Positions 1 through 64,000 of a DNA stretch of 64,000 nt are shown here, one piece after another. The notes under the pieces are model-generated. The model searched no databases and was not told the DNA's origin. It saw only the letters and a list, made by a program, of their open reading frames with translations. The stretch is taken from contig NZ_AP022565.1 of the NCBI RefSeq assembly GCF_010727325.1, positions 4,836,001 through 4,900,000 of the forward strand, in the 5' to 3' direction. Each line of letters starts with the position of its first letter. Within the stretch, counting starts at the first letter, position 1. This DNA comes from Mycolicibacterium alvei (GTDB lineage: Bacteria > Actinomycetota > Actinomycetes > Mycobacteriales > Mycobacteriaceae). The translations under genes were made by a program, and so were the position numbers.

Positions 1-674
1 GGATCGGCAGACTCCGCGGCCGCGATGGTGGCGATCTCCGCGCCGACCATCGAGAAGATCACCGTCACGACGCCGACGGTGACGGCCATCGGTCCGAACG
101 GGAAGAACCCGCCGTGCGCGGTCAGATTGGAGAAGTCCATCTCCTTGTGCGGCCACAGTCCGAGGATGAAGCACATGCCCAGTCCGATGAACGCCAGGAT
201 CGCCACGACCTTGATGCCGGCGAACCAGTATTCGAATTCACCGAATGACGAGACCGAGAACAGATTGGTGGCAGTCATCGCGACCAACAGCAGCAGCGCC
301 GTCAACCAGATCGGGACGTGCACCCAGTACTGAATGATCTTGGCGCCGGCGATGGCCTCGAAGCCCACCACGATCACCCAGAAGTACCAGTACAGCCAGC
401 CCACCGAGAAACCGGCCCAGTTGCCCAGGGCATTGCGCGCATAGTCGGCGAACGAGCCGGTCGACGGATTGGCCACCGCCATTTCGGCCAGCATGCGCAT
501 CACCATGATGATCAACACGCCCGACAGGGCATACGTGATGAACGAGCCTGGTCCGGTCGCGCCGATCACCACGCCGGATCCGACGAACAGACCGGCGCCG
601 ATCACGCCGCCGATCGCGATCATCGTCAGCTGTCGTTGACTGAGCGCCTTGTTCAGCACCGGAGTCTCGCCCAT
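1..674 (-). CDS. Amino-acid permease, N-terminal part (cut by window edge)
   Basis: This is the first ~224 residues of an APC-superfamily amino-acid transporter of the GabP/CycA/AnsP type, an inner-membrane importer. The Met at 674 follows a strong GGGGGAG ribosome site and begins MGETPVLNKALSQRQL. The next stretch, MIAIGGVIGAGLFVGSG, is the glycine-rich first transmembrane segment that contacts substrate in this family. At least five further hydrophobic segments follow, including one around residues 70-90 (FSVGWLYWYFWVIVVG). The reading frame runs off the left edge without a stop, so the C-terminal half is missing only because of the window. The substrate cannot be assigned from this part. 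Confidence 0.9.
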   Translation of the reverse strand, partial: MGETPVLNKALSQRQLTMIAIGGVIGAGLFVGSGVVIGATGPGSFITYALSGVLIIMVMRMLAEMAVANPSTGSFADYARNALGNWAGFSVGWLYWYFWVIVVGFEAIAGAKIIQYWVHVPIWLTALLLLVAMTATNLFSVSSFGEFEYWFAGIKVVAILAFIGLGMCFILGLWPHKEMDFSNLTAHGGFFPFGPMAVTVGVVTVIFSMVGAEIATIAAAESAD

Positions 675-697
675 GTCGCTCCCCCTTCTCGCGTGTG

Positions 698-713
698 CGT
701 GACGTGGCTCACA
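698..713. promoter_or_regulatory. CRP/cAMP-receptor-like site upstream of the permease
   Basis: CGTGACGTGGCTCACA matches the mycobacterial CRP consensus TGTGA-N6-TCACA at nine of ten defined positions. It sits 24 bp upstream of the permease start codon. It overlaps a perfect inverted repeat TGACGTG-N8-CACGTCA at 700-721. Seen in sequence; binding is inferred. Confidence 0.5.
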
Positions 714-782
714 TCACGTCAGAAGGTTGACGCTATGCCCGACGACGAAACTCCGGGCGGCAATTCGGACGACGAGTCCTGC

Positions 783-1382
783 TCAGTTCCCGGTGGGGGC
801 GCCCAGTTGCACGACCCCGCCCGACGGCGTCAGCGCATGCGTCATCCGCACGTCGTGCGCGTCGGCGGGCAATGCGTCGACCAATTCGTCGTCCCGCACC
901 ACCGCGACCAGTCGCGCAAGGGGTGAGGCGTAGATCAGGCTGCGGTCGTAGAAGCCGGCGCCCCGGCCCAACCGGTTGCCGTCGCGGTCGACGGCAAGGG
1001 CGGGCACCAGCACCACCTCGGCGTCGGCGATCGATCCGGCCGGCAACCACGGCGGCGGGGGCTCACGCAGGCCGAACTCGGCGGGCACCAGCGTGCCGGG
1101 CTGATAGGCGCCCCATTGCATCGGCAGTCCGCGGCCGTCCTCGTCGTTGCGGGCTACCGGAAGCAGCACGCGCACACTGAGTTCCGACAGGGTGTCCAGA
1201 AGGGCCGGCGACCCCGGTTCGGAACCCACCGGAACGTAGGCGCACACCGTCTGCCCGTCGCGGACGAAGGTGGGCAGCCAGCGGCAAAGGGCCAGCGTTT
1301 CGCGGTCGCGGAGGTCGGCCGGTACGGCCCGTCGTGCACGGAGAACGCCAGCTCGCAACTCGGTCTTGGTCGGCGGGGTCAC
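783..1382 (-). CDS. 5-formyltetrahydrofolate cyclo-ligase
   Basis: Converts 5-formyl-THF to 5,10-methenyl-THF using ATP, salvaging a storage folate in the cytosol. The 199-residue protein starts at GTG 1382 (VTPPTKTELRAGVL), a normal length for the family. It carries the signature GNRLGRGAGFYDR near residues 137-149, the nucleotide and folate site of 5-FTHF ligases. A much longer open frame exists upstream, but it is the antisense shadow of galU. The gene is divergent from galU with 36 bp between start codons, the same arrangement as Rv0992c/Rv0993 in M. tuberculosis. Confidence 0.92.
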   Translation of the reverse strand: MTPPTKTELRAGVLRARRAVPADLRDRETLALCRWLPTFVRDGQTVCAYVPVGSEPGSPALLDTLSELSVRVLLPVARNDEDGRGLPMQWGAYQPGTLVPAEFGLREPPPPWLPAGSIADAEVVLVPALAVDRDGNRLGRGAGFYDRSLIYASPLARLVAVVRDDELVDALPADAHDVRMTHALTPSGGVVQLGAPTGN

Positions 1383-1418
1383 GCCATCCACCTTTTCAGA
1401 ACGGACGTTAGTGTGTGA

Positions 1419-2351
1419 ATGATGAGCACGTCTCACAAGGCGCCTGAGGTGCCGTTTCCCTATACGGCGGTGGTTCCCGCGGCCGGTCTGGGTACGCGGT
1501 TCCTGCCTGCGACCAAGACGGTCCCCAAAGAACTGCTGCCGGTGGTCGACACCCCGGGTATCGAATTGGTCGCTGCCGAGGCCGCCGAGGCCGGTGCCGA
1601 ACGGCTGATCATCATCACCTCGGAAGGCAAAGACGGCGTCGTCGCGCATTTCGTCGAGGACCTGGTGCTCGAGGGCACGCTGGAGGCGCGCGGCAAGAAG
1701 ACGATGTTGGAGAAGGTCCGCCGCGCCCCCGCACTGATCAAGGTCGAGTCGGTGGTGCAGGCCGAGCCGCTCGGCCTCGGACATGCCGTCGGCTGCGTCG
1801 AGAGTGCGCTGGCTCCCGACGAGGATGCGGTTGCCGTCCTGCTGCCCGATGATCTGGTGCTGCCCACCGGTGTACTGGTGACCATGTCGAAGGTGCGGGC
1901 CAAGCGCGGCGGAACGGTGCTGTGCGCGATCGAGGTCCCCGAGGACGAGATCAGCGCCTACGGCGTCTTCGATGTCGAGACGGTGCCCGACGCAGCCAAT
2001 CCGAACGTGCTGCGGGTCAAGGGCATGGTGGAAAAGCCCAAGTCCGAAGATGCGCCGTCCCCGTACGCGGCGGCCGGCCGCTACTTGCTGGACCGGGCGA
2101 TCTTCGATGCACTACGTCGCGTTTCGCGCGGGGTGGGTGGGGAGATCCAGCTGACCGACGCCATCGCACTCCTGATCGAAGAGGGGCATCCGGTACATGT
2201 GGTTGTGCACCGCGGAGCCAGACACGACCTGGGAAATCCCGGCGGCTACCTGAAGGCTGCGGTTGACTTTGCGTTGGAACGTGACGACTACGGCCCAGAT
2301 TTGCGGCGGTGGTTGGTCGAACGGTTGGGTCTGACCGGACAGGACGGCTAG
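1419..2351 (+). CDS. galU: UTP-glucose-1-phosphate uridylyltransferase
   Basis: Makes UDP-glucose from UTP and glucose-1-phosphate for glycogen, trehalose and cell-envelope glycans. The 310-residue protein has the N-terminal nucleotidyltransferase loop AAGLGTRFLPATKTVPKELL (about residues 21-40). It also has the GalU motifs IITSEGKDGV, QAEPLGLGHAV and VLLPDDL, and a late VGGEIQLTDAI. Two adjacent ATG codons (1419 and 1422) are possible starts. The Glp gene follows after 53 bp in the same direction, as in other mycobacteria. Confidence 0.96.
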   Translation: MMSTSHKAPEVPFPYTAVVPAAGLGTRFLPATKTVPKELLPVVDTPGIELVAAEAAEAGAERLIIITSEGKDGVVAHFVEDLVLEGTLEARGKKTMLEKVRRAPALIKVESVVQAEPLGLGHAVGCVESALAPDEDAVAVLLPDDLVLPTGVLVTMSKVRAKRGGTVLCAIEVPEDEISAYGVFDVETVPDAANPNVLRVKGMVEKPKSEDAPSPYAAAGRYLLDRAIFDALRRVSRGVGGEIQLTDAIALLIEEGHPVHVVVHRGARHDLGNPGGYLKAAVDFALERDDYGPDLRRWLVERLGLTGQDG

Positions 2352-2404
2352 CAACGAGCTGGCCCGGTCCCTGGCACGTCGGCCCGTAGATAGGAAGGCG
2401 TGTT

Positions 2405-3643
2405 GTGCGTTCGGTCGAGGAACAGCAGGCTCGGGTAGCGGCTGCCGCGGTGGCGCCCCGGCCGGTGCGAGTGGCCATCGCCGAGTCGCAAGGCCTGATG
2501 TGTGCCGAAGAGGTCGTCACCGAACGGCCGATGCCGGGATTCGACCAGGCCGCGATCGACGGCTACGCGGTGCGCAGCGTCGACGTGTTGTCCGTGGGCG
2601 ACGGTGCCGGGGAGATCAGCCTGCCGGTGATGGGGTCGATCGAGGCGGGGGCACGGACCCCGAGTCGCTTGCAGCCCCGGCAGGCTGCGCGCGTGCAGAC
2701 CGGCGCGCCGATGCCGACGCTGGCCGACGCGGTACTTCCCCTGCGGTGGACCGACGGCGGCGAGAGCCGGGTCCGGATCCTGCGCAGCGTGCGCTCGGGC
2801 GCCTATGTCCGGCGCACCGGCGACGACGTGCAACCCGGTGACGTCGCGGTGCGGTCGGGCACCATCATCGGTCCGGCCCAGGTGGGCCTGCTTGCCGCAG
2901 TCGGACGCGACCGGGTGCTGGTGCATCCACGGCCCAGGCTGTCGGTGATGTGCGTGGGCGGCGAACTCGTCGACGTGTCCCGCAGCCCCGGAACCGGGCA
3001 GGTGTACGACGTGAACTCCTACGCACTGGCCGCGGCGGGCCGGGATGCGGGTGCCGAGGTCAACCGCGTCGGCATCATCAGCACCGACCCGGCGGAACTG
3101 CGGGAAACCGTTGAAGGCCAAGTCAATCGCAACGAGATCGTGGTCATCGCCGGTGCGGTGGGCGGGGCTGCCGCGGAATCGGTGCGCACCGTCCTCGCCG
3201 AACTCGGCGAGATGGAGGTGGCCCGGATCGCGATGCATCCGGGGTCGGTGCAGGGCTTCGGGCAGCTCGGCCGCGACCGCGTGCCGGTCTTCCTGCTGCC
3301 GGCGAACCCGGTCAGCGCGCTGGTGGTGTTCGAAGTGATGGTGCGCCCGCTGATCCGGTTGTCACTGGGCAAGCGCGCACCGATGCGGCGCGTGGTGCAG
3401 GCCCGCACGCTGGCGCCGATCAGTTCGGTGGCCGGGCGCACGGGATACCTGCGGGGGCAGTTGATGCGCGACCAGGACACCGGCGAATACCTGGTGCAGG
3501 CACTGGGCGGGGCGCCCGGCGCGTCGACGCATTTGCTGGCCACACTCGCCGAAGCGAACTGTCTGGTGGTGATTCCGAGCGAGGTCGACGAGGTCCGCAC
3601 CGGCGAAACCGTGGATGTGGCATTCCTGGCTCAGCGCGGCTGA
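2405..3643 (+). CDS. glp: Gephyrin-like MoeA-family protein (Glp), molybdotransferase fold
   Basis: A 412-residue MoeA/gephyrin-fold protein starting at GTG 2405. True MoeA inserts molybdate into adenylated molybdopterin. The N-terminal motif is kept (MPGFDQAAIDGYAVR, residues ~40-54). The central catalytic motif, usually GGVSxGxxD, reads GAVGGAAAES here. The usual PGKP reads PGSV, and LPGNP reads LPANP. These changes argue against a normal Mo-insertase. In Corynebacterium glutamicum the orthologous gene beside galU/rimJ encodes Glp, a gephyrin-like protein that binds FtsZ and the membrane receptor GlpR. The glpR gene lies just downstream here. It is often annotated moeA1; a cell-division role is inferred from synteny and motif loss. 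Confidence 0.85.
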   Translation: MRSVEEQQARVAAAAVAPRPVRVAIAESQGLMCAEEVVTERPMPGFDQAAIDGYAVRSVDVLSVGDGAGEISLPVMGSIEAGARTPSRLQPRQAARVQTGAPMPTLADAVLPLRWTDGGESRVRILRSVRSGAYVRRTGDDVQPGDVAVRSGTIIGPAQVGLLAAVGRDRVLVHPRPRLSVMCVGGELVDVSRSPGTGQVYDVNSYALAAAGRDAGAEVNRVGIISTDPAELRETVEGQVNRNEIVVIAGAVGGAAAESVRTVLAELGEMEVARIAMHPGSVQGFGQLGRDRVPVFLLPANPVSALVVFEVMVRPLIRLSLGKRAPMRRVVQARTLAPISSVAGRTGYLRGQLMRDQDTGEYLVQALGGAPGASTHLLATLAEANCLVVIPSEVDEVRTGETVDVAFLAQRG

Positions 3644-3683
3644 TAAGACTTCATTCGATGAATGACGGTGTGACGAATCGACA

Positions 3684-4343
3684 ATGTGGATGAGCTGGCT
3701 GCGCTCCAGTGCTTTTCACCCGGGCTGGCCCGTTCCGATCGGGCCGTTGCGGGTGCGGGCCGGCGTGGTGCGGCTACGCCCGGTGCGGCTGCGCGATGCC
3801 GCGGTGTGGAGCCGGATCCGGTTGGCCGACCAGGCTCACCTTGAGCCCTGGGAGCCGGTCAGCGGTGTGGATTGGAGTCTCCGCCATGGGGTTTCGTCAT
3901 GGCCAGCGATCTGCTCGGGTTTACGCGCCGAGGCCCGGCTCGGACGGATGCTGCCATATGTGATCGAGCTCGACGGGGAGTTCGCCGGCCAGCTCACGAT
4001 CGGCAACGTCACCCACGGCGCACTGCGGTCAGCCTGGATCGGTTACTGGGTGGCCAGTGACAAGACCGGCGGCGGGGTGGCGACGGGTGCGCTGGCGCTG
4101 GGGCTCGACCACGCCTTCACTGCGGTGCAGTTGCACCGAGTCGAGGCCACAGTGCGTCCGGAGAACGCCGCGAGCCGGGCCGTGCTGGCCCGGGTCGGGT
4201 TCCGCGAGGAGGGCCTACTGCGCCGCTACCTCGAGGTCGACGGTGCCTGGCGGGACCATCTCCTGGTGGCGGTCACGTTGGAGGAGCTGAAGCACTCGGC
4301 GTCCCAGGCCCTGGTTTCGGCCGGACGCGCCAGTTGGTGCTGA
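3684..4343 (+). CDS. rimJ: GNAT acetyltransferase, RimJ type
   Basis: A 219-residue GCN5-related N-acetyltransferase of the ribosomal-protein N-terminal acetylase group (RimI/RimJ). It should transfer acetyl from acetyl-CoA to a protein N-terminal amine. The acetyl-CoA loop region is SDKTGGGVATGALALGLDHA (about residues 128-147). The typical RimJ C-terminal pattern NAASRAVLARVGFREEGLLR then YLEVDGAWRDHLL follows. The gene lies between glp and glpR, which is the conserved order Rv0994-Rv0995-Rv0996. ATG 3684 or ATG 3690 could be the start. The substrate is unknown from sequence. Confidence 0.88.
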   Translation: MWMSWLRSSAFHPGWPVPIGPLRVRAGVVRLRPVRLRDAAVWSRIRLADQAHLEPWEPVSGVDWSLRHGVSSWPAICSGLRAEARLGRMLPYVIELDGEFAGQLTIGNVTHGALRSAWIGYWVASDKTGGGVATGALALGLDHAFTAVQLHRVEATVRPENAASRAVLARVGFREEGLLRRYLEVDGAWRDHLLVAVTLEELKHSASQALVSAGRASWC

Positions 4344-4600
4344 GCCGACCGGCGAGGATGCCCGGCCGCGACGCGCCGCATTGAAGCCGCATTGAAGCTG
4401 CGCCCACGGTCGCGATTTCGCCGGATTCACAGCCCTGGAAGCAATCTCGACGAATTCGGTTCCGTCAGCTGTTACTAATGTGGCAAATGTGACTGTTGGT
4501 GCTTGTATCGATCGAATTACAGGTGTGTAATTGTGTCGGCGCGCCACCCATGGATGCGCTGGTCGCAGACCTAGCCTGAACGGGGAAAGGAGCAGGCGTC

Positions 4601-5743
4601 ATGCCAAGCATCCCCCAGTCACTGCTGTGGATTTCCCTCGTCGTTCTCTGGCTTTTCGTGCTCGTTCCGATGTTGATCAGCAAGCGCGACTCGGTGCGTC
4701 GCACCAGCGATGTCGCCCTGGCGACTCGAGTGCTCAACAGCGGCCGCAACGCGCAACGGTTACGACGCGGCCCGGCCGCCGGGCATCACAGCGATCCGTA
4801 CTGGCAGCACACGGCTGACCACCTCGACGAGAAGCTCGATGAAGACTTCGAAGAGGATGAAGAACCGGTCGAGGTGCACGTACACGCGACCATGCAGCGC
4901 ACCGTGGTGGTGGCCGCGGCGGTGGTGAGCGTCGAGACCCCCGAGCCCGACTACCTCGATGTCGACGTCGTCGACGAGGATTCCGGTGCACTGCCCGTCG
5001 GTTCGATGGCCGAGACAGCCGAACCGGTTGCCGTGCCCGAGGAAGAGTCCGAACCCGAACTCGAGTTGGAGTTCGAGACCGAGCCTGAGGTCGAAGCCGA
5101 GCCGGAGTTCGATTCTGTCGAGTCGGAGGCCCAGACCGAGCGCATCGCACTGGATCTCGAGGATGTCGAGGAGGCCGAGGATTCCGACGCCCTTTCCGAC
5201 GACGAGTACGAGTACGTCGACGACTCGTCGGGCCTGGAACCCGAGGCCGAGGACGAACCGGTCGACGAGGAACAGGCCGAGACGCCCGTCGCGTCGCTGA
5301 GTGCCAGCCGGCAGCGCCGGTTCGAGTCCAAGACCTCCGCGGAGGTCACCGCCCGCAAGTTCCAGTTCCGCAAGCGCGTGCTGGCCGTGCTGGCCGCCAC
5401 GATCCTGTTCTCGGCGGGCGCCGCCTTGCTGGTGACGCCGTCGGCCTGGTGGATGTGTGGCGGCGCGGCCACACTGACCGTGCTCTATCTGGCCTACCTG
5501 CGCCGCCAGACCCGCATCGAGGAACAGCTGCGACGTCGTCGCGCGCAACGGATGGCGCGGTCCCGGCTCGGCGTGGAGAGCACCGATGACCACAAGCTCG
5601 ACGTGGTGCCGGCGCGGCTGCGTAGGCCCGGCGCGGTGGTGCTCGACATCGATGACGAGGACCCGATCTTCGAGCACCTGGCGTACACGTCGTATGCGTC
5701 GACGGCCCGCGAATACGATCTTCCGCGGGCTTCCGGGCAGTAG
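4601..5743 (+). CDS. glpR: Membrane protein GlpR, receptor of gephyrin-like Glp
   Basis: A 380-residue membrane protein with one N-terminal segment (residues ~6-26, LLWISLVVLWLFVLVPMLI). A long low-complexity acidic stretch of mostly E/D/V/P follows (~75-235). Two further hydrophobic segments lie at about 263-305 (VLAVLAATILFSAGAALLV and AATLTVLYLAYL), then a basic and finally acidic tail. A good ribosome site (AAAGGAG) precedes the ATG. Position after galU-glp-rimJ identifies it with Rv0996 and with corynebacterial GlpR, which anchors Glp at the division site. The acidic region is probably disordered; function is inferred from family work. Confidence 0.83.
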   Translation: MPSIPQSLLWISLVVLWLFVLVPMLISKRDSVRRTSDVALATRVLNSGRNAQRLRRGPAAGHHSDPYWQHTADHLDEKLDEDFEEDEEPVEVHVHATMQRTVVVAAAVVSVETPEPDYLDVDVVDEDSGALPVGSMAETAEPVAVPEEESEPELELEFETEPEVEAEPEFDSVESEAQTERIALDLEDVEEAEDSDALSDDEYEYVDDSSGLEPEAEDEPVDEEQAETPVASLSASRQRRFESKTSAEVTARKFQFRKRVLAVLAATILFSAGAALLVTPSAWWMCGGAATLTVLYLAYLRRQTRIEEQLRRRRAQRMARSRLGVESTDDHKLDVVPARLRRPGAVVLDIDDEDPIFEHLAYTSYASTAREYDLPRASGQ

Positions 5744-5798
5744 CGCAGCCGGTTTCCGGTTCCGGGCCGGTGGCTGGTAGCCTTGCGTTCCGGTATCA

Positions 5799-5871
5799 GG
5801 GGCTATAGCGCAGTTGGTAGCGCGTCTCGTTCGCATCGAGAAGGTCAGGGGTTCGATTCCCCTTAGCTCCA
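5799..5871 (+). tRNA. tRNA-Ala (anticodon CGC)
   Basis: A 73-nt cloverleaf. The acceptor stem GGGGCTA pairs with TAGCTCC (one G-T). The anticodon stem TCTCG/CGAGA (5825-5829 with 5837-5841) encloses loop TTCGCAT with CGC at 5832-5834. The T arm is AGGGG-TTCGATT-CCCCT. The 3' CCA is not encoded. It reads GCG codons. Confidence 0.96.
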
Positions 5872-5886
5872 CAAAGTGTGAATACA

Positions 5887-5920
5887 AAAGACCCGCCGGA
5901 GACGGCGGGTCTTTCTCTTA
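5887..5920 (+). terminator. Intrinsic terminator after tRNA-Ala
   Basis: AAAGACCCGCC (5887-5897) pairs perfectly with GGCGGGTCTTT (5904-5914) across a six-base loop and is followed by CTCTTA. Its T-rich end makes it the most classical terminator in the window. Confidence 0.9.
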
Positions 5921-5987
5921 TCCCTCAGCGAGGATGAACCGTCGCATACTGGTCCTCGAACAGTGAATGCGAATCGAAGGGCACACC

Positions 5988-6458
5988 ATGACCGTCAGCA
6001 TCGTTGACGCGGGTCCGAATCAGGTCAGCCGCTCCGTGGAGGTCAATGCCCCTGCAGCCGAACTGTTCGCCATGATCGCCGACCCGCGTCGTCACCACGA
6101 GATCGACGGTTCGGGCACCGTCCGCGACAACGTGTCGTGCCCGGATGACATCGCCCCTGGTGCGAAGTTCACGACTGGGATGCGGATGTACGGGGTGCCC
6201 TACCGGATCACCAGCGTCGTCACCGCGGTGACACCCAACGAACTCTTTGAATGGCGACATCCGGCGGGGCACCGTTGGCGCTGGGAGTTCACCGCACTCA
6301 CCCCCACGCTCACGCGCGTGACAGAGACATTCGATTACCGCGACACCGGGCCGATCAAGGACACGCTGAAGTATTACGAGCGAATGGGCTTCGCCAAGGG
6401 CAACGCGAAGGGCATCGAGTCCACGTTGACCAAGTTGCACGACCGCTACGCGACATGA
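5988..6458 (+). CDS. SRPBCC (START/Bet v1-like) family protein
   Basis: A 156-residue polyketide-cyclase/START-like protein with the usual opening pattern ([20 protein letters not shown], residues ~12-31). The later region has [18 protein letters not shown] and a conserved VTETFDYR strand. Such proteins form a single hydrophobic ligand cavity, and the ligand cannot be told from sequence. ATG 5988 (MTVSIVDAG) is preferred to ATG 5967 because conservation begins after it and a GAAGG element sits 8 nt upstream. It converges with the P450 gene 19 bp downstream and may be part of the accessory oxidative block. Confidence 0.8.
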
Positions 6459-6477
6459 TTCGCGTCGAAGACGTTGC

Positions 6478-7923
6478 CTACGTCAGCGCGCGCGATCGCA
6501 GGGTGATCGGTAGGTCGTCGGCAGGTGTCGGCCCGGTGCCCCAGGTCAGCTGAGGGCGGTAGTCGTCAGGCACGCTCCATTCGAACTGTCTCAGCATCTG
6601 GTGCATGGTCGTCTTGACCGTCATATCGGCGAACTGCTGGCCGATGCACTTGTGCGCCCCGCCTCCGAACGGTGCGAACACGTAGCGGCTCACCGTGGCG
6701 CGGGACTCGGAATTGTTCACGAACCGTTCCGGATTGAACGTGTCGGGGTCGGGCCACCAGTCGGAAAGCCGCATGGAGGCATAGACATTGATGGCCACCT
6801 GGGTTTTGCGCGGGACGAAGTGTCCGAGGATCTCGGTGTCGCGGACGGTCTGCCGGAAGAGCGCGCCGGCCGGAGCGTACATCCGAAGGATCTCCTTGAA
6901 TGCGGCATCGAGCAGGGGATAGGTGTCGAGGTCGAGCACGGTCGGGGTGTCATTCGGGTGAGCGAGGGCCTCTTCGCGAAGCGCGTCTTGCCACTGCCGG
7001 TTTCGGCCCAGTTCATAGGTCAGCATGGACAGCGCGATGGCGGTGGTGTCGTGCGCGGCCATCAGCAGGAAGATCATGTGGTTCACGATGTCGGCTTGGG
7101 TGAAGCGGGCGCCGTCTTCATCCTCGCTGCGGCACAACATCGAGAACAGATCCGCGCCGTCGCCGCGCTGGCGGTCGGGAACCTGCTCGGCGAAGTAGCG
7201 TTCGAGCCGCTCCCGGGCACGTAGCCCCTTGGCCCACACCCCGCCGGGCACATCCGCGCGTACCAGCGCCTGCCCTCCGCGGACGGTGTCGCGGAAATCC
7301 GCCGACAACTGGTCGGCTTCGGGACCGAGGTGGGTACCGACGAACACCTCCGCGGCCTGTTCGAGCAGCAGGTGCTTGATGGACGGGTAGAACGGAAAAT
7401 CCGGTGTCGAGGGCCAATTACGCAGCGTGCGATCGATACTCGGCCGCATCAGTTCCAGGTAGCCGTCCAACGCGCTGCGGGTGAAGGCCGCCTGCATGAT
7501 GCGGCGGTGGTCGCGGTGTTCGTCGAAATCCAGCAACATCATTCCGCGGTGAAAGAACGGTCCGATGACCGGTGCCCAGCCGCGCGTGCTGGAGAACACC
7601 TTGTCCCGGTTGACCCATGCGGTCTCGAGGGCATCGGGGCCCATCAGGCCGACGACGCGGAAGCCGACGCCTCCGGCCCACGACACCGGCCCGTAGCGCT
7701 CGTACCGGTCCCGGGCGAAGGTCAGGGGGTCGGCCAGCGAGCTCAACACATGGCCGAGGAACGGGAATCCGTAATTGCCCATGACGGGCTTGAGGTTCGA
7801 TCCCCGCGGCGGCATGGCGAGCGGGTGATCTCCGCTGGGAAACCGTGACGTGACAGCGGCGCCGAACGCTTGCAGGCGGTGTTTGTTCGCCGGCGACGCG
7901 AGGCATGTGGACAATGTCGTCAT
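6478..7923 (-). CDS. Cytochrome P450 (possibly CYP136-like)
   Basis: A 481-residue haem monooxygenase. The I-helix oxygen-activation motif is MAAHDTTAIAL. The ExxR motif is EILR in FKEILRMYAPAG. The haem loop is FAPFGGGAHKCIG with the cysteine ligand near residue 427. The start is ATG 7923, whose ATGA overlaps the stop of the upstream SDR, indicating coupling. A longer frame to 8064 is only an extension into the SDR gene. In M. tuberculosis, CYP136 (Rv3059) also neighbours an SDR and a TetR, so this may be a related set; that assignment is from context. No ferredoxin gene is adjacent, and the substrate is unknown. Confidence 0.93.
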   Translation of the reverse strand: MTTLSTCLASPANKHRLQAFGAAVTSRFPSGDHPLAMPPRGSNLKPVMGNYGFPFLGHVLSSLADPLTFARDRYERYGPVSWAGGVGFRVVGLMGPDALETAWVNRDKVFSSTRGWAPVIGPFFHRGMMLLDFDEHRDHRRIMQAAFTRSALDGYLELMRPSIDRTLRNWPSTPDFPFYPSIKHLLLEQAAEVFVGTHLGPEADQLSADFRDTVRGGQALVRADVPGGVWAKGLRARERLERYFAEQVPDRQRGDGADLFSMLCRSEDEDGARFTQADIVNHMIFLLMAAHDTTAIALSMLTYELGRNRQWQDALREEALAHPNDTPTVLDLDTYPLLDAAFKEILRMYAPAGALFRQTVRDTEILGHFVPRKTQVAINVYASMRLSDWWPDPDTFNPERFVNNSESRATVSRYVFAPFGGGAHKCIGQQFADMTVKTTMHQMLRQFEWSVPDDYRPQLTWGTGPTPADDLPITLRSRALT

Positions 7924-8729
7924 CCGTCGATCCGATTGAGATAGTCGCGGCGACGGTTTTCGTCGAAATGGCCGGGTGGCTCGTTGCGGGTGGCGAGTCG
8001 TTTGAACAATTGCATCACCGGTTCCGGCGTGGCTTCCTCCAGCAGTCCGAATGGCGACAACCATTTCGGGACGGTGACCTCGCGTCCGGGGTTGCGTGCG
8101 CTGTCGGCGATGACGGTTCCGATCTGCTCGGGTTGCCGGGTGGGGAGAAGGTCGAGAGTGACTCCTGCGGTCAGGTCGGTGTGGACTGCGGTAGGCATGA
8201 CCGTAGTGATGGTGACGTCGGTGTGGGCGATTTCGGCGCGGACGGCTCGTGACAACGCCGCCACCGCGTACTTCGTGGCGCAGTACACCGACATGCCCGG
8301 AGTGGTCGCCTTGGCCGCCATCGATGCGACGTTCACGATGTGGCCGTGATTGCGATCGAGCATGCCGGGAAGAAACTCGTGCATGCCGTTGACGACGCCG
8401 GTCAGATTGACGGCGATCTCTTGGTGGTACGCCGCGAGCTTCTGGTCCACGAAAGGGCCCATATGCTGAATGCCTGCGTTGTTCACCAACATCGCCACCG
8501 GTCCGTCAGCGGATGCCGCACGGTGAAACGCCGCGACGCTCGACTCGTCGGTGACGTCCAGATGGGTTGCTTTCGCGCCGATTTCGCGTGCGGTGCGTGC
8601 GGCCTCGTCGGTGTCTAGGTCGCCGATCCATACCGTTGCGCCCCGCTGTACGAGCGCCGTCGCGGTGGCGCGACCGATACCGCGCGCACCGCCGGTGACG
8701 CATGCGACGGCCCCGTCGAGGTCGATCAT
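7920..8729 (-). CDS. Short-chain dehydrogenase/reductase
   Basis: A 269-residue classical SDR using NAD(P). It has the glycine-rich cofactor motif TGGARGIGRATA (residues ~12-23), then the NNAG motif (VNNAGIQH). The catalytic Ser lies in NVASMAAKA and the YxxxK pair in YCATKYAVAA. It is the middle gene of a three-gene operon: its start overlaps the upstream gene by ATGA (8726-8729) and its stop overlaps the P450 start in the same way. It probably oxidises or reduces a carbonyl on the P450 substrate or product (inference). Confidence 0.92.
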   Translation of the reverse strand: MIDLDGAVACVTGGARGIGRATATALVQRGATVWIGDLDTDEAARTAREIGAKATHLDVTDESSVAAFHRAASADGPVAMLVNNAGIQHMGPFVDQKLAAYHQEIAVNLTGVVNGMHEFLPGMLDRNHGHIVNVASMAAKATTPGMSVYCATKYAVAALSRAVRAEIAHTDVTITTVMPTAVHTDLTAGVTLDLLPTRQPEQIGTVIADSARNPGREVTVPKWLSPFGLLEEATPEPVMQLFKRLATRNEPPGHFDENRRRDYLNRIDG

Positions 8730-9406
8730 CGGCCCGCGCTCTCGTCGGTGAACTCCCGCAGCGCGAAGTATGCGATGGGTCGCACTTCGCCGCTGTTCAT
8801 GTTCAGCAGGGCCCGCCCGAGATAGAGGCCGGGCAGCAGTTCGACGATTTCGTCGCGGGTCCGTTTGATGGGGAAGGTGCGCACGCTGGGGTTCCGGTAC
8901 TCATCCGGGCTGTAGTCCAGTGCCCGAACCTTGATGTAGGGCGGGATAGCCGCGGTGTCGATGCGGTGGGTGAACTCGAATCCCACCATCTCGGATCCGG
9001 CCCGGCGCAGTCCGCGGTACAGGGGCGCGATGACGCGCATCGCGTACTTGGCGATCGGCGCGAGGCGGTTGAAGCCGGTATCAGTGTCGAATGTCTTTCC
9101 CCGCCAGGTCGGGTCGATTTTCAACAGCGGATTCGCCAGGGACGCCTCGGGAATGCCGAAGAGGTTGCCGACGATCAGACCTTCCATGGCTCCGTGCGGT
9201 CCGTCGGGTGCGTGTCCCCGCTCGAACAGCGCGGCGAGTTGATCGCGGCGACCCGCGGTGCCGAGTTCCTGTAGGTAGTCCCAGCCCTGGCGCTGCGCCA
9301 GGGCTGGTGCGGTCTGGGCCAACTCGCGCAAGTCGTTCAACACCGAGGTGCGGGCCGTGTCCGGTGCCTGATTGTCGATGCCGGTGTCCTTGGCTGCGGT
9401 TGTCAT
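8726..9406 (-). CDS. Conserved protein of unrecognised family, first gene of P450 operon
   Basis: A 226-residue cytosolic-looking protein with no signal peptide or membrane segment. I do not recognise a named domain. Visible landmarks are PDGPHGAMEG near residue 87, DPTWRGKTFDTDTGFNRL near 118-135, VRALDYSPDEYRNPSVRTF, then RDEIVELLPGLYLGRALL and a final RPIAYFALREF. The WxGK...LDY...RDEI...PGLYLG...YFAL pattern looks like a conserved lipid- or steroid-associated family, but this is an impression. It is translationally coupled to the SDR and P450 genes and divergent from a TetR regulator, so it probably acts in the same pathway. Confidence 0.75.
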   Translation of the reverse strand: MTTAAKDTGIDNQAPDTARTSVLNDLRELAQTAPALAQRQGWDYLQELGTAGRRDQLAALFERGHAPDGPHGAMEGLIVGNLFGIPEASLANPLLKIDPTWRGKTFDTDTGFNRLAPIAKYAMRVIAPLYRGLRRAGSEMVGFEFTHRIDTAAIPPYIKVRALDYSPDEYRNPSVRTFPIKRTRDEIVELLPGLYLGRALLNMNSGEVRPIAYFALREFTDESAGR

Positions 9407-9425
9407 GGTTCTCCTGGTGGAAGCA

Positions 9426-9471
9426 TCTGGTACGGAATCGTGCCTAATATCTGGTACGGGACTGTGCCAGA
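9426..9471. promoter_or_regulatory. Tandem TetR-type operators between the P450 operon and its TetR
   Basis: Two copies of a 22-bp palindrome spaced 24 bp apart. Copy 1 (9426-9447) is TCTGGTAC-N6-GTGCCTAA; copy 2 (9450-9471) is TCTGGTAC-N6-GTGCCAGA, almost perfect. They fill the 73-bp gap between divergent start codons, so one regulator could control both directions. Confidence 0.75.
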
Positions 9472-9479
9472 CTGTCGAG

Positions 9480-10139
9480 GTGGTGTCAACGACGAATCGC
9501 GCCTACGGAGGCCAGTCGGCGGACGCTCGCCGTCGGCAACGGCGCGAGCGTCTGCTGGATGTTGCGATGGACCTGATGACGCGCAAAGAGTGGCGCGGCG
9601 CGACGGTCGAGAAACTCTGTGCCGCAGCAGGTCTCAACAAGCGTTACTTCTACGAGAGCTTCACCGACCTCGGTGAGCTGTCCGCCGCCGTCGTCGACGA
9701 CATTGCCGAGAATGTCCGCGTCGCCACCGTTGAGGCGGCCGACGCGGCCGCACAGCAGCCACTGGAGGTTCAGGCCCTCGCGAGCGTCTCTGCTGCAGTG
9801 CGGGCTCTCGTGGACGACCCGCGCCGCGCCCGCGTCCTACTCGGCGGGGTGGCGGCTTCGCCCGAGCTCGATACGCACCGCACCACGGTCATGCACCGGC
9901 TGACCGACGTACTCATCGACCACGGGCGCACAGTGCACGGCGTCGAGCTGGAGCGAGACCCCCTGGCCAAGGTGACACCGGCGTTCATCGTCGGTGGGAC
10001 GGCGGATGCCATCCTGGAGTTCGTCAACGGCGGAGTCGACCTGTCCCTCGACGATTTCATCGCGCAGCTCGCCACTCTCTGGTTGATCACCGGAAACGGG
10101 GCCGCGCAGGTGGCCCGTGCCCGGATCGCTCCGTCTTAG
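9480..10139 (+). CDS. TetR-family regulator, divergent from P450 operon
   Basis: A 219-residue TetR repressor starting at GTG 9480 or GTG 9483. The N-terminal DNA-binding domain includes RRQRRERLLDVAMDLM and the recognition helix region LCAAAGLNKRYFYESFTDLG (residues ~44-63). The rest is a helical ligand-binding domain. The tandem palindromes immediately upstream are its likely operators, giving autoregulation and control of the unknown-SDR-P450 operon. The KRYFYESF helix also occurs, as I recall, in the TetR next to CYP136 in M. tuberculosis. The inducer is probably lipophilic (inference). Confidence 0.9.
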   Translation: MVSTTNRAYGGQSADARRRQRRERLLDVAMDLMTRKEWRGATVEKLCAAAGLNKRYFYESFTDLGELSAAVVDDIAENVRVATVEAADAAAQQPLEVQALASVSAAVRALVDDPRRARVLLGGVAASPELDTHRTTVMHRLTDVLIDHGRTVHGVELERDPLAKVTPAFIVGGTADAILEFVNGGVDLSLDDFIAQLATLWLITGNGAAQVARARIAPS

Positions 10140-10162
10140 GCGCTGGATGGCAAGTCCTCGCC

Positions 10163-10987
10163 TCACGGGTGCGTGACGAGGTACGTCTCGTTGTCGAGCC
10201 CGGCCGTCAGTTCCTCGACATCGAAGGGCCGATCCAGGCGTGCGTGCAACGCCTTGGGGTCGATCAGCAGACTGATTTCGGCGGTTTGGCGGGCGAAGAG
10301 CCGTCCGATGAGCGGGTAAACCCGGCGCATGACCGCCCGTTCGGCCGATGTACAGCGGGACGCGCAGTAGCCGACATGGCCGATCTCATCGGTGAGGATT
10401 TCGCTGTAGAGCAGTTCGATCCGTTCGGCCACTTGAGGTTCGTCGGCGAAGAGTTCGGCGCCGGCACGGCGCAGTTCGTCAAACATGATGCAGCCGGCCA
10501 TTTCTGCGGCCCCGACGAACATGAAGCCGAGCCGTTGGGGGAGGAATACGCCGGTCTTGACGAACTGGCGCATCACGAATGGCGGCGGGACCACCTGGAA
10601 GGTCAGGTCGAAGACGTCGAGCGCGTATGCCAGCAGCCGGGTGTGATAGTGCTCTTCGAGTTCGAGGTAGACGTTCTCAGGCGGCAGATTCTCGTCGCTG
10701 TTGCGTCCGTAAGTTTCGCCGAGCCCCACGCCGAACCGTTCTGCCTGATTGAGTTTGGCGGTCGCCAGCAGAAACAGCATCTTGCGGTCCAGGCCAGGTT
10801 CCGGCCGTCGGCGGCGGAGATTGCGAAGGAAGACCGTCCGGTCGGCGGGATGGACTGAGCGGACGGGATTTTCCTCCAGTTCGGCGAAGAATCGCTCCCG
10901 ATTCGCCAACTTCCTGTTGAGCAGGTCCGCTTCGCCGTCACGCCTGGCCAGGAAATCCCGGTAGCCCTCGATGCCTGTGCGATTCAT
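10163..10987 (-). CDS. Ferritin-like diiron oxygenase (AurF-like)
   Basis: A 274-residue helical protein with paired E/xxH motifs expected of a carboxylate-bridged non-haem diiron enzyme: LELEEHYHTRLL, EMAGCIMFDELRRAG and SEILTDEIGHVGYC. This resembles p-aminobenzoate N-oxygenase (AurF) and related ferritin-like oxygenases. The reaction cannot be inferred. Its start (ATG 10987) overlaps the stop of the upstream TetR gene by ATGA, so the two form an operon in which the repressor is encoded first. No reductase or ferredoxin is adjacent. Confidence 0.78.
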   Translation of the reverse strand: MNRTGIEGYRDFLARRDGEADLLNRKLANRERFFAELEENPVRSVHPADRTVFLRNLRRRRPEPGLDRKMLFLLATAKLNQAERFGVGLGETYGRNSDENLPPENVYLELEEHYHTRLLAYALDVFDLTFQVVPPPFVMRQFVKTGVFLPQRLGFMFVGAAEMAGCIMFDELRRAGAELFADEPQVAERIELLYSEILTDEIGHVGYCASRCTSAERAVMRRVYPLIGRLFARQTAEISLLIDPKALHARLDRPFDVEELTAGLDNETYLVTHP

Positions 10988-11601
10988 CGGTTCTCCATCC
11001 CTTTGACAATCGTTGTGACATAACGGCTCAGCAGTGCAGCGTCGAAAACCCCGGTGGCCAGCAAGGCGAACAGCCCGGTGAGGAAGAACGTCGCGAGTTC
11101 GCCCGCGTCGCGGTCAGGCGACACCTGCCCTGCTCTTTGGGCCCGGCTGATCACCCCGATCAGAAACTCCGCGAGCGGATGCTGCGCCAACTCGTCTTCG
11201 ACCGGACGCGTCGAGGAGAAATGCAGTCCGAGCATGTCCCGGAAAACCGCTCCGCCCAATCGGCGTTCAGCAGTGAGGACGTGACGGACGACCTGCGTGA
11301 GTACCGACTCGAGATCGCCCTTGGGGTTACCGAGTTCGCGGACGATCCGGGTCTCCTCGTTGCGCTCCGCCTCGATGAGAACGTGCTCTTTCGTGGGGAA
11401 ATGGAAGTAGAACGTTCCCCTTGCGACACCCGCCGCGGCCGCGATCGCGCTGACGTCGGCCGCGGCCAACCCGCGGTGCGAAATCTCTGCCAGCGCAGCG
11501 TCGAACAGGCGCGCTCGGGTTTCGAGCCGGCGCGCCTCCCGGACGCCACCGGCCGGTGATTCAGCCACGGCTGGCGCCGGTGGTGACTTCATGGCGGTCA
11601 C
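10984..11601 (-). CDS. TetR-family regulator, operon with diiron protein
   Basis: A 205-residue TetR repressor. The DNA-binding domain is at residues ~22-70 (RRLETRARLFDAALAEISHRG then IAAAAGVARGTFYFHFPTKE). The remainder is a ligand-binding helical domain. ATG 11601 or ATG 11592 (MKSPPAPAV) could start it; the first ~20 residues are proline/alanine-rich and poorly conserved in such proteins. A 29-bp near-perfect palindrome lies 13 bp upstream of the start and is its probable operator. It is coupled to the diiron oxygenase gene. Confidence 0.9.
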   Translation of the reverse strand: MTAMKSPPAPAVAESPAGGVREARRLETRARLFDAALAEISHRGLAAADVSAIAAAAGVARGTFYFHFPTKEHVLIEAERNEETRIVRELGNPKGDLESVLTQVVRHVLTAERRLGGAVFRDMLGLHFSSTRPVEDELAQHPLAEFLIGVISRAQRAGQVSPDRDAGELATFFLTGLFALLATGVFDAALLSRYVTTIVKGMENR

Positions 11602-11614
11602 CGTACGCGCCTTT

Positions 11615-11643
11615 GCTGACAGTCGTCAATGACGAGTGTCAGC
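11615..11643. promoter_or_regulatory. 29-bp palindromic operator upstream of TetR/diiron operon
   Basis: GCTGACAGTCGTCA (11615-11628), a central A, then TGACGAGTGTCAGC (11630-11643). The arms are reverse complements except at one base. It lies between two divergent TetR genes (starts 11601 and 11722) and is closer to the leftward one. Confidence 0.8.
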
Positions 11644-11721
11644 GAAATTGGCGCCCGGGGTGTCGACGTGCAGTTCGTCCATGCGGTCGAGTAGCCGACC
11701 GCGCCGGGCTAGGATGAGGCC

Positions 11722-12336
11722 GTGGAGGATCGGGCCGCGGGCTCCAGTCGGGTGGCGCGCCGTCGCGACCGACGCAAGGCCGAGATCGTCAAGACGGCCA
11801 CCCGCATCCTCACCGAATCCGGCTATCAGGGCATGAGCCTGGAAGATGTCGCCGAGCGGACCGACATCGCCAAGGCCACGCTCTACCACTACTTTTCGTC
11901 CAAGGATGCCCTGGTTGCCGCTGCGCTGGAGACCCTGACCGAGGAAGTGTTGCAGCGGCTAGAGGCCCGTGCGGACGCCCTCGGAAAAGTCGGTGCTCGT
12001 GATCACCTGGCGGCCCTGATCGATGAGCAGATCCGCATCCTCACCGAGACCGCGCCCGAGGTGGCCGCGGTGTTCTCCTGGCCGCGGGGCTGGCCGTCGG
12101 TTTTCGACGAGCCGATGAAGGACATGCGGCGCCGCCACGACGCGGTATTCCGCAAGGTGGTGCAGCGCGGTGTGGCCGAGGGTGAATTCACCTGTCCCGA
12201 CATCAATGTCGCTTTGCAGTGCCTGCACGGCATTCTCAACCAGTCCTCGATCTGGATCGGACCGGGGATGCACGACGACGACCGCGCGCAACTGCGTGCC
12301 GCGATCGTCGACCGTGCCCTGTGCCTGTTCTACTGA
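11722..12336 (+). CDS. TetR-family regulator
   Basis: A 204-residue TetR protein starting at GTG 11722 with AGGATGAGG just upstream as ribosome site. The DNA-binding domain is RDRRKAEIVKTATRILTESG then DVAERTDIAKATLYHYFSSKDAL (residues ~14-60). The C-terminal ligand domain is variable. It ends 18 bp before the convergent enoyl-CoA hydratase stop. It may regulate that gene, whose promoter region carries a palindrome at 13239, but the link is contextual only. Confidence 0.88.
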   Translation: MEDRAAGSSRVARRRDRRKAEIVKTATRILTESGYQGMSLEDVAERTDIAKATLYHYFSSKDALVAAALETLTEEVLQRLEARADALGKVGARDHLAALIDEQIRILTETAPEVAAVFSWPRGWPSVFDEPMKDMRRRHDAVFRKVVQRGVAEGEFTCPDINVALQCLHGILNQSSIWIGPGMHDDDRAQLRAAIVDRALCLFY

Positions 12337-12353
12337 CCGCTATCCGGCTGCGG

Positions 12354-13166
12354 TCAGCCGCCCTGCTGCGGCTGCGCCGACGGGAAGCGCGGCGCGCGCT
12401 TTTCCCGCAGAGCGGTATAGCCCTCCACCACGTCCGGTCCGAGGAAGGTCAGCATCTCGTAGGCAGCGGACTGGTCGAAGATCGGTCCCGCATTGCGCAG
12501 CCAGTTGTTGAGCGCCCGCTTGGTCAGCCGGATCGCCTGCTGGGCGCCGATCGCCAGATTGTCGGCGACCCGCAGCGCCTCGTTCAGAACTTCCTCGCGC
12601 GGAAGGGCTTTGGCGACCATTCCGATACGCTCGGCCTCGAGGCCGCCGATCATCTCGCCGGTCATCAGGTAGTACTTCGCCTTGGCCGTGCCGGCCAGCA
12701 GTGGCCAGATGATGGCGGCATGGTCGCCTGCGGCCACGCCGAGTTTGACGTGTCCGTCGCCGATCCGGGCGTCCTCGGCGATGATCGCGATGTCTGCCAG
12801 CAGCGCGGCCACGGCTCCGGCTCCGACTGCGACGCCGTTGATCGCGGACACGATCGGCTTGTCGCAGTTGATCATGTTGTAGACCAGATCGCCCATTTCG
12901 CCGAGCATGTGAGACACCCGGTCGTAGTCACCGGCCATCCGTTCGACCATGGCCAGATCGCCGCCCGCGCTGAAGGCCTTGCCGGCCCCGGTGATCACCG
13001 CGACCCGGGTCTGCGGGTCGGCGGCGACGTCCTTCCAGATGTTGGTCAGTTCGGTGTGCATGCCCTCGTCGGCGGCGTTGTACTTCTCCGGCCGGTTCAG
13101 CGTGATCAGTAGGACACCGTTGTCCCGGCGGGTCAGTGTCAGCTGCTGGTACTCAGAGAAATCCAT
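12354..13166 (-). CDS. Enoyl-CoA hydratase/isomerase family protein
   Basis: A 270-residue crotonase-fold protein. The oxyanion-hole CoA-binding segments are [12 protein letters not shown] (residues ~60-71) and [18 protein letters not shown] (~108-125). The later [20 protein letters not shown] region replaces one of the two catalytic glutamates of classical hydratases with a different residue pattern, so hydratase activity is not certain. It probably acts in acyl-CoA beta-oxidation or side-chain degradation. It is divergent from an SDR gene across 154 bp that contains a palindrome. Confidence 0.87.
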
Positions 13167-13238
13167 GGGGGGCGTCCCTCCTGTTGCGCGCTAGCGGTTC
13201 AACCGAAGCTACGGTTTTCCGACCACATAAGTCAATTA

Positions 13239-13254
13239 TCGACCGAACGGTTGA
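13239..13254. promoter_or_regulatory. Imperfect palindrome between enoyl-CoA hydratase and SDR genes
   Basis: TCGACCGAACGGTTGA has ACCG/CGGT-type half-sites and pairs at 12 of 16 positions. A second small inverted repeat (AACCG-N6-CGGTT) lies at 13201-13216. Similar ACCGnnCGGT sites are common TetR operators in mycobacteria; the binding protein is unknown. Confidence 0.4.
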
Positions 13255-13320
13255 TTTTCTGGATCTGTCGGCCGATAGTGGCCGTAGCGTCCACATCACC
13301 GCAGATCGGGAGGTCGGATA

Positions 13321-14058
13321 GTGCGATTCGAGAACAAAGTGGCCGTTGTGACGGGTGCGGCCTCGGGGATCGGCCGGGCCATCGCGATCGCCCTGGCCGA
13401 GGACGGCGCCACCGTGGCGGCAATCGACCGCAACGAAGCGGGCCTGGCGCAGACCGTGCAGAACTGTGCGACGGCGACCGCCTACGTGGTCGATCTCGCC
13501 GACCCGAAGGCGGTGAGCACACTGCGCGACGAGGTAGTGGCGGCACACGGACCGCCCGGCGTCATCGTCAATGCCGCCGGCTTCGACCGGGTCGAGCCGT
13601 TCATGTCCAACGACGACGCACTCTGGCAGTCGTTGGTCGCAGTCAACTTCCTCGGACCCGTCCGGCTCACCCACGCGTTTCTCGAAGCGATCCTCGCCGC
13701 GGGAGATACGGCAAAGATCGTCAACATTGCCAGTGATGCAGGGCGGGTGGGCAGTCTGGGGGAGACGGTGTACGCCGGCACCAAGGGTGGGGTGATCGCC
13801 TTCACCAAGTCGCTGGCACGCGAGATGGCCCGTCATCAGATCAACGTCAACTGTGTTTGCCCTGGACCGACAGACACGCCGCTGTTCCATTCGCTTCCCG
13901 ACAAGGTCCGTGAGGGGCTGATCAGGGCCATCCCGTTCCGCCGGCTCGCGGAACCGGAGGAGGTCGCCAAGGCCGTGCTCTTCTTCGCATCCGACGATGC
14001 CAGCTTCATTACTGGCCAAGTCCTCAGTGTCAGTGGGGGCTTGACGATGGCCGGCTGA
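13321..14058 (+). CDS. Short-chain dehydrogenase/reductase (3-hydroxyacyl-type)
   Basis: A 245-residue classical SDR starting at GTG 13321. The cofactor loop is TGAASGIGRAIAIAL (residues ~12-26) and the NAAG-type motif is VNAAGFD. The serine lies in NIASDAGRVG and the active-site pair in YAGTKGGVIAF. The C-terminal FASDDASFITGQVLSVSGGL is typical of FabG-like reductases and of acyl-CoA or alicyclic-CoA dehydrogenases. Its divergent partner is an enoyl-CoA hydratase-like gene, so a beta-oxidation-like pair is plausible. Confidence 0.9.
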   Translation: MRFENKVAVVTGAASGIGRAIAIALAEDGATVAAIDRNEAGLAQTVQNCATATAYVVDLADPKAVSTLRDEVVAAHGPPGVIVNAAGFDRVEPFMSNDDALWQSLVAVNFLGPVRLTHAFLEAILAAGDTAKIVNIASDAGRVGSLGETVYAGTKGGVIAFTKSLAREMARHQINVNCVCPGPTDTPLFHSLPDKVREGLIRAIPFRRLAEPEEVAKAVLFFASDDASFITGQVLSVSGGLTMAG

Positions 14059-14197
14059 TGACCAATCGGTGACCGACGCACGTGGAACCCGCCCTTGGTC
14101 GATGCCAGTTCGCAGTGGCATACTTGCTCAGCCCCTGGGCTCAACCCAGCCAGTTCGGTTAGCCTCGGGGAGCAGATTGGCCAGTTGGGGGATTGCT

Positions 14198-14473
14198 ATG
14201 GCAAACGATCTGAGAGTGGACCCGGGGGCGCTTCGGGCGGGGGCCACTAGCAGCGAGATGATCGCTGCCGAATTGGGGGTATCGCATGCCCGTCCCGATG
14301 CCGGGGGCTACCCGAGTAGCACCGGCGTCTCGGCGATGGACGACGCGGTGATCACCGCGCGAACCTCCCAGTCGGGGCGCGTCAGCGCGCAGGCGGGACA
14401 CCTGTCTGCGGCTGCGCTGCAATACGCCGCCGTCGACGACCAACACGCCGGGGGCCTGGCGGAGTTGATGTGA
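14198..14473 (+). CDS. EspC-like small type VII secretion protein
   Basis: A 91-residue helical protein resembling the EspC/DUF2580 group of ESX-secreted substrates. It starts MANDLRVDPGALRAGA and ends with the type VII export motif YxxxD, here YAAVD at residues 76-80, just before the C-terminus. The ATG 14198 follows GGGGATTGCT. The next gene overlaps it by GTGA, so both are likely co-translated and may be exported as a heterodimer. No ESX membrane components are nearby, so a system encoded elsewhere would have to export it. Assignment rests on length, motif and pairing. Confidence 0.72.
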   Translation: MANDLRVDPGALRAGATSSEMIAAELGVSHARPDAGGYPSSTGVSAMDDAVITARTSQSGRVSAQAGHLSAAALQYAAVDDQHAGGLAELM

Positions 14474-15024
14474 ATGATCTGCCCGACGCGGGTCAGCCTG
14501 GTGGAGCGCTGACCCGGTCTCAGCTAGAAGACTGGGACACAACATATCTCGCAGACGCTGCCGCGCGCTGGCGACAATTGGCTGCCGAGTCGGAAGCACT
14601 GTTCGAGTGGCACCGGCAGAACGTGCACGCGCCGGGTGGTGCCGAGTGGTCCGGGGACGCCAGTGAAGCCGCGGGGGAGCGGGTCAGCGCAGATGCCGTG
14701 GTGGTCCGCAGGCAGGGCGACATTCAGCGGGAGGCCTCTGAGATCGCCGAGAACGGCTGCCGGGACATCCGGCTGGCCGTGGAGCAGGTGCTCGACGCCA
14801 TCGCCGCCGCCGAAGAGGAGGATTTCCGGGTTTCCGAGGATCTGAAGGTGCGCGACACCCGCCGCATCGACGTGACGACCATGGCGACGCGCTACGTGGC
14901 GTCGCGAGAGCACGCCGAGGACATCCGGTGGCACTGCGAGCGGCTCATGCAGGCCGAGATCTACCTGGGGCAGCGGCTCGAGGGCAAGGCCCTCGAGCTC
15001 GCCGCCATCCGGTTCTCGGTGTGA
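14470..15024 (+). CDS. WxG-bearing helical protein, partner of EspC-like protein
   Basis: A 184-residue, mostly helical, acidic protein starting at GTG 14470 inside the stop of the EspC-like gene. It carries W60-S-G62 between two predicted helices (GGAEWSGDASEAAGE), the turn found in WXG100/LXG proteins. No signal peptide or enzymatic motif is visible. In mycobacteria such N-terminal helical domains are often fused to a C-terminal hydrolase or toxin domain; here the protein ends after the helical part. It may therefore be a chaperone or partner of the EspC-like protein or a truncated effector. Confidence 0.65.
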   Translation: MNDLPDAGQPGGALTRSQLEDWDTTYLADAAARWRQLAAESEALFEWHRQNVHAPGGAEWSGDASEAAGERVSADAVVVRRQGDIQREASEIAENGCRDIRLAVEQVLDAIAAAEEEDFRVSEDLKVRDTRRIDVTTMATRYVASREHAEDIRWHCERLMQAEIYLGQRLEGKALELAAIRFSV

Positions 15025-15040
15025 CCGTAGGGTTGTTCGG

Positions 15041-16498
15041 CTACAGCTGGGCCCAGATCGACTTGGTCTTCAGATAGGCGTCGATGCCCTCGTAACCGAA
15101 CTCCTTGCCGATGCCCGACTGCTTGTAGCCGCCGAACGGCACGTTGTGGTCGAACGTCAACTGGCAGTTCAGCCCCACCATGCCGGCCTGCAGGCGCTTG
15201 CCCAGGCTGTGTGCGCGGGCCAGGTTGGTGGTCCAGACCGTGGCGGCCAGGCCGTAGCCGGTGTCGTTGGCCATCGCGATGGCCTCGTCGTCGTCGTCGA
15301 ACGGCAGGATGGTGACGACGGGTCCGAAGATCTCCTCCTTGTACAGGCGGCTGGTGGCGGGGTCGACGTTGGTGACCACGGTGGGCTTGACGAAGTAGCC
15401 CTTACGGTCCAATCGGTAACCACCGGAAACGATTTCGGCACCGTCGCGCTTGCCCTGGTCGATGTATCCCAGCACGCGGTCGAGCTGCTTCTGGCTGACC
15501 AGCGGGCTGATCATGGCGCCCTCGTCCTTGGGGCCGCCGAGCACCAGGTTCTCGCCGATCATCGAGATGCCTTGGACGACACGCTCATAGACGCTGCGCT
15601 GCACGAAGATTCGTGATCCGCACACGCAGCCCTGCCCGGAGTGCACGAAGATGCCCATCGAGGCCATCATGATTGCCATGTCGAGGTCGGCATCGGAATA
15701 GATCAGCACCGGGGACTTACCGCCCAGCTCCAGGGTCACCTTCTTCAAGTTGTCCGCCGAGTCCCGCATGATCTGCTTGCCGACCTCGGTGGAGCCGGTG
15801 AAGGCGACCTTCTCGACATCGGGGTGCGCGGTGATCGCGGCGCCCGCGGTGGCGCCGTAACCGATCACGAAGTTGGCCACCCCGTCGGGGACGCCGGCCT
15901 CGCCGATGAGCCGCTCCAGCAAGACGGCCGACAACGGGGTCTCCTCGGCCGGCTTGACGACACTGGAGCAGCCGGCGGCGAGAGCCGGGGCGATCTTGGC
16001 GCAGGCATTGAACAGCGGGCCGTTCCACGGATAGATCAGGCCCACCACGCCGTACGGCTCTTTGGTGGTGTAGGCGTGCAGGTTGGAGTAATTGCTGTTG
16101 ACGCCCCCTTCCATCTGCACCTGGTAGCTGCTGCCGTTGAGCTTGGTACACCAGCCCGCGTAGTAGCGGAAGAACTCCGCACAGGTCGAGACGATCATCT
16201 CGGCCTGCATCGGCGGCATCCCGGCGTCCAGCGATTCCAGCTCGGCGAATTCCTTGGCGTGCTCATCGATCAGATCGCCGAGCTTCCACAGCACCTTGGC
16301 ACGCTGGCGGGCCGGGATGTCAGTCCAGACCCCGGACTGGTAGGCGGCTTTCGCGGCGGCGACGGCAGTGTCGACCGCCTCGGGTCCGCAGTCGCGGAAC
16401 TCGGTGACCTGCTCCTCGGTCGCCGGGTCGATGACCGGAATCACCTCGCCGGTACCGGGTCGGTTGCGGAGGTCGTCCAGAACTGTCTGCAGCGCCAT
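15041..16498 (-). CDS. NAD(P)-dependent aldehyde dehydrogenase
   Basis: A 485-residue ALDH-superfamily enzyme oxidising an aldehyde to a carboxylate. Key residues are visible: the cofactor motif FTGSTEVG (233-240), the general base E257 in TLELGGKSP, and the nucleophile C291 in HSGQGCVCGS. ATG 16498 follows a GGGAAC ribosome site; the longer open frame upstream overlaps another gene and is rejected. The 485-residue length is normal. A 28-bp palindrome lies 20 bp upstream of the start codon, so a TetR-like repressor encoded elsewhere probably controls it. The substrate is unknown. Confidence 0.93.
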   Translation of the reverse strand: MALQTVLDDLRNRPGTGEVIPVIDPATEEQVTEFRDCGPEAVDTAVAAAKAAYQSGVWTDIPARQRAKVLWKLGDLIDEHAKEFAELESLDAGMPPMQAEMIVSTCAEFFRYYAGWCTKLNGSSYQVQMEGGVNSNYSNLHAYTTKEPYGVVGLIYPWNGPLFNACAKIAPALAAGCSSVVKPAEETPLSAVLLERLIGEAGVPDGVANFVIGYGATAGAAITAHPDVEKVAFTGSTEVGKQIMRDSADNLKKVTLELGGKSPVLIYSDADLDMAIMMASMGIFVHSGQGCVCGSRIFVQRSVYERVVQGISMIGENLVLGGPKDEGAMISPLVSQKQLDRVLGYIDQGKRDGAEIVSGGYRLDRKGYFVKPTVVTNVDPATSRLYKEEIFGPVVTILPFDDDDEAIAMANDTGYGLAATVWTTNLARAHSLGKRLQAGMVGLNCQLTFDHNVPFGGYKQSGIGKEFGYEGIDAYLKTKSIWAQL

Positions 16499-16517
16499 GC
16501 GGTTCCCTTCGTCGTCA

Positions 16518-16545
16518 CAAATGCTGAGCACTTGCTTAGCATTTG
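16518..16545. promoter_or_regulatory. 28-bp palindromic operator upstream of aldehyde dehydrogenase
   Basis: CAAATGCTGAGCA (16518-16530), CT, then TGCTTAGCATTTG (16533-16545). The 13-base arms are complementary except at one position. It lies 20 bp from the ALDH start. No regulator gene directly flanks it other than the TOBE/HTH protein, which faces away. Confidence 0.75.
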
Positions 16546-16642
16546 GCGGGCTGGCGGTCAAGACCCGCACCTGCGGATGCAATGTCGCAATCACTCGGTA
16601 TTTGCGGTTGTTGGACGCCTGCGGTGTCGATACGCTGACGCG

Positions 16643-17050
16643 ATGCCAGATATCCGGGTCCGCGAGGCCGCCGAACTGCTCGGGGTCAGTGACGACACCG
16701 TGCGGCGCTGGATCGACGACGGATCGCTGCCGGCCCATCTCGACGGCTCCGGCCGCAAGGTGGTCGACGGGGCGGCGCTGGCGGCGTTCGCACGCGCCAA
16801 CGCCGCTGCGGCGCCCAAGGATCCGCTCGGAATCGGCAGTTCGGCCCGCAATCGCTTCGCCGGGCTGGTCACCAACGTCGTCGCCGACGAGGTGATGGCC
16901 CAGGTGGAGATGCAATGCGGCCCGTTCACCGTGGTGTCGCTGATGAGCAGCCAGTCGGTACGTGAGCTCGGCCTGGCCCCCGGAAGCATCGCGGTCGCGG
17001 TGGTCAAGGCCACGACCGTCATCGTGGAAACTCCGAAAGGACAGTCATGA
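16643..17050 (+). CDS. HTH-TOBE molybdate-binding regulator (Mop-like)
   Basis: A 135-residue protein fusing an excisionase/MerR-type helix-turn-helix to a TOBE molybdate-binding (Mop) domain. The HTH is IRVREAAELLGVSDDTVRRW (residues ~4-23) followed by DDGSLPAHLDGSGRKV. The TOBE domain (~58-130) includes ARNRFAGLVTNVV, MAQVEMQCGPFTVVS and GSIAVAVVKATTVIV. It likely senses molybdate and controls its uptake. It overlaps modA by ATGA at 17047-17050, supporting this role. Confidence 0.88.
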   Translation: MPDIRVREAAELLGVSDDTVRRWIDDGSLPAHLDGSGRKVVDGAALAAFARANAAAAPKDPLGIGSSARNRFAGLVTNVVADEVMAQVEMQCGPFTVVSLMSSQSVRELGLAPGSIAVAVVKATTVIVETPKGQS

Positions 17051-17832
17051 CCCGAGCCCGGATGTGCGCCCTGGCCATCGGTGCGTTCGCCGCCACAGCC
17101 TTGATCGGTGGCTGCACCTCGGCCGAGAACACCCCGGAACCCTCGAGTGCAGCCCAGGGCGGCTCGATCACGGTGTTCGCCGCGGCCTCCCTGAAATCGG
17201 CATTCACCGAGATCGGCGGGCAGTTCGAGACCGACAACCCGGGCAGCACGGTGGAGTTCTCGTTCGCCGGATCCTCGGACCTGGTCACCCAGCTCACGCA
17301 GGGCGCCGACGCCGACGTATTCGCCTCGGCCGATACCCGGAACATGGACAAGGCGGTGGTCGCGGGTCTCGTCGAGGGCGGCCCGGTCAACTTCGCCACC
17401 AACACCCTGACCATTGCCGTCGCCCCCGGAAACCCCAAGGAAATCAGGACTTTCGCCGATCTGGCCAAGCCGGGAACCAGCGTCGTGGTGTGCGCACCAC
17501 CGGTGCCGTGTGGTGGTGCCACCGAAAAGGTCGAGAAGGCCACCGGGGTCACACTGTCCCCGGTGAGTGAGGAGCCCTCGGTCACCGACGTGCTCGGCAA
17601 GGTGACCAGCGGGCAGGCCGACGCCGGCCTGGTCTATGTCACCGACGCCGCCGGAGCCGGGGACAAGGTCACTGCCGTGGCGTTCCCCGAGGCCTCGCAG
17701 GCCGTCAACACCTATCCCATCGCGGTGCTCAAAGACTCCGAGAAGGCCGAGTTGGCGCACCGCTTCGTCGACCTGGTCACCGGTGAGGCCGGCCAAAAGG
17801 CGCTCGCGAAAGCGGGATTCGCCAAGCCCTGA
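17047..17832 (+). CDS. modA: Molybdate ABC transporter substrate-binding lipoprotein
   Basis: A 261-residue periplasmic-type binding lipoprotein. The lipobox LIGGC at residues 19-23 follows a hydrophobic signal. The mature part carries the ModA pattern ITVFAAASLKSAFTEIGGQF and SFAGSSDLVTQLTQGADADV, with the SFAGSS loop that binds the oxyanion. Later VTSGQADAGLVYVTDA is also typical. It should deliver molybdate (or tungstate) to ModB/ModC. No modB or modC gene follows: a cAMP-binding acetyltransferase lies 32 bp downstream. The permease must be encoded elsewhere or be missing. Confidence 0.92.
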   Translation: MTRARMCALAIGAFAATALIGGCTSAENTPEPSSAAQGGSITVFAAASLKSAFTEIGGQFETDNPGSTVEFSFAGSSDLVTQLTQGADADVFASADTRNMDKAVVAGLVEGGPVNFATNTLTIAVAPGNPKEIRTFADLAKPGTSVVVCAPPVPCGGATEKVEKATGVTLSPVSEEPSVTDVLGKVTSGQADAGLVYVTDAAGAGDKVTAVAFPEASQAVNTYPIAVLKDSEKAELAHRFVDLVTGEAGQKALAKAGFAKP

Positions 17833-17864
17833 CCGGGCCTGCGGTAGCGCCGTAGCCTGATGGC

Positions 17865-18866
17865 GTGGCCGATCCGAGCGAGATCAGTGCCGACGACCTG
17901 GCGGCACTGGAATTCTTCGCCGGATGCCGTCCGTCGGCGCTGGCGCCGTTGACCGCCCTGCTGCGGCCGTTGTCGGCCCCGGCAGGTGAGGTCCTGATCC
18001 ATCAGGACGACACGGCCCTGAAGTTCATGCTGATCGCCTCCGGGCGCACCCAGGTGACCCACGATGGGCCCGACGGCCCGGACGTCGTCGCCGAGTTGGA
18101 GCCCGGGATGATCGTCGGGGAGATCGCGTTGCTACGCGATGCGCCGCGCACGGCCACCGTGACGGCCATCGAGCCGGTGACGGGCTGGGTCGGTGACCGC
18201 GCGGCCTTCGAGTTCCTCCTGCAAATGCCCGGGATGTTCGATCGTCTGGTGCGCATCGCGCGCCAGCGGCTGGCCTCGGCCATCACGCCGATCCCGGTGC
18301 AGGTGAAAAACGGCGACTGGTTCTATCTGCGCCCGGTACTGCCCGGCGACGTCGAGCGCACCATGAACGGGCCGGTCGAGTTCTCCAGTGAAACCCTCTA
18401 CCGGCGTTTCCAATCCGTGCGTAAGCCGACGAAGGCGCTGTTGGAGTATCTCTTCGAGGTTGACTACGCCGATCACTTCGTCTGGGTGATGACCGAGGGC
18501 GAGTTGGGCCCGGTCGTCGCCGACGCCCGTGTGGTCCGCGAGGGTCACCATGCGACGACCGCCGAGGTGGCATTCACCGTCGGCGACGACTATCAGGGCC
18601 GTGGTATCGGGACCTTTCTGCTGGATGCCCTGGTGGTATCTGCGGATTACCTTGGGATTGAACGTTTTACCGCACGGGTGCTGAGTGAGAACTATGCGAT
18701 GCGGCGCATCCTGGACCGGCTCGGTGCGGTGTGGGAGCGCGAGGATCTCGGCGTGGTGCTCACCGACGTCCCGGTGCCCGCCGTCGACACGCTGAGCCTG
18801 GACCCTGAACTGGCGGCGAAGATCAAGGACGTGACCCGGCAGGTGATCCGGTCGGTGAACCAGTGA
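17865..18866 (+). CDS. pat: cAMP-dependent protein lysine acetyltransferase
   Basis: A 333-residue fusion of an N-terminal cyclic-nucleotide-binding domain (~12-140) and a C-terminal GNAT domain (~150-330). The cAMP phosphate cassette is GEIALLRDAPRTATV (85-99) with R95. The GNAT part has E234 (TTAEVAF), the catalytic base position reported for M. smegmatis Pat, and the acetyl-CoA loop DYQGRGIGTFLL. The length of 333 equals M. smegmatis Pat, and M. tuberculosis Rv0998 has the same neighbourhood. The family acetylates acyl-CoA synthetases and universal stress protein, inactivating the synthetases in response to cAMP. GTG 17865 is the start. Confidence 0.95.
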   Translation: MADPSEISADDLAALEFFAGCRPSALAPLTALLRPLSAPAGEVLIHQDDTALKFMLIASGRTQVTHDGPDGPDVVAELEPGMIVGEIALLRDAPRTATVTAIEPVTGWVGDRAAFEFLLQMPGMFDRLVRIARQRLASAITPIPVQVKNGDWFYLRPVLPGDVERTMNGPVEFSSETLYRRFQSVRKPTKALLEYLFEVDYADHFVWVMTEGELGPVVADARVVREGHHATTAEVAFTVGDDYQGRGIGTFLLDALVVSADYLGIERFTARVLSENYAMRRILDRLGAVWEREDLGVVLTDVPVPAVDTLSLDPELAAKIKDVTRQVIRSVNQ

Positions 18867-19720
18867 GGTCACCGATAAGTGGCCGCCGGCCGCCATTGAC
18901 CAAAGACACGCTCGTGTGCATCTCGCTGGCGGCACGGCCCAGCAACATCGGCACCCGGTTCCACAACTATCTCTACGATCAACTCGGCCTGGATTTCCTC
19001 TACAAGGCTTTCACCACAACCGATATCGCCGCGGCCATCGGCGGGGTGCGGGCGTTGGGCATCCGTGGTTGTTCGGTGTCGATGCCGTTCAAGAAGGCCG
19101 TCATGGACCTCGTCGACGAGGTCGAACCGTCGGCACTGGCCATCGATGCGGTCAACACAATCGTCAACGACCTGTCGGTGCCCGGCGGTCGCCTGGTCGC
19201 CTCCAACACCGACTACCTGGCGGTGCAGGAACTCGTCGATCGGTTGGACCCGAGTGATGCGGTGCTGATCCGCGGCAGTGGCGGCATGGCCAAGGCCGTC
19301 GGTGCAGCCTTGCGGGACAAGGGTTTCCGTAACGGAACTGTCATCGCGCGCAATATGGAAGCCGGGCGTGAACTGGCCGGGATGCTCGGCTACGGCTTTG
19401 CGCCGCAGGTCGGCGCGTTGACCGCACCCATCCTGGTCAACGTCACCCCGATCGGGATGGCCGATGGTCCCGACGAGCATCGGAGCGCATTCGAGCCCGC
19501 GACCATCGAGGCAGCCCGCGCAGTCGTCGACGTCGTGGCGATGCCGGCCGAAACCCCGTTGATCACCGCGGCCCGGGCGGCGGGGCTGCCGGTCATCACC
19601 GGCGCCGAGGTGATCGCACTGCAAGCCGCCGAACAATTCGAGCGTTACACGGGAGTGCGCCCGGCGCCTGAGCAGGTGGCTGCGGCGTCGGCCTTCTCGC
19701 GGCAGGCGCCTACGGTGTGA
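18863..19720 (+). CDS. Shikimate 5-dehydrogenase-like protein
   Basis: A 285-residue AroE-superfamily oxidoreductase. The shikimate-side domain contains GIRGCSVSMPFKKAVMDLVD (with the catalytic Lys of PFK) and AIDAVNTIVND, NTDYLAV. The NAD(P) domain has RGSGGMAKAVGAAL and NVTPIGM. It begins at GTG 18863 within the stop of the acetyltransferase gene (GTGA), so the two are coupled. The biosynthetic AroE of mycobacteria normally sits elsewhere with aroC/aroK, so this is probably a paralogue; a YdiB- or quinate-type role is possible. Its C-terminus overlaps the convergent lipoprotein gene by 11 bp. Confidence 0.85.
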   Translation: MRSPISGRRPPLTKDTLVCISLAARPSNIGTRFHNYLYDQLGLDFLYKAFTTTDIAAAIGGVRALGIRGCSVSMPFKKAVMDLVDEVEPSALAIDAVNTIVNDLSVPGGRLVASNTDYLAVQELVDRLDPSDAVLIRGSGGMAKAVGAALRDKGFRNGTVIARNMEAGRELAGMLGYGFAPQVGALTAPILVNVTPIGMADGPDEHRSAFEPATIEAARAVVDVVAMPAETPLITAARAAGLPVITGAEVIALQAAEQFERYTGVRPAPEQVAAASAFSRQAPTV

Positions 19721-20405
19721 TGACCGTCTGGTCGTCGATCGCCGAGGTGGCATCCATCAGTGGACCCATCTGATCCTCGGTGCCATCGGCGTTGAACTGC
19801 AACACAAACAGCCCGTCCGACCCGGGGATCACCACGGTCTTCTGGGCGATCAACCGGGTGGCGCCGTCCTTCACGTAGGTGCCACCGATCTGGTAGGAGT
19901 CGAACCCGCTCAACTCTCCTGCTGAGCCGTCACCCTGGTTCTGGTAACCCGGCAGGTTCCGGATCTCGTTCGGTGCGTACTCCAGGATCTTGGCCGGGTC
20001 GACATCTCCGGTGAGTCTGGACATCAACGCGATGATCGACGGCGGGTCGTCTGCGAACGCTGGATCGGTGGATACGATTGCACCCCAAGCCCATTCGGGA
20101 GCTGACGAGGTCGCGTCCGCCCAGCCGTCGGGAATCGGCAGGTCCATTGTGGGGGTGCCCGGATCGCCCCGGTGCACCGGGGCTTCAGTGATTTTGTTGT
20201 CGCGGATGTAGTCCACGATCGTGTACTGGTGCCCGGCCGTGGGTGTGCGCGTGTCCTCGGTCTTGGTTGGCGCGGTGCTTGTCTCGCTGCTCCCGGTCGC
20301 CTCGGTGGCGGTGCCGGATACCGTCTTGTCACCGCAGCCGGCGAGTGCGACCCCGAGTGAGACGACAGCGACAGCGATCCCACCGGCCCGCATAGAGGTG
20401 GTCAT
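19710..20405 (-). CDS. LpqN/LpqT-family lipoprotein
   Basis: A 231-residue lipoprotein beginning MTTSMRAGGIAVAVV with lipobox VALAGC near residues 19-24. A Thr/Ser/Pro-rich linker follows, then the globular LpqN/LpqT-type domain (MDLPIPDGWADATSSAPEWA and later STDPAFADDPPSIIALMSRL). The domain often binds cell-envelope lipids or proteins in mycobacteria. ATG 20405 is taken because the signal peptide starts there; the longer frame to 21491 lacks conservation. A second, more divergent family member (lpqT) is at 44156. Confidence 0.87.
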   Translation of the reverse strand: MTTSMRAGGIAVAVVSLGVALAGCGDKTVSGTATEATGSSETSTAPTKTEDTRTPTAGHQYTIVDYIRDNKITEAPVHRGDPGTPTMDLPIPDGWADATSSAPEWAWGAIVSTDPAFADDPPSIIALMSRLTGDVDPAKILEYAPNEIRNLPGYQNQGDGSAGELSGFDSYQIGGTYVKDGATRLIAQKTVVIPGSDGLFVLQFNADGTEDQMGPLMDATSAIDDQTVITP

Positions 20406-20554
20406 CGGTCTCCAATCGGTTGGACGCCCCGGCGAGGCGCAACTCATCTGCACGATAAACGCTTTTCTGGATATTAGCTGGCAGATGCCCCGCTCCCGGG
20501 ATGCCATCTCTTTGCGCAGGGAAGTGTTCGGCGATGTTGCCGGAAGGGACAATC

Positions 20555-20806
20555 TCAGCAGATTGCGGACAGATACACCGTCTGCCGCAGAACCTGCGCC
20601 GGCCGTACCGATGAGACGGTGCAGCGATCGAGCGCTTCCGTGCCGGCCCGGTAGATGACGACGTCGAAACCCTGACGCTCCAAGTCGTCGGCGGTGTCCT
20701 GCGCGGACCCGACCCCTGACGGGGCGGCCAGGGTCGGGGCGGGAAAATTCAGGGCGAGGGCCGACAATGCGGCACCGGCGAGCACAGCTCCCGTCAGTCC
20801 GTACAT
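20555..20806 (-). CDS. Small secreted protein with one conserved disulfide-type Cys region
   Basis: An 83-residue exported protein. MYGLTGAVLAGAALSALAL is a signal-like hydrophobic segment, and cleavage after APTLAAP is plausible. The mature part (TADDLERQGFDVVIYRAGTE then LDRCTVSSVRP) fits the short mycobacterial secreted family with the pattern L..QGY.V....G...L..C.V..V. ATG 20806 is chosen for the signal peptide; frames starting upstream lack this. Function unknown. It stands alone between two lipoprotein loci. Confidence 0.65.
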   Translation of the reverse strand: MYGLTGAVLAGAALSALALNFPAPTLAAPSGVGSAQDTADDLERQGFDVVIYRAGTEALDRCTVSSVRPAQVLRQTVYLSAIC

Positions 20807-20915
20807 GCTGGTGCCAACCACTCCTGCCTCGATTAAATTCCGCTGTATCGCAACACTTGTCGTATTCCCTGCGACGACCCTCGACAGCAAACCAGGGCTG
20901 TGGTATCAACACGCC

Positions 20916-21596
20916 GTGCGCCTTTTCGCCGTCGCGACGGTTCTCCTGGTGTGCACGCTGGCCTGCGGGGTGGCCTGCGGGCTGCAGCCCGCGCCCGAAC
21001 CGACACCGACATCGTCGGGGCCCCAGGCCTCCCGCAATGTCGCCACGGTGAACCCGGCCCGGATCGACCGGGTGCGCCAGGACCTGCCGCCCGGCTATGA
21101 AGTGGTGGCCATCGACCCTCGTGCGACCCCGGTGTCGCTGTGGGGATTCGGGCCGGACTGGCGGGCCGACCCCGCGGCCTGCGCTGCATTGGCCGCCCGC
21201 GAGGTCGAGCCGACCCGAGGTTGGTCGGCGTCGGGGCCGGGCGGCATCGTGTACGCCGGCGTGGTCAAGCTCGGGCCGGGTGTACCCGCGGATCGCAGCG
21301 AACCACGGTGTGAGCAGTGGAGTGTGTCGGGCGGGCATTCCGTCGGGACCGTCACCGCCGTCATGGCCCCGCCGATCGACGATGCGGTGACCGACGGCAC
21401 GTCCACCGCTGTCACCACGGTCGTCGAAGGCGGCACCGAGACCCGATCCCACGCCGACACATTCACGGCGGATCTGGTCGGCGGGTATCACGTGTTCGTC
21501 AGCGTCGTCACCGATCCCGGCTCACCGAATCCCGCCCTCGATCCCGCATTCGCCGCCGACCTGTTGGTGAAATCGGTTTCGGCGCTACGCGGCTGA
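20916..21596 (+). CDS. DUF5642-type lipoprotein
   Basis: A 226-residue exported protein starting at GTG 20916 with a hydrophobic leader and lipobox-like LACG/GVAC (residues ~15-23), then a Pro/Thr-rich linker. The mature domain begins VNPARIDRVRQDLPPGYEVV. It has four or more cysteines (DPAACAALAAREVEP, RCEQWSV) and ends ADLLVKSVSALRG. The next gene encodes a similar protein ending in LLSAAVASVRG, so the pair looks like an ancient tandem duplication. Function unknown. Confidence 0.8.
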   Translation: MRLFAVATVLLVCTLACGVACGLQPAPEPTPTSSGPQASRNVATVNPARIDRVRQDLPPGYEVVAIDPRATPVSLWGFGPDWRADPAACAALAAREVEPTRGWSASGPGGIVYAGVVKLGPGVPADRSEPRCEQWSVSGGHSVGTVTAVMAPPIDDAVTDGTSTAVTTVVEGGTETRSHADTFTADLVGGYHVFVSVVTDPGSPNPALDPAFAADLLVKSVSALRG

Positions 21597-21625
21597 GTCG
21601 GTCGTCCCAGGTATGTTAACCAGCG

Positions 21626-22303
21626 ATGGAGAACCGTAACGTCTTACTCGCCACCGCAGGTGTCGTCGTTGCCTGCGCCACCGGATTGGTCGCCTGCGGT
21701 CAATCGGACCAGTCGACCTCCGCTGACGCGGACATCGCCAACGTCGCCAAGGTGCGCTCCAGCTTCGGGCCGGAATTCAAGGTCACCGACGTCGCCCCGG
21801 CCGGCATCGACCCGAAAAAGCTGGCGCCGCACAAGATGCCACCCGGGGTGAAGGTCGAACCCGCCGATTGCGCGAAGTTCGCCGAGGGCCAGTCCCTGCC
21901 CGAGGGGCTGCAAGGCAACGTGGCGGCCACCACGGCCGAAGGCGCGGGTAACCGGTTCATCGTGATGGCACTGGAGACCTCGGAGCCGGTCCCGCTGAAC
22001 GTTCCCGGCGATGAGTGCAAGCAGGTGAAGTTCCTGGGCCCCGGGATTCGTGGACAGGTGGATGTGGTCGAGGCGCCGCAGATCGACGGGGCACGCACGA
22101 CGGGAACGCACCGCATCGTGCAGACCGCGATGGGTGGCCAGCAACGCACCGGTGAGTTGTACAACTACGTCGCCAGTTTCGACACGTTCACGGTGATCGT
22201 CACGGCCAACCCGCTGGTGGAGCCGAACAAGCCGGTTGCTCCGGTGGACGACAAGCGGGCCCGCGACCTGCTGAGCGCCGCGGTCGCCAGCGTCAGAGGC
22301 TAG
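21626..22303 (+). CDS. DUF5642-type lipoprotein (Rv0999-like position)
   Basis: A 225-residue lipoprotein with lipobox GLVACG near residues 20-25. The mature part begins ADIANVAKVRSSFGPEFKVT and has conserved Cys at VKVEPADCAKF and PGDECKQVKF. The C-terminus (DDKRARDLLSAAVASVRG) matches that of the preceding protein. It is the same direction as its paralogue 30 bp upstream. It occupies the place of Rv0999 before alkB. No catalytic residues are evident; a surface-exposed or envelope role is likely. Confidence 0.82.
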   Translation: MENRNVLLATAGVVVACATGLVACGQSDQSTSADADIANVAKVRSSFGPEFKVTDVAPAGIDPKKLAPHKMPPGVKVEPADCAKFAEGQSLPEGLQGNVAATTAEGAGNRFIVMALETSEPVPLNVPGDECKQVKFLGPGIRGQVDVVEAPQIDGARTTGTHRIVQTAMGGQQRTGELYNYVASFDTFTVIVTANPLVEPNKPVAPVDDKRARDLLSAAVASVRG

Positions 22304-22322
22304 CCCGGTGGCCGACCGCCCC

Positions 22323-22919
22323 TCAGCGCACGTCGTGCGGGCGGAACTGGATGCTGATGCGCGGTCCGACCAGGCTGGTGGTCTTCGGTATCGAATGCTC
22401 CCAGGTGCGCTGACACGACCCACCCATCACCAGCAGGTCGCCGTGGCGGTGCTGTAACCGCAGCGCGTGACCGCCGCCGCGGGGACGCAGCGCGAAAACC
22501 CTTGTCGCACCGAGCCCGATGATGGCCACCATGGTGTCCTCGGTGCGGCTGCGGCCGATGGTGTCGCCGTGCCAGGCGACGCTGTCATTGCCGTCGCGGT
22601 ACAGACACAGGCCCGCGGTGGTGAACGGTTCGCCGAGTTCCCCGCCGAAGGTGTCGTTGAGCCTGCGCCGGATCTGCTTGAGCCGGGGGTGCGGCACCGC
22701 CTCGTTGATCAGATGGTGGAAGCTGACCAGCCGCGGTACCGCCACCACGCGGTCGTACATCTCGCGTTCCTCGGACTGCCACGGGATCCCGTCCATCAAC
22801 TCCTCGAACAGCGAGTCGGCATCGGGCAACCAGCCCGAGCGCAGCTCCACCCAGGCATCATTGCCGAGTCGACGACGCTCCGCGTGCTCGAACAGTGAGC
22901 CTTGCAACGCCAGCTCCAT
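22323..22919 (-). CDS. alkB: AlkB-like 2-oxoglutarate/Fe(II) dioxygenase
   Basis: A 198-residue DNA/RNA alkylation-damage demethylase candidate. The iron ligands are visible: H and D in SVAWHGDTIG and the distal H in TWEHSIPK. The 2-oxoglutarate-binding Arg is in RISIQFRPHD. ATG 22919 (MELALQGSLF) is the start; a longer frame to 22994 is rejected. Rv1000c in M. tuberculosis is the positional counterpart next to arcA. Here a soxR gene has been inserted between the two. Confidence 0.9.
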   Translation of the reverse strand: MELALQGSLFEHAERRRLGNDAWVELRSGWLPDADSLFEELMDGIPWQSEEREMYDRVVAVPRLVSFHHLINEAVPHPRLKQIRRRLNDTFGGELGEPFTTAGLCLYRDGNDSVAWHGDTIGRSRTEDTMVAIIGLGATRVFALRPRGGGHALRLQHRHGDLLVMGGSCQRTWEHSIPKTTSLVGPRISIQFRPHDVR

Positions 22920-22953
22920 GCGCGCGAGTGTATCGCACAGACGTTCGACTGGG

Positions 22954-23385
22954 TTAGAGGCGGGAGGCCCCGGGGCCACGTTCGGCGAGCACATCGCCGG
23001 GGTTGGTCAGCAGGCATGTTTTGAGGCTCAGGCAGCCGCAGCCGATGCAGCCGGTCAGGTTGTCGCGCAACCGTTGTAGGTGCAGGATGCGGTCATCGAG
23101 GTCCTGGCGCCAGCCGGCCGACAGCTTGGCCCAGTCCTTGCTGGTCGGGACCCGGTCGGGGGGCAGGCCGGCCAGTGCCTCGCGGATCCGGGCCAGTGGA
23201 ATGCCCAGGCGTTGCGACATCCGGATGAATGCCACGCGGCGCAGCGTCTCGCGTGCGTAGCGCCGCTGGTTTCCCGAGGTCCGGCGACTGGCGATCAGGC
23301 CCTCGCGCTCATAGAAGTGGAGTGCGGACACCGCCACGCCGCTGCGCTGGGCCATCTCGCCAGGAGTTAACTCGTGCGTCTCCAT
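22954..23385 (-). CDS. soxR: Redox-sensitive transcriptional activator SoxR
   Basis: A 143-residue MerR-family regulator. The N-terminal winged-helix is [20 protein letters not shown]. The C-terminal [2Fe-2S] ligand motif CX2CXCX5C is at C113, C116, C118 and C124 ([12 protein letters not shown]). Redox-cycling drugs or superoxide oxidise the cluster and activate transcription from a box between -35 and -10. The SoxR box lies directly upstream in the 33-bp gap to divergent arcA. SoxR is not at this place in M. tuberculosis, so it is an addition. Confidence 0.94.
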
Positions 23386-23389
23386 ACAC

Positions 23390-23405
23390 CTCAACCATAG
23401 TTGAG
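23390..23405. promoter_or_regulatory. SoxR box between soxR and arcA
   Basis: CTCAAC-CATA-GTTGAG is a perfect inverted repeat resembling the SoxR consensus CCTCAAG-N4-CTTGAGG. It is followed on the + strand by TAACGT (23407-23412), a possible -10, seven bases before the arcA GTG. Confidence 0.72.
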
Positions 23406-23418
23406 TTAACGTCATGGG

Positions 23419-24624
23419 GTGGACACTGCGGCGTTCGGTTCCAATTCCGAGGTCGGCACCCTGCGCGCCGTGATCCTGCACCGGCCGGGGCCGGAGTTGC
23501 AACGGCTGACGCCACGCAACAACGACGCCCTGCTGTTCGACGGCCTGCCCTGGGTGGCCAGGGCGCAACGTGAGCACGACGCCTTCGCCGACGTGCTGCG
23601 TTCGCGCGGGGTCGAGGTGATGCTGCTGGCCGATCTGCTGACCGAAGCGCTGGACAGCGGAGCCGCGCGCATGCACGGTATATCCGCTGCCGTCGATGCC
23701 CGGCGTCTCGGTGTGCCACTGGCTCAAGAACTTTCGGCCTACCTGCGGGCCCTGGCGCCGGCCGATCTGGCACACATCCTGATGGCAGGCATGACCTTCA
23801 ACGAGGTGCCCTTCCACGGTGCCGAACTGTCGCTCGTGCGCCGCATGCACCACGACGGCGATTTCGTGATCGAGCCGCTGCCCAATCTTCTGTTCACCCG
23901 GGATTCGTCGTTCTGGATCGGGCCGCGGGTGGCCATCACCTCGCTTGCCCTGCCGGCCCGGGTGCGCGAGACCTCGCTGACCGATCTGATCTACGCCCAT
24001 CATCCGCGCTTCCTCGGGGTCCGGCGGGCCTATGAGTCGCGTTCGGCGCCCGTCGAAGGCGGCGACGTGCTGCTGCTGGGACCCGGCGTGGTGGCGGTCG
24101 GGGTGGGGGAGCGGACCACACCGGCCGGGGCCGAAGCGTTGGCGCGCAGCCTGTTCGATGACGACCTGGCTCATACGGTGCTTGCGGTGCCGATCCAGCA
24201 GGAGCGGGCCCAGATGCACCTGGACACCGTGTGCACGATGGTCGACGTCGACGCGGTGGTGATGTATCCCAACATCGTGGACTCGTTGTCGGCGTTCACC
24301 ATCCACCGCACCGAGGCCGGGATCCGGATCGACGACGAAATACCCTTCGTCCAGGCGGCCGCCGATGCGATGGGAATCGAGCAACTGCGCGTGATCGACA
24401 CCGGACTCGACCCGGTCACCGCCGAGCGCGAGCAATGGGACGACGGCAACAACACCCTGGCCCTGGCGCCGGGTGTGGTCGTGGCCTATGAGCGCAACGT
24501 GGAAACCAACGCACGGCTGGCGGATTCGGGAATCGAGGTACTGCCGATCGAGGCTTCGGAGTTGGGCACGGGGCGCGGCGGGCCGCGGTGTATGTCCTGC
24601 CCGGCCGCGCGGGACCTGCTCTAG
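23419..24624 (+). CDS. arcA: Arginine deiminase
   Basis: A 401-residue enzyme hydrolysing arginine to citrulline and ammonia. Family motifs are present: [19 protein letters not shown], the His-containing [11 protein letters not shown], and the nucleophile C394 in CMSCPAA close to the C-terminus. It starts at GTG 23419. No arcB or arcC follows, so energy from citrulline is not obviously harvested; ammonia production for acid resistance or arginine use is possible. A SoxR box in the promoter suggests redox control. It corresponds to Rv1001. Confidence 0.95.
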
Positions 24625-24631
24625 GGCTTGC

Positions 24632-24795
24632 TTGCTCGCCGTTTTCTACGCCATGGTCGCGGCCGGCGCACTCCTGCTCGTCGTTTCCTACCTGAGGGTC
24701 GCCGCCCACCCACCCTTGCTCGTCGTTTTCGACCTGAGGGTTGCCGCCCACCCACCCTTGCTCGTCGTTTTCGACCTGGGGGTTGTTCTGCGCAG
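24632..24795. repeat. 42-bp tandem repeat, about four copies
   Basis: Copies begin at 24633, 24675, 24717 and 24759 (exact 42-bp period, core TGCTCGTCGTTTTCGACCTG). The second and third are nearly identical, the first and fourth degenerate. They lie between the convergent arcA and pmt stop codons, where no gene is present. A VNTR/MIRU-like intergenic repeat is the best description; a truncated copy-like GTTCGCCGTTTTCTA occurs at about 38570. Confidence 0.85.
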
Positions 24796-24880
24796 GGTTT
24801 TGCAGCCCACAGGTAGAAAGCGGCGCCGCCCCGCCACCGCGCCGGGCCGCCACGGCGCCGGGCCGCCACACCCCCGCGAA

Positions 24881-26431
24881 CTATCGCCAACTGGGCAGCC
24901 AGATCTCCAGATTCCAGGTCGACTGTGAGATCGGAATACCCGTCAGAACCGGGTACAGCCACGCGAAGTTCGCGATCACGAGCGCCACGTAGAAGCAGAC
25001 CACCAGCAGCCCCAACGTTTTACGCTCGGGGTTCTGCCTTGGCTGATACAGGATGTCGCCGAGGATCAGCGCGATCGCCAAGATCAGGAACGGTGCCATC
25101 ACAGTGGCGTAGAAGAAGTACATCTGCCGGTCGATATCGAAGAACCAGGGCAGGAAACCGGCGGAGTAGCCGACCAGGACCACGCCGTAGCGCCAGTCGC
25201 GCCGCACCACGGCCCGCCACAGCGCCCACCCGAGCACCGGCACCGCGATGAACCACATCGCCGGAGTGCCCACCAGCATCACGGCTTTCACACACGACTG
25301 CGTGCCGCAGCCGGCCACATCCTGGTTGTCGATCGCATAGAGCACGGGCCGCAACGACATCGGCCAGGTCCAGGGTTTGGATTCCCACGGGTGATGGTTG
25401 CCGTCGGCGTTGGTCAGCCCGGAGTGGAAATGGTAGGCGGCATAGGTGTAATGCCACAGCGAGCGCAGCGCATCGGGTAGCGGGATGATGCCGTTCTCAC
25501 CGATGGACTGGCCGGCCTCGTACCGGTTGATGCCCGTCTCCGAGGCGAACCACGGTCCGTACGACGCCAGGTACACCGCGATCGGGATCAGCCCGAACAC
25601 GTAGGCGGCCGGCCCCACATCGCGGCGCAGCATGCCCCGCCACGGCGCCTGCACGTGGTATTGCTTGCGCGCCACCGCGTCGAGCACGAGCGTCATCACG
25701 CCGAAGAACGCCACGAAGTACAGCCCCGACCACTTCGTCGCGCAGGCCAGGCCGAGTAGTACCCCCGCACCGAACCGCCACCACCGCACGCCCAGCCGAG
25801 GGCCCCACGGTGTCTCGGCGATCCGGCCCTCCATGAACGCGTTGTACATGCGCTCGCGGACGTCGTCGCGGTCCACCATCAGGCACGCGAACGCGGCCAC
25901 CACGAACACCACCAGGAACACGTCCAGCAGCGCCGTGCGGGCCGAGACAAAGCTGACCCCGTCGGCGATCAGCAGCAGTCCGGCGATCCCGCCGACGAGG
26001 GTGGAGCGGCTGATCCGGCGCGCGATCCGCACCACCAGCAGCACGATCAGAACACCGCACACGGCCCCGGAGAACCGCCAGCCCAGCCCGTTGTAGCCGA
26101 ACAGTGCCTCGCCGATCGAGATCAGTTGCTTGCCCACGGGCGGGTGCACCACGAGCCCGTAGCCCGGGTTGTCCTCAACGCCGTGGTTGTGGAGCATCTG
26201 CCAGGCCTGCGGCGCGTAGTGCTTCTCGTCGAACACCGGGGTGCCGGCATCGGTCGGCGAGCCCAGATTCAGGAACCGGCTTATCGCGGCCATCCCGGTG
26301 ATGACGGCCGTCATCAACCAGCCCTGCAGCCGGTCGGTCGGACCGAAATCCGCGGCCGGGATCAGCGGCGCGGGGCTGATCAGCGGGACCGGGCGACCAG
26401 CCGTCGGCGTAGCGGTGGCGGTGGCGGTCAC
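24881..26431 (-). CDS. pmt: Protein O-mannosyltransferase
   Basis: A 516-residue polytopic membrane glycosyltransferase (PMT/GT39 family) that transfers mannose from polyprenyl-phosphate-mannose to Ser/Thr of secreted proteins. The catalytic acidic pair is in the first outside loop, PVFDEKHYAPQAW. Typical family segments VVHPPVGKQLISIGE, ASYGPWFASETG and MSLRPVLYAID are visible. About ten hydrophobic segments are spread over the length. It corresponds to Rv1002c. It is transcribed toward the repeats and arcA and is divergent from rsmI. Confidence 0.95.
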   Translation of the reverse strand: MTATATATPTAGRPVPLISPAPLIPAADFGPTDRLQGWLMTAVITGMAAISRFLNLGSPTDAGTPVFDEKHYAPQAWQMLHNHGVEDNPGYGLVVHPPVGKQLISIGEALFGYNGLGWRFSGAVCGVLIVLLVVRIARRISRSTLVGGIAGLLLIADGVSFVSARTALLDVFLVVFVVAAFACLMVDRDDVRERMYNAFMEGRIAETPWGPRLGVRWWRFGAGVLLGLACATKWSGLYFVAFFGVMTLVLDAVARKQYHVQAPWRGMLRRDVGPAAYVFGLIPIAVYLASYGPWFASETGINRYEAGQSIGENGIIPLPDALRSLWHYTYAAYHFHSGLTNADGNHHPWESKPWTWPMSLRPVLYAIDNQDVAGCGTQSCVKAVMLVGTPAMWFIAVPVLGWALWRAVVRRDWRYGVVLVGYSAGFLPWFFDIDRQMYFFYATVMAPFLILAIALILGDILYQPRQNPERKTLGLLVVCFYVALVIANFAWLYPVLTGIPISQSTWNLEIWLPSWR

Positions 26432-26455
26432 GCAAGCGATCGTAGGCTGTCGGTC

Positions 26456-27292
26456 GTGACACCCGGCAAACTACTGATCGGCGCCACGCCACTGGGCCAG
26501 CCCTCGGATGCCTCTGCGCGTCTCATCGAGGCGTTGGCGACGGCCGACATCGTGGCGGCCGAAGACACCAGGCGTGTGCGTGCGCTGGCCCAATCGCTGG
26601 GCGTGCAACCGTCCGGCCGGATCCTGAGCTTCTTCGACCAGAACGAGGCCAGCCGCGTGCTCGGTCTGGTCTCCGAGATCGAGGCGGGGGCGACGGTACT
26701 CGTGGTCAGCGACGCCGGCATGCCGCTGATCAACGACCCCGGCTACCGCCTGGTCGCGGCCTGCGCCCAGGCGGATCTGCCGGTGTCCTGCCTGCCCGGC
26801 CCGAGCGCGGTGACGACGGCGCTCGCGGTGTCCGGACTGGCCTCGGATCGGTTCTGCTTCGAGGGCTTCGCGCCGCGCAAACACGTGGCGCGGCTGGCCT
26901 GGCTGCAGACGCTGGCCGCCGAACCGCGCACCACCGTGTTCTTCGAATCCCCGCGACGACTGGACGAGACCCTGCGTGACGCGGTCGAGGTCCTGGGACC
27001 ACAGCGGCGTGCGGTGGTGTGCCGTGAGCTGACCAAGACACATGAGGAGATCCGCCGCGGCAGCCTGGCCGAACTGGCGGAATGGGCCGCCGAAGGCGTG
27101 CTGGGGGAGATCACCGTGGTGCTGGCCGGAGGCACCCCGACCGTCGAACTGCCCGACCTGGTGGCCGAGGTCGAGGAGCTCGTGGCCGACGGCGCCCGCG
27201 TCAAGGATGCCTGCGCCCAGGTGATCGCCGCGAACCCGGGGTCACCGTCCCGACGGGAGCTTTACGACGCGGTGCTGCGCGCCCGGGACTGA
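26456..27292 (+). CDS. rsmI: 16S rRNA (cytidine-1402 2'-O) methyltransferase
   Basis: A 278-residue SAM-dependent tetrapyrrole-methylase-fold enzyme that methylates C1402 in the ribosomal P site. It starts at GTG 26456 (VTPGKLLIGATPLGQPSD). Markers are AEDTRRVRAL, VSDAGMPLINDPGYRLV and LPGPSAVTTALAVSGL, all classic RsmI motifs. The C-terminus is the RsmI helical domain. It overlaps the convergent pabB gene by 31 bp. It corresponds to Rv1003. Confidence 0.95.
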   Translation: MTPGKLLIGATPLGQPSDASARLIEALATADIVAAEDTRRVRALAQSLGVQPSGRILSFFDQNEASRVLGLVSEIEAGATVLVVSDAGMPLINDPGYRLVAACAQADLPVSCLPGPSAVTTALAVSGLASDRFCFEGFAPRKHVARLAWLQTLAAEPRTTVFFESPRRLDETLRDAVEVLGPQRRAVVCRELTKTHEEIRRGSLAELAEWAAEGVLGEITVVLAGGTPTVELPDLVAEVEELVADGARVKDACAQVIAANPGSPSRRELYDAVLRARD

Positions 27293-28512
27293 CGGTGTTC
27301 GGACCGGGCCACAATGCTCGATGCCTTGTGCAGGCATTCATCCCATTCCGCGTCGACGTCGGAATCGGCGGTGATACCGCCACCCACGCCGAGGACTGCC
27401 GCCCCGCCGGCGTCGAATTCGACGGTGCGGATCGCCACGTTCAGCTCGCAACCGGCCACCGGTGACGCCAATCCGACTGTGCCGCAATACACTCCGCGCC
27501 GGGTCGGCTCCCACTGCCGGAGCAGTTCGCGGGCCCTTCGCTTCGGGGTGCCGGTCACCGAGGCGGGCGGGAACGTGGCGTCCAGCAGTGCGCTCATCGG
27601 CACCTGCGCGGGCACCTCACCGGTGACGGTCGACACCAGGTGCCATACCCCGGGAGCCGGATGTACTGCGAGCAACTCGGGCACCGTCACGCTGCCCGTC
27701 GTCGCCACCCGGCCCAGGTCATTGCGGACCAGATCGACGATCATGACGTTCTCGGCGACATCCTTGACCGAGGCCAGCAGGTCCGCCGGGTCGGCCGAGG
27801 ACGGCAGCGTGCCCTTGATCGGGCTGGAGGCCACGGCCGTACCGGACCGGCGCAGGAACAACTCCGGCGACAGTGAGGCCACCGCACCCCAGTCGCCGGC
27901 CACATAGGCGGCCCGCGCCGGTGCGGTCCGGGCCACCGCCTCGCCGAAGAAGTCGATCGGCTCGCCGTCGAGGTGGCCGATGAAGCGGGTGCAGACACAG
28001 GCCTGGTACACCTCGCCGGCCGCGATGGCCTCCAGGCAGGCCAGCACGCCGCGGCGGTGATCGTCGCGGTCGGGCGCCGTCCAGGCGATGGCGCAGGCCG
28101 ACGGAGTCGTCAGCCGCAGGGCTGTGAGCCACTCGGGAAGGCTTGCACCACTGAGGCTTTCGAACCACCAGACACCCTCGGAGTCCTGGCGCAGCACGCA
28201 GTCCGACCAGCCGCCGGCGGCCTCCGGGATGCGCGGCGGGGTGCCGTCGGCCCCGGGATCGGGGTAGGAGAGATAACCGAACCACCCGCCCCCGACCGAG
28301 CCGGCCGGCCCCGAGGCATCGTGTGCCACCTCGAACGCGGCGGCCGGCACGACGGGGGTAGCCGCCACCGACGGTGCGATCACCGCCCGTGAGGAGAACC
28401 AGTCACCGATCAGCGCGGCCGGCGGGGCCAGGCCCGCGGCCCGGCCTGCCTCGGCGACGCCACACAGCACCGCCGAGGCGTCGCCCAGCGCGCCGAGTCG
28501 CTCGATCCGCAT
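27262..28512 (-). CDS. pabB: Aminodeoxychorismate synthase component I
   Basis: A 416-residue chorismate-utilising enzyme that makes 4-amino-4-deoxychorismate for folate. Motifs of the family are EVYQACVCTRFI, SPELFLRR, ASSPIKGTLP (with the chorismate-binding Lys), VMIVDLVRNDLGRV, and the late FPPASVTGTPKRRA. The C-terminus GVGGGITADSDVDAEWDE is also standard. An amidotransferase component is not adjacent. The gene is convergent with rsmI (31-bp overlap) and corresponds to Rv1005c. Confidence 0.93.
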   Translation of the reverse strand: MRIERLGALGDASAVLCGVAEAGRAAGLAPPAALIGDWFSSRAVIAPSVAATPVVPAAAFEVAHDASGPAGSVGGGWFGYLSYPDPGADGTPPRIPEAAGGWSDCVLRQDSEGVWWFESLSGASLPEWLTALRLTTPSACAIAWTAPDRDDHRRGVLACLEAIAAGEVYQACVCTRFIGHLDGEPIDFFGEAVARTAPARAAYVAGDWGAVASLSPELFLRRSGTAVASSPIKGTLPSSADPADLLASVKDVAENVMIVDLVRNDLGRVATTGSVTVPELLAVHPAPGVWHLVSTVTGEVPAQVPMSALLDATFPPASVTGTPKRRARELLRQWEPTRRGVYCGTVGLASPVAGCELNVAIRTVEFDAGGAAVLGVGGGITADSDVDAEWDECLHKASSIVARSEHRQSRARSTAS

Positions 28513-28532
28513 GCCATCAGCGTGGCAGAACC

Positions 28533-29441
28533 TCAGCGGCTGATCACCCGCGGGATGTCGATACCGGTCAGCTTGTCCGGATTGCGCATCGCGTAGAAGT
28601 GGGTGATCCTGCCGTCGGCGACTTCGACCGTGATCACGCCCTCGAAGCTGTCTTCGAGGTACAGCTTGAACGCGGGGGCGTTGTTGTATGTCGTCGGCTC
28701 GAAGCGGCCGCCCTGCTCGGTGAACCGCATGAGACCGATCACCAGCTTGGCCACCGACTGGGCCCCGATCACCGGTCTCCGCGCGGCGCTGCGCTTACCG
28801 TCGCTGTCGGCCGTCCACACCACGTCCGGCGCGAGCAACTCCAACAGCACGTTCATGTCGCCGGTGGTGGTGGCGGCGAAGAACCGCTCGGTGATCTCTG
28901 TCGAGACCTGTGGGTCGACCGGGTCGAACCGCTTGCGTCGCGATTGCACATGGTTGCGGGCCCGGTGTGCCATCTGACGCACCGAGGCACTGGATTTGCC
29001 GATCGCCGAAGCGATTTCGTCATGACTGAATCCGAACACCTCGCGCAGCACGAACACCGCACGCTCATCCGGGGTCAGTGTCTCGAGCACCACCAGCATG
29101 GCCATCGAAACCGACTCGGCCAGCACCACATCGGCTGCTGCGTCACGCTCGTCCAGCAGTAACGGCTCGGGCAGCCAGGGGCCCACGTAGTCCTCGCGGC
29201 GCCGCGAGGAGGCGCGCAGGGCATTGAGGGCCTGGCGGGTGACGAGCTGGGCCAGGTATGCCTTGGTGTCGCGGACCGTGTCCAGATCGACCTCGGCCCA
29301 GCGCAGGTAACTCTCCTGCAGGACATCATCGGATTCTGTTGCCGTACCGAGGATCTCGTAGGCGATGGTGAACAACAACGGTCGTAGCAGGGTGAACCGT
29401 TCGGCGTGTTCGTTCGAGTTGCCTGCGCCGGGGGTGTTCAT
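28533..29441 (-). CDS. ECF41-group sigma factor (SigJ-like) with SnoaL-like C-domain
   Basis: A 302-residue extracytoplasmic-function sigma factor. Region 2 (FTLLRPLLFTIAYEILGTAT then DVLQESYLRW) and region 4 (LTPDERAVFVLREVFGFSHD, ASVRQMAHRAR) are followed by a ~100-residue SnoaL/NTF2-like domain that replaces an anti-sigma factor. ECF41 hallmarks are the linker WLPEP (VGPWLPEPLLL) and the C-terminal NPDKL (MRNPDKLTG). In this group the C-terminal domain gates promoter binding. It is coupled by ATGA to the upstream oxidoreductase, its likely target. Confidence 0.93.
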   Translation of the reverse strand: MNTPGAGNSNEHAERFTLLRPLLFTIAYEILGTATESDDVLQESYLRWAEVDLDTVRDTKAYLAQLVTRQALNALRASSRRREDYVGPWLPEPLLLDERDAAADVVLAESVSMAMLVVLETLTPDERAVFVLREVFGFSHDEIASAIGKSSASVRQMAHRARNHVQSRRKRFDPVDPQVSTEITERFFAATTTGDMNVLLELLAPDVVWTADSDGKRSAARRPVIGAQSVAKLVIGLMRFTEQGGRFEPTTYNNAPAFKLYLEDSFEGVITVEVADGRITHFYAMRNPDKLTGIDIPRVISR

Positions 29442-30622
29442 CGGACCAGTGTCTCGCTCTGCGCCTCGGCCAGCTGGCGCGCTCGGTTGCCACCCTTGAA
29501 CCAGAAGTACGAGCCTGGCTTCACGCCCTCCTTGCCCAGGAACGTCAGCGTCGCCCGGCAGACCTGTTCCTTCAAGTACGCGCCGGTCCGCCCACCGATG
29601 AAGACCCGGCGCGGGCTGTCGTCGGAGTGGCACAGCTGCACCGTCCCGGCCTTGCGGCCGACGCTTACGCACTGCCCGGCGAACGCCTGATTGATGGGCT
29701 GTGCCGGGGCGCCCGCGATCCGGGCCAGCACGGTGTTGGCCGCCTGGACGCCCAACGGGCCTGCCGACTGGCAGCTCATTCGCAGGGGAACTCCCGACGG
29801 TGAGGCCGCATCGCCGGCGGCCACGATGCGCGCGTCGTCGATGCTGGTCAGGGTTTCGTCGGTGAGCAACCGGCCCAGCTCATCGGTACGCAGTCCGCTC
29901 GCGGCAGCCAGGCCGGGGACCCCGAAGCCGGTGGTCCACACCGTCACCGTGCTGGGCAGCCGGTTGCCGTCGGCCAGCGTGATGGCATCCGCTTCGACGC
30001 CGGACACCAGGATCTCGGGTCCGTCGATGATCGAGACACCGAGCTCGGTCAGCGCCTTGACGATCGAGCGACGGGCGCCTGTACCCACCGAGGCACCGAC
30101 CACATCGGTGACGAGCGTGACCTGGCGGCCCGCCTCGGCGAGCTCACCGGCTGCCTCGATGCCGGTCAGCCCACCTCCGACCACGACCACCGGTGCCGAC
30201 ATCGGCACATCCTGCAGTCGGGTGCGCAGGCGCCGAGCCTGTTCCAGTTCCGAAAGCGGATAAGCGAACTCCGCGGCTCCGGGCACCGAGGCCGGCACTC
30301 CGCCGGTGCTGCCGACGGCGTAGACCAGATAGTCGTAATCGAGCACCTCGCCGGACGTCAGCTGTACCTGCCGGATGTCGGCGTCGATGCGCTCGGCGCC
30401 GTCGACCAGCAGCCGCACCCCGGCGCCCAACAACGTGTCGTAGGCCGCTGTGGCGTCGTGATTGCCGGCGACCAGTTGATGCAGGCGGATCCGCTCGACG
30501 AACTCGGGCCGCGGATTGACCAGCGTGACAGCCACCCCCGGTGTGCCCTGCAGCCGGTTGGCCGCCAGTACCCCGGCGTAACCGCCGCCGATCACGACGA
30601 CGTGTGTGTTCTGCGCGTTCAT
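29438..30622 (-). CDS. FAD-dependent NADH dehydrogenase-like oxidoreductase
   Basis: A 394-residue type-II NADH dehydrogenase/FAD-dependent pyridine-nucleotide oxidoreductase. It has two dinucleotide-binding motifs: VVVIGGGYAGVLAANRL (residues ~8-24) for FAD and VVVVGGGLTGIEAAGELAEA (~145) for NAD(P). The late FAD motif IVAAGDAASP is also present. No C-terminal membrane anchor is obvious. ECF41 sigma factors are typically next to such oxidoreductases (the carboxymuconolactone decarboxylase/oxidoreductase/epimerase set), and the promoter upstream fits ECF41. Confidence 0.9.
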   Translation of the reverse strand: MNAQNTHVVVIGGGYAGVLAANRLQGTPGVAVTLVNPRPEFVERIRLHQLVAGNHDATAAYDTLLGAGVRLLVDGAERIDADIRQVQLTSGEVLDYDYLVYAVGSTGGVPASVPGAAEFAYPLSELEQARRLRTRLQDVPMSAPVVVVGGGLTGIEAAGELAEAGRQVTLVTDVVGASVGTGARRSIVKALTELGVSIIDGPEILVSGVEADAITLADGNRLPSTVTVWTTGFGVPGLAAASGLRTDELGRLLTDETLTSIDDARIVAAGDAASPSGVPLRMSCQSAGPLGVQAANTVLARIAGAPAQPINQAFAGQCVSVGRKAGTVQLCHSDDSPRRVFIGGRTGAYLKEQVCRATLTFLGKEGVKPGSYFWFKGGNRARQLAEAQSETLVR

Positions 30623-30654
30623 GGTGTTTCCTCTCGAAAGGCTTGTGCCCTCAA

Positions 30655-30681
30655 GACACCGCGCGGGCTGCCGTTGTGACA
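30655..30681 (-). promoter_or_regulatory. Predicted ECF41 promoter of oxidoreductase-sigma operon
   Basis: On the minus strand TGTCACA (30681-30675) is followed by exactly 16 bases and TGTC (30658-30655). The reported ECF41 consensus is TGTCACA in the -35 and CGTC in the -10. The oxidoreductase ATG is at 30622, leaving a leader of about 25 nt with a GAGAGGAAA ribosome site. Confidence 0.75.
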
Positions 30682-30708
30682 GCCACCCCGGGAGTGTGGT
30701 CTAGATCA

Positions 30709-33607
<2,899 letters not shown>

Positions 33608-33626
33608 TTGGACTCCACCTTATTGT

Positions 33627-34487
33627 GTGGCGGTGGGGTCCAAACGCTCAGCCAGGGAAAAGCCGCCGGTTCCGGAGCCGTTGGCTCCGCTGGTCGACGC
33701 GCACACACACCTCGATGCCTGCGGCGCGCAGACTGCTGAAGACGTGCGCGCGATCATGGATCGCGCCGCCGCCGTCGGGGTGGGCCAGGCGGTCACCATC
33801 GCCGACGATCTGGCCTCGGCACGCTGGGTGACCACGGCCGTCGAGGCCGATGAACGGGTGTTCGGGGCGGTCGCGTTGCATCCCACCCGGGCCAATGTGC
33901 TCACCGACGCGGCCAGGGCCGAGTTGGAGCGGTTGGCCGCCCATCCCCGTGTGGTGGCGGTCGGGGAGACCGGGATGGACCTGTACTGGCCGGGCCGGTT
34001 GGACGGCTGTGCGACGCCGGCCGAGCAGCGCGAGGGATTCGCCTGGCACATCGACCTGGCCAAGCGCATGGGGAAGCCGTTGATGATCCACAACCGGGAT
34101 GCCGATGCCGAGGTGCTCGACGTGCTGCGCGCCGAAGGGGCGCCCGAGAAAGTGATCTTCCACTGTTTTTCGTCGGGACCGGAGATGGCTCACACCTGCA
34201 TCGAGGCGGGCTGGGTGTTGAGCCTTTCCGGCACGGTCAGCTTCCGTAACGCCGCTGAGCTGCGGGAAGCCGCTCGACTGATCCCGCCGGGCCAGCTGTT
34301 GGTCGAGACCGACGCGCCGTTTCTGACCCCGCATCCGTTTCGCGGCGCACCGAACGAGCCGTACTGCCTGCCATACACTGTGCGGGCACTCGCAGAGTTG
34401 CTGGAGCGGCCCGCCGAAGAGGTCGCGTCCGAGACCGCAGCCACTGCGGCGCGGGTGTACGGACTTAACGGGAGTGGCCCGGCCTAG
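33627..34487 (+). CDS. tatD: TatD-family metal-dependent DNase
   Basis: A 286-residue TIM-barrel hydrolase of the TatD/YcfH family, a divalent-metal 3'-5' nuclease. Metal-site motifs appear in order: DAHTHLDACG, VGETGMDLYW, LMIHNRDAD, IFHCFSSG and VETDAPFLTPH. GTG 33627 is only 19 bp from the divergent metG start and has no clear ribosome site, so the true start or a leaderless mRNA should be considered; conserved sequence begins around residue 24. It corresponds to Rv1008 and precedes rpfB. Confidence 0.92.
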   Translation: MAVGSKRSAREKPPVPEPLAPLVDAHTHLDACGAQTAEDVRAIMDRAAAVGVGQAVTIADDLASARWVTTAVEADERVFGAVALHPTRANVLTDAARAELERLAAHPRVVAVGETGMDLYWPGRLDGCATPAEQREGFAWHIDLAKRMGKPLMIHNRDADAEVLDVLRAEGAPEKVIFHCFSSGPEMAHTCIEAGWVLSLSGTVSFRNAAELREAARLIPPGQLLVETDAPFLTPHPFRGAPNEPYCLPYTVRALAELLERPAEEVASETAATAARVYGLNGSGPA

Positions 34488-34547
34488 TTGCCGGAGCTAG
34501 ACCTTTTCGTTACCGTCTTGTGATCAAAGCTCAACCGCCGGCGGTGA

Positions 34548-35705
<1,158 letters not shown>

Positions 35706-35713
35706 CTATTCGA

Positions 35714-36607
35714 TTGCTCGGGCGGACCGAGATACGACGCTTGGCGAAAGAAATCGACTTTCGACCACGCAAGGCCTTTGGCCAGAACTTCGTTCATGAT
35801 GCCAACACCGTTCGACGCATCGTGTCGGCGTCCGGGATCCACCGGAACGACCATGTGCTCGAAGTCGGACCCGGTCTCGGGTCGCTGACTCTGCCCCTGT
35901 TGGACCGTGGCGCCAGGGTGACCGCAGTGGAGATCGACCCGGTGCTGGCCAAGCAGTTGCCGGCCACCATCGCCGATCATTCCCACAGCGAGATCAACCG
36001 GCTCACGGTGATCAACCAGGACATCCTGACGCTGATGCCGTCCGATCTGACCGATCAGCCGACGGCGCTGGTGGCGAACCTGCCCTACAACGTGGCGGTG
36101 CCCGCACTGCTGCACCTGCTGGCCGAGTTCCCGTCGATCCGCACGGTGATGGTCATGGTGCAGGCCGAGGTGGCCGAGCGTCTGGCGGCCGACCCCGGTG
36201 GCAAGGATTACGGCGTGCCCAGTGCCAAGGCGCGTTTCTACGGAAACGTGCGCAGGCACGGGATGGTGTCGCCGACGGTGTTCTGGCCGATCCCGCGGGT
36301 GTACTCCGGGCTGGTCCGCATCGACCGGTACGAGACATCGCCTTGGCCGACCGACGCCGAGTTCCGTGATGAGGTGTTCAAGCTCATCGACGTCGGATTC
36401 GCGCAGCGGCGCAAGACCTCTCGTAATGCGTTCGCCGACTGGGCGGGTTCGGGCAACGAGTCGGCGAAGCGGCTGCTGGCCGCCAGCATCGACCCGTCGC
36501 GCCGTGGTGAGACGCTCGGCATCGCCGACTTCGTCCGGCTGCTGCAGCGGGCCAAGGAAGCCGAGGGCGAGGGTGCGGCCGAGGTCGAGGCCGCACGGCA
36601 CGTCTGA
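35714..36607 (+). CDS. rsmA: 16S rRNA dimethyladenosine transferase (KsgA)
   Basis: A 297-residue SAM-dependent enzyme that dimethylates A1518 and A1519 of 16S rRNA. The SAM site is [16 protein letters not shown] and the catalytic motif NLPY is in [29 protein letters not shown] is the KsgA N-terminal signature. The start is TTG 35714 in this track; CTG or upstream codons in [10 protein letters not shown] are also possible because homology extends a few residues before it. It follows rpfB by 8 bp (Rv1010). A perfect inverted repeat lies 13 bp after the stop. Confidence 0.94.
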
Positions 36608-36619
36608 GGAACGCCGAAT

Positions 36620-36666
36620 GTGAAGAAGATCGCGAGATTATCCGATAATCTCGCGATCTTCTTCAC
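36620..36666. terminator. Perfect 23-bp inverted repeat between rsmA and kinase
   Basis: GTGAAGAAGATCGCGAGATT at 36620 begins a 23-nt arm that repeats perfectly in reverse complement ending at 36666, with one base (C) between arms. It lies just after the rsmA stop and overlaps the last four bases of the convergent kinase gene, so it probably acts as a bidirectional terminator. It has no T tract. Confidence 0.85.
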
Positions 36667-37526
36667 GTTGGGGGCGTGAGCGCCTCGGTGATCAGGCTGA
36701 CGAACTCCGAACATGAGTCGTGTCGCCGTTCCGGGTCCTTCGCCATCGCCCTGGTGATGATCGAGTCTGCCGAAGGTGGAATCCAGTTGCACCGCTGCGA
36801 TATTCGTGGCGGTTGACTGTACAGCTGATGATCGATCAGGGCTGTTGCGGTATCCGCGGAGAACGGCGGCGATCCGGTCAGCAACTCGACCGTCGTGCAG
36901 GCGAGTGCGTACTGGTCCGTTGCCCTCAACGGGGTCCGGCCACTGAGTAGCTCGGGTGCCGAATAGGGTAGTGACGCCTGGATATCCGGGGGCGGACGGT
37001 GCACCTGGCGGGTGATGCGGCGGGCCGGGTCGAGGCTCATCCGGGAATGGTCGTGGGCCAGCTTGGCGGCCACGTCTGCGGCCATCGAGTGTGCCACTCC
37101 GAAATCGATCAGCACTGCTCTCGAAAATGGTTGATCGACAAGGATATTGGCGGGTTTGACGTCACAGTGCACGATGCCGCATCGGTGGGTGTGATCGAGT
37201 GCCCCGGCGATCTGGGTCAGTGCGGTGAGCCGTTCGGGGATGCCGGGCAGGTTGTTCACCGTGCCGCCGCCGAGGAGTTCCATCGCCAGCCAGCCCGGAC
37301 CCGCCGCGTGCACCGCGATGACGTTCGGATGGGTGAGCTGACGGGCGAAATCGAACTCGCGTTGCAGCCGGGCCAACTGGGCGGGCTTGCGGTGCCGGTC
37401 ATCGAGAATCTTGAGCGCGACGATGGCCCCGTCGGGATCGCGTGCCTGATACACGACGGCTGAGCCGCCGTACCCCACGACCTTCGTCGCGGTGTATCCC
37501 GCTATTTCCACCTCGGGTGAGGGCAC
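36663..37526 (-). CDS. Soluble serine/threonine protein kinase (non-RD)
   Basis: A 287-residue single-domain kinase starting at GTG 37526, without membrane or sensor domain. The glycine loop is GYGGSAVVY (18-26), the ATP lysine is K39 and the alphaC Glu is likely E57. The catalytic loop is HCDVKPAN (120-127), so Cys121 replaces the usual Arg. DFG is 141-143 and the APE-type motif is SAPEL near 189-193. The activation segment of nearly 50 residues is long and basic. Loss of the RD arginine suggests regulation other than activation-loop phosphorylation. It is inserted between rsmA and ispE, which are adjacent in M. tuberculosis. Confidence 0.9.
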   Translation of the reverse strand: MPSPEVEIAGYTATKVVGYGGSAVVYQARDPDGAIVALKILDDRHRKPAQLARLQREFDFARQLTHPNVIAVHAAGPGWLAMELLGGGTVNNLPGIPERLTALTQIAGALDHTHRCGIVHCDVKPANILVDQPFSRAVLIDFGVAHSMAADVAAKLAHDHSRMSLDPARRITRQVHRPPPDIQASLPYSAPELLSGRTPLRATDQYALACTTVELLTGSPPFSADTATALIDHQLYSQPPRISQRCNWIPPSADSIITRAMAKDPERRHDSCSEFVSLITEALTPPT

Positions 37527-37581
37527 CGTCTCAGCCTAAGTTCACCGACAACCGTGGGTGGACGGCGATAGTGTCGTGGCC

Positions 37582-38550
37582 GTGTCAGCATCCGACGGCA
37601 GTACCGCCTCCGAGTGGGTCCCCACCGGTTCGGTGACCGTGCGCGTTCCCGGCAAGGTGAATCTCTACCTGGCCGTCGGCGACGTGCGCGACGACGGCTA
37701 CCACGACCTCACCACGGTCTTCCACGCCGTGTCGCTGCTCGACGAGGTGACGGTGCGCAATGCCGACATGCTGTCGCTGACGGTCGAGGGTGAGGGCGTG
37801 GAGTCGGTGCCCGCCGACGAGCGCAATCTGGCCTGGCGTGCCGCCGAACTGCTGGCCGAGCATGTGGGCCGGGCACCGGACGTGGCGATCAGCATCGACA
37901 AGTCGATCCCGGTGGCCGGCGGCATGGCCGGGGGAAGCGCCGACGCGGCCGCGGTGCTGGTGGCCATGAACACGCTGTGGGAGCTCGGGGTTCCCAGACG
38001 CGATCTGCACGCTCTGGCCGCCCGGTTGGGCAGTGACGTCCCGTTTGCGCTGCACGGCGGTACCGCGCTGGGTACCGGCCGCGGTGAGGAGTTGGCCACG
38101 GTGCTGGCCCGCAACACCTTCCACTGGGTGCTGGCGTTCGCACGCAAAGGCCTGTCCACCCCGAAGGTGTTCGGCGAGCTGGATCGGCTGCGCGCGGACA
38201 CCTCGACGGGCGGCCCGCCTCGGACCGAGGAGCCCGAGCCCGTGCTGGCCGCGTTGGCATCCGGTGATCCGGCCGAACTGGCCCCACTGCTGGGCAACGA
38301 CCTGCAGTCGGCCGCGCTCAGCCTGTACCCGGACCTGCGCCGGACCTTGCGGGCGGGAGTGGACGCCGGCGCCCTGGCCGGCATCGTGTCCGGTTCGGGC
38401 CCGACGTGTGCGTTCCTGTGCTCATCGTCGACGTCTGCGGTGGACGTGGGTACGGAATTGGCCGGTGCCGGCGTGTGCCGGACGGTGCGGGTGGCCAGCG
38501 GCCCCGTCAGCGGTGCCCGGGTTGTTCCGGAGCCGTCGACGTCGCCCTGA
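37582..38550 (+). CDS. ispE: 4-diphosphocytidyl-2-C-methyl-D-erythritol kinase
   Basis: A 322-residue GHMP kinase of the MEP isoprenoid pathway, phosphorylating CDP-ME. The start is GTG 37582 (VSASDGS), matching the start of the M. tuberculosis protein; the track's longer start is rejected. [14 protein letters not shown] is the first GHMP motif, [15 protein letters not shown] the ATP-binding glycine loop and [11 protein letters not shown] the third motif. It corresponds to Rv1011. Confidence 0.95.
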
Positions 38551-38971
38551 CGCGAGCCTGCATCGCCTTCGTTCGCCGTTTTCTATCCCAGGGCTGCGGA
38601 TTTGTGCCGGAACCGCCCTTGAGTGGAAAACGGTGCGGTCCACGCCGTCGACGTCGGCCTGAGAGTGTGACGCAGACCTCAATTAACGCGAGGGTTTGGC
38701 AGTTACTTAAGGGTCTCTTAAGATGATCGACGGTGAATGCTAGCGATCTTGCATCGAATGCGACTTGTACGCCCGCCGTCTACGACGGTGGGTGGTCGCC
38801 CAGACGTACAGCACGTCCTGGAGCATCACCTTTTCGAGACATAACTGCTCCCCAATCGTGTGCGCGCGCCTACCCACAAGCGGTGCACAGCGGGCGGAGC
38901 ATGGATAACCGGGCAACTGCACCTGGCGCACTGCCGCCGGTGTCGGGGCCGCGGAAGCCAAGGAGGTCGTC
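38551..38971. other. Intergenic region before pks16, no gene seen
   Basis: A 421-bp gap. It contains a segment at about 38570-38660 (GTTCGCCGTTTTCTA near its left end) resembling part of the 42-bp repeat unit. Closer to pks16, CTTAAG occurs twice at about 38706-38722 within an AT-richer stretch that may hold a promoter. A perfect AAGGAGG ribosome site sits before the pks16 GTG. No open frame here looks coding. Confidence 0.6.
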
Positions 38972-40606
38972 GTGAGCAGATTCACCGAGAAGATGTACCG
39001 CAACGCTCGTGAGAGCAAGCGCGGCATGGTGACAGGTGAACCGCACGAGCCGGTTCGCCACACCTGGGGCGAGGTTCATGAGCGGGCCCGACGTATCGCA
39101 GGCGGCCTCGCCGCCGCAGGTATCGGTCACGGCGACGCCGTCGGCGTGCTGGCCGGCTTCCCCGTCGAGATCGCGCCGACGGCGCAGGGCGTGTGGATGC
39201 GCGGCGCGAGCCTGACGATGCTCCACCAGCCGACCCCGCGCACCGACCTGGCGGTGTGGGCCGAAGACACCATGAACGTGATCGGCATGATCGAGGCCGA
39301 CGCCGTCGTCGTCTCCGAGCCGTTCCTCGTCGCCATCCCGGTGCTGGAGGAAAAGGGCATCAAGGTGGTCAAGGTCGCCGACCTGCTGGCGGCCGACCCG
39401 ATCGACCCGGTGGAAACCGGCGAGGACGATCTGGCGCTGATGCAGCTGACTTCCGGTTCCACCGGGTCGCCCAAGGCAGTGCAGATCACCCACCGCAACA
39501 TCCACTCCAATGCCGAGGCGATGTTCATCGGTGCCGAGTACGACGTCGACAAGGACGTCATGGTGAGCTGGCTGCCCTGCTTCCATGACATGGGCATGGT
39601 CGGCTTCCTGACCATCCCGATGTACTTCGGCGCCGAGCTCGTCAAGGTCACGCCGATGGACTTCCTGCGCGACACGCTGCTGTGGGCCAAGCTCATCGAC
39701 AAGTACAAGGGCACCATGACCGCGGCGCCGAACTTCGCCTACGCGTTGTTTGCCAAGCGGTTGCGCCGCCAGGCCAAGCCCGGTGATTTCGACCTGTCCA
39801 CGCTGCGGTTCGCGCTCTCGGGTGCCGAGCCCGTGGAGCCGGCCGACGTCGAGGACCTGCTGGACGCGGGCAAGCCGTTCGGGCTGCCGTCCTCGGCGAT
39901 CCTGCCGGCCTATGGCATGGCCGAGACCTGCCTGGCGGTGTCGTTCTCCCCGTGCAACGCGGGCCTGGTGGTCGACGAGGTCGATGCCGACCTGCTGGCC
40001 GCACTGCGGCAAGCCGTGCCCGCCACCAAGGGCAACACCCGCCGACTGGCCTCACTGGGTCCGCTGCTGAAGGACCTGGAGGCCCGCGTCGTCGACGAGC
40101 ACGGCGACGTCATGCTGGCCCGCGGCGTCGGCGTCATCGAGCTGCGCGGCGAATCGCTGACCCCCGGCTACCTCACTATGGGCGGCTTCCTGCCGGCCCA
40201 GGATGAGCACGGCTGGTACGACACCGGCGACCTCGGTTACATCACCGAGGAGGGCAACGTCGTCGTGTGCGGTCGCGTCAAGGACGTGATCATCATGGCC
40301 GGGCGCAACATCTACCCGACGGACATTGAACGAGCGGCGGGCCGAGTGGACGGCGTCCGTCCCGGCTGCGCGGTGGCGGTGCGCCTGGACGCCGGGCACT
40401 CGCGTGAGACCTTCGCTGTCGCAGTGGAGTCCAACGCCTGGCAGGATCCGGCCGAGGTGCGCCGGATCGAGCATCAGGTGGCGCACGAGGTGGTGTCCGA
40501 GGTCGATATGCGTCCGCGCAACGTCGTGGTGCTCGGGCCCGGAAGTATCCCGAAGACTCCCTCGGGCAAGCTGCGTCGCGCCAACTCGGTTTCCCTGGTC
40601 ACGTAG
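38972..40606 (+). CDS. pks16: Fatty-acyl-AMP ligase (Pks16/FadD type)
   Basis: A 544-residue adenylate-forming enzyme of the FadD/fatty-acyl-AMP ligase group, activating a long-chain acid as an acyl-adenylate. It starts at GTG 38972 after AAGGAGG. ATP motifs are [20 protein letters not shown] (residues ~154-173), [26 protein letters not shown] and the C-terminal catalytic Lys in [12 protein letters not shown]. It corresponds to Rv1013. Despite the name it has no polyketide-synthase domains. Whether it loads CoA or a carrier protein is not decided by sequence. Confidence 0.92.
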
Positions 40607-40788
40607 CCGTCTGCGGCGCCGCGCGCGTGCGTCGCCGAAACGGGTCGGGTTGTGTTCTGCCGCAACGCGACGGGTTCCTTTTGCCGTTCAGCGTCGTAGA
40701 ACGGCACTAAATCATCTGTTTCTCGGCCGGTGAATGGCGTCCGACCGTTGTATTCTGACGCCGAAACTAATTTGACGAGAGGACCGGC

Positions 40789-41220
40789 ATGGTCAAATCC
40801 CGATGGGTTTCGGCGATCCTGGGTGCGAGTGTCATCGCTGCCGGGATTACCGCGGGCACCGCGTGGGCGGGTGGTCCCGGCGGATACGTCGAAGATCCCG
40901 AAGACATATTCGCCGCTGTCGGCACGGGCGAATTCGACGGCGCCCTGGCTGGTTTCACCGCAACCGGTGACACCAGCGAGGAAGCTTCGGCGGCGGTGAT
41001 CGCGGCCTGTGAGAACGCGGGCGGTTTGGACTGCACCGCTGATGAGGTGACCAACGACAACCTCTGCATCGTGTCGGTCGCGAGCGACAGCAACTGGGCG
41101 GTCGCCGGTGGTGCCGGCGCCACCGTCGAGGCGGCCCGTGAGGACGCCTTCAATCGTGCGGCGGCGAACAACACCCCGCTCGATGCGGATTCCCCCGTCG
41201 TCGTATCGGCCTGCCCCTGA
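40789..41220 (+). CDS. Secreted DUF4189-family protein
   Basis: A 143-residue exported protein with an N-terminal signal peptide (MVKSRWVSAILGASVIAAGI, cleavage after AWA). The mature part shows the DUF4189 pattern: EASAAVIAACENAGGLDCTA, then CIVSVASDSNWAVAGGAGAT and EAAREDAFNRAA. Three or four cysteines could form disulfides. GAGAGGACCGGC precedes the ATG. Related small mycobacterial proteins are secreted; function unknown. A second small secreted protein follows in the same direction. Confidence 0.85.
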   Translation: MVKSRWVSAILGASVIAAGITAGTAWAGGPGGYVEDPEDIFAAVGTGEFDGALAGFTATGDTSEEASAAVIAACENAGGLDCTADEVTNDNLCIVSVASDSNWAVAGGAGATVEAAREDAFNRAAANNTPLDADSPVVVSACP

Positions 41221-41279
41221 TGAGCGGCTCAGCGCATGACCATTCTGGTATCGCGGTGGTAGCCCGGAAGGGGAGGGCC

Positions 41280-41510
41280 ATGATGACAGGTCGCGGCAAG
41301 TTGGCCTTCGTGATGGTGGGTTTGGCTGCAGCGTCGGTGATTTCGGCGCCGACGGCGGCCGCTCGGCCGACGTGCCAGGACACGGCCACCAAGACCATCT
41401 GCACGACCAACGGCAGCACATCGATCAAGGCGCGGCCTGGCACCGTCGCGCCACCGGCCAATCAGCCGGTGATCCCGTGGCTCGGAATGCCCGGAGGCCG
41501 TCGCCGCTAG
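41280..41510 (+). CDS. Small secreted protein
   Basis: A 76-residue protein with a signal peptide (MTGRGKLAFVMVGLAAASVI then SAPTAAARP) and a mature part of about 50 residues with two cysteines (PTCQDTATKTICTTNGST) and a Pro-rich tail. ATG 41280 follows GGAAGGGGAGGGCC; the longer frame from 41220 overlaps the previous stop by TGATG but lacks a signal peptide. A strong hairpin lies 31 bp after the stop. Function unknown. Confidence 0.72.
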   Translation: MMTGRGKLAFVMVGLAAASVISAPTAAARPTCQDTATKTICTTNGSTSIKARPGTVAPPANQPVIPWLGMPGGRRR

Positions 41511-41541
41511 CGAATCGTCGCAGCAGCACCACCAGCACCCG

Positions 41542-41575
41542 CGAGCGGGCGTGTCCTACCTGACACGCCCGCTCG
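41542..41575 (+). terminator. GC-rich hairpin terminator
   Basis: CGAGCGGGCGTGTC (41542-41555) pairs perfectly with GACACGCCCGCTCG (41562-41575) across a six-base loop. It is downstream of the small secreted gene and opposes the small minus-strand ORF, so it may serve both strands. Confidence 0.8.
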
Positions 41576-41581
41576 TGGTGG

Positions 41582-41719
41582 TTATGGAGCAGTCGGGCGC
41601 GCAATGCGTTCGGCCGCGTCGGCGATCCGGTTCTGCCGAATGACGTAGCCGCGCAACATCAACAGAATCGCGACCGGCGCCGCCATCATCGACAACACTT
41701 CGAGCATGTCCGATCTCAT
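41582..41719 (-). CDS. Possible 45-residue membrane protein
   Basis: A short open frame beginning MRSDMLEVLSMMAAPVAILL and continuing to a basic helix (MLRGYVIRQNRIADAAERIA). It has one likely transmembrane segment (residues ~6-24) and a cytosolic amphipathic tail, as in many mycobacterial small membrane proteins. The ribosome site is weak (CCCGAAGT). Not confirmed by any second signal beyond amino-acid composition; it fills a gap of more than 300 bp before pth. Confidence 0.4.
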   Translation of the reverse strand: MRSDMLEVLSMMAAPVAILLMLRGYVIRQNRIADAAERIARPTAP

Positions 41720-41833
41720 ACTTCGGGTGTACCTGCTGCGCACACGCTCGTGTCGGACCTGAACGGTTTCTTTACGACCGAGAGGGAAATCCTTGCACCC
41801 CGGGTGCGATTCGCCGTGGTCGGTCTCGCTGCA

Positions 41834-42409
41834 TCACCAGGCGTGGACGGTGTTCTGGGCCGGCTCGAGGCCCTCGGCGATCAGCAGCTCGGTGGCATCG
41901 GCGGCCTGCTCGCAGATCGTTGGCACCTCGGCCCGTTCGGCGGCAGAAAATGCCTCCAACACGTACGCCGCCGGATCCTTACGCCCCGGCGGGCGGCCCA
42001 CTCCGATGCGGACTCGCTGAAAGTCCTTGCTGCTCAATGCTGATGCGATCGAACGCAGCCCGTTGTGACCACCCTCGCCGCCGCCGACCTTGAGCCGGAT
42101 TCGTCCGAAGTCGATGTCGAGCTCGTCGTGGACGACCACGAGCCGGCCCGGCGGCACCGAATAGAACTTGGCCAACGGTCCGACCTGGCGGCCGGACTCG
42201 TTCATGTAGCACCGAGGTTTGGCCAGTATCACCGGGGCTCCTGCGAGCCGACCGGTGAGCACCTCGGCGCCGGACTTCTTGTGCACCTTGAAGGCCGAGC
42301 CGATGCGGGCGGCCAGCACATCGGCCACCATGAACCCGACATTGTGCCGGGTCTTGGCGTAGGCGGGCCCGGGATTTCCCAGGCCCACCACCAGCAGCGG
42401 CTCGGCCAT
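41834..42409 (-). CDS. pth: Peptidyl-tRNA hydrolase
   Basis: A 191-residue enzyme that releases tRNA from stalled peptidyl-tRNA. The N-terminal [20 protein letters not shown] contains the catalytic His (H22) and Asn. [13 protein letters not shown] and [20 protein letters not shown], then GHNGLRSI, are standard Pth motifs. It follows rplY by 11 bp in the same direction and corresponds to Rv1014c. Confidence 0.96.
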
Positions 42410-42420
42410 CGAAAGGGTGC

Positions 42421-43077
42421 TTACTCGGAGGCTTCGGGAGCCTCGGCGGCCGGCTCCTCGGCGGGGGCCGCGGCAGCCTCGCCGGAGCCCTCGGAGTCGA
42501 GCTCCTCAGCGCTCGGAGCCTCGACGATGTTGACCACCAGGAGCTCGGGATCCGACACCAGCGAAACGCCCTCGGGCAGCTCGACCTGGCCGGCCAGGAT
42601 CTGGGTGCCGGCCTCGACGCCCTCGATCGACACAGTCAGGTGCTCGGGGATCGACAGAGCCTCGGCCTCGATCTCGATGGTGTTGGTGTCCTGGGTGACC
42701 AGGGCGCCCGGGACGGCGTCACCCTCGATGACGATGGTGACCTCGACGTGGACCTTCTCGCCACGGCGCACGACGAGCAGGTCGGCGTGCTGGATGTTGC
42801 GGCGGATCGGGTGGATGTCCAGCGCCTTGGTCAGGGCGAGCTGCTCCTTGCCCTCGATGTCGAGGGTCAGCACGGCGTTGGTGCCCGAGTTGCGCAGCAC
42901 GGCAGCGAACTCACGGGCGTTGATCTCCAGGTGCTGGGGGTCGCTGCCGTGGCCATAGAGCACGGTGGGCACGTTGCCGTCGCGGCGGGCCTGGCGCGAG
43001 GCGCCCTTGCCGGTGCGGGTACGCACGGCGGCGGTCAGTTTGTTGGGGACGTTCTTGGATGATGCGGCCTTGGCCAT
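42421..43077 (-). CDS. rplY: 50S ribosomal protein L25/general stress protein CTC
   Basis: A 218-residue L25 of the long (CTC) form, which binds 5S rRNA. The N-terminal L25 domain contains [20 protein letters not shown] and [14 protein letters not shown]. The second beta-rich TL5/CTC domain follows, and the C-terminus is a low-complexity Ala/Glu tail (~185-218, [14 protein letters not shown]). It corresponds to Rv1015c and is followed by pth. Confidence 0.95.
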
Positions 43078-43257
43078 GGTGTTGCTCCTCTAGTTGCGGT
43101 ACTGCGGTCAGATCGTCAGCACGGCAAGGGTCACAACACTTACAGAAGTTCCCGCCGATAACGGTGGTCCAGAAGGTCCACCCTCGCCGTGACGCCAGGT
43201 CAGGGTAGCAAACGACGCAGGTCGCCCCAAAATCCGGTTGAGATCGCCCAGCCGCCC

Positions 43258-44130
43258 CTACAGCGGATATGCCGTCTCGGTGAGTCCTTCGGACAGCTCC
43301 CAGAGCGCCTTCTGGGTGTCCGCCCGCCGGGCCAGCGGACTGCGCCCGACCGGTTGGCTGGGGCCGAACTGGCCGAACCGCGGCCCGATGAAGCTGTCTC
43401 CGGGAACGTCCTGGGACGCCGCGAACAGCGTCTGCCGGGCGCCGAAGGACGCATCGCTGGCGAAAACCCGGTTGGCGGTCGCGATCATCCGCGTGCCGAA
43501 CTTGTTGCCGGTCTGGCCCTGCAGGTTGGTGGCCGAATAGCCGGGGTGGGCGGCCAGCGCGCGCACCTGCGACCCCGAGGCCGTCAGCCGGCGCTGCAAC
43601 TCGGAGGTGAACATCAGGTTGGCCAGCTTGGACTGACCGTAAGCCAGCCACGCCGAATACGGCCGCGCCTTCCAGTTCAGGTCCTGCAGGCTGACCTTCC
43701 CGAACATGTGCATCAACGAGGACACCGTCACCACCCGATCGGTGATCTTGGGCAGCAGCAGATTCGTCAGCGCGAAATGCCCGAGATGGTTGGTGCCGAT
43801 CTGGCTCTCGAAGCCGTCGACGGTCCGGCTCAGCGGGACCGCCATGATTCCGGCGTTGTTGACCAGTACGTCGACGCTCTCGACGGTGTCGGCGAACTCG
43901 CGCACCGAGGCCAGATCCTGCAGGTCGAGTTTGCGGACCTCGACCTGCCCACCGGTCATCGTCTCGGCGGCTGCGGTGCCCTTCTCCAGGTTGCGCACCG
44001 CGACGGTGACCTTGGCGCCGACGCGGGCCAGCTCACGCGCGGTGACGAGGCCCAGCCCGCTGTTGGCGCCGGTGACGATCACCCGGCGGCCGGAAAACGA
44101 GGGCAGGTCGGCGCTGGTCCATCCACTCAT
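43258..44130 (-). CDS. Short-chain dehydrogenase/reductase (retinol-/protochlorophyllide-reductase-like)
   Basis: A 290-residue extended-type SDR. The cofactor motif is VTGANSGLGLVTARELAR (residues ~16-33), with VRNLEKGTAAAE after it and NNAGIMAVPL. The active-site Ser is in VVTVSSLMH, and the YxxxK pair is YGQSKLANLMF. ATG 44130 (MSGWTSADL) is chosen; the longer frame is unsupported. It lies 25 bp after lpqT in the same direction. M. tuberculosis places lpqT directly next to rplY, so this gene is an addition. The substrate is unknown. Confidence 0.9.
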   Translation of the reverse strand: MSGWTSADLPSFSGRRVIVTGANSGLGLVTARELARVGAKVTVAVRNLEKGTAAAETMTGGQVEVRKLDLQDLASVREFADTVESVDVLVNNAGIMAVPLSRTVDGFESQIGTNHLGHFALTNLLLPKITDRVVTVSSLMHMFGKVSLQDLNWKARPYSAWLAYGQSKLANLMFTSELQRRLTASGSQVRALAAHPGYSATNLQGQTGNKFGTRMIATANRVFASDASFGARQTLFAASQDVPGDSFIGPRFGQFGPSQPVGRSPLARRADTQKALWELSEGLTETAYPL

Positions 44131-44155
44131 GCTGACCACCCTACGGGTGGCTCCG

Positions 44156-44800
44156 TCACTTCTTGGCGATGTTGAAGCCCGCGATGATCGACTCGATGTC
44201 CGGCCCCTGTGCCGCAGCCTCATCGGCGTAGGTCGTCACGGTCAGCTGGATGAGATACCGCTGCGGGGGCTGCAGCCCGTCATTCGCGATGACGACACGG
44301 TTGTAGCTCTGCATGCGCTTGCCGTTGAGGTCGTAGCTGCCCTCGATCATCGCCGACGGGAAGCCCTTCCAGTCCGCGGTGGATGCGTTGAGCTGCTTGA
44401 AGTTTTCCGACAGTTGGGCATCGGCGTAGCCGTGGTCGGCAAGGGCCTTGGGGATGTCGAAGTCACCGTGCAGGGCGAACGCCAGCATCATCGCGGTGGG
44501 GTAGGTGTCCCCCTTGGCGATCATCCGGGTGCCTGGGGCCAGGTTCGGATTGTTGTAGGTATGCCATCCCGGTGGGCTCGGCATGGTCACCGTCAGACGG
44601 GGGATCTTCTCGGGTGCGATGGACTCGCCGACGACACCGGATTCCTCCAGGAATTTCCACAGCGGCACCGGCTGCTTGTCGGGGGCGGCGGCCGGAGTCG
44701 TCGAGCTCGTGGTCCAGAGCGACTTGTAGTCAGGCGTTTCGGCGCCGCAACCGGTGACCAGCACCGCCAGTGCGCCGGCCGTGGCGAGCAGCTGTTTCAC
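44156..44800 (-). CDS. lpqT: Lipoprotein LpqT
   Basis: A 214-residue LpqN/LpqT-family lipoprotein with lipobox VLVTGC at residues ~13-18 and a short linker. The mature domain has WKFLEESGVVGESI, TVTMPSPPGWHTYNN and a C-terminal segment RYLIQLTVTTYADEAAA. It corresponds to Rv1016c. Its ATG overlaps the arsC stop by ATGA, so it is expressed with arsC, prs and glmU. Overexpressed LpqT has been linked to TLR2 signalling in M. tuberculosis; here only the family is evident. Confidence 0.9.
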   Translation of the reverse strand: MKQLLATAGALAVLVTGCGAETPDYKSLWTTSSTTPAAAPDKQPVPLWKFLEESGVVGESIAPEKIPRLTVTMPSPPGWHTYNNPNLAPGTRMIAKGDTYPTAMMLAFALHGDFDIPKALADHGYADAQLSENFKQLNASTADWKGFPSAMIEGSYDLNGKRMQSYNRVVIANDGLQPPQRYLIQLTVTTYADEAAAQGPDIESIIAGFNIAKK

Positions 44801-45159
44801 AGAATCTCGCGCACCGAATCGATCGGCCGGGCCAACCTGGTGCCCTTGTCGGTGACGACGAACGGCCGCTCGATCAGGATCGGGTTCTCAGCCATCGCAT
44901 CGAGCAGTTCATCGTCGGAGGCATCGGCCAAACCCAGTTCGGCATAAAGGGATTCACGCTTGCGTACCGCGGTGCGGACATCGATTCCCGCAGCTTCGAT
45001 CAGCGCGGCGATCTCGTCGCGCGTCGGCGGTGTCTTCAGGTACTGCACAACCTCAGGCTCGATCCCGTTCTCGCGCAACAGATCCAGTGTCTTGCGCGAG
45101 GTGGAGCACTTCGGATTGTGGTAGATCACGGCGGCGGGCCGCCCATCGGGCTCAGCCAT
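44797..45159 (-). CDS. arsC: Arsenate reductase (glutaredoxin-type ArsC family)
   Basis: A 120-residue ArsC/Spx-like protein. The active-site Cys lies in HNPKCSTSRKTLDLL (residues ~14-28). The conserved RKRESLYAELGL and the late NPILIERPFVVTDKG, with the Arg that stabilises arsenate, are the classical ArsC signature. It is coupled to prs by TGATG and to lpqT by ATGA. No other ars genes are near, so a housekeeping thiol-redox role is as likely as arsenic resistance. Confidence 0.9.
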   Translation of the reverse strand: MAEPDGRPAAVIYHNPKCSTSRKTLDLLRENGIEPEVVQYLKTPPTRDEIAALIEAAGIDVRTAVRKRESLYAELGLADASDDELLDAMAENPILIERPFVVTDKGTRLARPIDSVREIL

Positions 45160-46139
45160 CAGGCCGACCCGTCGAACAGCCCGGTCACCGAACCGTTCTC
45201 GAACACCGCGCGGATGGTGCTGGCCAACAGCGGCGCGATGGACAGTTCGGTCAGCTGTGGGAACCGCTTGTCGTCGGTGATCGGCAGCGTGTTGGTGACG
45301 ATCACCTCGCGGGCGCCGCAATCGGCCAGGCGCTGGGCGGCCGGGTCGGACAGCACGCCGTGGGTCGCGGCGATCACCACGTCCTTGGCGCCGTCCTCCT
45401 TGAGCAGCTTGACCGCGCCGGCGATGGTGCCGCCGGTGTCGATCATGTCGTCGGTGAGGATGCAGGTCTTGCCCTTGACGTCGCCGACCACCCGGTTGGA
45501 CACGACCTGGTTGGGTACCAGCGGGTCGCGGGTCTTGTGGATGAAGGCCAGCGGCACGCCGCCCAGCGAGTCGGCCCACTTCTCGGCGACACGCACGCGG
45601 CCCGAGTCCGGTGACACCACGACCACGTCGGAGTCGTTGTATTTGTCGGCGATGTAGCCGCACAGCAGCGACTGGGCGCGCATGTGGTCCACGGGGCCGT
45701 CGAAGAAGCCCTGGATCTGGTCGGTGTGCAGGTCGACCGAGACGATGCGGTCGGCGCCGGCGGTCTTGAGCAGGTCGGCGACCAGGCGGGCCGAGATGGG
45801 CTCGCGGCCGCGGTGCTTCTTGTCCTGCCGCGCGTACGGGTAGAACGGCAGGATCGCGGTGATCCGCTTGGCGCTACCGCGCTTGAGCGCATCGATCATG
45901 ATGAGCTGCTCCATGAGCCACTGGTTCAGTGGCGCAGGATGGCTCTGCAGTACGAACGCGTCGCACCCGCGCACGGACTCGTCGAACCGGACGAAGATCT
46001 CGCCGTTGGCAAAGTCGCGGGCGGTCTGCGCCGTGACCTCGGTACCCAGTTCCTTGGCCACTTGCTCCGCCAACTCGGGGTGCGCACGCCCCGAGAACAG
46101 CATCAGGTTTTTTCGATTGTCGGTCCAGTCCGTGGCCAC
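45159..46139 (-). CDS. prs: Ribose-phosphate pyrophosphokinase
   Basis: A 326-residue enzyme making PRPP for nucleotides, His, Trp and, in mycobacteria, decaprenylphosphoryl-arabinose. The phosphate-binding and PRPP loop are ILTDDMIDTGGTIAGAVKLL and VVSPDSGRVRVAEKWADSLG. DLHTDQIQGFFDGPVDHM and RQDKKHRGREPIS are typical. It corresponds to Rv1017c (prsA). glmU lies 214 bp upstream in the same direction, and arsC and lpqT follow. Confidence 0.96.
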   Translation of the reverse strand: MATDWTDNRKNLMLFSGRAHPELAEQVAKELGTEVTAQTARDFANGEIFVRFDESVRGCDAFVLQSHPAPLNQWLMEQLIMIDALKRGSAKRITAILPFYPYARQDKKHRGREPISARLVADLLKTAGADRIVSVDLHTDQIQGFFDGPVDHMRAQSLLCGYIADKYNDSDVVVVSPDSGRVRVAEKWADSLGGVPLAFIHKTRDPLVPNQVVSNRVVGDVKGKTCILTDDMIDTGGTIAGAVKLLKEDGAKDVVIAATHGVLSDPAAQRLADCGAREVIVTNTLPITDDKRFPQLTELSIAPLLASTIRAVFENGSVTGLFDGSA

Positions 46140-46353
46140 TTGGCTGCCTTCGCGGTTGGGGATCGATACGGGGCAATCGTACGTAGCGTTTCCGGTAGTT
46201 CGTAGCCGGGTTACCAGATTGCCAACGTGAAACGTCGGATTGCCAGGCTGTCCTGCCGCCGACCGGGGGAGTCGGAACCCTCCGATCCCTGCACGCCGAG
46301 GCGTTGACGGGTTGTCGAGGCCGGGGCGTGTCTTCCTGCTCGGCGGCTTCGGC

Positions 46354-47802
46354 TCAGTCGCCCTCGCCGCGGGCTTTGCGGGCAGCTTCGGCGGCGGCAG
46401 AGCCCGGACGCTTGCGCTCCACCCAGCCCTCGAAGGTGCGCTGGGCGTTGTCCGAAACCGCCAGCGCGCCGGGTGGGACGTCGTCGCGCAGTACGGTGCC
46501 CGCGCCGGTGTACGCGCCGTCGCCGACGGACACCGGGGCGATGAACATGGTGTCGGAACCGGTCCGCACGTGGGAGCCGATGGTGGTGCGGTGCTTGTTC
46601 TCGCCGTCGTAGTTGACGAACACGCTGGAGGCCCCGATGTTGCTGTGATCGCCGATGTCGGCGTCGCCGACGTAGGTCAGGTGCGGCACCTTGGTGCCGG
46701 TACCGATCGTGGAGTTCTTCGTCTCGACGAACGCGCCGAGCTTGGCCTCGGCCCCGAGGATCGTTCCCGGCCGCAGGTAGGTGAACGGACCGACGGTCGC
46801 GCCCGCGCCGATCACGGCGAGCTGGCCGTGCGTGCGCACCACGGATGCGCCGTCACCGACCTCGACGTCGGTCAGCGTGGAATCCGGACCGATCTCGCAG
46901 CCGGCGCCGATCTCGGTGGTCCCCAGCAGCTGGGTGCCGGGGCGCACGACGGTGTCGCGGCCGATGGTGACGTCGACGTCGATCCACGTGGTGGCCGGGT
47001 CGACGATCGTCACACCGGCGCGTTGATGGCGGGCCACGATGCGGCGGTTGAGCTCGGCGCCGAGGTCGGCGAGTTGCACCCGGTCGTTGACGCCGGCAAC
47101 CAGCGCACTGTCGTCGACGTGCATGGCCCGCACCGTCCGGCCGTCCTGGCGCACGATCGCGATGACATCGGTGAGGTAGAGCTCCTGCTGGGCGTTGTTC
47201 GAGCTCAGCCGGCTCAACGCCGAGCGCAGGTCGACGATGTCGAAGGCGTACACGCCGGCGTTGACCTCGCGGATGGCCCGTTGCGATTCGGTGGCGTCGG
47301 CCTGCTCGACGATGCCGATGACCTCGTTGTCCTGGGTGCGCAGGATGCGGCCGTAACCGGTGGGGTCGGGCACGGTGGTGGTGACGACGGTGACCGCGGC
47401 CGGTTGCGCGCTGTGGGATTCGATGAGCCCGGCCAGGGTGTCGGCGTCGAGCAGGGGGACGTCACCGGAGGTCACGACGACGGTGCCGGTGAACTCGTCG
47501 GGCAGTGCGCTCAGGCCGCAGGCCACGGCGTGGCCGGTGCCGAGCTGTTGATCCTGGATCGCGACGTCGATGGTGCGGCCCAGCTTGTCGGCCAGTTCGT
47601 CGATGGCGGGGGCGATGCGCTCACGGTCGTGGCCGAGGACGACCACCAGATGTCGGGCGGTGGCATTGGCCACGGTGTGCACGGCGTGGCTGAGCATGCT
47701 GCGGCCGGCCAGGGTGTGCAGCACCTTGGGGGTGTCCGAGCGCATCCGGGTTCCGGCGCCTGCCGCCAGTACGACGACTGCGGACTCGATCGGTGCGGTC
47801 AT
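46354..47802 (-). CDS. glmU: Bifunctional UDP-GlcNAc pyrophosphorylase/GlcN-1-P acetyltransferase
   Basis: A 482-residue two-domain enzyme. The N-terminal nucleotidyltransferase domain has [20 protein letters not shown] (residues ~12-31). The C-terminal left-handed beta-helix has hexapeptide repeats ([26 protein letters not shown]). It makes UDP-GlcNAc for peptidoglycan and the mycobacterial linkage unit. It corresponds to Rv1018c. A large opposite-strand open frame is only its shadow. Confidence 0.96.
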
Positions 47803-47886
47803 GTTCTCCTCTCCGGCGAGCGACCGGGTCTGTACGCCGACACGCCGTCCCTAGTGTCAAATTGCGGTCGCTCGCGGAAGTTTGAG

Positions 47887-47958
47887 CTCCGTCGCCAGGA
47901 CTCGAACCTGAACTATCTGAACCAAAATCAGAGGTGCTGCCGATTACACCACGACGGA
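47887..47958 (-). tRNA. tRNA-Gln (anticodon TTG)
   Basis: A 72-nt cloverleaf on the minus strand. The acceptor TCCGTCG pairs with CGACGGA. The anticodon stem TCTGA/TCAGA encloses TTTTGGT with TTG, reading CAA and CAG by wobble. The T loop is GTTCGAGTC. CCA is not encoded. It lies between glmU and the divergent TetR gene. Confidence 0.95.
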
Positions 47959-47974
47959 ATGTCCGGGAGAGACT

Positions 47975-47991
47975 CTAGTCGAACGGTCTAG
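47975..47991. promoter_or_regulatory. Palindrome upstream of TetR (Rv1019-like)
   Basis: CTAGTC-GAACG-GTCTAG, an inverted repeat of CTAGnC with one mismatch. It lies 10 bp upstream of the TetR GTG and 16 bp from the 5' end of tRNA-Gln on the other strand. Probable autoregulatory operator. Confidence 0.5.
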
Positions 47992-48001
47992 CCTGATATA
48001 C

Positions 48002-48637
48002 GTGGCAGCACCCGAGAAGGAAGTGCGGGCCCCCCGGGCCCGGATGACCGGTAGCGAACGACGACAACAACTCATCGAGATCGCCAAGTCGCTGTTCGCC
48101 GAACGAGGCTACGAGGGGACCTCGATCGAGGAGATCGCCCAGCGCGCGAACGTCTCCAAACCCGTGGTCTACGAGCATTTCGGCGGTAAAGAAGGCCTCT
48201 ACGCCGTTGTTGTCGACCGGGAGATGTCGGCCTTGCTGGACGGGATCACCTCGTCGCTGACCAACAACCGGTCCCGGGTGCGGGTCGAACGGGTGGCGCT
48301 GGCCCTGCTGACCTACGTCGAGGAACGCACCGACGGTTTCCGCATCCTGATCCGCGACTCGCCGGCGGCCATCACCTCGGGGACCTACGCCACGTTGCTC
48401 AACGATGCGGTCAATCAGGTGTCCTCCATCCTGGCCGGGGATTTCTCCCGCCGCGGACTCGACCCGGACCTGGCGCCGCTGTATGCCCAGGCGCTGGTCG
48501 GTTCGGTGTCGATGACCGCGCAGTGGTGGCTCGACGTGCGCGAGCCCAAGAAAGAAGTGGTGGCCGCGCACGTGGTCAACCTGGCCTGGAACGGGCTGAC
48601 GCATCTCGAGTCCGATCCGGTCCTGCACGAGGAGTAG
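48002..48637 (+). CDS. TetR-family regulator (Rv1019-like)
   Basis: A 211-residue TetR repressor starting at GTG 48002. The DNA-binding domain is SERRQQLIEIAKSLFAERGY then EEIAQRANVSKPVVYEHFGG (residues ~17-62). The ligand domain is helical. In M. tuberculosis, Rv1019 is reported to autoregulate and is co-transcribed with mfd and mazG. Here 5.2 kb of other genes separate it from mfd, so that link is broken or indirect. Confidence 0.9.
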   Translation: MAAPEKEVRAPRARMTGSERRQQLIEIAKSLFAERGYEGTSIEEIAQRANVSKPVVYEHFGGKEGLYAVVVDREMSALLDGITSSLTNNRSRVRVERVALALLTYVEERTDGFRILIRDSPAAITSGTYATLLNDAVNQVSSILAGDFSRRGLDPDLAPLYAQALVGSVSMTAQWWLDVREPKKEVVAAHVVNLAWNGLTHLESDPVLHEE

Positions 48638-48647
48638 CCCGGGTAAC

Positions 48648-48699
48648 TGCAACCTAAGGGTTGCAATATCGGGCAGTCATGTGCAACCCTCGGGTTGCA
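48648..48699. promoter_or_regulatory. Two ArsR-type operators upstream of SRPBCC-ArsR operon
   Basis: TGCAACC-TAAG-GGTTGCA (48648-48665) and TGCAACCC-TC-GGGTTGCA (48682-48699). Both are perfect palindromes spaced 34 bp apart and end 26 bp before the SRPBCC start codon. Likely bound by the ArsR protein of the same operon. Confidence 0.78.
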
Positions 48700-48724
48700 A
48701 TAATTCGGCCGAGAGGAACGCGAC

Positions 48725-49174
48725 ATGACCACCGACTACGACCGCATCGAGCATGAGATCGCCATCGACGCGCCGGCGCAACGCGTCTGGGATCTGGTGA
48801 GCGAACCCGGTTGGTACATCAACGAGGAGCGGATCACCGAACACCGCATCGAACGTGACGGCGACGTCGCCATCGTCACCGACCCCACACACGGCAGGTT
48901 CGCCTTGCGAACCGTCACACTCGATGAGCCGCGCTATGCGGCCTTCCGGTGGCACATCGACGCCGACGACGTGGGCAGCTCATCCACCCTCGTCGAATTC
49001 TGGATCACCCCGGCGGCGACCGGCGTGGTGCTTCGTGTCGTCGAGAGTGGGTTCGCCTCGCTCGACGAGCCTGAGGCCGACCGCCGATCCCGGTTCGACG
49101 ATCACAGTGGCGGCTGGCCGGTCGAGCTGGGCCTCGCCCGGAAGTATCTGGTGGGGGCCGCCGCCGATGCATGA
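48725..49174 (+). CDS. SRPBCC/AHSA1-family protein
   Basis: A 149-residue START-like (AHSA1/activator of Hsp90 ATPase homologue) protein. The pattern EHEIAIDAPAQRVWDLVSEP (residues ~9-28), RTVTLDEPRYAAFRWHID and VVLRVVESGFASLDE is typical. It is co-transcribed with an ArsR regulator that overlaps its 3' end by 8 nt. The SRPBCC-ArsR pairing is frequent in actinobacteria; the ligand is unknown. Confidence 0.85.
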   Translation: MTTDYDRIEHEIAIDAPAQRVWDLVSEPGWYINEERITEHRIERDGDVAIVTDPTHGRFALRTVTLDEPRYAAFRWHIDADDVGSSSTLVEFWITPAATGVVLRVVESGFASLDEPEADRRSRFDDHSGGWPVELGLARKYLVGAAADA

Positions 49175-49496
49175 GAATGCCTCGCCGGTACAGGTTTTCG
49201 CTGCGCTTGCCGACGACAGCCGCTGGCAGGTTCTCGTGGCACTCGGGCGTCGGCCCGCGTCCGCGTCGGCACTGGCCGACGAGCTGCCGATCAGCCGCCA
49301 GGCCATCGCCAAACATCTGAAAGTGCTCACCGAGGTCGGCCTGGTGGTCGCCACCCGGGCCGGGAGGGAGATCAAATACGAGGCGGTGGGAGCTCGGCTC
49401 AGCGAGCTGGCACGCCGACTCGACGGAATCGCGGCGGGTTGGGAACGTCGGCTTGCCCGGATCAAGGATGCTGCCGAGCGGGGCGGGCCAACGTAA
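49167..49496 (+). CDS. ArsR-family transcriptional regulator
   Basis: A 109-residue winged-helix repressor. The core is FAALADDSRWQVLVALGRRP then ADELPISRQAIAKHLKVLTE (residues ~11-57). It has no Cys pairs for metal binding, so it is a non-metal ArsR that probably senses a small molecule or acts as a constitutive repressor. ATG 49167 overlaps the preceding gene. Its likely operators are the twin palindromes at 48648-48699. Confidence 0.88.
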   Translation: MHENASPVQVFAALADDSRWQVLVALGRRPASASALADELPISRQAIAKHLKVLTEVGLVVATRAGREIKYEAVGARLSELARRLDGIAAGWERRLARIKDAAERGGPT

Positions 49497-49519
49497 CTGA
49501 CGGGTCTTCGCGCAAGCGC

Positions 49520-50860
49520 TCAATCCTGATCCCGCGAGAGCAGGTCGGCGGTCGTCTCACGACGTACCAACACTCGCGAAGCGCCGTCGCGCACCGCCAC
49601 CACGGGTGGGCGGCCCACCATGTTGTAGCTCGAAGCCATGCTGTGTTGGTAGGCCCCGGTGCAGGCCACTGCCAGCAGATCGCCGGCATGGATGTCGGCG
49701 GGCAGCTCGGCATCGCGCACGATCTCGTCACCGGCCTCGCAATGCCGGCCGACCACAGTGGCCACGGTGGTCGGGCCCAGCGGATGACGATTTGCCAGGG
49801 CGACAGTGTATTTCGCTCCATACAGCGCGACCCGAGGGTTGTCGCTCATGCCGCCGTCGACCGCGACGAACGTGCGCCCGCCCGGCTGGGACTTCACCCC
49901 GCACACCCGGTACAACGTCACGCCCGCCCGGGCGCTGAGGGCCCGACCGGGTTCGACGACCAGCCGCGGTCGTGGAAATCGCTCGGCCGCACAGGCTGTG
50001 GTCAATGCGTCGTCGACGACCGTGGCGAATGCGCTCACATCGAGGGCCGCGTCCCCGCGGACATACGGAACCCCATGGCCGCCACCGATGTTGAGCTCGG
50101 TCAGCAGTACGCCGTGTTCGGTACGGATATCGGCCATCGCGCCGATCAGCCGGTGCACAGCCTCGCCGTAGGGCGCGGGATCGCTGATCTGCGAACCGAT
50201 GTGGCAGTGCAAACCGACCAGTTCGAGGTTCGGAGTGGCCAGAATGCGGGCGGCGGCGCGGGCGGCCCGGCGGTCGGCCAGGGCGAAGCCGAACTTCTGA
50301 TCGGTCACCCCGGTGGTGACCGCTCGATGCCCGTGGATGTCGATGTCGGGGGTGACCCGGATCAGTACCTGCTGGGGCCGACGGACCAACCCGGCCAGGT
50401 AGGTGATCTCCATCGGGGAGTCGATCACGATGCGGCCGACACCGACGTCGATCGCATTGCGCAGTTCGTCACAGGATTTGGCGTTGCCGTGCAGCACGAT
50501 GCGCGCCGGGTCGACCCCGCCGGCCAACGCAGTGGCGAGTTCGGCCGCCGAGCACACATCCAGACCGAGACCTTCCTCGGCAACCCAGCGGGCCACGGCG
50601 GTGGTCAGCAGCGACTTGCCGGCATAGACCACAGCGGCCTGGGGCAGCGCCGCCCGGTAGCGCCTGGCGCGGGTCCGGAAATCGTTCTCGTCCAGCACGT
50701 AGGCCGGGGTGCGGTACTCGTCGGCGATGTCGGTCAGTGCCACCCGACCGACGGTGATCCGGCCCAGTTCGTCGACACCCGTGGTCAGCGGCCAGATGTT
50801 CGGATCGAGTCGTGGTCGGATGCTGCAGCGCAGCGAAGGCAGGATGTCCAGCAGGGTCAT
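49520..50860 (-). CDS. Diaminopimelate decarboxylase-like PLP enzyme
   Basis: A 446-residue alanine-racemase-fold decarboxylase. The PLP lysine is K82 (VVYAGKSLLTTA). HCHIGSQISDPAPY, the glycine-rich NIGGGHGVPY and VEPGRALSARAGVTLY follow. The substrate-binding Cys is in GRHCEAGDEI, and a conserved Tyr is in CTGAYQHSMASSYN. This is a full set for DAP/ornithine-type decarboxylases. It is probably a second lysA paralogue because mycobacterial lysA is normally beside thrA elsewhere. The neighbours give no pathway hint. Confidence 0.82.
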   Translation of the reverse strand: MTLLDILPSLRCSIRPRLDPNIWPLTTGVDELGRITVGRVALTDIADEYRTPAYVLDENDFRTRARRYRAALPQAAVVYAGKSLLTTAVARWVAEEGLGLDVCSAAELATALAGGVDPARIVLHGNAKSCDELRNAIDVGVGRIVIDSPMEITYLAGLVRRPQQVLIRVTPDIDIHGHRAVTTGVTDQKFGFALADRRAARAAARILATPNLELVGLHCHIGSQISDPAPYGEAVHRLIGAMADIRTEHGVLLTELNIGGGHGVPYVRGDAALDVSAFATVVDDALTTACAAERFPRPRLVVEPGRALSARAGVTLYRVCGVKSQPGGRTFVAVDGGMSDNPRVALYGAKYTVALANRHPLGPTTVATVVGRHCEAGDEIVRDAELPADIHAGDLLAVACTGAYQHSMASSYNMVGRPPVVAVRDGASRVLVRRETTADLLSRDQD

Positions 50861-50946
50861 GACTCCAACGTGGACCGCGCCGGCCGGGTTGTCAGTGGGC
50901 TTGACGATCCCTTGACACCGATCCGCTCAATCTTGACGGTGACCGG

Positions 50947-51522
50947 TTACTTCGGCGCGGCCTCGCGAGCGAGTCGCTTGTTTTCGGCGGTGAGATAGCA
51001 GCCCGTCACGACCTGCAGAACGGCATTGACCTGTGAGCCGAACGACAACCGGCCACCCTCGCTGTCGGCGATGGTCAGATCGGTCGACTCGTCGCCCACG
51101 GGGTTTTCGGTGCGCCCGGTGACGTCGGTGTAGCCGTGCCTGGCGGCGATGTCGATGACGGCCTGCGATGCCCGGTCCCAGAGCGCCGCCGGCACGGGGA
51201 CTTTCGAGACCCAGTTGCGGCCGAAATAGCGTTCGCCGTCGGTGGATCCGAATTCACCACATTCACTGCTGCGTTCATCGCGGTTCGGTAGCCAGGTCGA
51301 GCCCGGCACGATCCGCGATAGTTCGGTGGTGACCTCGGTGATCATCCGGTCACGGTCGGCGAGGACTTCTTCGGCGTCGCGGCGGGACAGCAAGGCGCCG
51401 AGTTCCTTTGGCGTGCCGAAGCCGTAGTCGCCCTCGGCGGGACCTGTGTACTCGGACTCAAACATCGCACCACAGCCGGTCAACGCGACGGCCAGTAAGA
51501 GCGTGATCACCAGACGCCACAT
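50947..51522 (-). CDS. Lipoprotein, LppV/immunity-like, paired with hydrolase
   Basis: A 191-residue lipoprotein with lipobox VALTGC at residues ~12-17. The mature domain has SRRDAEEVLADRDRMITEVT, a Cys in RSSECGEFGST and a C-terminal LQVVTGCYL. Its ATG overlaps the stop of the upstream hydrolase by TGATG, so both proteins are made together. Such lipoproteins sit beside DUF1023-type hydrolases in many mycobacteria; a protective (immunity) or membrane-anchoring role is plausible but unproven. Confidence 0.8.
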   Translation of the reverse strand: MWRLVITLLLAVALTGCGAMFESEYTGPAEGDYGFGTPKELGALLSRRDAEEVLADRDRMITEVTTELSRIVPGSTWLPNRDERSSECGEFGSTDGERYFGRNWVSKVPVPAALWDRASQAVIDIAARHGYTDVTGRTENPVGDESTDLTIADSEGGRLSFGSQVNAVLQVVTGCYLTAENKRLAREAAPK

Positions 51523-53099
51523 CAATCCTCCACCTTCACGTAGTTGTCGTCCTGTCCCAACCCTGCCACGACCACAGCCTGGTTGTAGAGAGCGGTGGTG
51601 TTCAGGAAGGAGTACTGGCTGTGCCCGGTCGACTCCTCGCGTGGGCCCAGCGCCGTGGTCTCGGAGTTGGTGGACAGGTCGGTGAACCCGGGCAGGCTTG
51701 ACGGGATCGTGGCACCGTATCGGCGCAGGTTGGCGACGGCATCGTCCTTGGCGTGCTCGACGAATACGTGCCCTTCGGTCAGATGCAGATCCGACGGTGT
51801 GGTCTGGCTGGCGAACTGCCACACGTCGGTTTCCAGTCCCGGCGAGCCCATGAACACGACATCGTCGGTGGCGGTGCCGCGCTGCAGTGCCTCGCTCGCG
51901 AGGGTCGAACCATAGGAATGCCCGAGCACGGTGAGATGTGGATCGGTGTCGCGGGAGCTGTCCAGACCGTTGATGAACGACGCCAGTTCGGGCGCGTTGT
52001 CGTCGGCGTAGTGGGCGTTGCCGGCCTGGGCGACATTGGACGGCGGTTCGTAGCCAAGCCATGCCACGGTGGCGACGGTCTCGTTGCCCTTGCCCGCCTT
52101 GTCCAGCACCCGCTCGGTCTCGCTCTTCAGCCATTCGGACTGCTCGACGTAGGTGGGAAGATCGTTGCCCTCGTCGGGTTTGTCATAGGTCACCGAACCG
52201 GTTCCGGGCACGTACACGCTGACGTGGTCGGCCGTGTCGACATTGCCGATCGCCACCGCAACCTTGGGTTCGTCGCCGTCGAAATCGAGCACCAGCAGCT
52301 GTCGGTCGTCCTTGGACAGGGCTTCGTCGATCGCGGCGATGGTGTCCTTTTCCTTATTGGTGAGGTCCGGATCGTTGCGCAAGGTCGCCAACCGGTTCCG
52401 GTTGGCCGCGTCACGAGCGGTGCCGGGCACCCCGTCAAGGTTTCCGACCCATTCCGGCCGTTCGGTGATGATCCGGTTCTGCTCGTCTTCGCTGAGCGAA
52501 TCCCACCACTGATTCACCTCGGTGTCGGTGGCGCCGTCGGGCGGTTTGAGGCTGTCGAGGTCACGCTTGAACGGTGACGCCGCCGCATCGTCCATGATGT
52601 TGCCCGCCCGCGGTTCACTGCTCGACGCACCTTGTTCGACTGCTTTCGCAGTCGCTTTGTCGACGGAATCGAACTGCTGCAGAAGGGCTTTGAGTGTCGA
52701 GGTGTACGCGGCGGCCAGCTTGGGTGTCATCAGCTTGCTCGATCCCGCAGCCGTGACATTGCCGTCGTTGCCGACGTTTGCGCCGAGACTCATCGCCTGT
52801 TTGGCGACGTCGAGGATCTCGGTGCGCAGCGGCGTCAGGTTGGTGCCGCCGGATCGCAGTGCGGCCTGGATGTTCTGCAGGCGGGTACGGAGACCTTCCT
52901 GCTCTCCCAGATTCTTGTTGCCGCGCGCCTGCGCCGCGGTGGCCGCGGTGCCTTTCCAGCTGCCGCTCAGATCGGTGAGGGTATTGCGTTGGGTGTTGAT
53001 CAGCCCGTCGAGCGGAGCGATCTTGCCCTGTAACTGGTTTGCGCCATCAGACAATGCGGTCGGATTGCTGGCGGTGACCACCGGGATGGTGACGGTCAT
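51522..53099 (-). CDS. Alpha/beta hydrolase (DUF1023) with WXG-like N-terminal domain
   Basis: A 525-residue two-part protein. The first ~170 residues are helical and carry W48-K-G50 in LTDLSGSWKGTAATAAQ, a WXG-type turn, and no signal peptide. The second part is a DUF1023 alpha/beta hydrolase with nucleophile elbow GHSYGSTLASEAL and typical VAWLGYEPPSN. The linker includes TDTEVNQWWDSLSEDEQNRI. This architecture resembles a type VII-secreted effector or a cell-surface hydrolase. A lipoprotein gene follows with a TGATG overlap. Confidence 0.88.
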   Translation of the reverse strand: MTVTIPVVTASNPTALSDGANQLQGKIAPLDGLINTQRNTLTDLSGSWKGTAATAAQARGNKNLGEQEGLRTRLQNIQAALRSGGTNLTPLRTEILDVAKQAMSLGANVGNDGNVTAAGSSKLMTPKLAAAYTSTLKALLQQFDSVDKATAKAVEQGASSSEPRAGNIMDDAAASPFKRDLDSLKPPDGATDTEVNQWWDSLSEDEQNRIITERPEWVGNLDGVPGTARDAANRNRLATLRNDPDLTNKEKDTIAAIDEALSKDDRQLLVLDFDGDEPKVAVAIGNVDTADHVSVYVPGTGSVTYDKPDEGNDLPTYVEQSEWLKSETERVLDKAGKGNETVATVAWLGYEPPSNVAQAGNAHYADDNAPELASFINGLDSSRDTDPHLTVLGHSYGSTLASEALQRGTATDDVVFMGSPGLETDVWQFASQTTPSDLHLTEGHVFVEHAKDDAVANLRRYGATIPSSLPGFTDLSTNSETTALGPREESTGHSQYSFLNTTALYNQAVVVAGLGQDDNYVKVED

Positions 53100-53185
53100 C
53101 GGCGGTTTCCGCCCATCATTGCTCCTGTCTGGAAGATTGCCGTGAAAACGCTAGCAGCAGCCGGAGGCGGCTCGACGCGCCAAAA

Positions 53186-53746
53186 TCAGGACCGGCCGAA
53201 CGTCGTCGTACCGGTACCGGTGGCGACGAACCCGTTGCCCTTGACGGGATCGGCCATCCGGCAGGCCAACAAGATGTCGTCGGTGTGGATGCAGGTGGCG
53301 TTGCCCACCTCGAAGCGCTGACCGGCGGGCAGCATCGGCGCCTCGTCCTCGCGCAGGCCGTCGACGGGGCTGAGCGGAGCATCGGTGTGGGTGAAGCTCA
53401 TCGGGATCGCGCCGTTGACGGTGCCGTAGCTGAACAGATGCGCGAGGTTGGCGTCATCGGGCGCCCCGACGAACGGCCCACGGCAGTCCAGGGCGTACAT
53501 CGCCCGGTGCTGGGTGGTCATACAGACGAAGCCGTCGGGGGTGCGAAACCCCTGCATCGGAAAACCTTGACCCTCACGCAGGACGTAGTGCGCCGGATCC
53601 ACGGCGGGGTAAGCGGCGAAGTCGGGCACACCGTCAGGCCCCAGGTGCGTCGCAATCGCGGTGTGCGGGGCCTCCCGGGTGGCGAGCCACAACCCGGCCA
53701 GCACTGCCGTCAGGACCGATACGACCGCCACCGCCACACGCACCAT
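53186..53746 (-). CDS. Membrane-anchored or exported protein of unknown function
   Basis: A 186-residue protein with one N-terminal hydrophobic segment (MVRVAVAVVSVLTAVLAGLW) and an outside domain rich in Pro/Asp. Cysteines are in GFVCMTTQHRAMYALDCRGP, VGNATCIHTDDI and LLACRMADP, probably disulfides. ATG 53746 is used; the upstream extension is unsupported. Its start is 67 bp from the divergent mfd. No known catalytic motif. Confidence 0.72.
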   Translation of the reverse strand: MVRVAVAVVSVLTAVLAGLWLATREAPHTAIATHLGPDGVPDFAAYPAVDPAHYVLREGQGFPMQGFRTPDGFVCMTTQHRAMYALDCRGPFVGAPDDANLAHLFSYGTVNGAIPMSFTHTDAPLSPVDGLREDEAPMLPAGQRFEVGNATCIHTDDILLACRMADPVKGNGFVATGTGTTTFGRS

Positions 53747-53813
53747 CGCTCCATGATCGCCCGGGGCAGATCGGGACGGAGCCGAATTCCCGGCCCCGTA
53801 GAATGGCGACATC

Positions 53814-56800
53814 ATGACCGCACCGGGGTACAACCATGTCCAGACCCCGATTGCGGGTCTCGTTGAGCTGGCATTAACCGATCCGTCGCTGCAGGACGTT
53901 TTTCGCCGTGCCGTCGACCGGCCCGCAGATCTCGCACTCGTCGGCCCGGCCAGCGCCCGCGTGCTGGTCGCCGCCGGACTGGCCCAGCAGGGGCCGTTGC
54001 TGGTGGTCACCGCCACCGGCCGGGAAGCCGACGATCTGACCGCCGAGTTGCGCGGCGTCTTCGGTGACGCGGTCGCGCTGTTCCCGTCCTGGGAGACGCT
54101 GCCGCACGAGCGCCTGTCGCCGGGCGTGGAAACGGTCGGCGCCCGGTTGTTGCTGTTGCGCCGGCTCGCTCATCCCGACGACGAGACGCTGGGCCCGCCA
54201 CTGCGGGTGGTGGTCACCACCACCCGATCCCTTTTGCAACCGATGGCCCCCGACGTGGTGAGTACCGAACCGGTCACCCTCGCAGTCGGCGCGGAGGCCG
54301 AGTTCGAGGGCGTGGTCGCGCGCCTGGTCGACCTCGCGTACACCCGCGTCGACATGGTCGGTAAACGCGGGGAGTTCGCCGTCCGCGGCGGCATCCTCGA
54401 CATCTTCCCGCCCACTGCGGAGCACCCGGTACGCGTGGAGTTCTGGGGCGACGAGATCTCCGAGATACGGATGTTCGCGATCGCCGACCAGCGTTCGATC
54501 CCCGAGATTCCGGTGCAGAACGTGGTCGCTGTGCCGTGCCGTGAACTATTGATGACCGCCGAGGTGCGTGAGCGCGCCGCGGTGCTCTCTCAAGAACACC
54601 CCACCCACGAGAACAGCGTGCCGGGCAGCGTGCCCGAGATGCTGGCCAAGCTCGCCGAGGGAATCCCGGTCGACGGCATGGAGGCGCTGCTACCGCTGTT
54701 GCATTCGGTGCAGCCCACGACGCTGACACACCACCTGCCCGAGGGCGCCCCGGTGTTGTTGTGCGATCCGGAGAAGGTGCGCACCCGGGCGGGCGACCTG
54801 ATCAAGACCGGGCGGGAATTCCTGGAGGCCTCGTGGTCGACGGCCGCGGTCGGCGGGGATGCCCCCATCGACATCGAGGCGCTGGGGGCATCCGGGTTCG
54901 TCCCGTTCGCGCAGGCGCGAGAAGACGCCGTCGCCGGCGGACACCCGTGGTGGACCCTGAGCCAGCTGCCCGACGGCAAGGCCACCGAACTCGACCTGCG
55001 GCCGTCGCCCTCGGCGCGTAGTCAGCAGAGCCTCGACGAGATCTTCGCGATGCTGCGTGCCCACGTGGCCACCGGTGGATACGCTGCGGTGGTCACCCCG
55101 GGTGCCGGAACTGCGCAACGCGTGGTGGAGCAGCTCGGCGAATCAGACACGCCCGCAGCAGTATTGGATCCGGGAGTCGCGCCCAAAGCCGGTGTGGTCG
55201 GCGTGCTCAAGGGTCCGATGCACGACGGTGTGGTGCTGCCGGGGGCCAACCTCGTCATCATCACCGAGACCGATCTGACCGGCAACCGGGTGACGTCCTC
55301 GGAAGGCAAAAGGCTTGCGGCCAAGCGGCGTAACGTCGTCGACCCGCTGGCGCTGACCGCCGGCGATCTCGTGGTGCACGATCAGCACGGCATCGGCAAG
55401 TTCGTCGAGATGACCGAGCGGGTGGTCGGCGGAGCGCGCCGCGAGTACCTGGTTCTGGAGTACGCCTCGGCCAAGCGGGGCGGCGGATCGGATCGCCTCT
55501 ACGTGCCGATGGATTCGCTGGACCAGCTGTCGCGGTACGTGGGCGGCGAAGCGCCATCGCTCTCCAAGCTCGGCGGTAGCGATTGGGCCAACACGAAAAC
55601 CAAGGCACGCAAGGCAGTTCGGGAGATCGCCAGCGAACTGGTGGCGCTGTACGCCAAACGTCAGTCGGCGCCCGGGCATGCGTTCGGCCCCGACACTCCA
55701 TGGCAGAACGAGATGGAAGATGCGTTCGGTTTCACCGAGACCATCGACCAGATGACCGCCATCACCGAGGTCAAATCCGATATGGAGAAACCGGTTCCGA
55801 TGGACCGGGTGATCTGTGGTGACGTGGGCTACGGCAAGACCGAGATCGCGGTGCGGGCGGCGTTCAAGGCCGTCCAAGACGGCAAACAGGTCGCGGTGCT
55901 GGTGCCGACGACGCTGCTGGCCGATCAGCATCTGCAGACCTTCACCAACCGGATGGCGGGTTTCCCGGTGACGGTCAAGGGGTTGTCGCGGTTCACCGAT
56001 CCCGCGGAGTCACGCACCACGTTGGCGGGCATGAAGGACGGGTCGGTCGACGTGGTGATCGGGACGCACCGGCTATTGCAGACCGGTGTGACCTGGAAAG
56101 ACCTGGGCCTCATCATCGTTGACGAGGAACAGCGGTTCGGCGTCGAGCACAAAGAGCACATCAAGTCGATGCGCACCCACGTCGACGTGCTCACCATGAG
56201 TGCCACGCCGATCCCGCGCACCCTGGAGATGAGCCTGGCCGGTATCCGCGAGATGTCGACGATCCTCACCCCGCCCGAGGAGCGTCACCCGGTGCTGACC
56301 TATGTCGGGCCGCACGACGACAAGCAGGTGGCCGCGGCGTTGCGCCGCGAGTTGCTGCGCGACGGGCAGGTGTTCTACATCCACAACCGGGTCCGCACGA
56401 TCGACCAGGCCGCGGCGCGGATTCGTCAGATGGTGCCCGAAGCCAGGGTCGTTGTGGCGCACGGGCAGATGAACGAGGAGGCGCTGGAGAAGACCGTCGA
56501 GGGCTTCTGGAACCGTGAGTACGACATCCTGGTCTGCACCACGATCGTCGAGACCGGCCTGGACATCTCGAACGCCAACACGCTGATCGTCGAGCGGGCC
56601 GACACCTTCGGGTTGTCGCAGCTGCATCAGCTGCGGGGCCGGGTGGGGCGCAGCCGTGAACGCGGATACGCCTACATGCTCTATCCACCCAATTCGCCGC
56701 TGACCGAGACCGCCTACGACCGGCTGGCCACGATCGCCCAGAACAACGAGCTGGGTGCCGGTATGGCCGTGGCCATGAAGGACCTGGAGATCCGCGGTGC

Positions 56801-57452
56801 GGGCAACGTACTGGGCGCCGAGCAGTCCGGCCATGTGGCGGGGGTGGGTTTCGACCTCTACGTGCGGCTGGTCGGAGAGGCCGTAGAGGCCTACCGGGCC
56901 GTCGCGGACGGAAAAACCGTTGCCACGCCACAAGAAACGAAAGAAGTACGGGTCGACCTGCCGGTCGATGCGCACCTGCCGCCGGAATACATCGGCAGTG
57001 ACCGGTTGCGGCTCGAGGGCTACCGGCGGTTGGCCGCCGCTTCGGATGAAGACGCGGTGCGAGCCGTCGTGGACGAACTCGTCGACAGGTACGGTCCGCT
57101 TCCGGTCGAGGTGCAGCGCCTGGTCGCGGTGGCGCGGCTACGGTTGCTGTGCCGGGAGTACGGCATCACCGAGATCGGCGCGGTGTCGGCGTCGACGATC
57201 AAGCTGTCACCGCTGGTGCTGCCCGATTCCGCGCAGTTGCGGCTCAAGCGGATGTACCCGGGGGCGCACTACCGCGCCACCACCTCGGTGGTTCAGGTGC
57301 CGATCCCACGCGAGAGCGACAGCATCGGCTCGCCGCGGATACGCGACCTCGACATTGTCCAAATGGTTGCCGGTCTGGTGCTGGTTCTCCATGGCAAAGG
57401 CCAGTCAGATGTTGATATAACGAAGTTCTCGCAGGTAACTGGGGAGGTGTGA
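53814..57452 (+). CDS. mfd: Transcription-repair coupling factor
   Basis: A 1212-residue SF2 translocase that removes stalled RNA polymerase and recruits UvrA. The N-terminal UvrB-like domains (~20-350) include [19 protein letters not shown]. The RNAP-interacting CarD-like module is near [20 protein letters not shown]. Walker A is [19 protein letters not shown] (~670) and motif II is [13 protein letters not shown]. The TRG motif and C-terminal domain complete it. It corresponds to Rv1020. The stop overlaps mazG by GTGA. Confidence 0.97.
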
Positions 57453-58489
57453 CCGTGACTGTCGTTCTGGTTGATCCCCGCCGCCCGTCGCTGGTCCCGG
57501 TCGAAGCGATCGAATTCCTGACCGGCGACGTGCAGTACACCGAGGAGATGCCGATCAAGGTGCCGTGGACGTTGCCCGCGGCCCGGCCCATCTACGGCGA
57601 CGACGAGGGCGACCCGGCGCCGGTGCTGTTGTCTTCGGATCCCGAGCATCCGGCGGTCAAGGCCCGCTTGGCGGCGGGGGACCGGTTGATCGCGGCCCCG
57701 CAGGCGCAGGCGGGGGAGCGGCTCGTGGATGCCGTGGCGATGATGGACCGGCTGCGCACCGACGGGCCGTGGGAGAGCGAACAGACCCACGATTCGTTGC
57801 GTCGCTACCTGTTGGAGGAGACCTACGAGGTGTTCGACGCGGTCCGCGGCGGCAACGCCGACGAGCTGCGCGAAGAGCTCGGCGATGTGCTGCTGCAGGT
57901 GCTGTTCCATGCCCGCATCGCCGAGGATGCGCCCGTGCATCCGTTCAACATCGATGATGTTGCCGATTCGCTTGTCCGCAAGCTCGGTAATCGGGTGCCG
58001 GCAGTGCTTGCCGGAGAATCGATTTCGCTGGACGAGCAGCTGGCCCAGTGGGAGGAACGCAAGGCCCAGGAGCAGAAGGTGAAGGCCCGTGCGTCCTCCA
58101 TGGACGACGTGCCCACCGGGCAGCCGGCGCTGGCGCTGACACAGAAGGTGCTGGCCCGGGTGGCCCAGGCCGGTCTGCCCGCCGACCTGGTGCCCGCGGC
58201 GCTGACGTCGGTGGTGATCGCGGCGGATACTGACGCTGAGAATGACCTGCGCAGTGCGGTTTTGGAGTTCATGGACACCGTGCGGTTGGTGGAGTCCGAC
58301 GTTGCCGCCGGCCGCCGGGGTGAAGACGTTCCCGAGGAACTCGACGTGGCGCAGTTGGGGTCGATCACCGAGGATGAGTGGCGGTCCTATTGGCCGGGTG
58401 CGGTGGTCGAGGATTCAGCCGAGGACAATTCAGCCGAGCAGGACGAGTCAGCGTCGGAACCCGACGAGGAGGGTCACCCCGGCGATTGA
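57449..58489 (+). CDS. mazG: Nucleoside triphosphate pyrophosphohydrolase MazG
   Basis: A 346-residue house-cleaning NTPase. The metal site is [10 protein letters not shown] and [20 protein letters not shown], the EExxE...ExxD pattern at about residues 128-155. An N-terminal region of ~85 residues with a Rossmann-like look precedes it, as in mycobacterial MazG. The C-terminal acidic tail ([14 protein letters not shown]) is poorly conserved. It corresponds to Rv1021 and removes oxidised or abnormal dNTPs. It starts at GTG 57449 inside the mfd stop. Confidence 0.94.
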
Positions 58490-58529
58490 CGGCGTTCCGA
58501 CTCCGTCTGCCGAGCTCGTAACACAGACC

Positions 58530-58559
58530 GATGCGCCCCTCCTGGTGGAGGGGCGCATC
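58530..58559 (+). terminator. GC-rich hairpin after mazG
   Basis: GATGCGCCCCTCC (58530-58542) pairs perfectly with GGAGGGGCGCATC (58547-58559) across TGGT. It sits 41 bp after mazG and 32 bp before the convergent large secreted gene's stop; probably bidirectional. Confidence 0.82.
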
Positions 58560-58590
58560 TGCCTGAGCGTCAAAAACTTTGACGGTCCGA

Positions 58591-60738
58591 CTAGCTGTCG
58601 TTCTTGTCCTTGCCGCTCACCTTCTTGACGCCGTTGCTGATGTCTTTCTTCACCCGGTCGACCCGGTTCTTGACGTTCTCGCCGACCTGCTTGACCGCAC
58701 CCTTGAGGTCACCCTGCTTGACTTTGTCGGCGACCTTGTTGGCCCGTTCCTGCGCGTGGGTGAGGCTCTTCTGGGTCTTGGTGACCTGTTTGGTGACCGT
58801 GGTCTCAACGTCCTTGCCGGTCTTGGTCACCACGCCGATCGGGTCGTTGAGAGCGGCAGTGGCCCCGTCGAACACCACGCCGCCGGTCGCGTCGTTGGCC
58901 GCGGCCAACACCTTGCCGACCGGCCGCTGCAGGTTGTCGAGCTGCTGCTGGCTGAGTGGCGCGGGGCCCTCGGGCAGCTTGGCCTCGATTCCGGTGAGGA
59001 CCTTACTGACGTCGTCGCCGATCTGGCGGCTGACCGTCCGGATCGCCTTGCCGGGCTCGGTGGCGAGTTTGGCGGCGACCGTCTTGATCTCGGTGGGTAC
59101 CTGAATGTCGTTGTCCTCCAGGAAAGTCACCGTGCGGTTGGTGACGCGTTGGACGATGTCGGTGTACTCCGAGCCCACACCCCGGCCCAGTTCGGCGAGG
59201 AGGTCGCCGGCCAGCAGGGCGGCCTGCTCGCGGGTCAGCGTCTGGGTGCCGAACAGCGTCGGGACGTGCATCTGGTCCAGAGTGCGGGTCCAGGAGCCGT
59301 CCTCATTGCGCACCGCGTCGGTGTAGCTGGTGTTGACCAGCAGCTTGAGCAGCGGCTCCAGGGCGTCGGCCACCGGGGTGTTGACGTCCTCACCTGTTGC
59401 GACGCTGAGCAATCCGGCGACCAGGCGGGCGGGCGCCAGCAGTGGCAACTGCTCCTGGGTGATCGTGGTGTAGATCGTGCCGTCGGGTGCGGTGTACAGC
59501 TTGGCGCCGACGCCCGACCCGTCGAGCAGCGACGCTCCCAGCGTGAGCGGCAACAGCGCCGCCATCGCCGAATTCGCCCATGCGACCGGGCTTCCCGTGA
59601 CCGGTGCATCTGAAAGCAGGTCGTACTCCCAGGTGGTGTCGGTCTTGAGGATCGTCAACACGATGGGCTGGCCGTCGAGCGATTCCGCTACGGCGACCAG
59701 ATTGCCCAGGTCGTCGAAGCTGAGGTCGGAGAGACTGAGTCCCTCCATCCCCTCGGGGAGGACGTCCTGGCGCTCGGGCGTCACCGGGTTGACGCCGGTG
59801 ATCTCCTGATAGATCGGCGCAAACCGTGAGTAGAGTCCGCCGTTGGGCCGGCCCGGGTTGCGCAGGAGGTTCACCGTCAGGAGGGTCACGTCGATGACGC
59901 CGCCGGGAGTGATGTCGAGGGTCGGCAGATCGGTTGCCTCGGGATAGTCGGTTGCCGACAGTGGCTGAAGCAGCAGCCAGACGCCCGGTGCGGTTTGGAT
60001 TCCGATGTACGTCGCCGCGTCCACCTTGACGAACGCCTTCGTCACGTCCTTGGTGACGGGATCGTTGGGGTCGGCGAAGACGATCTTGCGGGGTCCGGTC
60101 AGGGCGGGGCCGGCTTCCAGATCGCCGGCGCGGGCCTGGTCGATGAAGTTCTGGTAGCCCGCCCCGACCGCAATGGCACCGTCGCCGTAGCCGATGAAAT
60201 TGGTGTTCGACAGGTAGGCCGTCCAGTTCACCAGCGGGGCGAGCGCCGCGGTGAGGTCGCCGCCGCCTGCCGTGTACGCGGCCAACGCGCCCAGGTCGAT
60301 TCCGTCCAGCGAACTCGGTGATACCCACTGCCCCTGGGTCCAGTCCCGTCCGGTGACGGTGCCCGATGCCGGGTTGAACTTCGGAGGGAACCCCGACCAG
60401 TTCCCGCCGGTGGTGGTGGTCTGACTCGCCGATCCCACATCAAGCGGGTTGAACCACTTCACCCACACCGGGGCCAGTTGTTCTGCGGTGAACGTGGTAC
60501 CCAGCCCCCAGCCCACCAGGCCCGCGGTGTTCTCGCGATCGTCGAGGATCGCATCGGTCACCGCGTCCGGGTCCGACGGCAATTGCGTCAGACCGGTGGA
60601 CGGGATCCAACTCGGCAACCCCACCACATAGGTGGCTGCGTCCGCGATTGTTGGCGTCAGCCCCACCCCGACTGCCGCGGCGATCGCCGTGCCGGCGACG
60701 GCCGCCCTGGTGACCTTGTTGTGACGATGCTTCCCCAT
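58591..60738 (-). CDS. Large secreted protein with Lys-rich C-terminal tail
   Basis: A 715-residue exported protein. A signal peptide (VTRAAVAGTAIAAAVGVGL then PTIADAA) is followed by a ~570-residue region with repeated aromatic/Gly segments; TLDITPGGVIDVTLLTVNLL and GGLYSRFAPIYQEITGVNPV resemble a conserved domain of mycobacterial PE-PPE-associated and other secreted proteins. The last ~78 residues (638-715) are Lys/Val-rich with a helical, histone-like composition (KVADKVKQGDLKGAVKQVGE). No catalytic motif is clear. It may bind the cell wall or nucleic acid. A 450-bp AT-rich region lies upstream. Confidence 0.7.
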   Translation of the reverse strand: MGKHRHNKVTRAAVAGTAIAAAVGVGLTPTIADAATYVVGLPSWIPSTGLTQLPSDPDAVTDAILDDRENTAGLVGWGLGTTFTAEQLAPVWVKWFNPLDVGSASQTTTTGGNWSGFPPKFNPASGTVTGRDWTQGQWVSPSSLDGIDLGALAAYTAGGGDLTAALAPLVNWTAYLSNTNFIGYGDGAIAVGAGYQNFIDQARAGDLEAGPALTGPRKIVFADPNDPVTKDVTKAFVKVDAATYIGIQTAPGVWLLLQPLSATDYPEATDLPTLDITPGGVIDVTLLTVNLLRNPGRPNGGLYSRFAPIYQEITGVNPVTPERQDVLPEGMEGLSLSDLSFDDLGNLVAVAESLDGQPIVLTILKTDTTWEYDLLSDAPVTGSPVAWANSAMAALLPLTLGASLLDGSGVGAKLYTAPDGTIYTTITQEQLPLLAPARLVAGLLSVATGEDVNTPVADALEPLLKLLVNTSYTDAVRNEDGSWTRTLDQMHVPTLFGTQTLTREQAALLAGDLLAELGRGVGSEYTDIVQRVTNRTVTFLEDNDIQVPTEIKTVAAKLATEPGKAIRTVSRQIGDDVSKVLTGIEAKLPEGPAPLSQQQLDNLQRPVGKVLAAANDATGGVVFDGATAALNDPIGVVTKTGKDVETTVTKQVTKTQKSLTHAQERANKVADKVKQGDLKGAVKQVGENVKNRVDRVKKDISNGVKKVSGKDKNDS

Positions 60739-61188
60739 GCCTGCCCCTCTCAGGAAAAATTCAGCTACTCAGGGGGGAACTCTAAGGCGGCAAACTTCGA
60801 TTGCGACGTCAGTCGATGGGGTGACGGCGCCGATTGGTTGCATATGCAACAATTTGAGATTGCTCTATCTGCAGTTGCCGGTGCGAATCTTATTATTAAC
60901 CAAAATAGGTACCTGGCATGCAGACTTGAATTGCATGCATTGTGACCAGCACATATGACGGTATAAGTGCAGATAGCTCTGGTTGCGTAATTAACTTAAT
61001 CACTGCAATCGTATTTGCGATATCGGAATTTCGACCGGTGTCGACCCCCTTCATCGAGTGGGCTGAATGCGGAGTTGCTAAGGGGTGGAGGATTTTGCTG
61101 GCAACCTAGAAAATATTGACCACGGCGAAACTGGGAACGTTGGGCGTGGCGCCCGCTGGATCGGATCGGTCGCCTCTACGGTGAGGCG
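60739..61188. other. AT-rich intergenic region, no gene seen
   Basis: About 450 bp, with a stretch (about 60850-61040) far richer in A/T than the ~66% GC genome. It has the perfect palindrome GTTGCATATGCAAC at 60837-60850 and GCATGC near 60916 and 60933. No open frame looks coding. Such AT islands in mycobacteria are typically bound by Lsr2. It could hold the divergent promoters of the large secreted gene and the beta-lactamase-like gene. Confidence 0.7.
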
Positions 61189-62004
61189 ATGCGGGTACTG
61201 CGGGTCGTTGCCGTCGTCCTGGTTCTCAGTCTGGGGATGGTTGCTCCGCAAGCCGCTGCGGACTGCACGGCCACGGGCTGTGACCTGCGTTCACGCATCG
61301 CGGCGGCGGACGCCTACCTGGCGTCGCGGCCCGGCACCGTCGGGTACGTCCTGCGCGACCGAGGCGCGGGTACGCGCTACGCCAACGCCAATGCCAACCA
61401 GATGATCTGGACCGCTTCCACCATCAAGCTGGCGATGGTGGTCGACCTGTTGACTCGGGAGCGTGCCGGGGCATTGCGCATGTCGGGTAATGATCGGCAG
61501 CTCATGGTGAACATGCTGCGGGACTCCGACAACGATGCGGCAGATTCGCTGTGGACCCGTTACGGCGGCCCGGATCACAAGGCGTTCAATGCGGGCTTCC
61601 CGCGCTACGGCATGACCGACCTGCGGCCGCAACCGGGATTCGGTGACATGTTCCCGTACTGGGGTTTCCAGAAATCGACCACCAACGATCTCGACCGGTT
61701 GATGAACTACACACTGACCCAACTGAATGCGCCCGATGCGGCCGCCGTGGCGGCCGAGATGCAACGGGTCGGCAGTGAACAGCAGTGGGGCGTGTGGGGT
61801 GCCGGGCCGTCGATGAGTCCCGGCAACAAGAACGGGTGGTCGCAGGAACAAGGGGGTTGGGTCGTCAACTCGGTCGGCTTCGCCGGACCCAATCAGCGCT
61901 ACACGCTGGCCATCATGAACGGGCTCAACGGGCAGGGCGGCTACGACGACGGGGTCGCCACGACCACCCGGCTCAGCCAGATCCTGCTCGGGCCCACCGG
62001 GTGA
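61189..62004 (+). CDS. Secreted serine hydrolase, class A beta-lactamase-like
   Basis: A 271-residue exported protein with signal peptide (MRVLRVVAVVLVLSLGMVAP, cleavage after QAAA). Penicillin-binding motifs are visible: SxxK as S77-T-I-K80 (TASTIKLAMVV), SDN at 113-115 (RDSDNDAAD), and a KTG-like KNG in SPGNKNGWSQ. It lacks a clear E166-type omega-loop, so it may be a DD-peptidase or carboxylesterase-like enzyme rather than a true lactamase. Two Cys (DCTATGCDL) follow the signal. It is not the known mycobacterial BlaC or BlaS as I remember them. Confidence 0.8.
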   Translation: MRVLRVVAVVLVLSLGMVAPQAAADCTATGCDLRSRIAAADAYLASRPGTVGYVLRDRGAGTRYANANANQMIWTASTIKLAMVVDLLTRERAGALRMSGNDRQLMVNMLRDSDNDAADSLWTRYGGPDHKAFNAGFPRYGMTDLRPQPGFGDMFPYWGFQKSTTNDLDRLMNYTLTQLNAPDAAAVAAEMQRVGSEQQWGVWGAGPSMSPGNKNGWSQEQGGWVVNSVGFAGPNQRYTLAIMNGLNGQGGYDDGVATTTRLSQILLGPTG

Positions 62005-62023
62005 TCAAGACTGCGGGGCACAG

Positions 62024-62677
62024 CTATTCGGCCAGTGCCCGGTCGAACGCGGTGGCCAACTCTTGAAGGCTGTGTGGCTGGATGCGCTCGCCGTCGAGAA
62101 AGAACGTCGGCGTTCCCTGCACACCCAGTGCGCGCCCGTCGGCCACATCGAGTTGGACTCGGGCAGCGGTGGCGGGGTCGCGGTAGACCTTGTCGAATGC
62201 CGCCAGATCGAGGCCGAGTTCTCCTGCGAAGCCACGGAATACCTCGTCGGCCGGGGTCTGTTGCTCGCCCCACTGGCCTTGGGTCTCGAACATCTTCTTG
62301 TACATCGCCTCGAACCTGCCCTGTTGGGCCGCGGCTTCGACGGCGCGCGCCGCCCGTTCGGCGTTGTAGTGCGCGCCCATGGGGAAGTACCGGATGACGA
62401 AGTTCACCCGATCGCCGTACTCGGATCGCAGTTGCTCGATCGCCGGGTAGACCGCGCGACAGCCTTCGCATTCGAAATCGAGGAATTCCACGAAGGTGGC
62501 AGCACTGTCCGGCACGGAGCTCAGTCGGTGACTGTTATCGCGAACCAACTGGCCGGCGTCGGCGGTCGCAGCTTGCGGTGGCGTACCACGATCGCGAACT
62601 GACTGGTACACGAGAACGCCGACGGCCATCAACGCGATGACCAATGCGGTCAGCAGGATTCGGGTGTTGCGCGTCAA
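62024..62677 (-). CDS. DsbA-like thiol-disulfide oxidoreductase
   Basis: A 217-residue membrane-anchored thioredoxin-fold protein. It has one N-terminal hydrophobic segment (ILLTALVIALMAVGVLVYQS). The active site C70-E-G-C73 lies in EFLDFECEGCRAVYPAIE and the cis-Pro loop in GVQGTPTFFLDGE. The insertion between them is helical, as in DsbA/DsbG. It probably forms or isomerises disulfides in exported proteins. It lies 12 bp downstream of the DyP peroxidase gene in the same direction. Confidence 0.9.
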   Translation of the reverse strand: MTRNTRILLTALVIALMAVGVLVYQSVRDRGTPPQAATADAGQLVRDNSHRLSSVPDSAATFVEFLDFECEGCRAVYPAIEQLRSEYGDRVNFVIRYFPMGAHYNAERAARAVEAAAQQGRFEAMYKKMFETQGQWGEQQTPADEVFRGFAGELGLDLAAFDKVYRDPATAARVQLDVADGRALGVQGTPTFFLDGERIQPHSLQELATAFDRALAE

Positions 62678-62689
62678 CTGATCTGTACC

Positions 62690-64000
62690 TCACTCGAAGA
62701 GTGTCGAACCCCAGTAACCCGAGGTGTCACCGTCACGCAGCCCGGGCGGGCAGGCGAAGACAGCCGTCCCGGTGTGGGTGATGTATTCGTTGAGCAGGTC
62801 CTTGCGGGCCAGTTCCCGCTGCATGGGGATGAACTGCTTCTCGGGGCTGCGCACGAATGCGATGAAGAACAGGCCCGCGTCCAGGTGGCCGACGCCATCC
62901 GAACCGTCGGTGAAGTTGTAACCGCGACGCAGGATCTCGATGCCGCCCAGATGCTCGGGTGAGGCCAAACGCACATGCGCGGCCATGTCGATCTTCGGAT
63001 TGCCCTTGCCGTCGGTGATCTCGAAGTTGAGCTCGTCGAACTCCTGCTGCAACCCAATGGGGGCGCCGCTGCCCTTCTGCCGGCCGAACACCCGCTCCTG
63101 CTCCAGAAGCGTGGTGCGGTCCCAGTTTTCGATCCGCATCCGGATCCGCCGAGTGATCAGATAGCTGCCGCCGGTGAGCCAGCCCGGTCCGTCTCCCTCG
63201 GCCACCCACACGCTCTGGTTGAGCTGATCTGTCTCGTCGGACCTGAGATTGTTCGTTCCGTCCTTGAACCCGAACAGGTTTCGCGGGGTGGCCTGATCCC
63301 GGGTGGTCGACGAGGTCCGGCCGAACCCCAGCTGGGAGTACCGCACCGCGACGGTGCCGAATCCGACACGGGCCAGGTTGCGGATTGCGTGTACCGCCAC
63401 CTGTGGATCGTTGGCACAGGCCTGCACGCAGATGTCGCCGCCGCACTTGGCCGGGTCCATGGTCTCGTTGGGGAACTTGGGCAGGTCTTTGAGCTCGGCG
63501 GGTTGCTTGTCGGCGATGCCGAAGCGGTCCTTGCCGTCCTTTCGGAAGAAGGATGGCCCGAACCCGATGGTCAGGGTCAGCTGGGAGGCCGGTAGGCCCA
63601 ACGCCTCACCGGTATCCGACGGCGGCGCATACGGATTGCCGTCCACGGCGCCGCCGGCTTCGGTCTCCTCACCGCGCACCATCCGCTCGGCCATCTGGGT
63701 CCACTGCTTGAGCAGTGCGATGACGTCGTCGCGGTTGTCGGTGGTGATGTCGAAGGAGCAGAAATGCATCCGGTCCTGCGCCTCGGTGATGATGCCGGCC
63801 TGCCGGTCACCTCGAAACGGCACCGGACGGATCAGATGATCAGCGTTCGTGGTGCTGGCGGCAGAGGCGCGGCCGGCCAGCGCACCCGCGCCGGCCGCAC
63901 CGACTACCGCAGCGGTGACCCCGGCGGCGCCGAACAGCTTGCGTCGGGAGAACCCGCTCGTCTGCTCGGCATCCGGGGTTGCTTCGGACGAATCATTGCT
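62690..64000 (-). CDS. efeB: Tat-exported DyP-type haem peroxidase (EfeB-like), start cut off
   Basis: Partial at its N-terminus: the frame is open to the right edge of the window. It contains a twin-arginine signal (SRRKLFGAAG then VTAAVVGAAGAGALAG) and an EfeB/DyP domain. Typical motifs are GFKDGTNNLR (the GxxDG distal site), DMAAHVRLASPEHLGG and CVQACANDPQVAVHAIRNLA with the proximal His. About 437 residues are visible. EfeB reduces or removes iron from haem or takes part in iron uptake; efeU and efeO would lie to the right. The 3' neighbour is DsbA-like. Confidence 0.92.
   Translation of the reverse strand, partial: SNDSSEATPDAEQTSGFSRRKLFGAAGVTAAVVGAAGAGALAGRASAASTTNADHLIRPVPFRGDRQAGIITEAQDRMHFCSFDITTDNRDDVIALLKQWTQMAERMVRGEETEAGGAVDGNPYAPPSDTGEALGLPASQLTLTIGFGPSFFRKDGKDRFGIADKQPAELKDLPKFPNETMDPAKCGGDICVQACANDPQVAVHAIRNLARVGFGTVAVRYSQLGFGRTSSTTRDQATPRNLFGFKDGTNNLRSDETDQLNQSVWVAEGDGPGWLTGGSYLITRRIRMRIENWDRTTLLEQERVFGRQKGSGAPIGLQQEFDELNFEITDGKGNPKIDMAAHVRLASPEHLGGIEILRRGYNFTDGSDGVGHLDAGLFFIAFVRSPEKQFIPMQRELARKDLLNEYITHTGTAVFACPPGLRDGDTSGYWGSTLFE

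Follow-up and report, generated by a model that had tools for sequence, protein, structure and literature searches.

Glp, a MoeA-like protein with altered molybdenum-insertion motifs, and the two states of the gene at its locus in actinobacteria

Does the MoeA-like gene beside glpR in Mycolicibacterium alvei encode a molybdenum insertase or a component of the division machinery, and is the answer the same for other actinobacteria with a MoeA-family gene at this position? The gene lies in a 64,000-nucleotide stretch of the M. alvei genome, referred to here as the window. Glp, its membrane partner GlpR, the binding of FtsZ and the link to Wag31 are established in Corynebacterium glutamicum (PMC10522489), and the loss of the Glp active site has likewise been published (PMC11733289). 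The biology of Glp and GlpR and the degeneracy of the Glp active site are thus already known, and the window protein fits both accounts.

The window protein exceeds the cut-off of 475 bits set for the NCBIfam equivalog model 'molybdotransferase-like divisome protein Glp', scores 346 bits against the MoeA_actino model, below that model's cut-off of 560, and matches all three Pfam parts of MoeA. Its best solved match is C. glutamicum Glp (PDB 8bve and 8bvf), while entries for E. coli MoeA reach about 175 bits. The Glp model match spans residues 2-408 of 412, ruling out a cut or misread gene. The original prediction, made from the letters of the window, had reported GAVGGAAAES, PGSV and LPANP in place of canonical MoeA motifs, together with a retained N-terminal motif, MPGFDQAAIDGYA, and each was found as described (Table 1). 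The departures scored in the alignment, numbered as in E. coli MoeA, are D228T, GGVS to GAVG and PGNP to PANP, with D59, T100, D142, E188, P298, P301 and R350 retained and E at position 259; the protein therefore lacks the complete catalytic MoeA motif set (D59, T100, D142, E188, D228, D/E259, GG[VIA]S, PGNP). Titles of PDB entries list D59, T100, D142, E188, D228, K279 and R350 among the mutated residues of E. coli MoeA. Judged from these residues, the active site of the window protein is partly and not wholly degenerate, and because seven site residues are retained the sequence leaves room for some activity.

Table 1. Features of the glp locus, in window coordinates.
Feature	Position	Strand	Evidence
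galU (UTP-glucose-1-phosphate uridylyltransferase-like), conserved upstream neighbour	1419..2351	+	PF00483 93.7 bits; TIGR01099 237.5 bits, below its cut-off of 326.8
glp, gephyrin-like MoeA homolog, 412 aa, GTG start	2405..3643	+	NF045515 569 bits; PDB 8bve 522.8 bits
N-terminal motif MPGFDQAAIDGYA, residues 43-55, retained	2531..2569	+	sequence; alignment
GAVGGAAAES, residues 250-259, degenerate central motif in place of GGVSxGxxD	3152..3181	+	alignment to E. coli MoeA
PGSV, residues 279-282, in place of PGKP	3239..3250	+	alignment
LPANP, residues 298-302, in place of LPGNP	3296..3310	+	alignment
Predicted FtsZ-binding loop LMRDQDTGEYL, residues 353-363, equivalent to C. glutamicum L360 to L370	3461..3493	+	alignment; L360, M361 and Y369 identical; loop defined in PMC10522489
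rimJ-like GNAT acetyltransferase	3684..4343	+	PF13302 62 bits; NF008072 78.5 bits, below its cut-off of 190
glpR, SepX/GlpR family membrane protein, 380 aa	4601..5743	+	NF045516 316 bits, cut-off 160; membrane segments; acidic region

The C. glutamicum system (Cgl0883 and Cgl0885; PMC10522489) shares with the window full-length homology, the same kind of altered motifs, the residue positions for contact with the FtsZ tail and a glpR gene at the locus. Its Glp reads GAVGGAGSAG, PGSV and LPSNP at the three altered motifs; position 259, E in the window protein, is not acidic in C. glutamicum, and F46-D47 is FA there. No defining difference between the two proteins was found, and the window gene is a typical representative of the published Glp family. 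In the C. glutamicum crystal V338, L360, Y369 and F414 hold the FtsZ tail (PMC10522489), and the contact positions V338, L360, M361, Y369 and F414 are identical, five of five, in the aligned window protein. FtsZ of the window genome ends DDDVDVPPFMRH. Possible proline-rich hinges, APRPVR and HPRPR in the window, resemble APEPVR and YPRPR of C. glutamicum.

The glpR gene had been predicted to follow rimJ, and it does so as the last of the four same-strand genes in the order of Table 1, taken from the open reading frames and from a family score well over cut-off. The GlpR protein carries an N-terminal membrane segment (residues 8-26), and its predicted acidity was borne out by residues 28-255, which hold 67 D/E and 18 K/R; of the three membrane segments that had been proposed, a plain hydropathy cut-off picked two, 8-26 and 260-278, and not the third. 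A sequence search of the window GlpR against solved structures (E 0.1) returned no match. GlpR is a fast-changing protein. SepX of Streptomyces and GlpR form one NCBIfam family group, and the window glpR lies over the cut-off of the SepX_GlpR_1 model; Streptomyces SepX falls under a different subfamily model and is poorly conserved in sequence beyond its membrane segments (PMC8748795).

A search for a second, motif-complete moeA elsewhere in the genome found one, so that this check, put forward in the original prediction as a possible refutation, leaves its claim standing. A MoeA_N profile search of the 6.0 Mb, two-contig window genome detected two genes and no third; the second (C1:2938551-2939738; L008:2052-3239) reads GGVSAGAYEVVKD, QPGMPQG and LPGNP, shows zero departures from the motif set and scores 654 bits against MoeA_actino. 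A moaC gene and a mog-like gene lie together some 187 kb from glp.

Direct evidence thus covers gene identity, motif state, contact positions, neighbourhood and the second MoeA, and very probably the window protein is a Glp ortholog, a MoeA fold with altered molybdenum-insertion motifs that serves as a division scaffold while a separate MoeA makes the cofactor. By analogy with C. glutamicum, the domain IV loop of Glp would bind the C-terminal tail of FtsZ and Glp would dock on the membrane protein GlpR, which in turn would connect Wag31, the scaffold of polar growth, with the septum, with cofactor synthesis presumably left to the separate motif-complete MoeA. That the window protein lacks catalysis, binds FtsZ and GlpR and localises in this manner we infer from homology. 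The original interpretation, a division factor and not an enzyme, is supported in part: by the GlpR neighbour, the identical FtsZ-contact positions and the second intact moeA. The motif loss is common to the family branch. The warning that a moeA label would mislead is one with which we agree, and the annotation should read Glp and not moeA, a name that current NCBIfam already gives to the window protein.

For the wider comparison the Glp model was run against 393 genomes of the class, matching in 392 and passing its cut-off in 280; 156 of the 393 were examined for MoaC. From 120 genomes 149 MoeA-family genes were taken, leaving out genes cut at the 3' end, shorter than 250 residues or with masked letters, and were scored for D59, T100, D142, E188, D228, P298, P301, D/E259, GG[VIA]S and PGNP; R350 was not included, and as P298/P301 and PGNP overlap one change can score twice. 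Genomes were chosen as best-scoring, single-copy, small or below cut-off, or close relatives, so that the counts describe a pattern and not frequencies. The MoeA-family gene at the galU-rimJ-glpR locus is called the resident, intact or decayed according to its motif state. Group A (54 genes, 16 families) adjoins galU or rimJ and has moaC downstream, and group B (48 genes, 14 families) has rimJ directly downstream with no moaC between.

The two groups differ in motif state. Group A genes show no departure in 50 cases, one in 2 and two in 2; one of the two-departure genes is truncated at the 5' end, so that 53 genes are complete, of which 50 keep every motif. Every group B gene departs (48/48), two with two departures and 46 with three or more; since C. 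glutamicum Glp departs as well, chance or a local oddity of the window motif is ruled out. Second copies in 23 group B genomes show no departure in 21 and two departures in 2, and of 47 further genes, found at other places or without an assignable position, 37 have none. Motif loss thus holds for the branch of the window protein and not for everything that scores as Glp, as many genes at the locus are motif-complete.

The intact residents are often the only MoeA of their genome. Hand-reading of the search table, with the E-value taken as over cut-off, gave 75 single-match genomes, of which 11 were dropped and 64 tested; each of the 64 has a single MoeA_N gene above cut-off, with an extra match below it in G042 and G290, and 63 have MoaC. 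In those 63 the moaC gene follows on the same strand, its start 1.21-1.36 kb past the MoeA_N start, and in G013 the contig ends within it; G103, the one genome of the 64 without MoaC, carries a decayed gene. Because the sole MoeA-type gene has moaC directly downstream in 63 of these 64 genomes, the resident is their likely molybdenum insertase: the Glp-scoring gene is the only candidate and probably does the job. Most actinobacterial genomes are stated to hold at least two MoeA copies (PMC10522489), a statement that fails in this sample given the 64 single-copy genomes. Decayed residents related to the window gene also persist where MoaC is absent, which favours the division-scaffold reading: 39 of 40 MoaC-less genomes examined keep a match to the Glp model. 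Decay goes with the absence of moaC from the locus. A second MoeA as the cause of decay by itself is too simple, since G016 and G035 of family f19 each contain a moaC and two MoeA_N genes, and the three extracted f19 residents, beside moaC, are all motif-complete.

The neighbourhood of glpR is common to both states. Among ten loci tested, rimJ is followed by a SepX/GlpR gene that passes the cut-off at six intact-state (L059, L061, L062, L067, L071, L072) and two decayed (L054, L056) loci, and L160 and L166 have matches of 103 and 90 bits, below the cut-off of 150. With one GlpR model, all 34 genomes of group A (16) or group B (18) among 73 searched have a match no more than about 4 kb away from the resident (coordinates read by eye); only 13 of the 73 pass that model's cut-off, and the 7 without a match to it all lie outside groups A and B. 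In more than one lineage the gene beside glpR serves some function that persists after the cofactor pathway has gone. Because the gene is kept with rimJ and glpR in separate decayed lineages, it is simplest to suppose that this function predates the losses and that intact residents combine it with catalysis. We accordingly give about even chances to a resident MoeA that, in an ancestor of many actinomycetes, both inserted molybdenum and acted in division together with GlpR, as a bacterial equivalent of gephyrin, with catalysis lost separately in several lineages where moaC had gone from the locus and where another MoeA is present or no MoaC is detectable; its odds are lowered by f19, where having a second copy is not sufficient for decay.

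A tenable but more doubtful account makes the intact resident an enzyme only, the division role arising separately wherever catalysis was lost. In its favour, L360, M361, Y369 and F414 occur together in only 19 of the 149 genes, each of them from family f1 (whose genus g1 is probably Mycobacterium in the wide sense, judged by gene order near the window), and no publication that we read describes GlpR or FtsZ binding by an intact resident. Against it stand the presence of SepX/GlpR beside the resident in every intact-state (16) and decayed-state (18) genome searched, and the retention of gene, rimJ and glpR by separate decayed lineages, which is simplest if the non-enzymatic role came first. 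Outside f1, partner binding may use other residues in intact and decayed lineages alike.

An ancestral dual function followed by repeated loss also makes a claim about descent, on which a gene tree bears (114 rows, a short search in which long branches meet). Both states occur within families f16, f24, f25 and f39, and decayed genes of f25 genus g31 (node value 100), f24 (99) and f16 (96) cluster with intact residents from the same family; the decayed f39 row sits on a very long branch and was not counted. The state label needs five changes on the tree, and the large decayed block (f1, f3 and f4 with f2, f7, f13, f28, f30, f36 and f43) may reflect a single loss or more than one. When the absence of moaC was set against motif loss in a sign test on the tree, five independent pairs gave a median p of 0.125, fewer than six pairs being unable to reach 0.05. 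Fisher values take no account of relatedness and do not serve as probabilities here. Genus g31 forms a graded series, from an intact gene (G022) through P301A (G224), T100A with D142E (G385) and T100A with LPPNG (G302) to four departures (G089, G256, G207, G330), the last four genomes having another moeA followed by moaC and mog. Relative to intact G022, decayed g31 genes are 72-78% identical in domain IV and 68-76% in domain III; these figures are not taken as a sign of selection on domain IV, two intact g31 genes already standing at 84% versus 85%. The decayed residents could instead be an old separate paralog, replaced at the locus by a moeA-moaC-mog operon in the intact-state lineages; an origin of glp by early duplication is favoured by the published phylogeny (PMC10522489), and the large decayed block is not resolved in our tree, but the clustering of decayed f25, f24 and f16 genes with their own family's intact residents, and of second copies, that of the window genome included, in another group (97), makes this unlikely. 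The comparison thus suggests, at the level of sequence, that the locus gene still makes cofactor in many other actinobacteria and has lost that job several separate times.

That the window protein itself is a working or residual molybdenum insertase also serving division, as animal gephyrin does, is the least probable reading, since for all that it retains most of the catalytic-site residues named in E. coli mutant titles (D59, T100, D142, E188, R350) and has catalytic-looking intact relatives at the same locus, D228, GGVS, PGKP and LPGNP are changed throughout its branch and a motif-complete MoeA is encoded elsewhere. E. coli MoeA (PDB 1g8l and 1fc5) shares with window Glp the fold, the three Pfam parts and several site residues; window Glp differs from it at those four places and by its division-type neighbours. 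The E domain of animal gephyrin (PDB 2fts and others) is likewise a MoeA homolog that acts as a scaffold under a membrane receptor (PMC10522489); gephyrin itself keeps catalysis, has a MogA domain and is of separate origin (PMC11733289).

The comparison also bears on annotation. Five intact-state proteins (L012, L016, L059, L072, L175) score 503-620 bits with the Glp model (cut-off 475) and 431-518 with MoeA_actino (cut-off 560), so that cut-offs alone would assign them the name divisome protein Glp; in four of the five cases the genome has no other MoeA. Because motif-complete MoeA proteins also pass, the Glp cut-off alone is weak evidence of membership, and since it takes in all five, genes for cofactor synthesis might go unrecognised in annotated genomes. 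Should the comparison hold, species whose only MoeA sits at this locus allow a test of whether Glp is repurposed or moonlighting. In the literature searched we found no paper on a sole-copy intact MoeA at this locus or on a form without domain II, part of which the phyletic plots of PMC10522489 may show. Such a form, of about 300 residues and here called mini-Glp, is found in freshwater Nanopelagicaceae, where neither a MoaC nor a MoeA_N gene was detected in 28 of 44 genomes. Within the account of an ancestral dual function, and with the same even chance, mini-Glp would be the extreme of catalysis loss, and if the comparison holds it would offer a natural minimal version showing which parts are dispensable for the non-enzymatic role.

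Eight departures from the scored MoeA motif set, with the aspartate of the N-terminal motif among the positions changed, are seen in the resident MoeA-type genes of the galU-rimJ-glpR locus at extracted loci L170 (genome G041), L188, L164 and L183, and these are the most decayed full-length resident forms among the extracted genes. In streamlined freshwater actinobacteria, MoeA domain II is absent from Glp-type proteins of about 300 residues (mini-Glp). A Planktophila-type mini-Glp is encoded in metagenome-assembled genome (MAG) records L196, L224, L233, L243, L256, L261 and L266, whose titles, Bifidobacterium breve or Streptomyces griseus, look erroneous.

Coordinates and setting of the genes discussed
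Feature	Location	Setting
Resident gene	L170:1474-2757	
Mini-Glp	L160:1369-2298	adjoins rimJ and GlpR-like gene
Mini-Glp	L161:1486-2400	adjoins rimJ and GlpR-like gene
Mini-Glp	L166:1489-2391	adjoins rimJ and GlpR-like gene
Mini-Glp	L159:1363-2283	adjoins rimJ and GlpR-like gene
Mini-Glp	80 further loci, L193-L272	adjoins rimJ and GlpR-like gene
MoaB/Mog-like gene (PF00994 match)	L009:3524-4102	beyond the window, roughly 8 kb upstream of glp
SRPBCC (Polyketide_cyc2) protein gene	window 5967-6458	

Among the 393 class genomes searched with the Glp model, only G366 (family f34) returned no match; MoaC and MoeA_N were likewise not found on search of this genome, and its match to the GlpR model is weak (30 bits). 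At loci L012, L016, L059, L072 and L175, a motif-complete MoeA followed by moaC scores above the NCBIfam Glp cut-off (475 bits) and below that of MoeA_actino (560 bits).

The MoaB/Mog-like gene near the Glp locus is separate from the moaC-mog pair, which lies 187 kb distant. The SRPBCC gene product matches the Rv0910-type toxin model weakly (20.6 bits, cut-off 100) and is probably an ordinary SRPBCC protein.
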